This document shows, piece after piece, positions 1 through 64,000 of a stretch of DNA of 64,000 nucleotides. The position numbers and the translations under genes were made by a program. The stretch is from Burkholderiales bacterium RIFCSPHIGHO2_12_FULL_63_20 (GTDB taxonomy: Bacteria > Pseudomonadota > Gammaproteobacteria > Burkholderiales > Burkholderiaceae_C). The notes below the pieces were generated by a model, which was not told the DNA's origin, ran no database searches, and saw only the letters and a program-made list of their open reading frames with translations. Each line of letters starts with the position of its first letter. Within the stretch, counting starts at the first letter, position 1. The stretch lies in contig MESA01000038.1 of NCBI GenBank assembly GCA_001770775.1, positions 135,953-199,952 of the forward strand, given 5' to 3'.

Positions 1-851
1 CCATCAAGCGCCGCAACCCCGGCTTCAACGAGAACTACTACGGCTTTCGCACCTTCGGCAACCTGCTGGAAGAGGCCAAGGCCCGCGGCCTGTTGGAGTT
101 TGGCCGCGACGAAAAGTCGAGTGCCTTCGTCTTCCGCGGCACCGGTCTCACCGCCCTGGCCGAATCCTTGAGCCCCGAAGCTCTGGCCGAGGACCTCTCG
201 GAGAACGGCTACGCCGAACTCCCTGCGTCCACCGAGTCGGACGACGATGGGGCGGCCCGCACCGAATCCGCAGCGGCACCTGCACGCGAGGCACAGCCCG
301 AGTCTGGGCGCCACACGGCACGCGATGGCGAACCGCGCGGCCGTCGCCGCGGTCGTGGACGCGACCGGGATCGGGACCGCGGCGAAGCGGGCGATGGCGC
401 ACGCCCGTCACACCGTGAACCCATGGCCCCGCCCGCAGAGGCCTTTGATGCAGCGCGCGTCACGGCCTCGGCAGCCGCGACGAATGCCACTACCGAGCCG
501 TTCGAGACGGTGGCCGTCGCAGCGCCCGTGGCAGCGGAAGCGAGCGAGCCGCGTCGCCGCAGCCGAGGAGGTCGTGGGACCACGTCGACCCGTCGTGGCA
601 AATCCGGGGAGGATCAGGGTGACGCCGCGGGAGCCGTTGCCGAGCGTGAGGCGCCGGTGCGGGCCACCCCTGAACCCGCGCCCACCATGGTCTCGCCCGT
701 CCCGGCGATGACCGACGCGCCGCCAGCCGCCACAGCTGGCGAGCCTGGCACCCCACCGGCCGCCAAGAAAGCCCGACGCGCGCCAGCCAAGAAAGCGGCC
801 CCGCGTACGCGTGCGCCACGCAAGACCAGCGCACCGACCGACGGCGCCTGA
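1..851 (+). CDS. C-terminal part of NYN/LabA-like protein with OST-HTH/LOTUS-type domain and long basic disordered tail (5' end outside window)
   Basis: Frame open from position 3 (IKRRNPGFNENYYGFRTFGNLLEEAKARGLLEFGRDEKSSAFVF) resembles OST-HTH/LOTUS domains; tail rich in Ala/Pro/Arg/Lys ending AKKARRAPAKKAAPRTRAPRKT. NYN part is inferred, it lies upstream. Confidence 0.7.
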   Translation, partial: IKRRNPGFNENYYGFRTFGNLLEEAKARGLLEFGRDEKSSAFVFRGTGLTALAESLSPEALAEDLSENGYAELPASTESDDDGAARTESAAAPAREAQPESGRHTARDGEPRGRRRGRGRDRDRDRGEAGDGARPSHREPMAPPAEAFDAARVTASAAATNATTEPFETVAVAAPVAAEASEPRRRSRGGRGTTSTRRGKSGEDQGDAAGAVAEREAPVRATPEPAPTMVSPVPAMTDAPPAATAGEPGTPPAAKKARRAPAKKAAPRTRAPRKTSAPTDGA

Positions 852-875
852 TCGCCCTGGGCGGTCACCGCGTCC

Positions 876-2252
876 TCAGATGGGGGTTTCGGTGGCCGGC
901 AGCCAGAACCAGAAGGTGGCACCCTGCCCCGTCTGGCTCTCGGCGCCGACCCGGCCGCCGTGGCGCTCCACGATGCGCCGCACCAAGGCCAGACCCAGGC
1001 CCGTGCCTTCAAAATCGCGCTCTTCATGAAGGCGCTTGAATGGGGTGAACAGGTCGCGCTGACGGGTGGCATCGAAACCCACGCCGTTGTCCTGCACCGC
1101 CACCTGCACGCCGCCCTCCCGGACCTCGGCCCACACCCGCACCTGCGGCCGTGCGGCCTTGCGGGAAAACTTCAGTGCATTGCCCAACAGGTTGACCAGC
1201 ACCTGACGCAACAAAGCCTTGTCGCACGCGACCACGGGCAGCGGCGCAACCTGCACCGGTTGCGCATGCCCTTCACCGTGGCTGAGCTCGAGGTGCTGCA
1301 CCGACTCCTGGACCAACTCGGACAAGGCCACGGGCTGCTTGAGCAAGGCCACGTTCGACACACGGGCCAGTGCCATCAGGTCGGCGACCAGGTTGGACAG
1401 ATTGGACGACTGCGCTTGCACCGCCTGGAAGAGGCGGCGAGCGCGTTCGGTATCTCCAGCATCCAGCGCCGACAAAGCCACGCCTGACAGCCCCGCCATG
1501 CCCCCAAGCGGCCCCCGCAGGTCGTGAGACACCATGCTGTTGAACGATTCCAGCGAAGAGATGATGTCGCGCAACTCATGCGTGCGATCGGCCACACGTT
1601 GCTCCAGCGACTCATTGAGATCGCGCAAGTGGGCGCGCATGCGGCCCATCATGGCCGACATGACCCCCAGCCCAGCCAGCGCAAAGGGCACCGCGGACCA
1701 ATAGCGCAGTTCAACCTGATCCAAGCCCATGGCATAGGCACCCGCCACCATGGGGATGTACAGGCACAGCATGGCGGCCGCAATGCCATGTCCCGCGCCG
1801 CTCTCGCGTCGCATCGCCCCCAGACTCAGGCAGCCCAGATAGGCAAAGATCAGGCCCGTCACGCCGTTGGCGATCAAGCTCTCATATCCAGGCCAGAGCT
1901 GGCGCGTCATCATCAGGGAGAGATAAGCCAGCCAGGTCAACGCAAACGACCACCAGGGCCCCGGACGCGGATGGCCTGTGTACAGGCGACTGCCTGCCAC
2001 GAGCGCGCCCATGGTCGAGATGCCCAACACCATGGTGAGCACGTTCAAACTGGTACCAAACGGAGAATGCATGGCCGCCAACAAAACGGGCGCACCGGTG
2101 TTCATCACACCGGCAGCCGCAAAGGTGACGGCCCACCAGCCCAAGCCCCATTCCGGTCGTCCATGCCGAAACCGCAGGAACACCACTGCGACAAACAACT
2201 GCACCAGACCGGCGGCAATCGCGAAACCTTCCGAAAACGACAGAGGAGGCAT
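876..2252 (-). CDS. membrane sensor histidine kinase (HisKA + HATPase_c)
   Basis: Multiple N-terminal hydrophobic segments, H-box SHDLRGPL, N-box NLLGNALKFS, G-boxes DNGVGF and GTGLGLALV. Confidence 0.88.
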   Translation of the reverse strand: MPPLSFSEGFAIAAGLVQLFVAVVFLRFRHGRPEWGLGWWAVTFAAAGVMNTGAPVLLAAMHSPFGTSLNVLTMVLGISTMGALVAGSRLYTGHPRPGPWWSFALTWLAYLSLMMTRQLWPGYESLIANGVTGLIFAYLGCLSLGAMRRESGAGHGIAAAMLCLYIPMVAGAYAMGLDQVELRYWSAVPFALAGLGVMSAMMGRMRAHLRDLNESLEQRVADRTHELRDIISSLESFNSMVSHDLRGPLGGMAGLSGVALSALDAGDTERARRLFQAVQAQSSNLSNLVADLMALARVSNVALLKQPVALSELVQESVQHLELSHGEGHAQPVQVAPLPVVACDKALLRQVLVNLLGNALKFSRKAARPQVRVWAEVREGGVQVAVQDNGVGFDATRQRDLFTPFKRLHEERDFEGTGLGLALVRRIVERHGGRVGAESQTGQGATFWFWLPATETPI

Positions 2253-2371
2253 GCTGTGACCGAGAAATTCTGACCCCCAGTGTCACCGCATATCGCACCC
2301 CACCCTGTCGGTTTTTCCCTCGGAACCCACCCAAATGGGGGATGCGCTCGCGGTGACCGACTCGCCCGGGC

Positions 2372-2797
2372 TCAGCGCCGCGTCGGGACGCGCCAGACGA
2401 CGAGGCAGCCCACCAGTCCGGCGATCAGCACTGCGGCTTGCACGATGGGCCGTTCGGCCAATTGCCAGGCCGAGGCCCCCACCATCAGGGCCATCATCCC
2501 GGAGGCCAGCCACTTGATGCGCAAGGGCATGCTGTGGTGGGCCTCCCAGTCGCGCACCATCGGGCCCAGCCAGCGGTGCTGCACCAACCACCGATGCAGA
2601 CGGGGCGAGGCCTGGGCGAAACAGGCGGCTGCGAGCAAGACGAACGGCGTGGTGGGGAGTCCCGGCAGCACGGCACCCAGCAGGCCCAGCAACAAAGACA
2701 GCACCCCCGCCATCACCAGCACGGCGCGCTTGAGGCGCGCGCGAGCGGGCAGACGCTCAGGCAGCAAGGCAAACTTCGGCGTGGACATGCGGCCCAT
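2372..2797 (-). CDS. YbaN/DUF454 family inner-membrane protein
   Basis: Short protein with LGLLGAVLPGLPTTPFVLLAAACFAQASPRLHRWL motif typical of DUF454. Confidence 0.85.
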   Translation of the reverse strand: MGRMSTPKFALLPERLPARARLKRAVLVMAGVLSLLLGLLGAVLPGLPTTPFVLLAAACFAQASPRLHRWLVQHRWLGPMVRDWEAHHSMPLRIKWLASGMMALMVGASAWQLAERPIVQAAVLIAGLVGCLVVWRVPTRR

Positions 2798-2854
2798 TGT
2801 CGCCCAGACGCGTCCTCCGCCTGGGATGACCTTGCCAGATGCCCGAGCGCCGCC

Positions 2855-3628
2855 TCAGGCCCGTACCCGTACCCAATGGCGCTGCAGGCTGGCCCGCACC
2901 GATGCCGGATCGCCGAGCAACCCCATGTGGCCCAGCCCCGGCAAGGTGTCGACCACAGCCTGTGGGTTGACCTCGGCCAGGCGGCTCACCATGGCCTGTG
3001 CGGGCGGCGTGGTGCGCTCCCCGTGCACGAGGGTCACCGGCAGGTCCAACTGGTAGTAGGCGAAGGGCTGGGGCTCGGTGGACACGCTGCACACCTCGCG
3101 GAACATCTTCCAGCCCACCGGCCGGGTCATGGCCCGGGCCTTCTCAGGCATGCTGGCCCACATGCCCGGATGGTTCCAGTAGTCGATGAACCGTTCAATC
3201 CATGACTCCGAGCCACCCTCTTCCTCGTCCAGCATCGAGTTCTCGCCATACAGGTCCGCCACCTGGGCGGCCACCTCCGGGCTCAGCCGCTGCGGTTCGG
3301 CTCGCAAGGCCCCGAACAACACGGGTTCATACAGCCACAGCGAACGCACCGGCAGACCCATCTCCCGCACCAGTGTCAAGGCCACAAAGCCACCATACGA
3401 ATGTCCGCCCAGGTGAATGCCGGTGGTGCCCGGCGGAATCTGGGCCATCAAGTGGGCCACCTCATCCCGCACGGAGAACGCCGAGCCGCGCGGCAGCAGG
3501 TCATGCGGTGCGTAGCCCCGGTTCACCGGCGTCAGCGGCGTGATGCCTTCGGGCAGGTCCGCCAGCAAGGGACGCCACATGAAAGGCCCGGTGGCCGTGG
3601 AATGGATGAACAACGCGACTTCGGACAT
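2855..3628 (-). CDS. alpha/beta hydrolase
   Basis: GHSYGG nucleophile elbow, alpha/beta hydrolase length and C-terminal GLGHMG. Confidence 0.85.
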   Translation of the reverse strand: MSEVALFIHSTATGPFMWRPLLADLPEGITPLTPVNRGYAPHDLLPRGSAFSVRDEVAHLMAQIPPGTTGIHLGGHSYGGFVALTLVREMGLPVRSLWLYEPVLFGALRAEPQRLSPEVAAQVADLYGENSMLDEEEGGSESWIERFIDYWNHPGMWASMPEKARAMTRPVGWKMFREVCSVSTEPQPFAYYQLDLPVTLVHGERTTPPAQAMVSRLAEVNPQAVVDTLPGLGHMGLLGDPASVRASLQRHWVRVRA

Positions 3629-3642
3629 GGCAACACCTTTTT

Positions 3643-3700
3643 TACTTGCTTGATGAAAGTAGATGCCAGCCTAACATCAACAACTTGCATCAAGCAAGTA
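3643..3700. promoter_or_regulatory. putative HxlR-family operator: 13-bp perfect inverted repeat TACTTGCTTGATG-N32-CATCAAGCAAGTA
   Basis: Arms 3643-3655 and 3688-3700 in the divergent intergenic region between hydrolase and HxlR regulator. Confidence 0.65.
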
Positions 3701-3704
3701 GACT

Positions 3705-4253
3705 ATGCGCATGCGTCGCACCTCCTTTGCCGACATGAACTGCTCGATTGCCCGCGCGCTCGACCTGATCGGCGAATGGTGGACTTTGCTGATCGTGCGC
3801 GAAGCCTTCCTGGGCTGTCAGCGTTTTGGCGAGTTCGAGGCACGCCTGGGCATCGCGCCCAATGTGCTGAGCCAGCGCCTGCGTCACCTGGTGGACGGCG
3901 GGATCCTGCAGGTGACGTCCACCAGCCAGAGCGGGAAGGCGCTGGCCTACCGCCTCACGGACAAGGGCCGGGATCTGCATCCGGTCATCGTGGCGCTGGC
4001 CCAATGGGGCGACCAACACGCGGCAGCGCCCGAAGGTCCACCCATTCGTCTGGTGGAGCGGGCCACCGGCGTACCGATCGCGCCACTGACCGCCCGATCT
4101 GCCGTCAGCGACCACCCGCTGCGTCCAAGGGATGTGGCGGTCGTTGCCGGCCCGGGCGCCACCGATGCCGACCGCGCTCGCCTGGCCGATCTCAGGGCGC
4201 AGGAGACGGCGCAGGGCCGGCCGCTGCCCGTCGATCCGGCGCAGGGTGCGTGA
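3705..4253 (+). CDS. HxlR family winged-helix transcriptional regulator
   Basis: N-terminal MNCSIARALDLIGEWWTLLIVREAFLGCQRFGEFEARLGIAPNVLSQRLRHLVDGGIL matches HxlR proteins. Confidence 0.92.
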   Translation: MRMRRTSFADMNCSIARALDLIGEWWTLLIVREAFLGCQRFGEFEARLGIAPNVLSQRLRHLVDGGILQVTSTSQSGKALAYRLTDKGRDLHPVIVALAQWGDQHAAAPEGPPIRLVERATGVPIAPLTARSAVSDHPLRPRDVAVVAGPGATDADRARLADLRAQETAQGRPLPVDPAQGA

Positions 4254-4910
4254 TCAGAGCGGCCAGCCGCGTGCCTGACCGAACAGCAGACCACTCACGC
4301 CCGCCACATGGGCCAGCACCGTGACCCAGTAGATGGTCTGGAAAGCCTCTTTGCGTGATTTGTGGCGCAGCGTCTGTTGGGCGATCCGCGCCCCGGGCCA
4401 GCCACCCAACAGGCTCCACACATGCAGACTGCTCTCCGGCGTGCGCCATTGGCCGCGCTGCGCCGCCCACTTGTCACGCCAGTAGACGACAAACGTCCAA
4501 AGATTGAGGCCCAACCAAGCCGGAACGACCCAGGCTGGCAGGCGATGCGTGGCGCTGGCCCAGCCCAGCACCGCAGCCCACAGCAGCGCAACCAGCAAGA
4601 TCGGCCTCAGCCAGGGATCCCTCGGTGCCGACGCGCGGGGTTCAACGCGAGCACGACTACGCGTGGGCGCGGGATGTGACGTGGGAACCCGCCCTGCAGA
4701 ACGCGACGCCGCTCCTTGCACGGCCACCGCACGCGGCCCCTTGCCGCCCACATGGACCAGCTCGTAAGTCACGAGTTGCCCCACCTGGGGCGTCCAGCCC
4801 CGCTGTACATCTTTCACATGGAAGAACACGTCCTGCGTCCCTGCCGCGCCTGCGATGAAACCGAAGCCACGGTCCGCCTCCCAGCGGATCACTTTGCCTG
4901 TCTTGTTCAT
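4254..4910 (-). CDS. cold-shock domain protein fused to DUF1294 membrane domain
   Basis: N-terminal GKVIRWEADRGFGFI CSD; C-terminal DKWAAQRGQWRTPESSLHVWSLLGGWPGARIAQQTLRHKSRKEAFQ typical DUF1294. Confidence 0.92.
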   Translation of the reverse strand: MNKTGKVIRWEADRGFGFIAGAAGTQDVFFHVKDVQRGWTPQVGQLVTYELVHVGGKGPRAVAVQGAASRSAGRVPTSHPAPTRSRARVEPRASAPRDPWLRPILLVALLWAAVLGWASATHRLPAWVVPAWLGLNLWTFVVYWRDKWAAQRGQWRTPESSLHVWSLLGGWPGARIAQQTLRHKSRKEAFQTIYWVTVLAHVAGVSGLLFGQARGWPL

Positions 4911-4915
4911 GATGC

Positions 4916-4934
4916 AAAAAGGGGCCGAAGCCCC
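4916..4934 (-). terminator. Rho-independent terminator downstream of glnS
   Basis: Minus strand GGGGCTTCGGCCCCTTTTT just downstream of the glnS stop. Confidence 0.85.
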
Positions 4935-4955
4935 TGGTGTGGTGTCAACCGAAGA

Positions 4956-6764
<1,809 letters not shown>

Positions 6765-6846
6765 GCCTCGATTCTACGGGGCCGCTGGTCAGATGGCCGA
6801 CCGCGCGTTATAAGGGAAGCCTCCTCCATCTGAACTCTCGACCACC

Positions 6847-7707
6847 ATGGGCAACGGCAAAGACAAGAGCAAGGACAAAGGCAATGGCAAGGCCGGCAAG
6901 AACGGCAAAGAGCCAGACACCTTGAGCAAGAAGGACTACGAGGCCCTGCTGGAGCCCTTGCAGATCGAGCTCAACGGCATGGCCCGCTGGCTGGCCCACC
7001 ACGGTAAACGTCTGGTCGTGTTGTTTGAAGGCCGCGACACGGCCGGCAAGGGCGGTGCCATCAACGCGATTGCCGATTGCCTCAGTCCGCGTCAGTGCCA
7101 TGTGGTGGCCCTGAGCAAACCGTCTGAAGAAGAACAGGGTCAGTGGTACTTCCAGCGTTATGTGCCCCATCTGCCCACCGCCGGTCAGATCGCCTTGTTC
7201 GACCGCAGTTGGTACAACCGCCCCGGCGTCGAGACGGTGATGGGCTTTTGCAAGCCGCAGGACACGGAGCACTTTTTCAAGCAGGCCCCGGCGTTCGAGC
7301 AGTTGCTGGTAGACGACGGCATCTTGCTGTTCAAGTACTGGCTCACCGTGGACCAGGCCCAGCAGGAAGAGCGTTTTGCTGAACGCCGCGAAGACCCGCT
7401 CAAGCGCTGGAAGCTGTCACCGATCGATCTGGTCGCGCGTGAAAAGTACGCAGACTACGGCCGCGCCCGCGATCGCATGCTGGAGGCGACCCACACCAAG
7501 CAGGCGCCGTGGACCTTGGTGGACTTCAATGACCAAAAGCTGGGACGCCTGACCTTGATCCGTCACCTGCTCGATCACCTGCCAGACACCCATGTGCCCG
7601 AGCAAAACCTGGACTTCCCTCCCCTGAAGGGCAAAGCCGGCAAAGAGAAGTTCACAGGCCCCGTTTCACCCATCGCGCCCTTCAAACCTCCCCAATCGGC
7701 AGATTGA
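6847..7707 (+). CDS. PPK2 family polyphosphate kinase
   Basis: VVLFEGRDTAGKGGAI Walker A, FDRSWYNRPGVE motif, FKYWLTVD; Lys/Gly-rich N-terminus. Confidence 0.93.
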   Translation: MGNGKDKSKDKGNGKAGKNGKEPDTLSKKDYEALLEPLQIELNGMARWLAHHGKRLVVLFEGRDTAGKGGAINAIADCLSPRQCHVVALSKPSEEEQGQWYFQRYVPHLPTAGQIALFDRSWYNRPGVETVMGFCKPQDTEHFFKQAPAFEQLLVDDGILLFKYWLTVDQAQQEERFAERREDPLKRWKLSPIDLVAREKYADYGRARDRMLEATHTKQAPWTLVDFNDQKLGRLTLIRHLLDHLPDTHVPEQNLDFPPLKGKAGKEKFTGPVSPIAPFKPPQSAD

Positions 7708-7819
7708 GCCCCCGCGGCAGGTCCGGCGTCAGCCCAGGGAACATCCCCTGCTTCCAGGCGCCTCATGGCCCCCCTGGAGCGCCTAAACTGATCCGGACCT
7801 GTCGCTCCCCTGTCAACCC

Positions 7820-9067
7820 ATGCCCCCCACCCACGACGCCACCGTCCTCGCGCCCTTGCCCGGTCTGCCCACCCGCCATGGCGCCGATGTGACCAAGGCG
7901 CGCCGCGTGGCGCGGCATTTGCGCTGGCTGATCCGCGGCGCCAATCCGGAGCCCACTGCGGCGCAATGGCAGGCGCAAGCGCAGACGCTGCTGCGCGGGG
8001 ATGAAGCGGCGGACCGGCTGGTGAACTGGATGCAACAGGTCGGTGTGCAGGTCGGAATGCCGCAGTTTGAACGCGCTCTGGCCCAGGGCATCGATGCGAT
8101 GCCGGACGCCTCGCCTGAACTGCGTGCGTTCTTCGCCACCGTCGAAGCGACGCCGGCGTGGGTCGACCCGGATCTGCTCCTGCAAGGGGCCGCGGCCTGT
8201 CACATTTCAGGCCTGTCCGGCATGCGCGTGTTGCGCAATGCCGCGCTCATGGCCGGCTATCAGGCCTCCGCCATCAACCGCACGCTGGTCCTGACCGGGG
8301 CACTGGCCAAAGGCGCCCAGCGCCGGGTGGCAGAAACCACGAAGTGGTGGATCGATGTCACCCGCGAGGGTGGCCTGGGGCGCTTTGCGCCGGGCTTTCA
8401 AACCACCATCCGTGTGCGCGTCATCCACGCGATGTTGCGCAAGCGCGTTCACGCCATGCCCGAGTGGGACGAGGCGGCCTTGGGCCTGCCCATCAACCAG
8501 GGCGACATGCGAGCGACCTACCTGGGCTTCAGCGTGATCTTCCTGCTGGGGCAACGGGCCATGGGGGTGAAGCTCACGGATCAGGAGGCCCATGCCGTCA
8601 TGCACCTGTGGCGCTACATCGGATGGCTCATGGGGGTCGAGGAAGGCCTGCTCTGCGAAACCGAGCTGGAGGGCCGCGTGGCTCTCTACCAAAATCTGCT
8701 GGCCCAGGCCCCTGCCGACGAGAGCAGCCGCGCCTTGGGCCGCGCGCTGATGGACGAGCCGCTGCTTCGCCACTACACCGTCATGCCGCGCCTGGCTGGG
8801 CGCCTGGAAAAAGCCCGGCAGCTGAGCATCTGCCGCATGTTCCTGGGGCCGGAAGGCATGCGTGACCTGGGCCTCCCCAGCTACGTGATGCCTTGGTATC
8901 CGATGCTCACAGTGCCCTTTGAGGCGGCTTACCATCGGCTCAACCGCCTGCTGCCCGGTGGACGTCAGCGTCTGATCCGGCAGGGTCATCAAGCCCAAAT
9001 GGACTATTTGAAAGTGATGTTCGGTCATGCTCGGCCCGACATCACCGAGATTCCTGCGCCCCACTGA
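7820..9067 (+). CDS. MpaB/latex-clearing-like oxygenase (DUF2236 family)
   Basis: Overall pattern incl. KWWIDVT, HAMLRKRV, LPINQGDMRATYLGFSVIFL, WRYIGWLMGVEE typical of DUF2236 proteins. Confidence 0.75.
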   Translation: MPPTHDATVLAPLPGLPTRHGADVTKARRVARHLRWLIRGANPEPTAAQWQAQAQTLLRGDEAADRLVNWMQQVGVQVGMPQFERALAQGIDAMPDASPELRAFFATVEATPAWVDPDLLLQGAAACHISGLSGMRVLRNAALMAGYQASAINRTLVLTGALAKGAQRRVAETTKWWIDVTREGGLGRFAPGFQTTIRVRVIHAMLRKRVHAMPEWDEAALGLPINQGDMRATYLGFSVIFLLGQRAMGVKLTDQEAHAVMHLWRYIGWLMGVEEGLLCETELEGRVALYQNLLAQAPADESSRALGRALMDEPLLRHYTVMPRLAGRLEKARQLSICRMFLGPEGMRDLGLPSYVMPWYPMLTVPFEAAYHRLNRLLPGGRQRLIRQGHQAQMDYLKVMFGHARPDITEIPAPH

Positions 9068-9088
9068 GGTGTGGGAGCCCATGTACCG

Positions 9089-9559
9089 TCACGGCTCCCT
9101 GGAACTGGTGCCCTCAGGCTCGGTGGTGGTGTTTGCTGCGCCCTCGCGGGCCCGCTCCGCGTAGCGGTTGAAGCGCCAGGCCGTGCCCTCGGCGGTGATG
9201 CGTCGCCAGGTGGCACGCTTGTCGGCTGGGCTCATTTCGGGCCAGTGCTGCACCTCGGCAAAGGTGCGGCCGCAGCCCTTGCACAGGGCATCGCCCTGGC
9301 TGGTCGAGCAGATGGCGATGCAAGGGGTGTCGGGCAGACTGTCGTACCAGGCCAGCCAGGGGCCATGGAAGGGCGCAGGCATGCTGGCCTCGTCACACTC
9401 CACCTCTTGATGCTGGTCGAGCAGCGCCAGCAAGGCGCTCAACTGTGCCACCGCGTCCTGTGGCGCCCACCCGGCTGCTGGCGCCTGGCGGGTGCGCCAC
9501 CACTGCAAGGCGGCTTCGATGTCGGTGCGGTGGATGCCGGCCATGACCCCAGCCTTCAA
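9089..9559 (-). CDS. DUF3717 + DUF1289 domain protein
   Basis: IHRTDIEAALQWWRTRQ (DUF3717-like) and SLPDTPCIAICSTSQGDALCKGCGRTFAEVQHWPEMSPADKRATWRRI (DUF1289 Cys-rich motif). Confidence 0.85.
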   Translation of the reverse strand: MKAGVMAGIHRTDIEAALQWWRTRQAPAAGWAPQDAVAQLSALLALLDQHQEVECDEASMPAPFHGPWLAWYDSLPDTPCIAICSTSQGDALCKGCGRTFAEVQHWPEMSPADKRATWRRITAEGTAWRFNRYAERAREGAANTTTEPEGTSSREP

Positions 9560-9572
9560 CAGCGAAACGACC

Positions 9573-10910
9573 TCAAGCCTTGGCGGCTTTGGCCGCCTGC
9601 TCTGCGGCCTCGTGAGCTTGCAAGGCGACCAGGGCAGCCTCGACCACCTCGCAGCTGATGCCGTCAGCCAAGGTCACGGGGGCCTCGGCCAGCGGCGCGG
9701 CCCCTTCGGTCTTGAAGCGTTTGACCCAGCCCCCGGCCGCGCGGCCTTCGGCAAAGGCCTGGCTTTGCAGCAGCAGGTCGCCGTGCGCGGTGGTCAGCTT
9801 GAAATAGAACTGGCCATCGGCCTCGCGGTATTGTTTGAACACGGCCAGCTCGGCCTTGTGCGCGGTGTCCGTCTTGGCCTCCACGGCACCCGAGGCCACC
9901 ATGCGGCGCAGACCCACGGCATGGCGCAGCTCTTTGAGGAACGGCGTGGCACGGGCACGGGCCTTGTCGGCCCCAGCCGCCAACACAGCCTCGACCTGCT
10001 CAGGATGGGCCACCAGGTCGGCGTAGCGCTCACGCATCGGCCCCACATGGACTTCGATCAGCTCCACCAGACGCTGCTTGGCCTCGCCCCAGGCCAGGCC
10101 GGCACGCAGGTCGGCACGGAAGGCCTCGCGCTGGACGGCGTCGGCAAAGGCATCGAACAGGGTCACGAGGTGAGCGCCCTCAGGGTCCTTGGGCTCGCCC
10201 GGCAGCTTCGAGTCGGTGACGATGCGGGCCACCGCGTGTTGCAGCGCCTTGGGGCCGCCGTCGAACAAGGGCACGGTGTTGTCGTAGCTCTTGCTCATCT
10301 TGCGGCCGTCCAGCCCCGGCAGGGTGGCCACAGACTCTTCGATCTCGGCCTCGGGCAGCACGAACAGGTCCTTGCCACCACCGTAGAGGTGGTTGAAGCG
10401 CAGGGCCACGTCACGCGCCATCTCGATGTGCTGGATCTGGTCGCGGCCCACGGGCACGCGGTGGGCGTTGAACATCAGGATGTCGGCAGCCATCAGGATG
10501 GGATAGCAGTACAGACCCATGTTGATGTTGGCGTCCGGCTCCTCGTCCTTGGCCACATTGGCGTCCACCGAGGCCTTGTAGGCGTGGGCGCGGTTCATCT
10601 GGCCCTTGGCGGTGACGCAGGTCAGCAGCCAGTTCAGCTCGGTGATCTCGGGGATGTCGCTCTGGGCGTAAAAGGTCACGCGCTCGGTGTCCAGGCCGGC
10701 GGCCAGCCAGGTGGCGGCAATTTCAAGGCGCGAGCGGGCGATGCGGGCCGGGTCGTCGCACTTGATGAGGGCGTGGTAGTCGGCCAGGAAGAAGAAGCTC
10801 TCGACCCCCGGCTCACGGCTGGCGGCAATGGCCGGGCGGATGGCGCCGACGTAGTTGCCCAGGTGAGGGGTACCCGTGGTGGTGATGCCGGTGAGAACGC
10901 GTTGGGTCAT
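9573..10910 (-). CDS. trpS: tryptophan--tRNA ligase with C-terminal extension
   Basis: VLTGITTTGTPHLGNYVGAIRPA, KMSKSYDN motif; start assigned at MTQRVLTG. Confidence 0.93.
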   Translation of the reverse strand: MTQRVLTGITTTGTPHLGNYVGAIRPAIAASREPGVESFFFLADYHALIKCDDPARIARSRLEIAATWLAAGLDTERVTFYAQSDIPEITELNWLLTCVTAKGQMNRAHAYKASVDANVAKDEEPDANINMGLYCYPILMAADILMFNAHRVPVGRDQIQHIEMARDVALRFNHLYGGGKDLFVLPEAEIEESVATLPGLDGRKMSKSYDNTVPLFDGGPKALQHAVARIVTDSKLPGEPKDPEGAHLVTLFDAFADAVQREAFRADLRAGLAWGEAKQRLVELIEVHVGPMRERYADLVAHPEQVEAVLAAGADKARARATPFLKELRHAVGLRRMVASGAVEAKTDTAHKAELAVFKQYREADGQFYFKLTTAHGDLLLQSQAFAEGRAAGGWVKRFKTEGAAPLAEAPVTLADGISCEVVEAALVALQAHEAAEQAAKAAKA

Positions 10911-10976
10911 GAGAGCGCAGACGAAGGACAGGACAAGAGGCAAATTGTAGGGTGCCCCCGCTACACTCTAGGCCGC

Positions 10977-11609
10977 ATGAAAAACATCGTCATCCTGATC
11001 TCCGGCCGCGGCTCCAACATGGAAGCCATCGTCAACGCCTGTCAGCGCGAGGGCTGGCCCGCCCGCATCGCGGCGGTGATCAGCAACAAGGCTTCGGCCA
11101 GCGGCCTGCAGTTTGCCGCCAGCCAGAGCATCGCCACCGCCGTGGTCGACCACAAGGCCTTTGACAGCCGCGAGGCGTTCGACGCCGAACTGGCGCGCGT
11201 GATCGACGGCTACCAGCCCGATGTGGTGGTGCTGGCCGGCTTCATGCGCATCCTGACAGAAGGCTTTGTGCGCCATTTTGAGGGCCGCCTGCTCAACATC
11301 CACCCCTCTTTGCTGCCCGCCTTCCCGGGCCTGCACACGCACCAGCGCGCCATCGAGGCGGGTTGCAAGCTGGCGGGCGCCACCGTGCACTTCGTGACGC
11401 CCGAGCTGGACCATGGGCCCATCGTGCTGCAAGCGGCTGTGCCCGTGCTGGCCGAAGACACGGAAGACAGCCTCTCCAATCGGGTGCTGACTCACGAGCA
11501 TGCGATCTACCCGCAGGCTGTGCGCTGGGTGGTGGAAGACCAGTTGAGCGTGACCCAGGGCATCGTCACGCACAAGCAGGGCGCCAGCCAGGTGCGCTGG
11601 GGCGGCTGA
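10977..11609 (+). CDS. purN: phosphoribosylglycinamide formyltransferase
   Basis: MKNIVILISGRGSNMEAIV, LAGFMRILTEGFV, LNIHPSLLPAFPGLHTHQRAIEAG; ORF-track start is too far upstream. Confidence 0.95.
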   Translation: MKNIVILISGRGSNMEAIVNACQREGWPARIAAVISNKASASGLQFAASQSIATAVVDHKAFDSREAFDAELARVIDGYQPDVVVLAGFMRILTEGFVRHFEGRLLNIHPSLLPAFPGLHTHQRAIEAGCKLAGATVHFVTPELDHGPIVLQAAVPVLAEDTEDSLSNRVLTHEHAIYPQAVRWVVEDQLSVTQGIVTHKQGASQVRWGG

Positions 11610-11653
11610 GTTCCGTGACGGCTGGGGCGCCCAGCGCCGCATCCTCCGAGGCC

Positions 11654-12280
11654 ATGTATCCGCTGCCGACCCTGTTCTCGTACCGCCGTTGCCCCTATGC
11701 CATCCGGGCGCGCCTGGCGCTGTGGCAAGCGGGTGTGACGGTCCAACTGCACGAGGTGTCGCTGCGTGACAAGCCAGCCGAGTTGCTGCGCCTGTCGCCC
11801 AAGGGCACCGTGCCCGTCCTGCAACTGCCGGACGGCACCGTGCTGGAGCAAAGCCTGGACATCATGCAGTGGGCCCTGGCGCAGCATGACCCCGACGGCT
11901 GGTTGCAGGTGGCCCCGATGGACGAGATGCTGGCCTTGATCGCGCGCAACGATGGCCCCTTCAAGCACCTGCTCGACCGCTACAAGTACCCCGAACGGCA
12001 CCCGGAGCGCTCAGCTGCCGAATGGCGAGACGAAGCAGTGCGCATTCACCTCGCCGATCTCGACACCCGCCTGCAGGCCCACCCCTGCCTGTTCGGTGCG
12101 CACTGGTCGCTGGCGGACATGGCCCTCTTGCCTTTTGTGCGGCAGTTCGCCCAGGTCGACCGCGTCTGGTTCGATGCCACACCGGCCTTGCCGGCCCTGC
12201 GCGCCTGGTTGCAACGTGGTCTGGACCTGCCCCTGTTTGCCGCCGTGATGGCCAAACCAAACCGCCCCGCCGCGATCTGA
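11654..12280 (+). CDS. glutathione S-transferase family protein
   Basis: Thioredoxin-like N-terminus TLFSYRRCPYAIRARLAL..., SPKGTVPVLQLPDGTVLEQSLDIMQWAL. Confidence 0.88.
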   Translation: MYPLPTLFSYRRCPYAIRARLALWQAGVTVQLHEVSLRDKPAELLRLSPKGTVPVLQLPDGTVLEQSLDIMQWALAQHDPDGWLQVAPMDEMLALIARNDGPFKHLLDRYKYPERHPERSAAEWRDEAVRIHLADLDTRLQAHPCLFGAHWSLADMALLPFVRQFAQVDRVWFDATPALPALRAWLQRGLDLPLFAAVMAKPNRPAAI

Positions 12281-12287
12281 TCACCCC

Positions 12288-13619
12288 ATGGACACCCTGA
12301 ACCGCCTGCGCACTGGCCAACTGGCCGGCACCACCCGCCTGGACCTGGCCTGTGGCTTGAGTGAACTGCCCGAAGAGGTGTTTGCGCTGGCTGACACGCT
12401 GGAGGTGCTCAACCTCAGCAGCAACCGCCTGCACGACCTGCCGGACCTGAGCCGCCTGCACCGCCTGCGGGTGCTTTTTTGCTCGGACAACGCATTCACC
12501 CATGTGCCTGAGCACCTGGGGGCCCACCCCAGTTTGCGCATGGTGGGCTTCAAGTCCAATCGCATCCGCCATGTGCCCGCCTCGGCCTTGTCACCCCATT
12601 TGCGCTGGCTGATCCTCACGGCCAACGAGATCGAGACCCTGCCCGACACCCTCGGTCAGTGCACCGGCCTGGAGAAAGTGGCGCTGGCCGGCAACCGCCT
12701 GCGCGCCCTGCCCGAGAGCATGGCCGCTTGCCAGCAACTGGGTCTGCTGCGGATCTCGGCCAATGCCTTGACCGCCCTGCCCGACTGGCTGCTGACGCTG
12801 CCCCGGCTCGCGTGGCTGGCCTATGGCGGCAACCCGCTCGAAGCGACGCCCGCCTTCGCGTCCCAATCGTGGCCCGCCATCCCTTGGTCGGCGTTGACGT
12901 TGGGGACGCTGCTGGGCGAAGGCGCCTCCGGCCACATCCATGCGGCGGGCTGGCTGCGCGATGGGACCGCATCGACCGAGCCCGTGGCCGTGAAACTCTT
13001 CAAAGGCGCCCTCACCAGCGATGGCCTGCCCGACCAGGAGATGCAAGCCTGCCTGGCCGCCGGCGCGCACCCGCATCTGATCCCGGTGCATGGCGTGCTG
13101 CAAGGGCATCCGGACGGTCGACAAGGATTGGTGATGCCCCAGCTGGATGCGCAATGGCGCGTGCTGGCCGGACCGCCCAGCCTGGCCAGTTGCACCCGCG
13201 ATGTGTATGCCCCTGATGCCCGCTGGTCGATGGACACGGCCTGGCAACTGGCCCAGGGCGTCGCATCGGCCACCGCGCATCTGCACGCACGCGGCATCCT
13301 GCATGGCGATCTGTATGCCCACAACATCCTGTGGCGCGGCGCCGGTCAGGCCGTGCTGGGTGACTTCGGCGCGGCGTCTGTCTTGCCCTCCGCAACCTCG
13401 GAGATCCCGCAATCCCTGGCTTTGCAGCGCATGGACACGCTCGCGTTCGGGCACCTGCTCGAAGAGCTGCTGCAACGCGTCGACGCAGCCGACCGGCCCG
13501 ATCCACGCTTCGCCACGCTGACGCAGTGGCACACCCGCTGTGTCGATCCGGACCCGCAGGCCCGTCCGCTGATGCGCGAGTTGGCTCAGGCCACCGTCAA
13601 GCCAGCCGGGTCCACATAA
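12288..13619 (+). CDS. leucine-rich-repeat / serine-threonine protein kinase fusion
   Basis: About 7 LRRs (LEVLNLSSNRLHDLPDLSRLHRL...), then kinase motifs GEGASGHIHA, VAVKLF, HGDLYAHNIL, GDFGAAS. Confidence 0.93.
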   Translation: MDTLNRLRTGQLAGTTRLDLACGLSELPEEVFALADTLEVLNLSSNRLHDLPDLSRLHRLRVLFCSDNAFTHVPEHLGAHPSLRMVGFKSNRIRHVPASALSPHLRWLILTANEIETLPDTLGQCTGLEKVALAGNRLRALPESMAACQQLGLLRISANALTALPDWLLTLPRLAWLAYGGNPLEATPAFASQSWPAIPWSALTLGTLLGEGASGHIHAAGWLRDGTASTEPVAVKLFKGALTSDGLPDQEMQACLAAGAHPHLIPVHGVLQGHPDGRQGLVMPQLDAQWRVLAGPPSLASCTRDVYAPDARWSMDTAWQLAQGVASATAHLHARGILHGDLYAHNILWRGAGQAVLGDFGAASVLPSATSEIPQSLALQRMDTLAFGHLLEELLQRVDAADRPDPRFATLTQWHTRCVDPDPQARPLMRELAQATVKPAGST

Positions 13620-15103
13620 CCCTGGCGGAAGGCTTCAAAGTCCAGGGTGTCGGCCGCCTCGATCTGCGCCTGATCGGCCAGCGAGGCTTGCGCTTGCGCG
13701 CGCCATCCCGCCTGCTCCGCGTCGGACAAGGGCTGCGCCAACAAGGTCTGCTTGACCTCTTGCGAACAGGCCAGACCGAAGGCGTCAAACCGCCCTGCGT
13801 GCTGCGCCCGGATGGCGTCGAGCACCCGTGCCGACGGCAGCTGCTCGGGCGTCAGGAAATCGCGGCGGGCCTGCGCCCAGGCACGCTGGTAGGCATCGCC
13901 CCCATGCGCCTGGTCCAGCGCTTCGGCCACGGCCACGCCCTCGTCCAGCAGTGCCAAGCCCCAGTCCTGCAAACTCACGGGGGTCCCGTCGCGCATCAGC
14001 ATCAAGCCCGGCTCACGTCCTCGTGAAGCCGCCAGCAGGTGGTTGGCCTGCAGGGTGCGCACCTCTTGCGGGCTGTCGGGCGGGCTGTCCGACAACAGCG
14101 CGTGCAGCAGGAACACGTCCAGCACACGCGCGGTGTGCGGGTCGATGCCCACGTCCAGGAAGGGATTGAGGTCCATGCACCGCACCTCCACGTACTCCAC
14201 GCCGCGCTCGCGCAGGGCATGCAGGGGGCGCTCGCCCGAGCGGATCACCCGCTTGGGCCGGATCGTGCTGTAGAACTCGTTCTCGATCTGCAGCAGGCTG
14301 GTCGCCAGCTGGCGGTAGCCGCCCTGCGCATCGCGGATGCCGATGGCCTCGTACGGCGGATACGGCACCGTCAGCGCTTCGTGCAGCGAGTTGGCATAGC
14401 CTTCCAGGTCGTTGTAGCTCACGCACAGGGCTGACTGCGCATCGCTCTGGTAACCCAGACGCCCCATGCGCAGCGAGGTGGCGTAAGGCAGGTAGAGCGT
14501 GCCGTCGCTCAAGGTGTCGAGCCCGTGGGGCTGCCCGGCCGCAAAGGCCGAGGTCACCGCAGGCGAGGCGCCAAACAGGCACAGCAGCAAGAAAGAGTGC
14601 CGACGGAAGTTGCGGATCAGCGCAAAGTAATCGGCGCTGTCGGTGCCCGGGAACGACCAGTTGTAGTGGATGCCGGAAATCGTCTGCATCCGCGAGCCGT
14701 AGCGGTGCGACAGCCCCAGGCGGTACACCCGCTTGGCCTGACCGACGTTCGAGCTGCCGTAGTAGCCGATCGGGATCTCCGCATCAGGGGGCAGTTGGCC
14801 GGGCATGCTTGCCGCCCACATGCACTCGTCGTCCAGCGACTGCAGCACCACGCGGTGAACGGCCGTGAGCTCGCTCAGGCAATCTTCGACCCGATCGTGC
14901 ACGCCCGTCACCAGCTCCAGCTGCGATTCGCTGAAATCGGTGGTGATGTGCGGATGGGTGAGGGCCGAGCCCAGCGCCACAGGGTGCGGCGTGCGCGCCA
15001 AAGTACCGTCCGGCGCGACGCGCAGGCCTTCCTTCTCGATGCCGCGCTTCATGCCACGCAGGCGTGCGACATCCAGGGTGCGCAAGCGTTGATGCAGGGT
15101 CAT
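13586..15103 (-). CDS. gshA: glutamate--cysteine ligase
   Basis: GIEKEGLRV, TDFSESQLELVT, PYPPYEAIGIRD, EVRCMDLNPF motifs; start assigned at MTLHQRLRTLD. Confidence 0.94.
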   Translation of the reverse strand: MTLHQRLRTLDVARLRGMKRGIEKEGLRVAPDGTLARTPHPVALGSALTHPHITTDFSESQLELVTGVHDRVEDCLSELTAVHRVVLQSLDDECMWAASMPGQLPPDAEIPIGYYGSSNVGQAKRVYRLGLSHRYGSRMQTISGIHYNWSFPGTDSADYFALIRNFRRHSFLLLCLFGASPAVTSAFAAGQPHGLDTLSDGTLYLPYATSLRMGRLGYQSDAQSALCVSYNDLEGYANSLHEALTVPYPPYEAIGIRDAQGGYRQLATSLLQIENEFYSTIRPKRVIRSGERPLHALRERGVEYVEVRCMDLNPFLDVGIDPHTARVLDVFLLHALLSDSPPDSPQEVRTLQANHLLAASRGREPGLMLMRDGTPVSLQDWGLALLDEGVAVAEALDQAHGGDAYQRAWAQARRDFLTPEQLPSARVLDAIRAQHAGRFDAFGLACSQEVKQTLLAQPLSDAEQAGWRAQAQASLADQAQIEAADTLDFEAFRQGYVDPAGLTVA

Positions 15104-15278
15104 ACCGGGCAAAATCCTCTCCTCTCGACACAGGTGAGCGCCCGACAAGGTGCTGCACGGGCGCCGATTGTGCGCCAAGCCGCCGACACGTGCATGACAG
15201 CCCCGAATGACCTTTTTGGACCTGCATCAAAGACGGTGCAGGGCGCTCATGATTGTTGTGCCGAACCCGCCATCGCCC

Positions 15279-16319
15279 TCACCAGCGCGACCGGTGGTCT
15301 TCCGTCACCCCCAGCAGGCCCTCGACCGGGATGGCCGGCTTACTGGGCGAGGCCCGCACCCAACCGTGGAAGGTGCCCACCGGCTGGATGTAATCGCTGG
15401 CAGCGATCCAGACATCGCGCCGCGCCTGACGCGCGCCCTCGGGCCGGAAGCGCAGGTCCAGCATGCCATCGTCGGTGTGGATGTGCCAGGGCGCCAACGG
15501 CCGGGCCGGGTCGAACACAAACGTGGCCGCGCCCAAGGGCAGCAAGGCCCCATCCAGCCACAGCACGTTCTCCTGGTTGCCAAAGTAGCCTTGCTGCAGA
15601 TTGAATCCCAGGCGCCCGTCATGCGCAGACGCCCAGCGCCACGCAGTCTCTCGCGCCAGCAGCCCATTCGAGCTGTCGAGGCTGCCGGTGGCCCCTTGCA
15701 GCACATGGCGCTGCCCGTGCAGCTCGAACCAGCCGGTGGCCGGCAGACCCGGCGATTTCTGCGTGGCATGCCCCAGACCGCCCTGCACCGGCCCCACCGC
15801 CAGCAGAAACGGCGGGGCGTGGCTCAGGTCCAGCTCCACCTGCAGACGCAGCCCCCCTGCCACCACACGAACGGCCAGTGCGTCCGACGCCACCTCTGGC
15901 GCCACCGGGCGGATGCACAGCTCGGCGCCGAGGCCTCGAAACCGCGCCTCCCCGCCTTGCACGGGCTGATCGCGCACCCAGCCTGACAGCCCGGGCAAAC
16001 CGTCTTGCGACCAGTCCAGCATCACCTGCCGGCGCTGGCGGTCAAACACATAGACAAAGGCCGACATGGCCCAGCCCAGGTCCACGATGGCCAGCCCGAT
16101 GAACCAGTGCTCGGCGGCCAGGCCCACGTACTGCCAGCGCTTGTGGTGACATCGACGCCACAAGGCAGAGCGCTGTTGCGCGGCACGCAGCCCCGACCAG
16201 TCGATGCGCGCGATCCGCCCGGCATAGCGTCCGGTGTCCAACTCGCCGTCGTTCACCACCGACGGCGGCGGAAGTGGCAGGCATGGCTCACAGGCATCCA
16301 GGTTCGTCATCGGGTTCAT
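15279..16319 (-). CDS. DUF2804 family protein
   Basis: DLSHAPPFLLAVGPVQGG..., FGNQENVLWLDG, LRFRPEGARQARRDVWIAASDYIQPVGTFHGWV typical of DUF2804. Confidence 0.85.
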   Translation of the reverse strand: MNPMTNLDACEPCLPLPPPSVVNDGELDTGRYAGRIARIDWSGLRAAQQRSALWRRCHHKRWQYVGLAAEHWFIGLAIVDLGWAMSAFVYVFDRQRRQVMLDWSQDGLPGLSGWVRDQPVQGGEARFRGLGAELCIRPVAPEVASDALAVRVVAGGLRLQVELDLSHAPPFLLAVGPVQGGLGHATQKSPGLPATGWFELHGQRHVLQGATGSLDSSNGLLARETAWRWASAHDGRLGFNLQQGYFGNQENVLWLDGALLPLGAATFVFDPARPLAPWHIHTDDGMLDLRFRPEGARQARRDVWIAASDYIQPVGTFHGWVRASPSKPAIPVEGLLGVTEDHRSRW

Positions 16320-16322
16320 CTT

Positions 16323-17318
16323 TCAAGCCGCACCCATCAACCACTGCCGACGCCACAGCGCCGGGGTGACCCCGGTCCAGCCGCGAAACGCCCGCGTGAA
16401 GGCACTTTGTTCAGAGTAGCCCAGTAGCAGGGCGATCTCGGCCACGTCCAACCGAGCGTTTTTGAGATGGCCCTCAGCCAGGTGGCGACGCGTGTCGTCC
16501 AGCAGTTGCTGAAACGAGGTGCCCTGCTCGGCCAGACGGCGCTGCAGGCTGCGCACACTGGTGTGATGCGCCTCGGCCAAGGCTGCCAGACCGGTACGCC
16601 CCTCACGGATCAAAGGGACCAGGGTGCGACGCCAGGCATCCACCACCGCCGGCACCCGCGACACCTCGGCCAGCACCGCCTCGGCCTGCTGGTCCAGCAG
16701 CGCCAGCAGGGCCGGGTCCGATTTGCGCAGCGGCAGATTCAGCACCTCGGCGCTGAACACCAGGCGGGTGCTTTCGACCTCAAACCGCACCTCGCCCCCG
16801 AAGTAGTCGGCATACGGCTGGACCACCGCGGGGGGTGGGTTCACGAAACACACCTCGCGCACCGGCCAGTATCGCCCGGTCATGTCGCGGGCCAGTTGCA
16901 CCAGGGAGGCGATCGCGGTCTCGTCCACCAGCGCCCCCGGCCGTCCACGCGCCACGCCCCACTCCACCGTCACCCCTTGCGGCCCCAGTTGCACCTGGGC
17001 TGGGTTGGCGTCGTACACCGAGGCGTGAAAGCGCTCCAGCCGCTGCAGGGCCTCGCCCAGCGTCGCGCAGGCCAGCGCCGCATGGCCCACCACCCCGAAA
17101 TGCCGAGGCCCGATGCCTTCGGCAATGCGCAACCCCAGGCCGGGCCGCTGCTCCAGCGCATCCACACGGGCCAGCCAGCGCTGCCAGGTCGCCATGGGCA
17201 CAAAGTGGGCCTCGGGCTCCGGCGCCTCGCCCAGCACCCGCAGCGGGTCCAGCCCCTGGCGCACCAGGTACTCCTGCAAGAGCTGAACGTAAGACGAGGC
17301 AACGCGGGTATCGACCAT
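16323..17318 (-). CDS. AraC family transcriptional regulator (OruR/ArgR-like N-terminal domain)
   Basis: C-terminal HTH SVRSLQRRLAEQGTSFQQLLDDTRRHLAEGHLKNARLDVAEIALLLGYSEQSAFTRAFRGWTGVTPALWR. Confidence 0.93.
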   Translation of the reverse strand: MVDTRVASSYVQLLQEYLVRQGLDPLRVLGEAPEPEAHFVPMATWQRWLARVDALEQRPGLGLRIAEGIGPRHFGVVGHAALACATLGEALQRLERFHASVYDANPAQVQLGPQGVTVEWGVARGRPGALVDETAIASLVQLARDMTGRYWPVREVCFVNPPPAVVQPYADYFGGEVRFEVESTRLVFSAEVLNLPLRKSDPALLALLDQQAEAVLAEVSRVPAVVDAWRRTLVPLIREGRTGLAALAEAHHTSVRSLQRRLAEQGTSFQQLLDDTRRHLAEGHLKNARLDVAEIALLLGYSEQSAFTRAFRGWTGVTPALWRRQWLMGAA

Positions 17319-17472
17319 GTGGCTTTCACAAATCCTGAGCGCATCATGCCGACCTCTGCGTCAGACCACCATCGGGACGAGCCTCATGGCGCAGGCCCCA
17401 CATTGGCGTGATCGGTCAAGAAAGGCGCGCCGTGACGCGGCAAGCTGAACGCCAGTTTGCTGACTCACCACC

Positions 17473-18450
17473 ATGACCGACCTTGCCACCCTGCTTTCCG
17501 CCTGGCACATCCAGCTGCCGTTCACGCTGCCCGCCTGGCTCGGCCACTCCGACCTGCGCGAGTGGCTGCTGGTGCTGCTGGCCCCGCTGTTCCTGCTGAC
17601 GGTGTTGATCGAGTGGCTGCGCTTTCGGCGCAGCGACCAGCAGGCCGCCCGGCCCGTCTATGCGCTGCGCGATGCGATCGACAGCCTCAACCTGGGCGGC
17701 GTCTACATGCTGCTGGACGTGGTGATCGTGCTCACCCTGGTGCTGCCCGCCATGGCGTTCGTCTATGGCCATCGCCTCACCACCATCGCCATCACGCCCT
17801 GGACCTTTGCCGCCCTCTTCCTGGGCGTGGAGCTTTGTTACTACGCCTTTCACCGCGCCAGCCACCGCATCCGCTGGTTCTGGTGCGCGCACGTGGTGCA
17901 CCACGGCTCCGAGCACATGAACTTCACCACCGCCATGCGCCAGAGTTGGCTCTACAGCTTTGCCGGAAACTGGCTGTTCTACACCCCGCTGGTCTGGCTG
18001 GGCTTCGAGCCACGCTGGGTGCTGTTTGCGCTGTCCATCAACCTGGCCTACCAGTTCTTCGTCCACACGCAGTGGGTCGGCAAACTGCCCGCCCCCATCG
18101 AATTCATCTTCAACACGCCCTCGCACCACCGGGCCCACCACGGCCGCAACCCGCGCTACATCGACAAGAACTACGGCGGCACCTTGATCGTGTTCGATCG
18201 CCTGTTCGGCACCTTCGTCCCTGAGACCGAAGCACCCGACTACGGCCTGGTGCGCCAGGTGCGCAGCCACAACCCGATCTGGCTGACGATCCACGAGTGG
18301 GTGGACATGTTCCGCGACATGGCACGCCCGGGTCGGTGGCACGAACGACTGAAACACGCGTGGGCGCCCCCCGAATGGGAGCGAACGCGGGATAATCCGC
18401 CCCATGCATCCGAACGCCCTTCTCGACCTCACCGCACGACTCGTCCATGA
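17473..18450 (+). CDS. sterol desaturase / fatty acid hydroxylase family protein
   Basis: His boxes FHRASHR, HVVHHGSEH, HTQ, PSHHRAHHGRN; hydrophobic N-terminal region. Confidence 0.92.
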   Translation: MTDLATLLSAWHIQLPFTLPAWLGHSDLREWLLVLLAPLFLLTVLIEWLRFRRSDQQAARPVYALRDAIDSLNLGGVYMLLDVVIVLTLVLPAMAFVYGHRLTTIAITPWTFAALFLGVELCYYAFHRASHRIRWFWCAHVVHHGSEHMNFTTAMRQSWLYSFAGNWLFYTPLVWLGFEPRWVLFALSINLAYQFFVHTQWVGKLPAPIEFIFNTPSHHRAHHGRNPRYIDKNYGGTLIVFDRLFGTFVPETEAPDYGLVRQVRSHNPIWLTIHEWVDMFRDMARPGRWHERLKHAWAPPEWERTRDNPPHASERPSRPHRTTRP

Positions 18451-19669
18451 GGTGCTCAAGCTTGACGCCCCCGCCGACAGCATCGTTTCCTACTTTTTCC
18501 GCAGCCACAAGGAGTTGGGGCAGCGTGAGCGCCACGCCCTGGCCGAAACCGCCTACGCGGTGCTGCGCCAGCGTCTGCTGTGGGCCAACCTGGCCCAATC
18601 CGGACACGGCCCCATGGATCGCCGTCTGGCCATCCTGGCCTGGCAAGGTGAACCCCACGTCCTGAAAAAGGCCATGACGGTCGATGAAGCCACCTGGGTC
18701 ACGCGCACCCAGGCGGTTGATCGCCATGCCATGCCTGACAAGCTGCGCCACAACCTGCCCGACTGGCTCTCCAACAGTCTGCGCGCCCAACTGAGCGATG
18801 AAGAGTTCTGGGCGCTGGTGGACACCTTCTCGGCCGGCGCCCCGCTGGACCTGCGCGTCAACGCCGTCAAGGCCAAGCGCGAAGCCGTGATCGAAGCGCT
18901 GACAGCGGCCAACATCCCAGCCGAACCCACGCCCTACTCCCCCATCGGCATCCGCATCCAGGGCAAGCCCGCGCTGCAAAAGCTGCCGCTCTACACCGGC
19001 GGCGACGTCGAGGTACAAGACGAAGGCAGCCAACTGCTGGCCCTGCTGACGGGTGCCAAGCGTGGTGAAATGGTGGTGGACTTCTGCGCCGGTGCCGGTG
19101 GCAAGACCCTGGCCCTGGGCGCCATGATGCGCAACACCGGCCGCCTGTACGCCTTCGACGTGTCAGGCCACCGCCTGGAAAACCTCAAGCCGCGTCTGGC
19201 CCGCAGCGGCCTGTCGAACGTGTACGCCACGCAAATTGCGCACGAGAACGACGAGCGCATCAAGCGCCTGCGCGGCAAGATCGACCGGGTGCTGGTGGAC
19301 GCGCCCTGCTCGGGCCTGGGCACCCTGCGCCGCAACCCCGACCTGAAGTGGCGTCAAAGCCCCAAGGCGGTGGAAGAGCTGCAGGTCAAGCAAACGGCCA
19401 TTTTGAACAGCGCCGCGCGCCTGCTCAAGCCGGGCGGCCGCCTGGTGTATGCCACCTGCAGCCTGATGCCGGCCGAGAACGAAGTGATCGCCAAGGCCTT
19501 CAGCGAAAGCCACCCTGACTTCGTGCAGCTCGATGCGAAAGAGCAGCTGGAAAAGGCTGGCGTGGCCCAGGCCGAGACGCTGGTCACGGAAGCCGGCCAC
19601 CTGCGCCTGTGGCCGCATCGTCACACCACCGACGGCTTCTACGCCGTGGCGTGGGAACGCAAGGCCTGA
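18404..19669 (+). CDS. RsmB/NOP family rRNA cytosine-C5 methyltransferase
   Basis: DEGSQLLALL, VVDFCAGAGGKTLALG, VDAPCSGLGTLRRNPDLKWR, YATCSLMPAENE. Confidence 0.92.
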   Translation: MHPNALLDLTARLVHEVLKLDAPADSIVSYFFRSHKELGQRERHALAETAYAVLRQRLLWANLAQSGHGPMDRRLAILAWQGEPHVLKKAMTVDEATWVTRTQAVDRHAMPDKLRHNLPDWLSNSLRAQLSDEEFWALVDTFSAGAPLDLRVNAVKAKREAVIEALTAANIPAEPTPYSPIGIRIQGKPALQKLPLYTGGDVEVQDEGSQLLALLTGAKRGEMVVDFCAGAGGKTLALGAMMRNTGRLYAFDVSGHRLENLKPRLARSGLSNVYATQIAHENDERIKRLRGKIDRVLVDAPCSGLGTLRRNPDLKWRQSPKAVEELQVKQTAILNSAARLLKPGGRLVYATCSLMPAENEVIAKAFSESHPDFVQLDAKEQLEKAGVAQAETLVTEAGHLRLWPHRHTTDGFYAVAWERKA

Positions 19670-19699
19670 CCCTTCAGGCCTTTACGCAGGAAGGCCTGA
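19661..19699. other. three-copy AAGGCCTGA / TCAGGCCTT / AAGGCCTGA alternating hairpin between convergent stops
   Basis: Copies at 19661-19669, 19674-19682 (inverted), 19691-19699; middle arm can pair with either neighbour. Confidence 0.6.
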
Positions 19700-20515
19700 T
19701 CAGAACAGGCTTTCCTTGATGTAGATGATGTCCGACGGCTGCAGCTTGTCGTTCATGCCCGGCGAGATGATCTTGACCTGGCCAGACGCATCGCGGCGGT
19801 GCACCTTGATGCCCCGCTCGGTGCCGCGCAAGGTCAGGCCGCCAGCGGTGGCCAGGGCCTGCAGCACGGTCGTGTCACGCACCAACACCTGGGCGCCGGG
19901 ACGCTGCACTTCACCGTACACATAGACCTGGGGGGCACGGTCCACCCAGATGGTGTCGCCGTTTTGCAGCTGCATGTCTTCTTCCGTGCCCTGGGAGGCG
20001 AACACCTTGGGGAAATCGACTTCCATGCGGAAGGGGTCGCCATTGCGCACCCCCGACACCACCACGATGTCAGAGCCCACGCCCGCCATGATGCCGCCCG
20101 CCAGCGCCAGCACCTCGCTCAGGCGAGAGTTGCCGGCTTCCAGCGGATAACGGCCCGGTCGGTTGACCTGCCCCAGCACCGAGACCTGGTTGGCCTTGAC
20201 GGAAATCACCAGGATGGCGACCTGCGGGTTCTTGAGAAAATTGCCGCTCTTCAGGCCGGTGGCGATCTTCTTTTCGGCATCGGCCACGGTCAGCCCACCG
20301 ATCTGCACACTGCCCAGCAGCGGGAAGGAGATCACGCCGCCTTCGGGAATGCGGGTCTCCACCAAGAGGTCGGCGTTCTGATACACCGTCACCCGGATCT
20401 GGTCACCTGCGCCCAGCACATAGGCACTGCTTTCTTCGGCCCAGGCCCCCAGGCTCAGGGCCATCAGCATCGTGGCCATGAGCCACTTCAGCACATCACG
20501 CATTCTCGTCATCAC
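19700..20515 (-). CDS. polysaccharide biosynthesis/export (OPX/Wza-type) periplasmic protein
   Basis: Signal peptide, YVLGAGDQIRVTVYQNADLLVETRIPEGGVISFPLLGSVQIGGLT, SLBB-like repeats (VSVLGQVNRPGRYPL, VYVYGEVQRPG). Confidence 0.93.
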   Translation of the reverse strand: MMTRMRDVLKWLMATMLMALSLGAWAEESSAYVLGAGDQIRVTVYQNADLLVETRIPEGGVISFPLLGSVQIGGLTVADAEKKIATGLKSGNFLKNPQVAILVISVKANQVSVLGQVNRPGRYPLEAGNSRLSEVLALAGGIMAGVGSDIVVVSGVRNGDPFRMEVDFPKVFASQGTEEDMQLQNGDTIWVDRAPQVYVYGEVQRPGAQVLVRDTTVLQALATAGGLTLRGTERGIKVHRRDASGQVKIISPGMNDKLQPSDIIYIKESLF

Positions 20516-20680
20516 ATGGTCCTCGCATCAACATGTCGGGTCAGCCCTGTCGGGACACCCTGATGCGCACCAATGTAGCAGCGGCATCTGGGCGAAAACA
20601 CGTCAAACCACCGAGGACACCACGAGTCGGGGTTCTCGCTTTCCCTGATGTGCCGCGACCCGGGGCGAGCGAACCACGCC

Positions 20681-23062
20681 TCAGGCGAGGCTCATGTTGG
20701 TGCGCTCCAGGTAGGCCTCCACCTCGCTGCCCGGCATGGGCCGGGAAATCAGGAAACCCTGCACGTCGCCGCAGCCCAACGCGCGCAGCATGACCAGCTG
20801 TTCGGCGGTTTCCACGCCCTCGGCGGTGATGTCCAGGCGCAGGGCCTGGGCCAACGTGATGATGGCCGTGACCACCGCCTGCGCGTCCTGGTCGCTGTCG
20901 AGCGAGCGCACGAACATGCCGTCGATCTTGAGCTTGTCCAGCGGAAAGCGCCGCAGATAGGCGAGCGAGGAGTAGCCGGTGCCAAAATCGTCCATCGCCA
21001 CCCGCACGCCACGCGCCCGCAGGGCCATCAAGGTGGCTTGAGCGCCGTCGTGGTCTTCAATCAGCGCCGACTCGGTGATCTCCAGTTCCAGCCGCTCGGG
21101 CGCCAGGCCGCTCTGGTGAAGCGCCTCATCCACCAGGTCGAGCACCGACGAGCTGCGGAACTGCACCGCCGACAGATTGACGGCCACGCGCAGATCCTCG
21201 GGCCACTTGGCGGCGGCCATGCAGGCCTCACGCAGCACCCAGTTGCCCAGGGGCACGATCTGGCCGGTTTCCTCGGCCACGGGAATGAACTCACCGGGGC
21301 CAATCAACCCCCGTTCGGAGTGCTGCCAGCGGACCAGGGCCTCAAAGCCGATGACCTCACCGCTGTCCAGGTGCATCTGCGGCTGAAAGTAGAGCTGAAA
21401 CTGTTCGGCGGCCAGGGCCTGCCCCAGCTCGCTTTGAAGGCGCACGCGGGCCCGCGCACTGTCGGCCAGACCCACATCGAAGAAGCGGAAGGTGTTGCGC
21501 CCGGCCGCTTTGGCCGCGTACAGCGCCAGATCGGCACATTGCAGCAGCGATTGTGGGTCGCGGCCATCGCGCGGTGCCAGGGCCACGCCGACGCTGGCCC
21601 GCACTTCCACCAGCACGTCATCGAGCTGAATGGGTTCATTGAGCAAGTTGAGCAGCCGCTCGGCCAGGGCTCCGGACTTCTTGGGGCTGGTGTAGCGCCA
21701 GGTCAGCAAGGCGAACTCGTCGCCGCCCAGTCGGGCCAGCAGGTCACCCTCGGCCAGGATGGTCTTGAGACGCCCACCCACCCGCCGCAACAACTGGTCA
21801 CCCACGCTGTGGCCGAGCGAGTCGTTGATGTGCTTGAAATTGTCCAGGTCCAGGAACAGCAGCGCACAGGGGCGTGGCTCGGCGTCGGGGGCCGCCTTGA
21901 GTCGCTCCAGTTCCGTGCTGAAACGGTGGCGGTTGGCCAAGCCGGTGAGGGCGTCGTAATTGGCAAGGCGGGCCAGTTCGTCACGCGCCTGACGGGTGTG
22001 GGTGATGTTGGAGCCCACGCCACGCCAGCCCGCCGCACGTCCCTTGTCATCGAACAGGGGCTTGGCCGACAGCGACCACCAGTGGATGTCGTGCGCCACC
22101 TCGACTGGAATTTCCAAGTCACGGAAGGGCTGCCCCAAGCGCAAACAGGTGGTGAGCCGACTCAGGGCGTCGGCCGCCTCTTCGTCATCGGGCGGCACCA
22201 TCAAAGACAACAGCTCGGTGAACGATTGCTGCAGCAGCTGCTTGGGCGGCAAGCCAAAGGACTCGGCCAGGCGGCCCGAGACGTGGCGCAGGTGGCCGGT
22301 GGGCGAGACCTCCCACAACCAGTCAGAGGCGTGTTCTTCGAAGTCGCGCAGCAAGAGGTCGATCAGCTGCTTCTGACGATCGGTTTCGGCCTCGGCCCGC
22401 AAGCGGCTGACGAACACCTTGCCGCTGGCGTAGCTCACGGCACACATGATCACGGCATAGACGACCAGGAGCGCCAGCAAGGTGCGGTTGTCGGTCACGC
22501 CGGAGCGCGCCAACCCCACGATGCTGGCCACGGACAAGGTCAGCACATAGGCCCAGGCCACGGGCACCATGGGGCTGAGCAGGAAAGCGCCGCCGCAAAT
22601 GGTGCCCACCACCACAGCCGCAATCAGCAGGGAGCCCGCGTGATCGGCCTCTGGAAACACCATGGCGGGGAGCACGGCCCACAAGGCGGCAAAGCACATG
22701 ACCTGTGCCACGATGAGTCGGGCTGCTGCCCGCGAGGCCACCGGACGAGGCGCTGACTTGATCAGGCGCCGCCACCATATGGCGGCCACCGGCAAGGACA
22801 GCACCACAGAAAAGCACCACAAGGCCAGAATCAGGTGTGGCAAACGCCCCCAGAACACCCAGGAGATGCCCATGACGTTGACCGCATTGCCGGCCGTGAC
22901 CAGGGGCAACATGCGCACCAGCGCATTGATCTGACGCGCGCGAAAATGAGCCGCCAGCGGGCCATCGACGGCCTCGTCGGGCACCACGTCATGGCGCCAC
23001 TGCGCCCAGCCTTTCGGCCACTGTTGCTTACCGGAATCGTGTGCCTGGTACATCCCTGCCAT
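20681..23062 (-). CDS. membrane PAS-GGDEF-EAL protein (putative bifunctional c-di-GMP enzyme)
   Basis: N-terminal TM segments, PAS-like region, ARLGGDEFALL, GFEALVRWQ, AVNLSAVQF, DDFGTGYSSLAYLRRFPLDKLKID. Confidence 0.95.
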   Translation of the reverse strand: MAGMYQAHDSGKQQWPKGWAQWRHDVVPDEAVDGPLAAHFRARQINALVRMLPLVTAGNAVNVMGISWVFWGRLPHLILALWCFSVVLSLPVAAIWWRRLIKSAPRPVASRAAARLIVAQVMCFAALWAVLPAMVFPEADHAGSLLIAAVVVGTICGGAFLLSPMVPVAWAYVLTLSVASIVGLARSGVTDNRTLLALLVVYAVIMCAVSYASGKVFVSRLRAEAETDRQKQLIDLLLRDFEEHASDWLWEVSPTGHLRHVSGRLAESFGLPPKQLLQQSFTELLSLMVPPDDEEAADALSRLTTCLRLGQPFRDLEIPVEVAHDIHWWSLSAKPLFDDKGRAAGWRGVGSNITHTRQARDELARLANYDALTGLANRHRFSTELERLKAAPDAEPRPCALLFLDLDNFKHINDSLGHSVGDQLLRRVGGRLKTILAEGDLLARLGGDEFALLTWRYTSPKKSGALAERLLNLLNEPIQLDDVLVEVRASVGVALAPRDGRDPQSLLQCADLALYAAKAAGRNTFRFFDVGLADSARARVRLQSELGQALAAEQFQLYFQPQMHLDSGEVIGFEALVRWQHSERGLIGPGEFIPVAEETGQIVPLGNWVLREACMAAAKWPEDLRVAVNLSAVQFRSSSVLDLVDEALHQSGLAPERLELEITESALIEDHDGAQATLMALRARGVRVAMDDFGTGYSSLAYLRRFPLDKLKIDGMFVRSLDSDQDAQAVVTAIITLAQALRLDITAEGVETAEQLVMLRALGCGDVQGFLISRPMPGSEVEAYLERTNMSLA

Positions 23063-23265
23063 TCATGCCCAAAACATGCCTTCAGCGTAACCCGATAAGT
23101 CCGCACTTCGCGGCGCCCAGCGCTGACAAATGCGATTTCAGCACGGGATTCTTGGTAAATTGCCTGCCCTCCCCCCCAAGTCGGGTCAGGTGCAGCCCCC
23201 CTCTGGTCGCGGGGGCTCGAGCAGATGTCGTACCATCGTCGCCCCTCCGCGTGAAATAGACGACC

Positions 23266-25560
23266 ATGAGTTCTGATAAGCCTTTGTCCGACGCCGAACA
23301 GTCCCTGCGCGACGCCGCCAACGAATACCACCGCCTGCCGACCCGCGGCAAGATCTCGGTGACCCCGACCAAGCCGCTGTCCAACCAGCGCGACCTGGCC
23401 CTGGCTTACTCGCCTGGCGTCGCCTATCCCTGCCTGGCCATTGAGCAGGATCCGGGCAAGGCTTTCGACTACACCTCGCGCGGCAACCTGGTCGCCGTGA
23501 TCACCAACGGCACGGCCGTGCTGGGCCTGGGCGACATCGGCCCACTGGCCTCCAAGCCCGTGATGGAAGGCAAGGGCTGCCTGTTCAAGAAGTTCGCCGG
23601 TGTCGACGTGTTCGACATCGAGCTGGCCGAGCGCGACCCCGACAAGCTCATCGAGATCATTGCCGCGCTGGAGCCCACGCTCGGCGGCATCAACCTCGAA
23701 GACATCAAGGCGCCCGAGTGCTTCTACATCGAGAAGGAACTCAGCGCCCGCATGAACATCCCCGTCTTCCACGACGACCAGCACGGCACGGCCATCATCT
23801 CGAGCGCCGCCCTGCTGAACGGCCTGGAGCTGGTGGGCAAGCAGATTGACCAGGTCAAGGTGGCCGTCTCCGGCGCTGGTGCCGCGGCGATTGCCTGTCT
23901 GGACGTGATGGTGGGCCTAGGCGTCAAGCGCGAGAACATCTTCGTGTGTGACTCCAAGGGCGTGATCCACCACGAGCGCACCGACAAGCTCGACATCTCC
24001 AAGCAGCGCTACCAGCAGACCACCACGGCCCGCACCCTGGCCGATGCGGTCGATGGCGCCGACGTGTTTCTGGGCTGCTCGGCCCCGGGCGTGCTGACGG
24101 CCAACATGGTCAAGACCATGGCCGACAAGCCGCTGATCCTGGCGCTGGCCAACCCCGAGCCCGAAATCCGCCCCGAGGTGGCCAAGGCCGCCCGTCCGGA
24201 CTGCATCATCGCCACCGGCCGCTCGGACTACCCGAACCAGGTCAACAACGTCCTGTGCTTCCCCTACATCTTCCGGGGCGCGCTGGACTGCGGCGCCACC
24301 AAGATCACCGAGGCCATGAAGCTGGCCTGCGTGCGCCAGATCGCCGACCTGGCCAAGGCCGAGATCTCGGACGAAGTGGCTGCCGCCTACCCAGGTGTCG
24401 AGCTGCGCTTCGGTCCCGACTACCTGATCCCCACGCCGTTTGACTCTCGTCTGATCCTGCGCATTGCCCCGGCCGTGGCCGAGGCCGCCGCCGCTTCGGG
24501 TGTGGCCACCCGCCCGATCACCGACCTGAAAGCCTACCGCGACTCACTGACCCAGTTCGTGACCAACACCGGCCTGTTCATGCGCCCGGTGTTCATGGGC
24601 GCCAAGGCCGCGCCCAAGCGCATTGCTTTTGCCGAAGGGGAAGAAGAGCGCGTGCTGCGCGCCGCCCAGGTCGTGGTGGACGAAGGTTTGGCCAAACCCA
24701 TCCTGGTGGGTCGCCCCGACATCATCCTGACGCGCATCGAGCGTGCCGGCCTGCGCCTGGCGCCCGGCGTGAACTGCGAGATCGTCAACCCGGCCAAGGA
24801 CGAGCGCTTCAAGCAGTACTACGAGACCTATCACAAGCTCAAGGCGCGAGACGGCATCTCGCCCGATCTGGCCAAGGTGGTGGTGCGACGCTCCAACTCG
24901 CTGATCGCCACGCTGATGGTGAAGATGGGCGACGCCGACGGCATGATCTGTGGCGTCATCGGTCGCTACGACTTCCATCTGGAGCACATCCGTGACGTGA
25001 TCGGTGTGCGCGAGGGTGCTCATGGCCTGGCTGCGCTCAACGCCCTGATCCTGGACAACCACAACCTGTTCATCGCCGACACCTTCGTCAACGAAGACCC
25101 GACCGCCGAGCAACTGGCCGACATCGCCGCCATGGCGGTGGAAGAGGTGCAGCGCTTTGGTCTGCCCCCGCGCGTGGCCTTCCTGTCGCACTCGATGTTC
25201 GGCTCCAGCAGCCGTCCGTCGGCACGCAAGATGCGCGAGGCGCGTGACATCTTCGTGGCCCGCATGCCCCACATCCCCGCCGATGGCGAGATGCAGGGTG
25301 ACGCAGCCCTGAGCGAAGCGGTGCGCAGCAAGCTGCTGCCCGAGTCGACGCTCGATGGCAGCGCCAACATCCTCATCTGCCCGAACCTGGATGCCGCCAA
25401 CATCCTGTTCAACGTGCTGAAGATGACCGGCGGCAATGGCATCACCGTGGGCCCGATCCTGCTGGGTGCGGCCGCGCCAGTGCACATCCTCAACCCGTCG
25501 GCCACGGTGCGCCGCATCGTGAACATGACGGCGGTGGCCGTGGCGCACGGCAACAAGTAA
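23266..25560 (+). CDS. maeB: NADP-dependent malic enzyme with C-terminal phosphotransacetylase-like domain
   Basis: [28 protein letters not shown], and C-terminal PTA-like region ending [21 protein letters not shown]. Confidence 0.95.
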
Positions 25561-25608
25561 GCCACTCTGAGATGGCTTGAGGTGCCGCACGCTAGACTGG
25601 CGGCACCC

Positions 25609-26508
25609 ATGAACGCCACCTCTCGCCCCTCGGCCCTGCAGGGCTACCTTGCCGCCCTCGCCACCGCGCTGATCTGGGCGGGTTTCATGTTGCTGGCCCG
25701 CGTGGCCGGCCAGCATGCCCTGACCAGTTGGGACGTGGTGGCACTGCGCCTGGGCACCGCCGCCCTGGTGCTGCTGCCCCTGAGCCTCAACCTGCCGCCC
25801 GGCACTTGGCGCAACCCGCGCCTGTGGGGCTTGTCGCTGACGGGTGGTTTCCTGTTCCTGAATCTGGTGTACGCCGGACTGAGTCGAGCGCCGGCAGCGC
25901 ATGGCGGGGTGTTTTTGTCTGGCCTGCAGCCCTTCATGATCACGATACTGGCATGGTGGCTTCTGGGCGCCCGCCCGGCCCGAGAGCGCCTGTGGGGGCT
26001 GCTGGCGATCATGCTGGGCGTGGGCTGTGTGGCCGGCCCTCAACTGCTGGGCAGCCCTGCGGGCGAGAGCACCCTGGGCGGCGATGTGCTGCTGGTGTGT
26101 GCCTCGCTGGCCTGGGCCACCTACAGCGTGATGGTGCGCAAATGGGTGTTCGACGTGTGGGTGCTGACGCGCTTCCTGGCGGTGGCCTCGGCCTTGGTCT
26201 ACCTGCCGATCTACCTGCTGTGGCTGCCCAAGAACCTGTCGGCCGCGCCCTGGTCCATGCTGGCTTTGCAGGCGGTCTACCAGGGCGTGATCACCACCAT
26301 CGTGGCGATGCTGCTGTTCCTGCGCGCCATTGCCATCCTCGGGCCCGAGCGCACCGGGGCCATCGTGGCGATCGTGCCGGTGGTGGTGGGCCTGGCCGCC
26401 GTGCCCTTGCTGGGTGAGCCGCTGACGCTGTGGCTGATCGGTGGGCTGGTGCTGGTGTCAGGCGGCGCTTATCTGGCGGCGCGGCCTTTGCCGCAGCATC
26501 AACGCTGA
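25609..26508 (+). CDS. DMT family (EamA) transporter
   Basis: Ten hydrophobic segments in two repeats; start assigned to ATG at 25609. Confidence 0.9.
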   Translation: MNATSRPSALQGYLAALATALIWAGFMLLARVAGQHALTSWDVVALRLGTAALVLLPLSLNLPPGTWRNPRLWGLSLTGGFLFLNLVYAGLSRAPAAHGGVFLSGLQPFMITILAWWLLGARPARERLWGLLAIMLGVGCVAGPQLLGSPAGESTLGGDVLLVCASLAWATYSVMVRKWVFDVWVLTRFLAVASALVYLPIYLLWLPKNLSAAPWSMLALQAVYQGVITTIVAMLLFLRAIAILGPERTGAIVAIVPVVVGLAAVPLLGEPLTLWLIGGLVLVSGGAYLAARPLPQHQR

Positions 26509-26520
26509 ACCGCCACCGGC

Positions 26521-26550
26521 AAAAAAAAGCCCCGCACGCGTGTGCGGGGC
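26521..26550 (-). terminator. Rho-independent terminator downstream of acyl-CoA dehydrogenase
   Basis: GCCCCGCACGCGTGTGCGGGGC palindrome with A8 on its left (T8 on minus strand). Confidence 0.85.
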
Positions 26551-26596
26551 CAAACCTGTCACTGACCGCGGATGACGGTCAGATCCCCCCCAGGAT

Positions 26597-27751
26597 TCAG
26601 AGCCCCATTTGCTTGACGATGATCTCGTTCATGATCTCGTGCGTGCCACCACCGATCGAGAGGATGCGGTTGTCGCGGTAGAGGCGCTCGACCACAGACT
26701 CACGCATGTAGCCCATGCCGCCGAAGATCTGCACCGCCTCGTGGGTGACGTAGTCGGCCACATCGGTGGCAAAGTTCTTGGCCATGCACACTTCGTTGAT
26801 GGCGGGCTGTCCGGTCTGCATGCGGGCGGCCACCCGATAGCTGTATTCACGGGCCACCTCGACGCGGGTCGCCATCTCGGCGAGCTTGTGGCGGATGACC
26901 TGGTGCTTGCCAAGCGGCTTGCCAAAGGTGACGCGGTCCTTGACATAGTCCAGGCAGGCCTCCAGCGCCATCTGGGCGGTCATGTAGGCCATGACGGCCA
27001 GCGACAGGCGCTCGGCCTGGAAGTTGGCCATGATCAGCATGAAGCCCGCGTTTTCCGGGCCGATCAGGTTGCCGACCGGCACACGGCAGTCTTCAAAGAA
27101 AAGCTCAGCGGTGTCGGAGGCCCACCACCCCATCTTCTTGAGGTTACGCCCCACGCTGAAGCCCGGCGTGTCCTTCTCGATCAGCAGCAGGGAGACGCCG
27201 GAGAAGCCTTCGCCACCGGTGCGCACGGCCACGGTGTAGTAGTCGGCACGGGTGCCGGAGGTGATGAAGGTCTTGGAGCCGTTGACGATGTAGTGGTCAC
27301 CATCCCGCACGGCGCGGGTGCGCAGGTTGGCCACGTCCGAGCCGCCGCTGGACTCGGTGATGGCCAGCGAGATGATCTTGTCGCCTGCGATGACGCCAGG
27401 TACCACGCGTTGCTGCAGCTCGGGCGAACCGCCGCGCCACACGGGCGGCAGGCCGATGTCGAGCGAGCCCAGGCTGGCGACCAGGCCGCCCGAGGTGCTG
27501 CGCATCAGCTCTTCGCTGACCGCCACCTTGAGGAAGACATCTTCTTCACCGGCGCCGCCCAGGCGTTGTGGGTGACCGATGCCCAGCAGGCCCAGCTCAC
27601 CAGCTTTCTGGTAGAGCTCGCGCGGGAAGGTGCCAGCCTCTTCCCACTCGGCGATGTGGGGCTTGACCTCTTGCGCGATGAAGCGCCGCGCCGTGGCACG
27701 GGCCATCTGGTGCGTGTCGTTGAAGTAAGCGGGGTACACGGAATCGGTCAT
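26597..27751 (-). CDS. acyl-CoA dehydrogenase
   Basis: ITESSGGSDVANLRTRAVRDGDHYIVNGSKTFITSG, QIFGGMGYMRESVVERLYRDNRILSIGGGTHEIM; start assigned at MTDSVYPAYF. Confidence 0.95.
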   Translation of the reverse strand: MTDSVYPAYFNDTHQMARATARRFIAQEVKPHIAEWEEAGTFPRELYQKAGELGLLGIGHPQRLGGAGEEDVFLKVAVSEELMRSTSGGLVASLGSLDIGLPPVWRGGSPELQQRVVPGVIAGDKIISLAITESSGGSDVANLRTRAVRDGDHYIVNGSKTFITSGTRADYYTVAVRTGGEGFSGVSLLLIEKDTPGFSVGRNLKKMGWWASDTAELFFEDCRVPVGNLIGPENAGFMLIMANFQAERLSLAVMAYMTAQMALEACLDYVKDRVTFGKPLGKHQVIRHKLAEMATRVEVAREYSYRVAARMQTGQPAINEVCMAKNFATDVADYVTHEAVQIFGGMGYMRESVVERLYRDNRILSIGGGTHEIMNEIIVKQMGL

Positions 27752-27875
27752 GGCGGCCTCAGGTGGAGGTGGGCTGAATGCGGTCAATGAACAGACGAGA
27801 AGCCCGTTCAGAATGGACAGCGTAGTGAAGTCGCCACCCGGCGACCATCGGTAGTTAACCTTAATGGCCACCGAT

Positions 27876-27889
27876 TGACGTATACGTCA
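27876..27889. promoter_or_regulatory. 14-bp perfect palindrome TGACGTATACGTCA in divergent acyl-CoA dehydrogenase/SDR promoter region
   Basis: Seen directly; overlaps a possible -35 (TTGACG) with TAGAGT 17 bp downstream. Confidence 0.6.
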
Positions 27890-27915
27890 CTCACGATTAG
27901 AGTGACCTCATCTCC

Positions 27916-28818
27916 TTGCCTGACCCGATCCCGCCCATGACCACCTCTTCGCACTACGACAGCATCTTCCGCCCCGGCCTGTTCCAGGGTCAGATCCATG
28001 TGGTCACGGGGGGCGGCAGTGGCATTGGCCGCTGTGTGGCGCATGAACTGGCCGCGCTGGGCGCCACGGTGGTGATCACCGGCCGCACCCAGGAAAAGCT
28101 CGACAAGGTGGCCGCCGAGATTCGGGAAGACGGCGGGCAGGTGGACACGGCGGCCTTCGACATCCGTGACGAGGAGCAGGTCAAGGCCGCCGTGGCCCGC
28201 ATCGTGACCACCCATGGCCGCATCCACGGCCTGGTGAACAACGCCGGGGGTCAGTTTCCGGCGCCGATGGAGATGATCTCCAAGCGCGGCTTCGAGGCGG
28301 TGGTGGCCAACAACCTCACCGGCGGCTTCCTGATGGCGCGCGAGGTGTTCAACCAGTCGCTGAGCAAGCACGGCGGCGGCGCCATCGTGAACATGGCCGC
28401 CGACATGTGGAACGGCATGGCGGGCATGGCGCACTCGGGCGCGGCCCGCGCGGGCATGGTCAACCTGACCAAGACGGCCGCCTTTGAGTGGGCACGCTCA
28501 CATGTGCGCGTCAACGCGGTGGCGCCGGGCTGGGTGGCGTCGAGCGGCATGGACTCCTATGGCCCCGCCATGGCCCCGATGATCCTGAGCCTGAAGGACA
28601 ACCTGCCGATGCGCCGCCTGGGTCTGGAGGCCGAGATCAGCTCGGTCATCTGCTTCTTGCTGAGCCCGGGGGCGGCGTTTGTGACCGGCGTGACGGTGGC
28701 AATCGACGGCGGCGCGGGCGTGAACAATCCGGTGTGGCCCAAGGCTCCGCACGAACCGGCCCCCAGTTTCAACGGCTTTCACCGTGCCACCACGCCCAAG
28801 GTTTTGCAGGGCCTCTGA
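27916..28818 (+). CDS. SDR family oxidoreductase
   Basis: VTGGGSGIGRCVAHELAALGATVVITGR, NNAGG, C-terminal VTVAIDGGAG; start could be MTTSSHYDS slightly downstream. Confidence 0.92.
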   Translation: MPDPIPPMTTSSHYDSIFRPGLFQGQIHVVTGGGSGIGRCVAHELAALGATVVITGRTQEKLDKVAAEIREDGGQVDTAAFDIRDEEQVKAAVARIVTTHGRIHGLVNNAGGQFPAPMEMISKRGFEAVVANNLTGGFLMAREVFNQSLSKHGGGAIVNMAADMWNGMAGMAHSGAARAGMVNLTKTAAFEWARSHVRVNAVAPGWVASSGMDSYGPAMAPMILSLKDNLPMRRLGLEAEISSVICFLLSPGAAFVTGVTVAIDGGAGVNNPVWPKAPHEPAPSFNGFHRATTPKVLQGL

Positions 28819-28851
28819 GTTCTTTGAACGCTGTGAAGCGCCGCCTGGACC

Positions 28852-31071
28852 TCAGGCCTTGGGCACCACCCAGCGTTGCAACAGCACCCACAGGGCTTGC
28901 GGGCTGAAGGGCTTGGAGATGTAGTCGTTCATGCCAGCAGCCCGGCAGCGTTCGCTGTCTTCCACCATGGCATTGGCGGTCATCGCCACGATGGGCAGGC
29001 GCTCGCGCCCGGGCAACTGACGGATCAGGCGGGTGGCGTCCAAGCCGTCCATCACGGGCATCTGCATGTCCATGAACACCAGGCCATAGTCGGTATGGGC
29101 GCCCGCATCGACCTGAGCCAGACGGTCGACGGCTTGTCGGCCGTTGTGCGCAAAGTCCACCGTCAGGCCCACCCCGCGCAGCAACTCGCCGGCCAGCAGG
29201 CGGTTGAGTTCGTTGTCTTCGACCACCAGCACTCGGGTGCCGTGCAGCGCCTGCAAGGCATCGCGCGCTTCGCTCAAGGACGTGGGTACGGGCACCCGTG
29301 GATCTCCAGGCGCGGGCCGATGGGGCCCGGCATCATCGAGCGCATCGTGCACATGGGGAGCGGACTGCACGAGGCCTGCTGCGTCGGCACATTCCAGTCG
29401 CAGCGTGAACCAGAAGACACTGCCCTGCCCGCGCTGGCTGCTCACGCCCACGGCGCCGCCCATCTGTTCGGCCAGGTGCCGGGAGATGGCCAGCCCCAGA
29501 CCCGTGCCACCGTACTGCCGGGTGGTGGAGACGTCGGCCTGCTGGAAGCTCTGAAAGAGCTGGGCCTGCTCTGCCTCGGTCAGCCCGATGCCGGTGTCGC
29601 GCACTTCGAAGCGCAGGGTCACGTCGCGTTCGGTCCGCGCCTGCACCTGCACGCTCAGGTCCACGCGACCGCACTCGGTGAACTTCACCGCATTGCTGCC
29701 GAAGTTCAGCAGCACCTGGCCGATGCGCAGACCGTCGCCCATCAGGTGGGCCGGGAGCTCGGGATCGATGTGCAGGTGCAGCGCCAGCCCCTTGGCGTCT
29801 GCCTTGTCGATGAGCTGGGCATGGACATCGCGCAGGATCTGGGCGATGTCCACGCGCAGGCGCTCCAGCTCCAATTTGCCCGACTCGATCTTGGACAGGT
29901 CCAGCACGTCGTTGACGATGCCCAGCAGGTGCTGGCCGGCCCCCTGAATCTTTTGCAGGTAACCGTGCTGGATGTCACCCTGCGGCGTGGCGAGCGCCAG
30001 ATGGGTCAAACCGATGATGGCATTCATCGGCGTGCGGATTTCGTGGCTCATGTTGGCCAGGAAGGCTGACTTGAGGCGGTTGGTCGCCTCGGCCGCCTCC
30101 TTGGCGCTGCGCAGGGCGTCCATCGTGGCGCGCTCGACACTGATGTCTTCCATGATGCCCAGCACCCCTTTGGCCGGGTCACCGGGATCGATCAGGCGGG
30201 CGGTGATGCGCGCCCAGAACAAGGTACCGTCCTGTCGGATCAGTTGCTCCTCACGCCAATGCGTCTCGCCCTTGAAGAGACTTTCGTACACCTTCTGTCC
30301 CCCGGCTTCATGGGCCGCGTCGTCGGGATACCAGACGCGGGTCGGACGCCCGATCATGCCGCCCGGCTCGAACCCGAACATCTGATCCAGATACTGGTTG
30401 CCGTAGACGACATGTCGGTCCTTGAGCAGGCCGATGCCCACGGGCACAGCGTCCACGATGGTCTTCTGTTCGGCATGTGCCCGGCGCAAAGATTCCGCCA
30501 GATCGGCCAGCTGGCGGGTGCGCTCGTCCACCAGTTCAGTGAGGTGATGGCGCAGGCGTTGGAGCTCCTGAGCGGCTTTCTCGCGTTCGGTGATGTCGCG
30601 TGATACGCCCAACACGCCGACGACCTCGCCCTGGCGATCCAGCATGGGGCTCTTGATCGTTTCGAACAGACGCCGCTCGGTGCTGCCGGCAAAGGTGAGC
30701 CATTCCTCATTCGTGTGGGGCTGGCCTGAGGTCATGGCAAGGAAATCGTTCTCGCGAAAGAACACCGCCTGCTCCGGCGAAACGAAGTCGGCATCGGTCT
30801 TGCCCACGATGTCGGCCTCGGCCGCACCGAAGAAGCGCTCAAAGGGCGCGTTGCAGGCCAGGTAGACACCATCGGTGTCCTTGAGCCAGACGAGGTCGGG
30901 GATGCTGCGCACCAGGTTCTGCAGCAGGCTGCGACGGTCTTCCAGCTCTTTCACACGTCGCCGCGTGCGCTCGTGCCAAGTCAGCCCCCACAGGGCGAGG
31001 GTGGCGCCCAGGGCCAGGAGCACAACGGCCACCACCGTGTTGATGAGCCACCAAGGTAAATCCGAAAACAT
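28852..31071 (-). CDS. PAS-PAS hybrid sensor histidine kinase / response regulator
   Basis: Two PAS/PAC regions, [14 protein letters not shown], HATPase GTGLGLAIS, receiver domain with [17 protein letters not shown]. Confidence 0.95.
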
Positions 31072-31310
31072 GTGTCACTGTCGCGCAGAACACGCGCGGC
31101 GTCTCATCTCGAAAACCCCTGAGCGTATCCCTACTTCCCGCACGACAGGCCAGACGCGGCATTTTTGCCGGTTAGGGCAGCGCGCAAACCCCTGAGCGGG
31201 ACGGGCCTTTCCGGATGCTCGTCATCACCCCTTCGTCTGAGCTGCTAGATTACAACCCCGGTCGCCACTCAGGGTTTCCCCGGCATCGTGGTGTGACCTG
31301 TGCTCACCCC

Positions 31311-32294
31311 ATGCAAAGTTTCCTCGATCCGGCCATCCTGTTCTTCGTTTTCGGCCTGCTGGCTGGCGCGCTGCGCTCCAACCTGGAGATCCCGCCGCAG
31401 ATCGCGCGCTTTCTCTCCCTTTATCTGTTGATGGCCCTGGGCCTGAAGGGCGGCTTTGCGCTGCACCAGTCGGGTCTGACGATGGACGTGGCGGTGAGCC
31501 TGGGCGGTGCCCTGCTGCTGGCCACCGTCGTGCCACTGCTGGGCTACCACCTGCTCAAACGTTTCCTGAGTGGCTATGACGCAGCGGCGATTGCGGCGAC
31601 CTACGGCTCGGTGAGCGCCGTGACCTTCATCACCACGGTGCAGTACCTGGACAACCACAACGTGCCTTACGGGGGCCACATGGCGGCGGCCATGGCCTTG
31701 ATGGAGTCGCCCGCGATCATCATGGCGGTGCTGCTGGCCAACATGGTGCGCCAGCGCGAACAAGCGAAGGCGCAAGCGGCGGGATCAGGCACGGTGCGTA
31801 ACACGCCGCTGAGACACATCCTGCACGAGTCGATGACCGACGGCGCCCAGCTGTTGCTGCTGGGCGCTATGGTGATCGGCATCGTCACCGGGCAGTCGGG
31901 GCATGACGCCATGCAGCCGTTTGCAGGCGACCTGTTCAAGGGCATGCTGGCGTTTTTCCTGCTGGACATGGGCTTGAACGCAGCCCGCAACATGGGCGAG
32001 CTCAAGGGCAAGTCGCCGTGGTTGCTGGCCTACGGCTTGGTCGGGCCGATGGTGCACGCCTCGCTGGCCCTGGGCTTGTGCGTGCTGCTCGACATCCCTG
32101 CTGGCAATGGCGCTTTGCTGATGGTGCTAGCGGCGAGTGCGTCCTACATCGCGGTGCCAGCGGTGGTGCGCCACGCCATCCCCGAGGCCAACCCGTCGCT
32201 GTACATTGGCATGTCGCTGGGGCTGACCTTCCCGTTCAACATCCTGGTGGGCATCCCGCTGTATGTGGGCGTGGCGCAGCACGTGCTGCGCTGA
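31311..32294 (+). CDS. SbtA-like sodium-dependent bicarbonate transport family permease (DUF897)
   Basis: MQSFLDPAILFFVFGLLAGALRSNLEIPPQIARFLSLYLLMALGLKGG...; ASYIAVPAVVRHAIPEANPSLYIGMSLGLTFPFNI. Confidence 0.88.
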   Translation: MQSFLDPAILFFVFGLLAGALRSNLEIPPQIARFLSLYLLMALGLKGGFALHQSGLTMDVAVSLGGALLLATVVPLLGYHLLKRFLSGYDAAAIAATYGSVSAVTFITTVQYLDNHNVPYGGHMAAAMALMESPAIIMAVLLANMVRQREQAKAQAAGSGTVRNTPLRHILHESMTDGAQLLLLGAMVIGIVTGQSGHDAMQPFAGDLFKGMLAFFLLDMGLNAARNMGELKGKSPWLLAYGLVGPMVHASLALGLCVLLDIPAGNGALLMVLAASASYIAVPAVVRHAIPEANPSLYIGMSLGLTFPFNILVGIPLYVGVAQHVLR

Positions 32295-32307
32295 CGCCTT
32301 CGCAGGT

Positions 32308-33330
<1,023 letters not shown>

Positions 33331-33437
33331 CGGGCCATTGTCCGGCTGCAGGCTTGCCCTTGCAGGTGTACGCCCATTCACGCTTGGCCGATACTTCAAA
33401 GGCTCTCGCATTAGGCATTTGAAAAGAAAGGCCCCGC

Positions 33438-34247
33438 ATGTCTGCCGCCCCCCGCATGCCCACCTACTTCATCCCGCATGGCGCCGGGCCCTGTTTCTTC
33501 ATGGACTGGAACCCGCCCACCACCTGGCACCGCATGCGCGACTTCCTGATGGGCATCGCCAGCACCCTACCGGCACGTCCCAGCGCCATCGTTCTGGTGT
33601 CGGGGCACTGGCTCACCCCGGGGTTCAATGTCACCAGCGGCGCCCAGCCGGACCTGATCTACGACTACGGCGGCTTCCCGCCCCACACCTACGAATTGCG
33701 CTACCCCGCGCCGGGCGAGCCGCAACTGGCTGAGCGCATCCAGCAGCTGCTGCAGCAGGCCGGACAGCCCTCGCAAACCGATCCGCAGCGCGGCTTCGAC
33801 CACGGCATGTTCATCCCGCTCAAACTGATGTTCCCCGAGGCCGACGTGCCCGTGGTGCAGCTGTCCTTGCGGCATGACCTGGACCCGCAGGCCCACCTGC
33901 AAGCCGGGCAGGCCCTGACCGCCCTGCGCGACGAGGGCGTGCTGATCGTGGGCAGTGGCATGAGCTTTCACAACATGCGCGGCTATGGCGACCCGCGCTT
34001 CGGCCCCATCTCCGACACCTTCGACGCCTGGCTGACCGCCACGGTGGAGGCCGACCCGGCCACGCGTGCGCAGGGGCTGGCGCACTGGGACCAGGCCCCC
34101 TCGGCCCGGCTGTGCCACCCGCCCCGCGCCGAAGAGCACCTGCTGCCCTTGATGGTGGTAGCCGGCGCCGCCAGTGAAGGACGAGGCCAGCGCGTGTTCT
34201 CCGACCGCGTGCTGGAAACCACCCTGTCGGCCTACCGATTCGACTGA
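33438..34247 (+). CDS. class III extradiol (LigB/DODA-type) dioxygenase family protein
   Basis: [69 protein letters not shown]. Confidence 0.92.
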
Positions 34248-34309
34248 CACGCGGTGTCCTGACCGGGTTTTCCCGGGTCCCGAAGGGGTGGTCAAGCGGT
34301 AGCCCTGCG

Positions 34310-34339
34310 CTCATTTTTGAGTCATACTCAAAAAATGAG
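34310..34339. promoter_or_regulatory. putative TetR-family operator: inverted repeat CTCATTTTTGAGT-CAT-ACTCAAAAAATGAG overlapping the regulator start codon
   Basis: Near-perfect inverted repeat (one extra A in right arm) at 34310-34339; ATG at 34335. Confidence 0.7.
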
Positions 34340-35069
34340 TTCCAGCACCTTGGCCCGCACGATCCCGAAGAGCAGCAAGTCCCAGCACCGGCTGAGGGAT
34401 TTGTTGAGCGCCGCTCAAACCGTGTTCACCGAGCACGGCTACCAGCGCACCACCATGGCCCAGATCGCCGAGACCGCCGGCGTGTCCGAGGCCACGGTGT
34501 TCACCTATTTCGCCAGCAAGCGCGAGCTGTGCATTCAGGTCATCACCCGCTGGTATGACGAGATCAGCAGCGAGCTGGAGCGCGATGTGCCCGCTTTGCC
34601 CGGTGTGCACGCCAAGCTCAGCCACGTCGTGCGCGCCCACCTCGTCACCCTGCTGGCCGATGGCTCGGGCATGTGCGCCCTGGTACTGGGCGAAGGCCGC
34701 GCCGCCGGTTCGGCCGAGCCTGAACTGGCCGAAGTCATCGCCGCCTGCAAGCGCCGCTACACCGCCCCCTTGATGGACGCGCTGGCCGAGGCACAGGTCC
34801 AAGGTCAGGTCCGCGCCGACATGCCTCTGCGCCTGCTGCGCGAGCTGGTCTACGGCTCGATGGAGCACGTGCTGTGGGACGCCATCACCTCGGCCAAGCG
34901 CCCCGACATCGACACCACGGCCACCCAGCTGACCGAACTGATCTGGAGTGCGCTGGTGCCGCGTGAGGCCGCCCTGGCCTCGCTGGCGGCGCTCAGCCGC
35001 TTCCACGATGAAGTCCACGATGCGCTGAGTCGCGTCCCCCCTCCTCCTTTGCCGCCGCTCCAGGCCTGA
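34335..35069 (+). CDS. TetR/AcrR family regulator heading the liu operon
   Basis: N-terminal HTH LLSAAQTVFTEHGYQRTTMAQIAETAGVSEATVFTYFASKREL. Confidence 0.93.
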   Translation: MSSSTLARTIPKSSKSQHRLRDLLSAAQTVFTEHGYQRTTMAQIAETAGVSEATVFTYFASKRELCIQVITRWYDEISSELERDVPALPGVHAKLSHVVRAHLVTLLADGSGMCALVLGEGRAAGSAEPELAEVIAACKRRYTAPLMDALAEAQVQGQVRADMPLRLLRELVYGSMEHVLWDAITSAKRPDIDTTATQLTELIWSALVPREAALASLAALSRFHDEVHDALSRVPPPPLPPLQA

Positions 35070-35075
35070 CCGACC

Positions 35076-36683
35076 ATGCCCGTCATCGAGACCCAACTCA
35101 ATCCGCGCAGCGAAGCGTTCAAGGACAGCGCCCGCGCCATGCAGACCCTGGTGGCCGACCTGGAGGCGCAGCTCGCCCAGATCGCCCTCGGCGGCGGCGA
35201 CGCCCCGCGCGCCAAGCACCTGGCCCGTGGCAAGCTGCTGCCGCGTGACCGCGTCGAACAGTTGCTCGACGCCGGCTCGCCGTTCCTGGAAGTGGGCGCC
35301 CTGGCTGCGCTGAACGTGTACGACAACGCCGCGCCCAGTGCTGGCATCATCACCGGCGTCGGCCGTGTGTCGGGCGTCGAATGCATGATCGTGTGCAACG
35401 ACGCGACCGTGAAGGGCGGCACCTACTACCCGCTCACCGTCAAAAAGCACCTGCGCGCGCAGGAGATCGCCGCGCAGAACCGCCTGCCCTGCATCTACCT
35501 GGTGGACTCGGGCGGCGCCAACCTGCCCAACCAGGACGAGGTCTTTCCCGACCGCGACCACTTCGGCCGCATCTTCTACAACCAGGCCAACCTGAGCGCC
35601 GCCGGCATCCCGCAGATCGCCGTGGTGATGGGCTCGTGCACGGCGGGAGGCGCCTACGTGCCGGCCATGAGCGACGAGACCATCATCGTCGCCAACCAGG
35701 GCACCATCTTCCTGGGTGGCCCGCCGCTGGTTAAAGCCGCCACCGGCGAGGTCGTGACGGCCGAAGACCTGGGCGGCGGCGATGTGCACACCCGCCTGTC
35801 GGGCGTGGCCGACCACCTCGCCCGCGACGACGTGCATGCGCTGGCCCTGGCCCGCCAGGCAGTGGCTCGCCTGAACTGGCGCAAGACGCCCGAGCTGGCC
35901 CTGGTCACCCCGCGCGCCCCGCTGTACGACGAGGCCGAACTCAACGGCATCATCCCCACCGATACGCGCAAGCCCTTCGACGTGCGCGAGGTCATCGCCC
36001 GCCTGGTCGACGGCTCCGAGTTCGACGAGTTCAAGGCCCGCTACGGCACCACCCTGATCACCGGTTTTGCCCACATCGAAGGCATGCCCGTGGGCATCGT
36101 GGCCAACAACGGCATCCTGTTTGCCGAAAGCGCCAACAAGGGCGCCCACTTCATCGAGCTGTGCTGCCAGCGCAAGATCCCGCTGGTCTTTTTGCAGAAC
36201 ATCACCGGCTTCATGGTGGGCCGCAAGTACGAGAACGAGGGCATTGCCCGCGCCGGCGCCAAGATGGTGACGGCTGTGTCTTGCGCCAGTGTTCCGAAGT
36301 TCACCGTCATCATCGGCGGCTCGTTTGGGGCCGGCAACTACGGCATGTGCGGGCGCTCCTTCAACCCGCGCTTCATGTGGATGTGGCCCAACGCCCGCAT
36401 CAGCGTGATGGGCGGTGAGCAGGCCGCCAGCGTGCTGGCCACCGTCAAGCGCGATGGCATCGAGGCCAAGGGAGGCACCTGGTCAGCCGACGAGGAAGAA
36501 GCCTTCAAGGCGCCGGTGCGCGATCAGTACGAGGCGCAAGGCCATCCCTACTACGCCAGCGCCCGCCTGTGGGACGACGGCGTGATCCGCCCCACCGACA
36601 CCCGCCGTGTGCTGAGCCTGGCCCTGAGCGCCGCGCTCAACGCCCCGATCCCCGAGACGCGTTACGGCGTCTTCCGCATGTGA
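35076..36683 (+). CDS. liuB: methylcrotonyl-CoA carboxylase beta (carboxyltransferase) subunit
   Basis: [59 protein letters not shown]. Confidence 0.95.
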
Positions 36684-36694
36684 GGACGCCCGCC

Positions 36695-37477
36695 ATGTCG
36701 AACCTGGACATCCGTCATGAAGGCCCCGTCAGCCACGTCTGGCTGAACCGCCCCACGCTGCGCAACGCCTTCGATGCCGCCACGATTGCCGAACTGACGC
36801 ACACCTTCACTGAGCTCGCCACCCGCCCCGGTCTGCGCGTGGTGGTGCTGGGCGCCCACGGCAAGGCTTTCTGCGCCGGCGCCGACCTGAACTGGATGCG
36901 CGAGATGGCCGGCTACAGTTGGGATGAAAACCATGCCGACGCCACCGGTCTGGCCAACATGCTGTGGGCCATTGCCAGCTGCCCGGTGCCCGTCATCGCC
37001 CGCGTGCAGGGCGACGGCTACGGCGGTGGCGTGGGCCTGGTCGCGGCCTGCGACATCGCGGTCGGCACGCCCGCTGTAGGCTTCAGCCTGTCGGAAGTGA
37101 AGCTGGGCCTGACACCGGCCACCATCAGCCCCTATGTGCTGCGTGCCATCGGGGAGCGTGCCGCGCGCCGCTACGTCGTCACCGCCGAGCGCTTCGATGC
37201 GGCACAGGCTCATCATCTGGGCCTGTTGCATGAAGTGGTCGAGCCCGAGGCGTTGGACGCCACCGTGGACCGACTGGTGCAAGCCATCGTCGCCAACGGC
37301 CCACAGGCCGTGCGTGCGGGCAAGCGCCTGATCCAGGAAGTGGCCGGGCAGGACCTCACCCCCACCCTGCGCGACCACACCGCGCGCCACATTGCCGACA
37401 TCCGCGCGAGCGACGAAGGCCGTGCCGGCCTGCATGCCTTCCTGAACAAATCCGTGCCCGCGTGGCAGCAAGGTTGA
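36695..37477 (+). CDS. liuC: enoyl-CoA hydratase family protein, likely methylglutaconyl-CoA hydratase
   Basis: Crotonase fold motifs (AFCAGADLNWMREM, GDGYGGGVGLVAACDIAVG); operon context. Confidence 0.92.
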   Translation: MSNLDIRHEGPVSHVWLNRPTLRNAFDAATIAELTHTFTELATRPGLRVVVLGAHGKAFCAGADLNWMREMAGYSWDENHADATGLANMLWAIASCPVPVIARVQGDGYGGGVGLVAACDIAVGTPAVGFSLSEVKLGLTPATISPYVLRAIGERAARRYVVTAERFDAAQAHHLGLLHEVVEPEALDATVDRLVQAIVANGPQAVRAGKRLIQEVAGQDLTPTLRDHTARHIADIRASDEGRAGLHAFLNKSVPAWQQG

Positions 37478-37481
37478 GCCC

Positions 37482-39476
<1,995 letters not shown>

Positions 39477-39509
39477 CGCACTCACCCCAGCAAATCTCAG
39501 GATCACCCC

Positions 39510-40430
39510 ATGAGCCACTCTACCTTCCCCGCCCACGTCACCCTGGTCGATGTCGGCCTGCGTGACGGCCTGCAAAACGAAGCCCAGCCCGTGGCGGCTG
39601 CCGACAAGATCGAACTCGTGCACCGCCTGCAAGCCGCCGGCCTTCGCGAAATCGAGGTCACCAGCTACGTCAGCCCCAAGTGGGTGCCGCAGATGGCCGA
39701 CAACGCCCAGGTCATGGCCGGCATCCAGCGCCAGCCGGGTGTGCGCTACAGCGTGCTCACCCCGAACATGAAAGGCTTTGAAGGCGCCCTGGCCTCACGT
39801 GCCGACGAGGTCGTGATCTTTGCCGCCGCCAGCGAAGCCTTCAGCCAGCGCAACATCAACTGCTCGATTGCCGAGTCCATCGAGCGTTTCCGCCCCGTGG
39901 CCGAAGCCGCCAAAGCCCACGGCATGAAGGTGCGTGCCGCCGTGTCGGTCGCACTGGGCTGCCCCTATCAGGGCGACGTCTCCCCAGACGCGGTCGAAGA
40001 CGTCGTCAAGCGCCTGCTCGACATCGGCACCGACCACGTGGGCGTCGCCGACACCATTGGCGTGGGCACCGCCGGCCGCGTCACCGCCGTGATGGAACGC
40101 GCCATGAAGCACGTGCCCCTGGCCGAGCTCAGCGGCCACTTCCACGACACCTACGGCCAGGCGCTCACCAACATCTACGCCAGCCTGCAACTGGGCGTCC
40201 ACATCTTCGACACCAGCATCGCCGGCCTGGGCGGCTGCCCTTATGCCAAGGGTGCCACCGGCAACGTCGCCACCGAAGACGTGGTCTACCTGCTGCACGG
40301 CCTGGGCATCACCACCGGCATCGACCTGGACCGACTTGTCGACGCCGGCGCCTTCATCTCCGGCGTGCTGGGCCGCAAGCCCGTCTCCCGCGTCAGCAAT
40401 GCCTTGCTGGCCAAGCGTGCCACCGCCTGA
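39510..40430 (+). CDS. liuE: hydroxymethylglutaryl-CoA lyase
   Basis: [45 protein letters not shown]. Confidence 0.95.
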
Positions 40431-40497
40431 TGCAGGCGCCCGTTTCCTTGCCTTCCTTTCGACCCGACACCTGTACCGACACCGAGGAGTGACCACC

Positions 40498-41676
40498 ATG
40501 AACCTGCCAGGCCTGAACCACCAACTGGGTGACGACATCGATGCCTTGCGCGAAGCCGTGCGCGCCTTTGTGCAAAAAGAACTCGCCCCCCGCGCCGCCG
40601 ACATCGACCGCGACAACCTCTTCCCTGCCGACATGTGGAAGAAGCTGGGCGACCTCGGCGTGCACGGCCTGACCGTCTCCGAAGAATACGGCGGCACCAA
40701 CCTGGGCTACCTCGCCCACATGGTCGCCATGGAAGAAGTCAGCCGTGGCAGCGCCTCGGTGGGCCTGAGCTATGGCGCGCACTCGAACCTGTGCATCAAC
40801 CAGATCAACCGCAACGGCAGTGAAGCGCAAAAGCGCAAGTACCTGCCCAAGCTGATCAGTGGCGACTTCGTCGGTGCCCTGGCCATGAGCGAGCCCAACG
40901 CCGGCTCCGACGTGGTCAGCATGAAGTTGCGTGCTGACAAAAAGGGCGACCGCTACGTGCTCAATGGCAGCAAGATGTGGATCACCAACGGAGGTGACGC
41001 CGATGTGCTCGTGGTCTACGCCAAGACCAATCCGGAAGCCGGCGCCAAGGGCATGACCGCCTTCCTGATCGAAAAAGGCATGAAGGGCTTCAGCAAGGGC
41101 CTGCACCTCGACAAGCTGGGCATGCGCGGCTCCAACACCTTCCCGCTGTTCTTTGAAGACTGCGAAGTGCCTGCCGAGAACGTGCTGGGCGGCGAAGGCA
41201 ACGGAGTCAAGGTGCTGATGAGTGGCCTGGACTACGAGCGCGCGGTGCTGTCAGGCGGCCCGCTGGGCATCATGCAGGCGGTGATGGACAACGTCATCCC
41301 CTACATCCACGAGCGCAAGCAGTTCGGCCAGGCCATCGGCGAGTTCCAGTTGCTGCAAGGCAAGGTCGCCGACATGTACACCGTGCAGCAAGCCGCCCGC
41401 GCGCTGGGCTACACCGTGGCCAAGAACCTCGATGCCCTGGGCGATCGACACGCCCGCCACGTACGCAAGGACTGCGCCGCCCTGATCCTGTGGACCGCCG
41501 AGAAGGCCACCTGGATGGCCGGCGAAGGCATCCAGATTTTTGGCGGCAACGGCTACATCAACGACTACCCACTGGGCCGCCTGTGGCGCGATGCCAAGCT
41601 CTATGAAATCGGCGCCGGCACCAGCGAGATCCGCCGCATGCTGATCGGCCGCGAGCTGTTCGCCGAAACGGCCTGA
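40498..41676 (+). CDS. liuA: isovaleryl-CoA dehydrogenase
   Basis: Acyl-CoA dehydrogenase motifs ([54 protein letters not shown]) in liu context; start at [13 protein letters not shown]. Confidence 0.95.
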
Positions 41677-41708
41677 CTCCGCCCCGGGGCGAGCACAGGC
41701 CCCCCCAA

Positions 41709-41733
41709 GGCACCGGCCCTGAGCGCCGGTGCC
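41709..41733. terminator. hairpin GGCACCGGC-CCTGAGC-GCCGGTGCC between convergent genes (no clear T-run)
   Basis: 9-bp perfect stem between liuA and diguanylate cyclase stops. Confidence 0.45.
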
Positions 41734-41737
41734 CGGC

Positions 41738-43069
41738 TCACACCTCGCTCATCTCCAGCACAACCCGGTTGCGACCCTGCGCCTTGGCCTGGTACAGCGC
41801 CGCATCGGCACGCGCCAGCCAGCCCGTCAGGCTCAGCTCCCGGCGATCAAACTGCGCCACGCCAATGCTCACACTGAACTGCAGCGGCTGGCCATCCACC
41901 AACAAGTGGCTGTTGTAGACCGCCTCACGAATGCGCTCGGCCAGCGCGGTCGCCTGGTCAGCCGTGATGTTGGGCAACAGCACCACAAACTCCTCCCCCC
42001 CCAGGCGCGCCACCAGGTCCACCTTGCGCACCAGTTGCTGCACCGTTTGTGCAAAGCTCACCAGCACGGCATCCCCGGTCACATGGCCATGGGTGTCGTT
42101 GACCACCTTGAAGTGGTCCAGGTCCATCATCAGCAAGGACAACTCCGAGCGATAACGCAGCGCACGCTGCATCTCGGCCTCGGCCGCCTCCGAAAACGCC
42201 CGTCGGCTGGCCACACCGGTCAGCGAGTCCGTGCGTGCCGCCAGCTCAGCCGCATCCTTCTGATCGCGCAGCTCCTGCGTGGCTTGGGTGATCTGCTGCT
42301 GCAACTCCTCCTGCGTGGTGGCAATGCGCGCCACCATCGCATTGATCCCCGTCGCCAAGGGCCTCAAGATGCCGCTGCGCTCGACGTCCACACGCTCATC
42401 CAACTGTCCCTCCCCCACGCGCTGCACCACATGGTTGATGCGACCAATCTGAACCGACACCAAATCGGCCAGCACGGAGGCCATCACCCCCGCGAGCATC
42501 AACCCCCCCACAGCCGTCGCCAAGGACCAGATCAACAGATCCCGTCGCTGCTGAGCCAGGGCCTCTAGCGACATTTCCACCACGGCATACCCCAGCAAGC
42601 GGTTCTCTGTGGCACGGAAACCTTCCGGTGCCCCAGCCACCGGCCCATACACATCGTCCTGCAACATCGACTGGGTGGAGTAGATGGGCTGTGCCACCAC
42701 CAGAGCGTCTTTCGTTTGCACGATCTGGATGGCACCATCCAGACGCGGCGAGGGCGCCCTCATCTGACCTGCTGCCGCCTTCACCTGCCCCTGCGCGTTG
42801 TAAATGATCACCCCACGCAACTGGACATCGCTGCGCAGGGCAGCCTCAGCCAGTCGCGCCAGAGCCTCGCGATCGCCCGCAAACAGACTGAACTCTGCGG
42901 CGCTGCCCAACTGACGAGCCGAGGCCGCACCGCGATCCTTCAAGGCTTCCGCCATGCGCCCGCCGTACTGGGACGCGAACCCCACCACGAGCAAGGCAAT
43001 CACCAGCATGGCCGGCAAAGCCGTCGCCAACCAAAGGCGCACGCGCACCCCACCCAGTTTCAATATCAC
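41738..43069 (-). CDS. membrane HAMP-GGDEF diguanylate cyclase with periplasmic sensor
   Basis: N-terminal TM, ~150-aa extracytoplasmic region, second TM, HAMP-like linker, RKVD-LVARL-GGEEF (I-site + A-site). Confidence 0.93.
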   Translation of the reverse strand: MILKLGGVRVRLWLATALPAMLVIALLVVGFASQYGGRMAEALKDRGAASARQLGSAAEFSLFAGDREALARLAEAALRSDVQLRGVIIYNAQGQVKAAAGQMRAPSPRLDGAIQIVQTKDALVVAQPIYSTQSMLQDDVYGPVAGAPEGFRATENRLLGYAVVEMSLEALAQQRRDLLIWSLATAVGGLMLAGVMASVLADLVSVQIGRINHVVQRVGEGQLDERVDVERSGILRPLATGINAMVARIATTQEELQQQITQATQELRDQKDAAELAARTDSLTGVASRRAFSEAAEAEMQRALRYRSELSLLMMDLDHFKVVNDTHGHVTGDAVLVSFAQTVQQLVRKVDLVARLGGEEFVVLLPNITADQATALAERIREAVYNSHLLVDGQPLQFSVSIGVAQFDRRELSLTGWLARADAALYQAKAQGRNRVVLEMSEV

Positions 43070-44016
43070 CGCATGCCCTCCTCACGCCGCAAGGCATCGG
43101 TCAATACAGAAACGTCCGGCACGTCCAGCCCCAAGGACCGGCAGACTTGTTCGTTGAGCGCCACCGTGAACCCGTCAGCCAGACGGGCTGCTGGCCAGGC
43201 CGACACACCGGACGACGCACTCAAAGGCCCCTTCAACATGGCCGCCACCTGACGACCCGCCTGTGCAGGACTGGCATACAAACCCATGGCTGCCCCCGCT
43301 TTGACCAACGCCGGCGAATAGCTCACCACCGGCACACGCTGCCGATAGGCAGTGATCAGCATGTGCTGCAAGGCCGACACATCGGCCACCGCACTGTCTG
43401 GCAAGATGAGCAACACGTCGGCGTCGGCCAACACCGATCGCAGCGCAGCAGACAGCGTCTCCGGCGCCCCCACCGAGCCGATCACCAGACGCACGCCCTG
43501 CGCCTGCGCCGCTTTGAGCAGCGCCTGACGTTGCGATACGGCGTCCTCGTGCACCAATACGCCCACCTTGGTCAAGCGGGGCATGGCGCGACGAATCAAG
43601 GCCAGATAGCGTTCAATGGGCTGGTCCAGATAGGCAGCAGACACCCACGCGGGCGGACGCTTCCAGACCGCCGCAAACCCGTCACGAGGCAGCAAGGCCC
43701 CCAGCACAGGGACACGCGCCCAGTCAGCCTGAGCACTGGCACGCTCCATCGCCAGGCGCAAGGCGGCCGCCCCCAGGGTGACCAGGGCCGCAGGCGGCGT
43801 ACCTGAGGGCAGTTCACGCGCCCCCAGAATGAGCAACTCTCTACCCCGGCCCACCTGGCGCCAGTCGGCCTGCAAAGCAGTCGCCGCCTCGGTGTAGGCC
43901 CAGGAGGCATCCGAGGGCAGGACCCAGACTGCATCGCTCGCAGCCTGCACCTGCCCTACCCCGACCAACAGGGGGGTGCCAACGGCAAAGGCAAGGGATT
44001 GGCGGCGGGTGATCAG
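43066..44016 (-). CDS. periplasmic substrate-binding protein (ABC_sub_bind / COG2984-like)
   Basis: LGAAALRLAM..., PRLTKVGVLVHEDA, ADVLLILPDSAV, VPVVSYSPALVKAGAAMGLYASPAQAGRQVAAML; in-frame upstream LITRRQSLAFAVGTPLLVGVGQVQAA signal peptide implies CTG start at 44016. Confidence 0.75.
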   Translation of the reverse strand: MITRRQSLAFAVGTPLLVGVGQVQAASDAVWVLPSDASWAYTEAATALQADWRQVGRGRELLILGARELPSGTPPAALVTLGAAALRLAMERASAQADWARVPVLGALLPRDGFAAVWKRPPAWVSAAYLDQPIERYLALIRRAMPRLTKVGVLVHEDAVSQRQALLKAAQAQGVRLVIGSVGAPETLSAALRSVLADADVLLILPDSAVADVSALQHMLITAYRQRVPVVSYSPALVKAGAAMGLYASPAQAGRQVAAMLKGPLSASSGVSAWPAARLADGFTVALNEQVCRSLGLDVPDVSVLTDALRREEGMR

Positions 44017-44017
44017 G

Positions 44018-46036
44018 TCACATCTCCACGCGAAGGGTCAGGAAACTCTTGCGAGCCAGCTTGAAGTTCTCTTGAACGCGGAAAAACGTTCCCGCTCCTT
44101 CAGCCGACTGAACCGTCAGAGCCGCTTCCGCCCTGCTGGCACCGATGCGGAAAGAATAAGCCAAGCGCAGATCGGTGCGATGCGTAAACGGCATCCAGTC
44201 ATCACGCGCACGCCAAGTCATCCCGCCCACCCTTTCGTGAATCACACCGAGCTGCAAGTTCCCCGGCAACCGCTGAAACAACGCAATCAGCGTGGTGTGC
44301 TCGGGCGGTCGACGCTCATCGTCCAGCTCAAGCTTGGGGTCATCCCACTCAAGGCGATTGAAGCTTTGATTGAGCCACACCTCGGTCGACTCCAACGGCT
44401 TCCAGCGTAACTGATATTCCAGACCGGTCATCGACAGATTCGTCCGGTTGACGTAGTCACGCGACCGTCTGCCGTTGAGCGGATTGGTTTCAGGATGTGG
44501 ATACAGCGTGGTTCCAATCACGTCTCGCATCCGCTCGTGATACAGCCGGGCGTCCAGCGTCAGGTGAAGTCCCTTGAAACGACCGACATACCCCAACTCC
44601 TTGCTCAGCAAGGTCTCCGGTTGAACCCGGCCGGTGGCAGCGTACTCATGCACATAGATGGCACCCACGTTGGTGTAAGTGCGCGTATCTGCCTCATATT
44701 CATACAAATTGGGGGCGCGAATGGACTCCGTGACGCCGAAACGTACCGTGTGCTCCGGCGACAGCAACCAGTTGGCCATCAAACGCGGTGCGGTGTAAGT
44801 ACCAGCGCGACTGTGGTCTCCCACGAAGAGACCACCATTGAACAACCAGTGTGCGCTCGCTCGCCACTCCACCGTCCCAAAGGCACGTGTCTCGCGAAAA
44901 GACACCCAGTCGTGGGTGTTGTACAGGGGGGCAGATCGGGCTCTCTCATCCTTGAACCCCAGCCCGATCACCGCTCTCACGCTGTCGGAAAGACTGGCTT
45001 TGCGCTGAACCTCCAGGTTGACCCGTCGCCCGATCCCGCCATAGTCCATTTCAAAATAGGCGCCAGGGATCGGAAAGGTCGGGCGGTTCGCCCGATCGTT
45101 GGGTGCCGTGGCAAAGTCTTGCTTGCTGTCCTCCATGAAACTGGCAGACACCTTGAGCTCATCGGCCTCACCCAACTGCCTGCGCCATTCGCCTTGGAAA
45201 TAGGTGTCACGGGTACGAATCTTATGCAGCGGGTTCTCGTTGTCGCTGTCACCTTCCCCCGCATCCAGGTAGGACACCCCCATGGCCACCATCACATCAT
45301 CGTTGAGCGTCGGCTTGAAGTCAGCCCGCGCATTCACCTGCCCCAGGCGCTTGTCGTCGTAGGCATTGAGGTAGCCCGAGTCACGCTGCTCCCCCACCGA
45401 CAGCCGAAAACTGGCGGTCTCATCCCCCACTCCGATGCGGGCGCGGCGATCGCGAATCCCGTTGTCGCCAGAGGTCAGCGACACCTCACCGCCGACCGTG
45501 TCGGCGCTGTGGCGGGTGATGATGTTGATGACGCCGAACATCGCATTGGCGCCATAGGCCGCCGAGTTGGCACCGCGCAGCACCTCAATGCGCTCGATGT
45601 CCTCGAGCATCACGTCCATCATGCCCCGGTGGGTGTCCCCCAGATAGCTGGAGGCATACACCGAGCGTCCGTCAATCAACACCAGATTGCGGGTGCCAAA
45701 GTCATCCAGGGGGATGTGATAAGCCGCCAGGGGATTGGCCCCATTCCAGCCCCCGGAAAGGTAGCCCGGCACCAACCGCATCACCTCGGCCAGGGTACGG
45801 GCGCCCGACAAGCGGATCGTCTGGCGGTCAATGACAGTGATCGCCCCTGGCGCTTCATTCAGCGGTTGATCCAGCCGACTGGCCGTCAACACCACCGGCA
45901 CGTTGGCAAAGTAGTCCTCTTCGGTGGGCGCTCGCCCGGCCGCCTGCACGCTCACCGCCGTGAACCCGCCCAAAGCCAAGCCCAGCACCAAGCGGTGGCA
46001 CGCCCTCCGAACACACAACGCAGACAACGAAACCAT
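44018..46036 (-). CDS. TonB-dependent receptor (paralogue 1)
   Basis: Signal peptide, plug domain ([72 protein letters not shown]), C-terminal aromatic-rich beta strands; start at MVSLSALCV. Confidence 0.95.
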   Translation of the reverse strand: MVSLSALCVRRACHRLVLGLALGGFTAVSVQAAGRAPTEEDYFANVPVVLTASRLDQPLNEAPGAITVIDRQTIRLSGARTLAEVMRLVPGYLSGGWNGANPLAAYHIPLDDFGTRNLVLIDGRSVYASSYLGDTHRGMMDVMLEDIERIEVLRGANSAAYGANAMFGVINIITRHSADTVGGEVSLTSGDNGIRDRRARIGVGDETASFRLSVGEQRDSGYLNAYDDKRLGQVNARADFKPTLNDDVMVAMGVSYLDAGEGDSDNENPLHKIRTRDTYFQGEWRRQLGEADELKVSASFMEDSKQDFATAPNDRANRPTFPIPGAYFEMDYGGIGRRVNLEVQRKASLSDSVRAVIGLGFKDERARSAPLYNTHDWVSFRETRAFGTVEWRASAHWLFNGGLFVGDHSRAGTYTAPRLMANWLLSPEHTVRFGVTESIRAPNLYEYEADTRTYTNVGAIYVHEYAATGRVQPETLLSKELGYVGRFKGLHLTLDARLYHERMRDVIGTTLYPHPETNPLNGRRSRDYVNRTNLSMTGLEYQLRWKPLESTEVWLNQSFNRLEWDDPKLELDDERRPPEHTTLIALFQRLPGNLQLGVIHERVGGMTWRARDDWMPFTHRTDLRLAYSFRIGASRAEAALTVQSAEGAGTFFRVQENFKLARKSFLTLRVEM

Positions 46037-46061
46037 CTCACACCCATCCAGCAAACGTCCG

Positions 46062-46090
46062 CAATTATGAGCTGAGCACCCTCTTGTCAA
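46062..46090 (-). promoter_or_regulatory. candidate sigma-70 promoter for TonB receptor paralogue 1 (TTGACA ... CATAAT/TAATTG)
   Basis: Minus strand TTGACA (46085-46090) with CATAAT at 15-bp or TAATTG at 17-bp spacing. Confidence 0.5.
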
Positions 46091-46115
46091 CCGGAAGGAT
46101 GGCGAGAACAATTGC

Positions 46116-48125
46116 TCACATTTCCAGCTGCAGGGTCAAGAATCCCTGACGCCCCCGCCGGTAGTTCCGCTGGGGGTCGAAGAACAGTTGATCACCCTCC
46201 ACAGACTGCACCATGAAGGCGGCCTCGGCTTTGTACCCACCCCATCGGAAGGTGCGCGCCAACCGAATGTCGGTGCGGTGTGTCGCCTCCATCCAGTTGG
46301 CCTTCGCGCGCAAGGTCATCGAACCCAGGCGTTCGTGCAGCACGCTGATTTGCCAGTTGTCCGGCAGTTGCTGGAACAACGCCACGGTGGTGGCATGGCG
46401 AGGTGGACGACGCTCTTCTTTGACCTCTTGCACGGGGTCGTCCCACTTCATGCGCGAGAAGTTCTGATTCAGCCACAACTCCGTGCGGGACGTGGGCTTC
46501 CAGCGCCACTGATACTCCAGCCCCACCAGCGTCAGCGCATGGCGGTTGACGAAATCCCTGGCCTTGCCCAACTGGTTCGGCAGCAAAGTGGCGCCCTCCC
46601 CATTGTCGTCCACCACCACATCGCGCATGCGCTCACGGTACAGGCGAGCATCAAACGTCACCTGTGCATCCGGCCAGCGCCCCCAATACCCAACTTCCTG
46701 ACTGGTCAACGTCTCAGGCTGCACCGACCCGCTTGCCGCGTAGGGCCGCGTGAAGTACGGCGTGCCCGGCAGGGAGACGCGAACATCGCTCTTGTATTCA
46801 GACAGACTGGGGGCGCGCATCGACTCCGTCACACCCATGCGCCAGGTCTGATGGGGGGTCGCCAGCCAGTTGACCATCAGGCGGGGCGCTGTATACGTTC
46901 CAGCCAGTGTGTGGTCCCCCACGAACAGTCCGGCATTGAGCAGCCACGCTGGATTCACACGCCACTCAGCGGTGCCGAACAGACGGGTCTCCCCCATCGA
47001 GACCCAGCCTTGACCGTAATACATCGTGTCCGAGCGCGCTCGCTCGTCCTTGTAACCCACCCCCACCAGGGTTCGCCAGGCCGGGCTCCAGACAGTCCGC
47101 CGCTGGACCTCCACATTGTTGCGCTGCCCCCATGTGCCGTAGTCCACATCCAGTGAGATGGGTGGGTACGACGGCATGAGCACCGTCATGGTCAGGGGCT
47201 CCCACCGGCGGTCTTCCATGTAATTGACGGACACCTGCAACTCATTGCGATCATCGAGCTGACGTCGCCATTCCACCTGTGCGTGGGTCGTGCGGGAACG
47301 AAGCTGATGAAAGGGATTGCTCCTGTCCGTGGCCGAATAGCCGTCTCCGGACAGCAACTCGGAGACCCCCAGCGAGACCATCACGTCATCGGCCAGTGAG
47401 GGCTGCAGGTCTGCGCGCAACTGAACCTGACCCAGGCGTTTGTCATCGAAGGCGTTCAAGTAACCCCGGTCGCGCTGCTCACCCACCGACACCCGGAAGT
47501 TGCTCGCCTCGTTGCCCACCCCCAGGCGGGCATAGGTGTCGCGAATGCCGTTGTCGCCCATCGAGAGCGCGGCCGAGCCGCCCACGGTGTCGGCACTGTG
47601 TCGGGTGATGATGTTGACGACTCCGAACATCGCGTTGGCCCCGTAGGCCGCAGAGTTGGCCCCACGCAGCACCTCGATGCGTTCGATGTCAGGCAACAGC
47701 ACGCCCATCATGCCGTAGTGGGTGTCACCCAGGTAGCTGCTGGCATACACCGAACGGCCATCGATCAGCACCAGATTGCGCCCGCCAAAATCGTCCAGGG
47801 CAACATGGTACGACGCCAAGGGATTGGCTCCGTTCCACCCTCCCAGCACGTAGCCGGGCACCAGGCGCAGCACTTCGGCCACGGTGCGCGCACCCGACAG
47901 GCGGATGGTGTCACGGTCGATCACCGTCATGGCACCGGGCGCCTCGTTGAGCGGCTGGTCCAGGCGGCTGGCGGTCAACACCACCGGCACGCTGGCAAAG
48001 TAGTCTGCCTCCGTCGGCGCGCGCTCGGTCGCGTGGGCGCCGGCCACGCCCCACCCCGCCAGAGCCATCCCCCACCCCAGGCTTTGACCCCATTTCAGAA
48101 CACGACACACCGACAACGACACCAT
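46116..48125 (-). CDS. TonB-dependent receptor (paralogue 2)
   Basis: Nearly identical plug domain to paralogue 1 ([52 protein letters not shown]); start at MVSLSVCRV. Confidence 0.95.
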
Positions 48126-48356
48126 CACACGCCCAATGACCGCAGGTTTGCGATTATGCGCATGCTGACCCCACCTCACTGTGTCAGACCAGGAAAGCGA
48201 GGCGCATCGGTCTGCCCACCCTCCGTTGGGGGCAACTTCGTGAACATTGACACGCCACTCACAGGTCGCGATCGAGTCAAAACGGCGTCACTCCAGAGAC
48301 AAGTCCCATTGACACCGAAATGTCTGTACCTTCCGGCCAACGTCACAGTCAATGAA

Positions 48357-49940
48357 ATGAGCAGCACCATGAGCTTTCAGCAACTTTCAGTGGGTAAACG
48401 CCTCAGCATCGGGTTCGGGCTGGTGCTCGCGATCCTGGTCGTGGTCGCAACGATCGCGCTGATCAAGGTGAATGCCATCAACACCGCCCTGCACGCCAAC
48501 AGCGACGTGCACGCCTCCATCCAGCGCTTTGCGATCAACTTCCGTGGCTCGGCCCATGACCGAGCGATTGCCGTCCGCGACGTGGTGTTGAGCGACACCC
48601 CTGCAGAGCGACAAAAAGAGGTCGCGACCATCGAGGCGCTGGCGCGGTTCTACGCAGAATCGGCCACCCCGTTGGAGGCCCTGGTGGCCAACGCCGAGGA
48701 CAAGGCCGAGTTGAACCGACTGTACGGCGCGATCAAAGACATTGAGGCACAGGCCGTGGCCACCACGCAGTCCATCGTGAAGATGGTGGACGGGGGTGAC
48801 GCCACGGGCGCCCAGACCCTGCTCTGGTCGCAGGCCAAACCTCAGTATGTGCAATGGCTGGCGGCCATCAACCAACTGATCGACTACGAAGAACAACGCA
48901 TCCAGGCCCAGAACAAGATTGCACTGGACGAGGCTGATGGCTTCCTGACCGTGATGCTCACCGCGCTGGCCTTGTCGCTGCTGTGTGGCGCGGCCCTCGC
49001 GTGGACCCTGTCCAACAGCATCCTCAAGCAATTGGGTGCGGAGCCACAGGCCCTGGGTGACGCCGCCCGACGCGTTGCCGAGGGTGACCTCAACCCGGTC
49101 CCCGGCGCAGACCAGGCGCCCGCCGACAGCGTACTCGCGTCCCTGGGTGCCATGCGCACCAGTCTCGCCAGCATCGTGGCCCAGGTCCGCCAAGCCTCTG
49201 ACTCGATCGACACGGGATCGGCCGAGATCGCCACCGGCAACGCCGACCTCTCCCTGCGCACCGAACAGCAGGCCTCCAGCCTGCAACAGACGGCCTCATC
49301 CATGATGCAGATGAACAGCGCCGTCAAGAGCAACGCGGACACCGCCCGTCACGCCACGCAACTGGCGGCATCGGCCAGTGCGGCGGCCACCAAGGGCGGT
49401 CAGGTGGTCGGCCAGGTCGTGGCCACCATGGACGACATCAGCGCCAGCTCGAAAAAGATCGCCGACATCATCGGCGTCATCGACGGCATCGCCTTCCAGA
49501 CCAACATCCTGGCGCTCAACGCCGCCGTGGAAGCGGCCCGCGCCGGGGAGCAAGGCCGTGGCTTCGCCGTGGTGGCCTCCGAGGTCCGCAATCTGGCCCA
49601 GCGCAGTGCCGAAGCCGCCCGCGAGATCAAGTCCCTGATTGGTGCCAGCGTCACGAAGGTCGAACTGGGCACCCAACTCGTCAACGACGCAGGGTCCACG
49701 ATGGACGACATCGTCACCCAGGTGCGCAATGTGTCAGACCTGATCAACGAGATCGGCACGTCCACGCAGGAGCAGACCGACGGCATCGACCGGGTGAGCC
49801 ACGCGGTCTCCGAGCTGGACCGCACCACGCAGCAAAACGCGGCGCTGGTCGAACAAAGCGCCGCTGCTGCTGAGAGCCTGCAGCAGCAGGCCAGCCGCCT
49901 CGCCGAGCTGGTACGCATCTTCCGCCTGAACCAAGGCTAA
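48357..49940 (+). CDS. methyl-accepting chemotaxis protein (4HB-type sensor)
   Basis: Two TM segments flanking ~160-aa periplasmic helical domain, HAMP, signalling hairpin [51 protein letters not shown]. Confidence 0.95.
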
Positions 49941-49995
49941 GCCGCCAGCCAAGGTCTGCCCCACCTCATCGTGAGGCGCCCCTCCCAGGCGCGGG

Positions 49996-50023
49996 GGAAC
50001 TTCTGCCCGATTTAGCACTCTGA
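49996..50023 (+). promoter_or_regulatory. putative sigma-E (RpoE) promoter of rpoH: GGAACTT-N16-TCTGA
   Basis: GGAACTT 49996-50002, 16 nt, TCTGA 50019-50023; matches the E. coli-type sigma-E consensus. Confidence 0.65.
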
Positions 50024-50038
50024 TCCGGTGAGTGCTAA
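50012..50038. promoter_or_regulatory. CIRCE element (HrcA operator) TTAGCACTC-N9-GAGTGCTAA
   Basis: Perfect match to the CIRCE consensus, 34 bp upstream of rpoH ATG. Confidence 0.95.
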
Positions 50039-50072
50039 TATTCTTTCAGAAGGATCCACGAAAGGACCAGCC

Positions 50073-50999
50073 ATGACCCTGACGACCGCCCTTGCCCCCC
50101 GTGACCCCTGGAGTGTGGTGCCCTCGCTGGGCAACTTGGACGCGTACATCCGCTCGGTCCAGGCCATCCCCATGCTGGCGCCCGACGAGGAGCAGTCCCT
50201 GGCGCGTCGTCTGCGTGACCAGCAGGACCTGCAGGCCGCCTCCCGTCTGGTGCTCTCGCACCTGCGCTTGGTCGTGTCCATCTCCCGTCAGTACATGGGC
50301 TACGGCCTGCCGCAAGGTGACCTGATTCAGGAAGGCAACGTCGGCCTGATGAAGGCCGTCAAGCGCTTCGACCCCGATCAGGGCGTGCGCCTGGTGAGTT
50401 ACGCCATGCACTGGATCAAGGCCGAGATCCACGAATACATCCTGAAGAACTGGCGCATGGTCAAGGTGGCCACCACCAAGGCCCAACGCAAGCTGTTTTT
50501 CAACCTGCGCTCGCTCAAGCACCAGTTCAAAGGTGAAGCCGACGCCGTCAACGTTGGTCGCGCCTGCCTGTCGGAGCACGACATCCAGCGCATGGCCACG
50601 GAACTCAATGTCCGTCCGGAAGACGTCATCGAGATGGAAACCCGCATGGCGGGTGGCGATGTGGCGCTAGAGGCCCCCACCGATGACGACGGTGACGGCC
50701 CTGTGGCCCCGCTGGCCTACTTGGCCGACGAGATCCACGAGCCCACTCGCGTGATCGAGGCCCACCGCCGCGACTGGCTGGCCAGCGATGGCATCGCCTT
50801 GGCGCTCGACCAGCTCGACGCCCGCAGCCGCCGCATCGTCGAAGAGCGCTGGCTACAGGTCAACGACGACGGCTCGGGCGGCATGACGCTGCACGACCTG
50901 GCGGCCGAATACGGCGTCAGCGCGGAGCGCATCCGTCAGATCGAAGTGGCCGCCATGAAGAAAATGCGCAAGGCCCTCACCGAGGTCGCCGAAGCCTGA
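50073..50999 (+). CDS. rpoH: RNA polymerase sigma-32 factor RpoH
   Basis: SRQYMGYGLPQGDLIQEGNVGLMKAVKRFDP; RpoH box QRKLFFNLRSLK; sigma region 4 HTH. Confidence 0.96.
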   Translation: MTLTTALAPRDPWSVVPSLGNLDAYIRSVQAIPMLAPDEEQSLARRLRDQQDLQAASRLVLSHLRLVVSISRQYMGYGLPQGDLIQEGNVGLMKAVKRFDPDQGVRLVSYAMHWIKAEIHEYILKNWRMVKVATTKAQRKLFFNLRSLKHQFKGEADAVNVGRACLSEHDIQRMATELNVRPEDVIEMETRMAGGDVALEAPTDDDGDGPVAPLAYLADEIHEPTRVIEAHRRDWLASDGIALALDQLDARSRRIVEERWLQVNDDGSGGMTLHDLAAEYGVSAERIRQIEVAAMKKMRKALTEVAEA

Positions 51000-51075
51000 T
51001 CGGCCCCGGCGCGGCCAGGGCTTGCAGCCCGGTCACCCGAGGCCCTCGCCCGCTCAGGGTGTGCTGAAAACCGGT

Positions 51076-52722
51076 TCAGGCCCCGCGCAGCCGCGCGATC
51101 ATCGCTGCGGTGGCCGCATCCAGCCCACTGACATCGCCGCTCTCCAGACGCGGCAGCAGGTCGTTGCTCATGGCCTTGCCCAGCTCCACGCCCCATTGGT
51201 CGAAGGAGTTGATGCCCCACAGCGCACCGCTGACCAGCACCCGGTGCTCGTACAGCGCGATCAAAGCCCCCAGTGAGCGCGGCGTCAGCGCATCGATCAC
51301 CATCGTCAAGCTGGGGCGGTTGCCCGGGAAGGTGCGGTGGCGTGCAATCACCTGCGGCGCCAACTGTTTGGACGCGGTCGGCGCGACCTCGTGGGCTGCC
51401 TGCTCGGTGGTCTTGCCCCACATCAGCGCCTGCGCCTGCGCCAGCCCGTTGGCCAGCAACATCTGATGCTGGCGGTGCAGCAACTCCTGCACCGCAGGCG
51501 ACAGCTGCCCGGCGTCGCGCAGCGGCAAGCCCTTGAACAAGATGAACTCCACCGGGATCACATCGGTGCCCTGGTGCAGCATCTGGAAAAACGCGTGCTG
51601 CCCGTTGACACCCGGCTCGCCCCACACCACCTCACTGGTGGCGTAGGTCAGCGGCTGACCGTGACGGTCCACGCTCTTGCCATTGCTCTCCATCACCAGT
51701 TGCTGCAAGTAAGCCGGCAGGCGGCGCAAGCCGTGGTGATACGGGGCCACACAACGGCTGGTGTAGCCCTTGAAGTTGCGATACCAGACGTCCATCAGCC
51801 CCAGCCACAGCGGCAGGTTGGCTGACGGTGGGGCCGACGCGAAGTGCCGGTCCATCGCATGCGCCCCGTCGAGCAGCGCACGGAAATGCGTGCGCCCCAG
51901 CGCCAGCGCAATCGGCAGACCAATGGCCGACCACAGCGAGAAACGCCCCCCCACCCAGTCCCAGAATCCGAAGGTGGTGGTGATGCCGAAGGTCGCTGCG
52001 CCCTCGACATTCGAGGTCGTGGCCACAAAGTGGCGGGCAATGTTGGTGCCACCCTGGTCCAGAAACCACTGGCGCGCGGTGCGCGCGTTCACCATGGTCT
52101 CCTGCGTCGTGAAGGTCTTGGACGCCACGATGAACAGGGTGTGTTGCGGGTCGACCTGCCGCAACACGCTGGCCAAATCCTGTCCGTCGATGTTCGACAC
52201 GAAATGGCTGCGCAGGCGGGGATGGGCAAAGGCCTCCAGCGCCATCACCACCATCTGCGGCCCCAGGTCCGAGCCGCCAATGCCAATGTTGACCACATCG
52301 TGGATGTCGCCCGGATTCGGCCCGCCGGCCGTGGCCCAGACCCCGTCGACAAAGTCCAGCATCGCGTCGAGCACCGCATGCACCTCGTCGCTGAACGGAC
52401 CCTGGCCCCGCGGCGCACGCAGCGCCGTGTGCAGCACCGCCCGGCCCTCGGAGACATTGACCAGCTCACCCCGCAGCAGCGCATCGCGTCGCTCGGTCAG
52501 CCTGCATTCGCGCGCCAGATCCAACAGGTGATGGCGCGTGGCCACATCCCAATGCACCCGTGACATGTCCACCACCACCTCAGGCGCCTCGAAGGTCAGG
52601 GCCTCCACGCGGCGGGGGTCATCGGCAAACAGGTTGCGCAGGTCCAGCGTGGACCCGTGGGCCTGGTAATGCCCGTGCAGGGCCGCCCAGGCCACAGTCT
52701 GGTCACAACGGGGAGACGTCAT
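51076..52722 (-). CDS. pgi: glucose-6-phosphate isomerase
   Basis: VVNIGIGGSDLGPQMV, FIVASKTFTTQETMVNA, DQWGVELGK. Confidence 0.96.
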   Translation of the reverse strand: MTSPRCDQTVAWAALHGHYQAHGSTLDLRNLFADDPRRVEALTFEAPEVVVDMSRVHWDVATRHHLLDLARECRLTERRDALLRGELVNVSEGRAVLHTALRAPRGQGPFSDEVHAVLDAMLDFVDGVWATAGGPNPGDIHDVVNIGIGGSDLGPQMVVMALEAFAHPRLRSHFVSNIDGQDLASVLRQVDPQHTLFIVASKTFTTQETMVNARTARQWFLDQGGTNIARHFVATTSNVEGAATFGITTTFGFWDWVGGRFSLWSAIGLPIALALGRTHFRALLDGAHAMDRHFASAPPSANLPLWLGLMDVWYRNFKGYTSRCVAPYHHGLRRLPAYLQQLVMESNGKSVDRHGQPLTYATSEVVWGEPGVNGQHAFFQMLHQGTDVIPVEFILFKGLPLRDAGQLSPAVQELLHRQHQMLLANGLAQAQALMWGKTTEQAAHEVAPTASKQLAPQVIARHRTFPGNRPSLTMVIDALTPRSLGALIALYEHRVLVSGALWGINSFDQWGVELGKAMSNDLLPRLESGDVSGLDAATAAMIARLRGA

Positions 52723-52739
52723 GCTTCGCTCTCCCCCGC

Positions 52740-53687
52740 TCAGCGCTGCGCCTCGATCAAGGCATCCAGCTTACCGGCATCAACGGCGAACGCACGGATG
52801 CCCTCAGCCAGTTTCTCGGTGGCCATCGCATCGTCGTTGAGTGCATAGCGGAAGGCGGCCTCACTCAGAGGTGCCTCCGGGGCGTCGACGTGGGTGGGGG
52901 GCACCAGCTGGCGCACCACCGGCGCATCGCTGGCCTGCAGTTGCGCCAGCAGGTCTGGGCTGATGGTCAGCAGATCGCAGCCCGCCAGGGCCAGGATCTG
53001 GCCCACATTGCGGAAGCTCGCCCCCATCACCTCGGTGCGTACCCCGTGGGCCTTGTAGTAGCTGTAGATGCGGCTGACCGACTGCACGCCCGGGTCGTTG
53101 ACGCCGGCCTGCGCGGCCTCGTCCCAGGCCGCACCGGCCGATTTCTTGTACCAATCGTAGATGCGCCCGACAAACGGCGAGATCAGTTGCACACCCGCAT
53201 CGCCACAGGCGCGCGCCTGGGCAAAGGCGAACAGCAGGGTCAGGTTGCAGTGGATGCCTTCTTGTTCCAGCACGCGGGCCGCCTGGATGCCTTCCCAGGT
53301 GGCCGCGATCTTGATGAGCACACGCGCACGCGCAATGCCGGCCGCTTCGTACAGGCTGATCAGGCGACGCGCCCGCACCAGCGTGGCCTCGGTGTCAAAG
53401 CTCAGGCGGGCGTCCACTTCGGTCGACACGCGGCCGGGCACCACCTTCAGGATTTCCAGACCAAAGCGCACCAACACCTGGTCCACGATCGCATCCAGCG
53501 ACACCCCACGGTGCGCAGCCACCACCTCGGCCAGCAAGGGCGCGTACTCGGGCTTTTGCACCGCCTTGAGAATCAGGGACGGGTTGGTCGTGGCGTCTTG
53601 CGGGGTGAACTGGGCCAGTTGCTTGAAGTCACCGGTGTCGGCGACAACGGTGGTGCAGGCCTTGAGCTGATCGAGTTGCGAGGTCAT
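52740..53687 (-). CDS. tal: transaldolase
   Basis: [61 protein letters not shown]. Confidence 0.95.
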
Positions 53688-53718
53688 GGGAAACAAGGTG
53701 AAATGGGCTGACTCCGAC

Positions 53719-53734
53719 CTCGTATCGAAACGAG
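53719..53734. promoter_or_regulatory. imperfect palindrome CTCGTATCGAAACGAG in tal/zwf divergent region, candidate operator
   Basis: Seven of eight symmetric base pairs, central CG. Confidence 0.4.
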
Positions 53735-53818
53735 ATCGACCAGCATCCTGAATTTGGCTTATCGTGAAGCCACATTCTGTCTCCAAAATCATGACAGGCG
53801 TGCCCTGCGGCCCCTGGA

Positions 53819-55321
53819 ATGAGCGCACTCCCCCTTTATCGGGCCCCTTTCATGTCCTTTGATCTGGTTTTTTTCGGTGGCACGGGCGATCTGACCTGGC
53901 GCAAGCTGATGCCGGCCCTGTTCCAGGCCTGGCGCCATGGCAAGCTGCCCGCCCAAGGGCGCATCCTCGCGGTGGCCCGCGATGAGCGCACCGACGACAG
54001 CTACCGCCAGTGGCTCAAGGACAAGCTCGCCACTGTGGACGACCGCGCCAAGCGCCCCACCGAAGACGAGTTCGACCGCTTTGCCACCCAGGTGCATTAC
54101 CTGCGCATGGACCTGTCCAAGCCCGACGACTATCAGTTGCTGCGCCAATGGCTGGGCGGTCGCAGCACCGACACCGTGGTGATGTACCTCGCCACCAGCC
54201 CGCACCTTTTCCCCGTCATCTGCGAGCAACTGGGCGCGGCCGGCCTCAACCACCCCGGCGTGCGCGTGGTGCTGGAGAAACCCCTGGGGCATGACCTGGC
54301 GTCGGCCCAGGCCATCAACGAGGCGGTGCGGGCCGTGTTCAGCGAGCGCCAGGCCCTGCGCATCGACCACTACCTGGGCAAGCCCTCGGTGCAAAACCTG
54401 ATGGCCCTGCGCTTTGGCAATGTGCTGTTCGAGCCCCTGTGGCGCCGCGAAAGCATCGCCAACATCCAGATCACGCTGGCCGAAAGCCTGGGCGTGGGCA
54501 CCCGGGGCGACTTCTACGACCGCACCGGTGCGCTGCGCGACATGATCCAGAACCATGCGCTGCAGTTGCTGACCATGGTCGCGATGGAGCCCCCATCCAG
54601 CGCCGACGCCGACGCCATCCGCGACGAGAAACTCAAGGTGCTGCGCTCGCTCAAACCCTTCGACGCGGCCTCGGTGGCGCGCGATGTGGTGCGTGGCCAG
54701 TACCGGGCTGGCACGGTCGAGGGTGCCGCCGTACCCGGCTACCTGGACGAGGCGAAAGTGCCGCCGGGCAGTGCCACCGAAACCTTTGTGGCCCTGCGCT
54801 GCGAGATCCAGAACTGGCGCTGGGCAGGCGTGCCCTTCTACCTGCGTACCGGCAAGCGCCTGGCCCACCGCCATGCCGAAATCGTGGTGAACTTCCGCCC
54901 CACCCCGCACTCCATTTTTCCGGGCACGCAAACGCCCAACAAACTGGTGATCAAGTTGCAGCCAGAAGACGGCTTGCAATTGCACCTGCTGGCAGCCAAA
55001 GGCGCCGTAGGTACCGAACAGACGGCCACGCAAGCCGAGCACCTGTCCCCTGTGTCTCTGAACCTGGACTTCGACCAGGCCTTCCCAACCGTCCGGGTGG
55101 GCGCCTACGAGCGCATGCTGCTCGACGCGCTGGCGGGCCGCTTGAACCTGTTTGTGCGCTCGGACGAGCAGGAACAGGCGTGGCGCTGGGTGGAACCCAT
55201 TCTGGAGGCCTGGCGCCACGACCCGAGTAGCCTTCGCCCTTACAGTGCAGGAACCTGGGGCCCGGCTGCTGCCAGCGCGCTGGTGGCGCGGGACGGCTTC
55301 AGTTGGACCGAAGAAAGCTGA
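53819..55321 (+). CDS. zwf: glucose-6-phosphate 1-dehydrogenase
   Basis: [40 protein letters not shown]; start may be the internal ATG ([10 protein letters not shown]). Confidence 0.95.
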
Positions 55322-55365
55322 AGGCGAGGCACGAAACTGGCTGACAGGCCACCATCACGCAATAC

Positions 55366-55653
55366 TCAGGCCGACTGCAACAGCGCGTCCACGCCATACA
55401 GGCGGGCCAGTTCGGTCAACTTGGGCGGCAGGTGCTGCACGGCAAAGGCGCGCCCGTTGGCGCGCGCCATGCGCTGACACTCCAGCAACACCGCCAGGGC
55501 GCTGGAGTCAAACTGCTGCAAGGCCGCGCCATCCACCGTCAGCATGGCTGCTTCCGTGCCACCTTGGGCCGCAGCCTGGTCCAGCGTCTGGCGAAACAGA
55601 CGCAATACATGCGGCACTTCGGCGTGCGTGATGACGGCAGGCAGCAACAACAT
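55366..55653 (-). CDS. mlaB: STAS-domain protein MlaB
   Basis: STAS pattern LTVDGAALQQFDSSALAVLLECQRMA; position at the end of the mla operon. Confidence 0.85.
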   Translation of the reverse strand: MLLLPAVITHAEVPHVLRLFRQTLDQAAAQGGTEAAMLTVDGAALQQFDSSALAVLLECQRMARANGRAFAVQHLPPKLTELARLYGVDALLQSA

Positions 55654-55656
55654 GGC

Positions 55657-56331
55657 TCAGTTCGCCGCGTTCTTGGCCACCAACTGGCGGTTGCGCTCGG
55701 CGAGCTTCGAGATCAGGCCGTCAATGCCCGACGCATTGATTTCCTGGGCAAAGCTGCTCTGGTGCGTTTGCACCAGCCACGCGCCCAGCACGTTCACGTC
55801 GTACACCTTCCAAGTGTTGCCCGACTTTTCCAGGCGGTAATTCAACTGGATGGGGTCACCCTTGCCCTTGACCACGGTGCGCACGATCACGTCCGTGTCG
55901 GTCGGACGGCTGCGCGACGGCAGGTACTCAATGACCTGGTCCTTGACCTGGGAGGCGGCACCCGCGTAGGTGTGTACCAGCAAGGTCTTGAACTCGTTTT
56001 GCAGACGCTGACGCTGATCGGGCGTGGCACGGCGCCAAGCCGGACCCACCGTCGCCGCCGTCATGCGCACAAAGTTCACATTCGGCATGATCTTGGTGTC
56101 GACGGCGGCCGTGATCTTGCGCAGGTCACCCGACTGGATGGCCTTGTCGGACTTGACCGTGGCCATCACCTCATTGGTGATCGACTGGATGAAGGCTTCC
56201 GGCGTTTGAGCTGGAGCGGCTGCGACCTGAGCCGGCGCTGCCTGTGCCCAAGCCTGGGACGCGCCCACAGCCGACACGGCCAAGAGGGCCGAACTCACCA
56301 AACGAACAGCAAACATACGGGTATGCAACAC
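55657..56331 (-). CDS. mlaC: phospholipid-binding periplasmic protein MlaC
   Basis: Signal peptide; NFVRMTAATVGPAWRRATPDQRQRLQNEFKTLLVHTYAGA typical of MlaC/Ttg2D. Confidence 0.93.
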   Translation of the reverse strand: MLHTRMFAVRLVSSALLAVSAVGASQAWAQAAPAQVAAAPAQTPEAFIQSITNEVMATVKSDKAIQSGDLRKITAAVDTKIMPNVNFVRMTAATVGPAWRRATPDQRQRLQNEFKTLLVHTYAGAASQVKDQVIEYLPSRSRPTDTDVIVRTVVKGKGDPIQLNYRLEKSGNTWKVYDVNVLGAWLVQTHQSSFAQEINASGIDGLISKLAERNRQLVAKNAAN

Positions 56332-56441
56332 AAAGGGTCCTTTCTGCGATCCTGACCTCTGTCCCTTAACGTCTCAACGGGCAGACAGGATGACCGGATC
56401 ATCTGGTCATGGTGTGAGAGTGAGCCTCTGAGGGGGCCGCG

Positions 56442-57245
56442 TCAGGGTGCGCTGGCAGCCGACGCAGCCGCCTCTTCCTCGGCTTCCGGCAGGTCGTAGC
56501 GAGGCTGAGGGGCCTCGTCTTCCTCAACGTCATCGCTCGGCGGACGGCCTGCGTCGATCAGGCTCTGGCGACGCTGCAAATAGGCGTCCCGAGTGAAGGT
56601 GTACTTGTCCAGCGCCACCCCATCGAGCAGATCGGTGGCCGACAGGAAAGCGGCACGGGTGCTGACCCCACTGAGCAGGCGAATCAGGTTGTCCTCACGG
56701 GCACCATCGATCAAGGTCGTGGCCGAGAACGTCATGCTGGTCGCGAAGTTGGCCGAGTCACGCACTGAGGAGGGCCCCATGATCGGCCAGACGAGGTAGG
56801 CCCCAGAAGGCACGCCCCACACCCCCAAGGTCTGCCCCAGATCTTCGTTGAAACGGTCCAGACGCATGGGGGTGGCCAGATCGATCAAACCGCCCAGTCC
56901 CAGGGTCGAGTTCACGGCCACCCGCATGGTGCTGGCCGCCCCTTCCTTGAAGCGCCCCTGCAAAAACAGATTCGCCGACGACCAGACATCGCTGATGTTG
57001 CCAAAGAAATTGCGCACGCCGGTGCGAACCGGGTCGGGCGTGACCTTCACGTAGCCTTCAGCCAAGGGCTTGAGCACGTACACGTCCACCGTCTCGTTGA
57101 ACGAGAACACGCCCCGATTCCATGATTCCAGCGGGTCCGGCGCTTGGCGAGTGGCACACCCGGACAAGGTCAGCACAACCGGCAGGCTCACCGCGCACAC
57201 CAGCGCACGGGCACGATGCCCCAGGCGCGAATGAAATGCACTCAT
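56442..57245 (-). CDS. mlaA: outer-membrane lipoprotein MlaA (VacJ)
   Basis: Lipobox LSGCA; DPLESWNRGVFSFNETVDVYVLKPLAEGY; GVPSGAYLVWPIMGPSSVRD. Confidence 0.95.
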   Translation of the reverse strand: MSAFHSRLGHRARALVCAVSLPVVLTLSGCATRQAPDPLESWNRGVFSFNETVDVYVLKPLAEGYVKVTPDPVRTGVRNFFGNISDVWSSANLFLQGRFKEGAASTMRVAVNSTLGLGGLIDLATPMRLDRFNEDLGQTLGVWGVPSGAYLVWPIMGPSSVRDSANFATSMTFSATTLIDGAREDNLIRLLSGVSTRAAFLSATDLLDGVALDKYTFTRDAYLQRRQSLIDAGRPPSDDVEEDEAPQPRYDLPEAEEEAAASAASAP

Positions 57246-57730
57246 TTGCCACTCTCCTTGCCGGCATCCTTGCCGCCTTCGGCAGCTTTGCTGTAGAGGA
57301 ACTGACTGATCAGGTTTTCCAGCACGATGGCCGACTGGGTGGCTTTGATCGCGTCGCCCTCCACCAGGTTGGTCTCGCCGTAACCGGGCTCCAGGCCAAT
57401 GTACTGCTCGCCCAGCAAACCGGCCGTCAGAATCTTGGCCGAGGTGTCCTTGGGAAAGGCGACCCCTTTGTTCATTTCGATCTCGACCTTCGCCTGAAAG
57501 GTCTCGTTGTCGAAGGTGATGGCTGTCACCCGGCCCACGACCACGCCTGCGCTTTTCACCGCCGCCTTGGGCTTGAGTCCACCGATGTTATCGAACAGGG
57601 CCGCAACCTTGTATCCCGAATCGAAAGACAGGGTCAGCAGGTTGCCCGCCTTCAAGGCCAGGAAGACGATCGCCGCCGCCCCCAGCATCACGAAGATGCC
57701 GACCCACACGTCATGTTTTGATTTCTGCAT
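57242..57730 (-). CDS. mlaD: MCE-domain protein MlaD
   Basis: DVWVGIFVMLGAAAIVFLALKAGNL...; VKSAGVVVGRVTAI; LLGEQYIGLEPG. Confidence 0.95.
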   Translation of the reverse strand: MQKSKHDVWVGIFVMLGAAAIVFLALKAGNLLTLSFDSGYKVAALFDNIGGLKPKAAVKSAGVVVGRVTAITFDNETFQAKVEIEMNKGVAFPKDTSAKILTAGLLGEQYIGLEPGYGETNLVEGDAIKATQSAIVLENLISQFLYSKAAEGGKDAGKESGK

Positions 57731-57757
57731 ATCGTTCGTCCTTGCGACCGCTCTCGA

Positions 57758-58543
57758 TCAGATCGAGAACATCATGGCCGTCAACACAAAATCCAGCCCT
57801 AACACTGCCAGGGAAGACATCACCACGGTACGGGTGGTCGCCAGCGACACGCCCTCCGGTGTCGGCTCGCATTCATGGCCCTGCAGCAATGCCACGAAAG
57901 TGACTGTCAGGCCGAACACCAGGCTCTTGAGCATGCCATTGCCCACATCGGACCACACCTCGACGCCGTTTTGCATCTGCGACCAGAAAGCCCCGTCGTC
58001 TACACCGATCATGACCACACCCACGACCCAGCCACCGAGCACCCCCACGGCCGAGAACACCGCCGCGAGCAGCGGCATGGCGATGACCCCACCCCAGAAA
58101 CGTGGCGCCAGGACCCGCTGAATGGGGTCCACCCCCATCATTTCCATGGCGGACAACTGCTCGCCCGCCTTCATCAAGCCAATGCCGGCCGTCAGGGCCG
58201 TGCCAGCGCGACCGGCAAACAGCAGTGCGGCCACCACCGGCCCGAGTTCGCGCACCAGAGACAGCGCCACCATCAGGCCCAGCGCCTCGCTGGAGCCATA
58301 CCGTTGCAAGATGTAGTAGCCCTGCAGCCCCAGCACGAACCCGACGAAGGCGCCCGACACCGTGATGATGGCCAGCGAGTAGTTGCCCAGGAAAAAGATC
58401 TGCTCGGTGAGCAGCCGCGGACGCTTCAGAGTGGCCCCCAGCGACAGCAGCAGACGCAAGAACAGGCGTGCGCCATAACCCACGTCGGTCAACTTCAGAC
58501 GAATGGCCCGCCCGACTCGGGCTGGATTGAGCCAGGAGATCAT
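57758..58543 (-). CDS. mlaE: ABC transporter permease MlaE
   Basis: MlaE permease pattern [63 protein letters not shown]. Confidence 0.96.
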
Positions 58544-59391
58544 CCGCGCACTCCGAAATCATGACCTGCATCGATCGCAGGGTGGTGGAAGCGCACCGGC
58601 CCATCGGGAGCGGCGTCCACAAACTGGCGTACCAGCGGGTCGCTGCTGGCGCGCATCTCTGCCGGGGTGCCCTGGGCCACGATGCGACCATTGGCCAGCA
58701 ACACCACATGGTCGGCAATCAGGAAGGTTTCTTCCACATCGTGGGACACCAGCACACTGGTGAGCCCCATCGTATCGTTGAGCTCACGGATCAAACGCGC
58801 CGACACCCCCATCGAGATCGGGTCCAGCCCCGCAAACGGCTCGTCGTACAGCATGAGTTCCGGATCCAGCGCCATCGCGCGCGCCAGGGCCACGCGACGG
58901 GCCATGCCGCCCGAAATCTCGCTGGGCATCAGGTCACGCGCACCGCGCAAGCCCACGGCGTTGAGCTTCATCAGCACCAGATCACGCAGGATGGATTCGG
59001 GCAGCTTGGTGTGCTCGCGCAGCGGAAACGCGACGTTCTCGAACACCGAGAGGTCGGTGAACAGGGCGCCAAACTGGAACAACATGCCCATGCGCCGCCG
59101 TGCGGCCATCAGCCCGGCCGCATCCAGATGTGCCATGTCCTGCCCATCCACCAGCACTTGCCCGGACATAGGGGTCAATTGCCGACCGATCAGGCGCAAA
59201 ACTGTCGTTTTACCGCCACCCGAAGTACCCATCAAGGCCACCACCTGGCCGCGCGGCACCACAAGGTTGAGGTCTGACAGGATGACCCGGTCACCGTAAC
59301 CACAGGTGACCGCGCGCAACGCCACCAGCGGCTCAGGGGCCGAGGCAGCAGCAGACGGGGAAGACGTGGTTTCAGCTTGTGACATGGGCAT
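58540..59391 (-). CDS. mlaF: ABC transporter ATP-binding protein MlaF
   Basis: Walker [10 protein letters not shown], signature [15 protein letters not shown], Walker [14 protein letters not shown]. Confidence 0.96.
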
Positions 59392-59392
59392 G

Positions 59393-59422
59393 AAAAAAAG
59401 GGCCAGTGAATGTCACTGGCCC
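59393..59422 (-). terminator. Rho-independent terminator downstream of gltBD
   Basis: GGGCCAGTGA-CAT-TCACTGGCCC-type hairpin with A7 on left (T7 on minus strand). Confidence 0.85.
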
Positions 59423-59489
59423 CGGGATCATAGGGGATTCACGGATCCCTGCTGATCGCGCCTCCGTAAAGGCGTAATGCGATGTGGGG

Positions 59490-60953
59490 TCAACGCGGCA
59501 GCGTGGTCGAGCCCATCAGGAACGCATCAACCTCGCGAGCAGCCTGACGGCCTTCGCGGATCGCCCACACCACCAGGGACTGGCCACGGCGCACGTCGCC
59601 AGCGGCGAACACCTTGGCGGCGTTGGTCTTGTAGCCACCGACGTCGGTCGAGGCCTTGGCGTTACCACGGGCATCCTTCTCGACGCCAAAACCACTCAAC
59701 AGCGTGTCCACGGGGTTCACGAAGCCCATGGCCAGCAGCACGAGGTCGGCCTTGAGGATCTGCTCGGAACCGGCAACTTCTTCGAACTTGCCGTTCTTGA
59801 ACTCGACGCGCACGGTCTTGACCGCGGTGACCTTGCCACCTTCGCCGATGAATTCCTTCGTGGCGATGGCGAACTCACGGTCGCAGCCTTCTTCGTGGCT
59901 CGACGAGGTGCGCATCTTGATTGGCCAGTAAGGCCAGGTCAGCTCCTTGTTTTCCTGCTCGGGCGGCTGAGGCATCAGCTCGAACTGGATCACGCTCTTG
60001 GCGCCGTGGCGGTTGGAGGTACCCACGCAGTCGGAGCCGGTGTCACCGCCGCCGATCACGATCACGTTCTTGCCCGTGGCCATGATCTGGTCCTTGACCT
60101 TGCCGCCCGCGTTCACGCGGTTTTGCTGCGGCAGGAACTCCATGGCGAAGTGGATGCCCGCCAGGTCACGACCCGGCACGGGCAGGTCACGCGACTGCTC
60201 GGAACCACCGGCCAGGATCACGGCATCGAAATCCTGGTCCAGCTGCTCAGGCGTGACGGTGTCCTTGGCCCAGTTGGTGACCTTGGAGCCCTTGGGCATC
60301 TCGCCCACGATGGTGTTGGTCTTGAAGACCACGCCTTCGGCTTCCATTTGCTTGACGCGACGGTCGATGTGCGACTTGTCGAACTTGAAGTCGGGGATGC
60401 CGAAACGCAGCAGGCCCCCGATGGTGTCGTTCTTCTCGAACACGGTCACAGCGTGGCCGACGCGGGCCAGCTGCTGAGCGGCGGCCATGCCGGCAGGGCC
60501 GGAGCCCACGACGGCAATCTTCTTCCCGGTCTTGACGGCAGCGGGCTGCGGCTTGACCCAACCTTCGGCCCAGGCACGGTCGATGATCGAATGCTCGATC
60601 GACTTGATGCCCACGGGGTCGTTGTTGATGTTCAGCACGCAAGCAGCTTCGCAAGGCGCCGGGCAGACCCGACCGGTGAAGTCGGGGAAGTTGTTGGTCG
60701 AGTGCAGCACCTCGATCGCGTTCTTCCAGTCGCCCTGGTACACCAGGTCGTTGAAGTCCGGGATGATGTTGTTGACTGGGCAACCGTTGTTGCAGAACGG
60801 GGTGCCGCAGTCCATGCAGCGTGCGCCCTGGATCTTGGCCTCTTCAGGCTTCAGACCAATGACGAACTCTTTGTAGTTCTTGACGCGCTTCTCGACGGGC
60901 TCGTAGCCCTCTTCCAGACGCTCGAATTCCAGAAAGCCAGTGACTTTTCCCAT
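59490..60953 (-). CDS. gltD: glutamate synthase small (beta) subunit
   Basis: [56 protein letters not shown]; start at [12 protein letters not shown]. Confidence 0.95.
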
Positions 60954-60975
60954 TTCAAACTCCTGATCGTGCGCT

Positions 60976-64000
<3,025 letters not shown>

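Follow-up and report, generated by a model that had tools for sequence, protein, structure and literature searches.

Can one short piece of DNA make the synthesis of sigma-32 answer to damage in two compartments of the cell? The question is raised by the window, the whole stretch of 64,000 nucleotides that was analysed, in which the original prediction placed a sigma-E promoter and a CIRCE operator on top of one another upstream of rpoH and proposed that sigma-E-driven transcription would be conditional on release of the repressor HrcA (an AND gate). The nearest named relatives of the source genome are Aquabacterium metagenome genomes, and the source genome encodes hrcA plus a full-scoring rpoE. 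In our analysis, some 70 bases of rpoH DNA are the probable meeting point of two stress signals in an Aquabacterium genome and widely across the order.

Elements of the rpoH control region

Read directly, the sequence from 49996 to 50038 is GGAACTTCTGCCCGATTTAGCACTCTGATCCGGTGAGTGCTAA. The features of the control region and the gene behind it are as follows.

49996-50002, + strand: sigma-E -35 element GGAACTT, exact in the sequence
50012-50038, no strand assigned: CIRCE, the HrcA operator, perfect TTAGCACTC-N9-GAGTGCTAA
50012-50017, + strand: TTAGCA, possible sigma-70 -35 element (4/6) in the CIRCE left arm, 18 bp upstream of TAATAT
50019-50023, + strand: sigma-E -10 element TCTGA, exact, spacer of 16 from the -35
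50028-50031, + strand: predicted sigma-E transcription start, placed 5-8 nt after the -10
50036-50041, + strand: TAATAT, probable sigma-70 -10 element, the last 3 CIRCE bases plus TAT
50061-50066, + strand: ribosome-binding site AAAGGA, from the sequence
50073-50999, + strand: rpoH, sigma-32 (TIGR02392, PRK06596)

The sigma-E string GGAACTT-N16-TCTGA occupies exactly 49996-50023, as had been claimed, and the CIRCE, TTAGCACTC-TGATCCGGT-GAGTGCTAA, is indeed perfect, with 0 mismatches. Both stand upstream of a genuine rpoH, whose product scores 390 bits with TIGR02392 (cut-off 323) and 408 bits with PRK06596. For the start of the gene we prefer the ATG at 50073, behind AAAGGA, because the alternative GTG at 50028 sits inside CIRCE. 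The two control elements interlock, with the CIRCE left arm ending in the TC of the sigma-E -10, whose TGA lies in the loop, and the sigma-E start predicted from the -10 spacing would fall within the right arm. Two other candidates for the rpoH leader were rejected: its folding is not unusual (z = 0.91), which speaks against an RNA thermometer, and it has no Rfam match to a known RNA family.

CIRCE accompanies rpoH across Burkholderiales

Allowing up to 3 mismatches, the expectation is 0.00 CIRCEs per shuffled window; the whole 3.69 Mb genome has two, at groESL and at rpoH. We gathered rpoH upstream regions from 23 families of Burkholderiales, the family of the window (f1) and 22 others. In the first collection CIRCE (at most 3 mismatches) lies upstream of rpoH at 184 of 185 f1 loci, the exception being a truncated locus, and outside f1 it was found (at most 4 mismatches) at 71 of 73 loci. 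The two genomes without it, G194 and G053, are complete, and both are without HrcA. A later batch of 35 f1 loci contained two more without CIRCE, one of them (L347) cut by a contig end and the other (L334) from a 55% complete genome. Nearly every rpoH sampled in Burkholderiales has a CIRCE, and the genomic marks of an HrcA operator are present here: a palindrome before a heat-shock gene, hrcA in the genome, and loss of the operator where HrcA is gone. Exactly two CIRCEs were counted in 52 of 61 f1 genomes, and these are the groES and rpoH sites where coordinates were compared. HrcA thus apparently controls just groESL and rpoH here, a CIRCE regulon of two genes. One genome with 6% contamination (G464) has two rpoH-like genes (L048 and L364), both preceded by a CIRCE and both lacking a sigma-E motif.

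A sigma-E motif at fixed distances from CIRCE

The window matches the sigma-E (ECF02) type of motif, GGAACTT-N16-TCTRA, exactly; the exact motif has a single site in the source genome, the one at rpoH, and similar motifs are found in relatives. Genome-wide there is no enrichment (6 matches at up to 1 mismatch vs 28 for a backward control), and the case for the motif therefore rests on its place and its conservation. A strict form, with at most 1 mismatch per element and a spacer of 16, was found in 54 of 177 non-redundant f1 promoters, whereas 200 shuffles that preserved the CIRCE arms gave 0.4 on average and 3 at most. The same 177 promoters gave 2 matches when reversed and 1 when read on the opposite strand.

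When position is expressed as a register relative to the first CIRCE base, the f1 motifs fall mainly at -12 (-17 to -11 overall) and then at +33/34, with two farther upstream, while those outside f1 fall at -16 (21 promoters), elsewhere between -14 and -17 (8), or at -28 to -32 (12). The layout of the window is register -16, the commonest outside f1, and its GGAACTT recurs at -14 to -17 from CIRCE in Aquabacterium relatives (L033, L061-L065). Layouts differ by lineage: registers of -17 to -11 put the -10 inside CIRCE, and those of about -28 to -35 put CIRCE on the start site. In the +33/34 layout, seen in 20 f1 genomes, CIRCE comes before the sigma-E promoter, which HrcA would leave uncovered. 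The two halves of the promoter also occur jointly. At register -12 the 177 f1 promoters divide into 71 with both -35 and -10, 90 with neither, and 8 and 8 with one only; at register -16 outside f1, A occupies the loop position completing TCnnA in 23 of 26 promoters that have a -35 vs 12 of 45 that do not (p=4e-7). Related genomes are included in all these counts. Tree-based independent pairs for -35 and -10 gave on average 3.7 in agreement vs 0.1 against, too few for significance.

The sigma-E motif follows RpoE

If RpoE reads these promoters, the motif would be expected to share its distribution. A caller that takes a GAAC core with at most 2 mismatches and TCNNA at a spacer of 15-17 (0.7% false calls on shuffles) found the motif in 76 of 112 f1 genomes with a clear RpoE vs 0 of 14 without (one-sided Fisher p=7e-7, kinship ignored). 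Outside f1, a slightly looser caller found it in 40 of 61 genomes with RpoE vs 1 of 10 without (p=0.001, kinship ignored); the lone RpoE-less genome with the motif, G284, is 89% complete. Of the 9 genomes of family f10, 8 have lost RpoE, and none of the 9 has the motif. Pooled, with nine f1 genomes of weak RpoE score counted as RpoE-bearing, a sigma-E-like promoter stands at CIRCE in 120 of 182 RpoE-bearing genomes vs 1 of 24 RpoE-less ones (p=3e-9, kinship ignored), which leaves about one-third of the RpoE-bearing genomes without a recognisable motif near CIRCE. RpoE changes at least 9 times on the rpoH tree, and the tree-based independent pairs for RpoE and motif number 1-3 in agreement (mean 2.3) and 0 in disagreement, too few for significance. 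Because the Fisher counts ignore kinship and the independent pairs are so few, we call the association strong, with kinship incompletely corrected for. The outcome named beforehand as damaging to the original prediction, a CIRCE that is conserved without the sigma-E elements, was looked for in relatives and does not describe most RpoE-bearing lineages, since there the motif stands at set distances from CIRCE and goes with the presence of RpoE.

These data bear on two other readings of the motif. One holds that CIRCE and a sigma-70 promoter alone matter and that the sigma-E string matches by accident, as the missing genome-wide enrichment and the motif-less third of RpoE-bearing relatives might suggest. 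Fixed registers, the excess over shuffles, the way -35 and -10 go together and the near absence of the motif from RpoE-less genomes make this highly improbable, and we rejected a chance match on conservation, shuffles and the RpoE association. The other accepts a GGAAC-N16-TCnnA promoter and assigns it to an ECF sigma factor different from RpoE. The -35 elements of ECF promoters often contain GAAC, and further ECF sigma factors are present as weak matches; it is the presence of RpoE (TIGR02939), however, that the motif tracks, and the RpoE-like SigE of Bordetella reads its own rpoH promoter (PMC3490749), so that we give this reading the least credence of all.

The rpoE gene itself was searched over 300 upstream bases in 30 f1 genomes (L142, L301-L329), and no clear sigma-E motif was seen there. 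In f1, rpoE may thus not be autoregulated through such a motif, and it supplies no internal positive control for it. Two loci of family f8 (L021 and L250) combine a CIRCE at rpoH with RpoE in the genome, yet have no sigma-E motif near CIRCE; single sigma-E candidates lie at -99 in the first and -132 in the second.

A candidate sigma-70 promoter fused to CIRCE

The most constant feature beyond CIRCE is the trinucleotide TAT immediately 3' of it, yielding TAATAT at 50036-50041, an element overlooked in the original prediction. NAT directly follows CIRCE in 209 of 217 f1 rpoH promoters and 59 of 71 outside f1, and in 0 of 24 groES CIRCEs (a control from which six loci, L167-L172, were left out). 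A mirror of TAT on the left flank occurs in just 1 of 217 promoters, and TAT is therefore not part of the CIRCE palindrome; with its absence at groES, this led us to reject a palindrome extension. TAATAT is retained in most genomes that have neither RpoE nor a sigma-E motif, and a TAnnAT -10 is kept at a fixed place relative to CIRCE, the pattern sought for a sigma-70 promoter. From this pattern, TAATAT is probably a sigma-70 -10 element. Its candidate partner TTAGCA is a weak -35 (4/6, spacer 18) whose conservation is inseparable from that of CIRCE.

Two proposed promoters under one operator

We propose, with a probability of roughly two in three, that a single HrcA operator controls two overlapping promoters in the rpoH region, with the logic (sigma-70 OR sigma-E) AND NOT HrcA. 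The first promoter would depend on sigma-E, through GGAACTT-N16-TCTGA, with its -10 and start within CIRCE; the second would probably depend on sigma-70, its -35 in the CIRCE left arm and its -10, TAATAT, spanning the end of the right arm and the TAT behind it. Once on CIRCE, HrcA would occlude RNA polymerase at both, covering the -10 and start of one and the -35 and -10 of the other; for sigma-E initiation, we infer this repression from geometry. Titration of GroE by misfolded cytoplasmic protein, or heat inactivation, would free the operator of HrcA, causes of release that have been demonstrated for other HrcA proteins (PMC8533110). The sigma-70 promoter would then give a basal synthesis of sigma-32 on heat shock, and the sigma-E promoter would add to rpoH output if the envelope were damaged too. 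As HrcA seems limited to groESL and rpoH, a feedback can be envisaged in which the sigma-32 made upon HrcA release raises groESL and the restored GroE re-arms HrcA.

The AND gate first proposed survives this analysis in part. Its two elements are both part of the rpoH region, and relatives conserve the sigma-E motif in step with RpoE, but a gate of sigma-E and HrcA is too narrow a description in view of TAATAT. If the operator also covers a sigma-70 promoter, HrcA release alone may permit rpoH transcription. The downstream +33/34 promoters and the f8 loci with no nearby motif likewise depart from the gate as first drawn. A different objection is that both elements work while HrcA does not gate sigma-E in practice, either because RNA polymerase carrying sigma-E displaces HrcA or because envelope stress always accompanies HrcA release; either route would produce an OR gate. 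A whole lineage with its sigma-E promoter at +33/34, downstream of CIRCE, and a family (f8) with RpoE and no motif near CIRCE fit such a gate, and they imply that gating is not indispensable. Outside the +33/34 lineage, however, nearly all motifs are placed with their -10 or start under bound HrcA, and we consider an OR gate, by either route, rather unlikely.

The Roseateles/Rubrivivax-like group with the +33/34 layout should, judging by the position of its promoters, offer a natural contrast in which HrcA no longer blocks sigma-E. We examined 24 rpoH promoters of this kind (L053, L178, L072, L201 and 20 similar ones). The first ATG stands 5-8 nt beyond the sigma-E -10 in 20 of the 24; in the remaining four, the distance to a second ATG is 6-7 nt. 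With an ATG so near, the mRNA made from the sigma-E promoter would carry no leader, or hardly any. Some of these promoters also have an upstream ATG, served by a ribosome-binding site of its own, that overlaps the sigma-E -10.

Extended from the window to Burkholderiales as a whole, our two-promoter reading becomes one of a single short cis-element in which HrcA gates the sigma-E and sigma-70 promoters of rpoH, and in which the sigma-E promoter has moved while the logic has stayed under selection. The sigma-E promoter would occupy registers -16, -14, -12, about -28 to -32 and +34, with its start usually under HrcA, and would be lost with RpoE. We put the odds of this broader reading, in both its parts, at about even.

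Sensing of envelope damage through sigma-E and of cytoplasmic damage through HrcA and GroE, the two chief routes by which bacteria detect damaged protein, would thereby join at the promoter of rpoH, the heat-shock master gene, and such a hub would concern a large group of environmental bacteria. If HrcA does act on groESL and rpoH alone, it would be a small, tight feedback module above sigma-32. Genomes without RpoE, without HrcA or with a moved promoter provide ready-made comparisons.

Comparison with known systems

In the open-access literature we found no description of the overlap between a sigma-E promoter and CIRCE or of the shared TAATAT, which is weak evidence of novelty. Permina and Gelfand (2003), in their work on beta-proteobacteria, may already list a CIRCE at rpoH.

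The rpoH P3 promoter of E. coli is alike in being a sigma-E promoter upstream of rpoH, where it links envelope stress to sigma-32 (PMC8103513). A search of the E. coli control genome with an HrcA model gave no match; P3 is therefore not under HrcA, unlike rpoH in the window. Bordetella bronchiseptica, also a member of Burkholderiales, has a SigE that transcribes the rpoH (fam) promoter in vitro, in a paper in which HrcA has 0 occurrences (PMC3490749). Geobacter sulfurreducens, like the window, has a perfect CIRCE upstream of rpoH, in its case 51 bases before the gene, with no sigma-E promoter described there (PMC545781).

A further comparison is the groESL CIRCE of the same genomes, which is the same operator and presumably binds the same repressor as that of rpoH. 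Upstream of this CIRCE lies a sigma-70/sigma-32-like promoter (CTTGAAA ... TATAAT); at one groES locus (L001:1470-1530), CTTGAAA-N13-CCCTATAAT ends 3 bases 5' of CIRCE and resembles sigma-32 and sigma-70 promoters simultaneously. The groESL operator has no TAnnAT on its right arm and no visible sigma-E layout, and in both respects it differs from the operator at rpoH.
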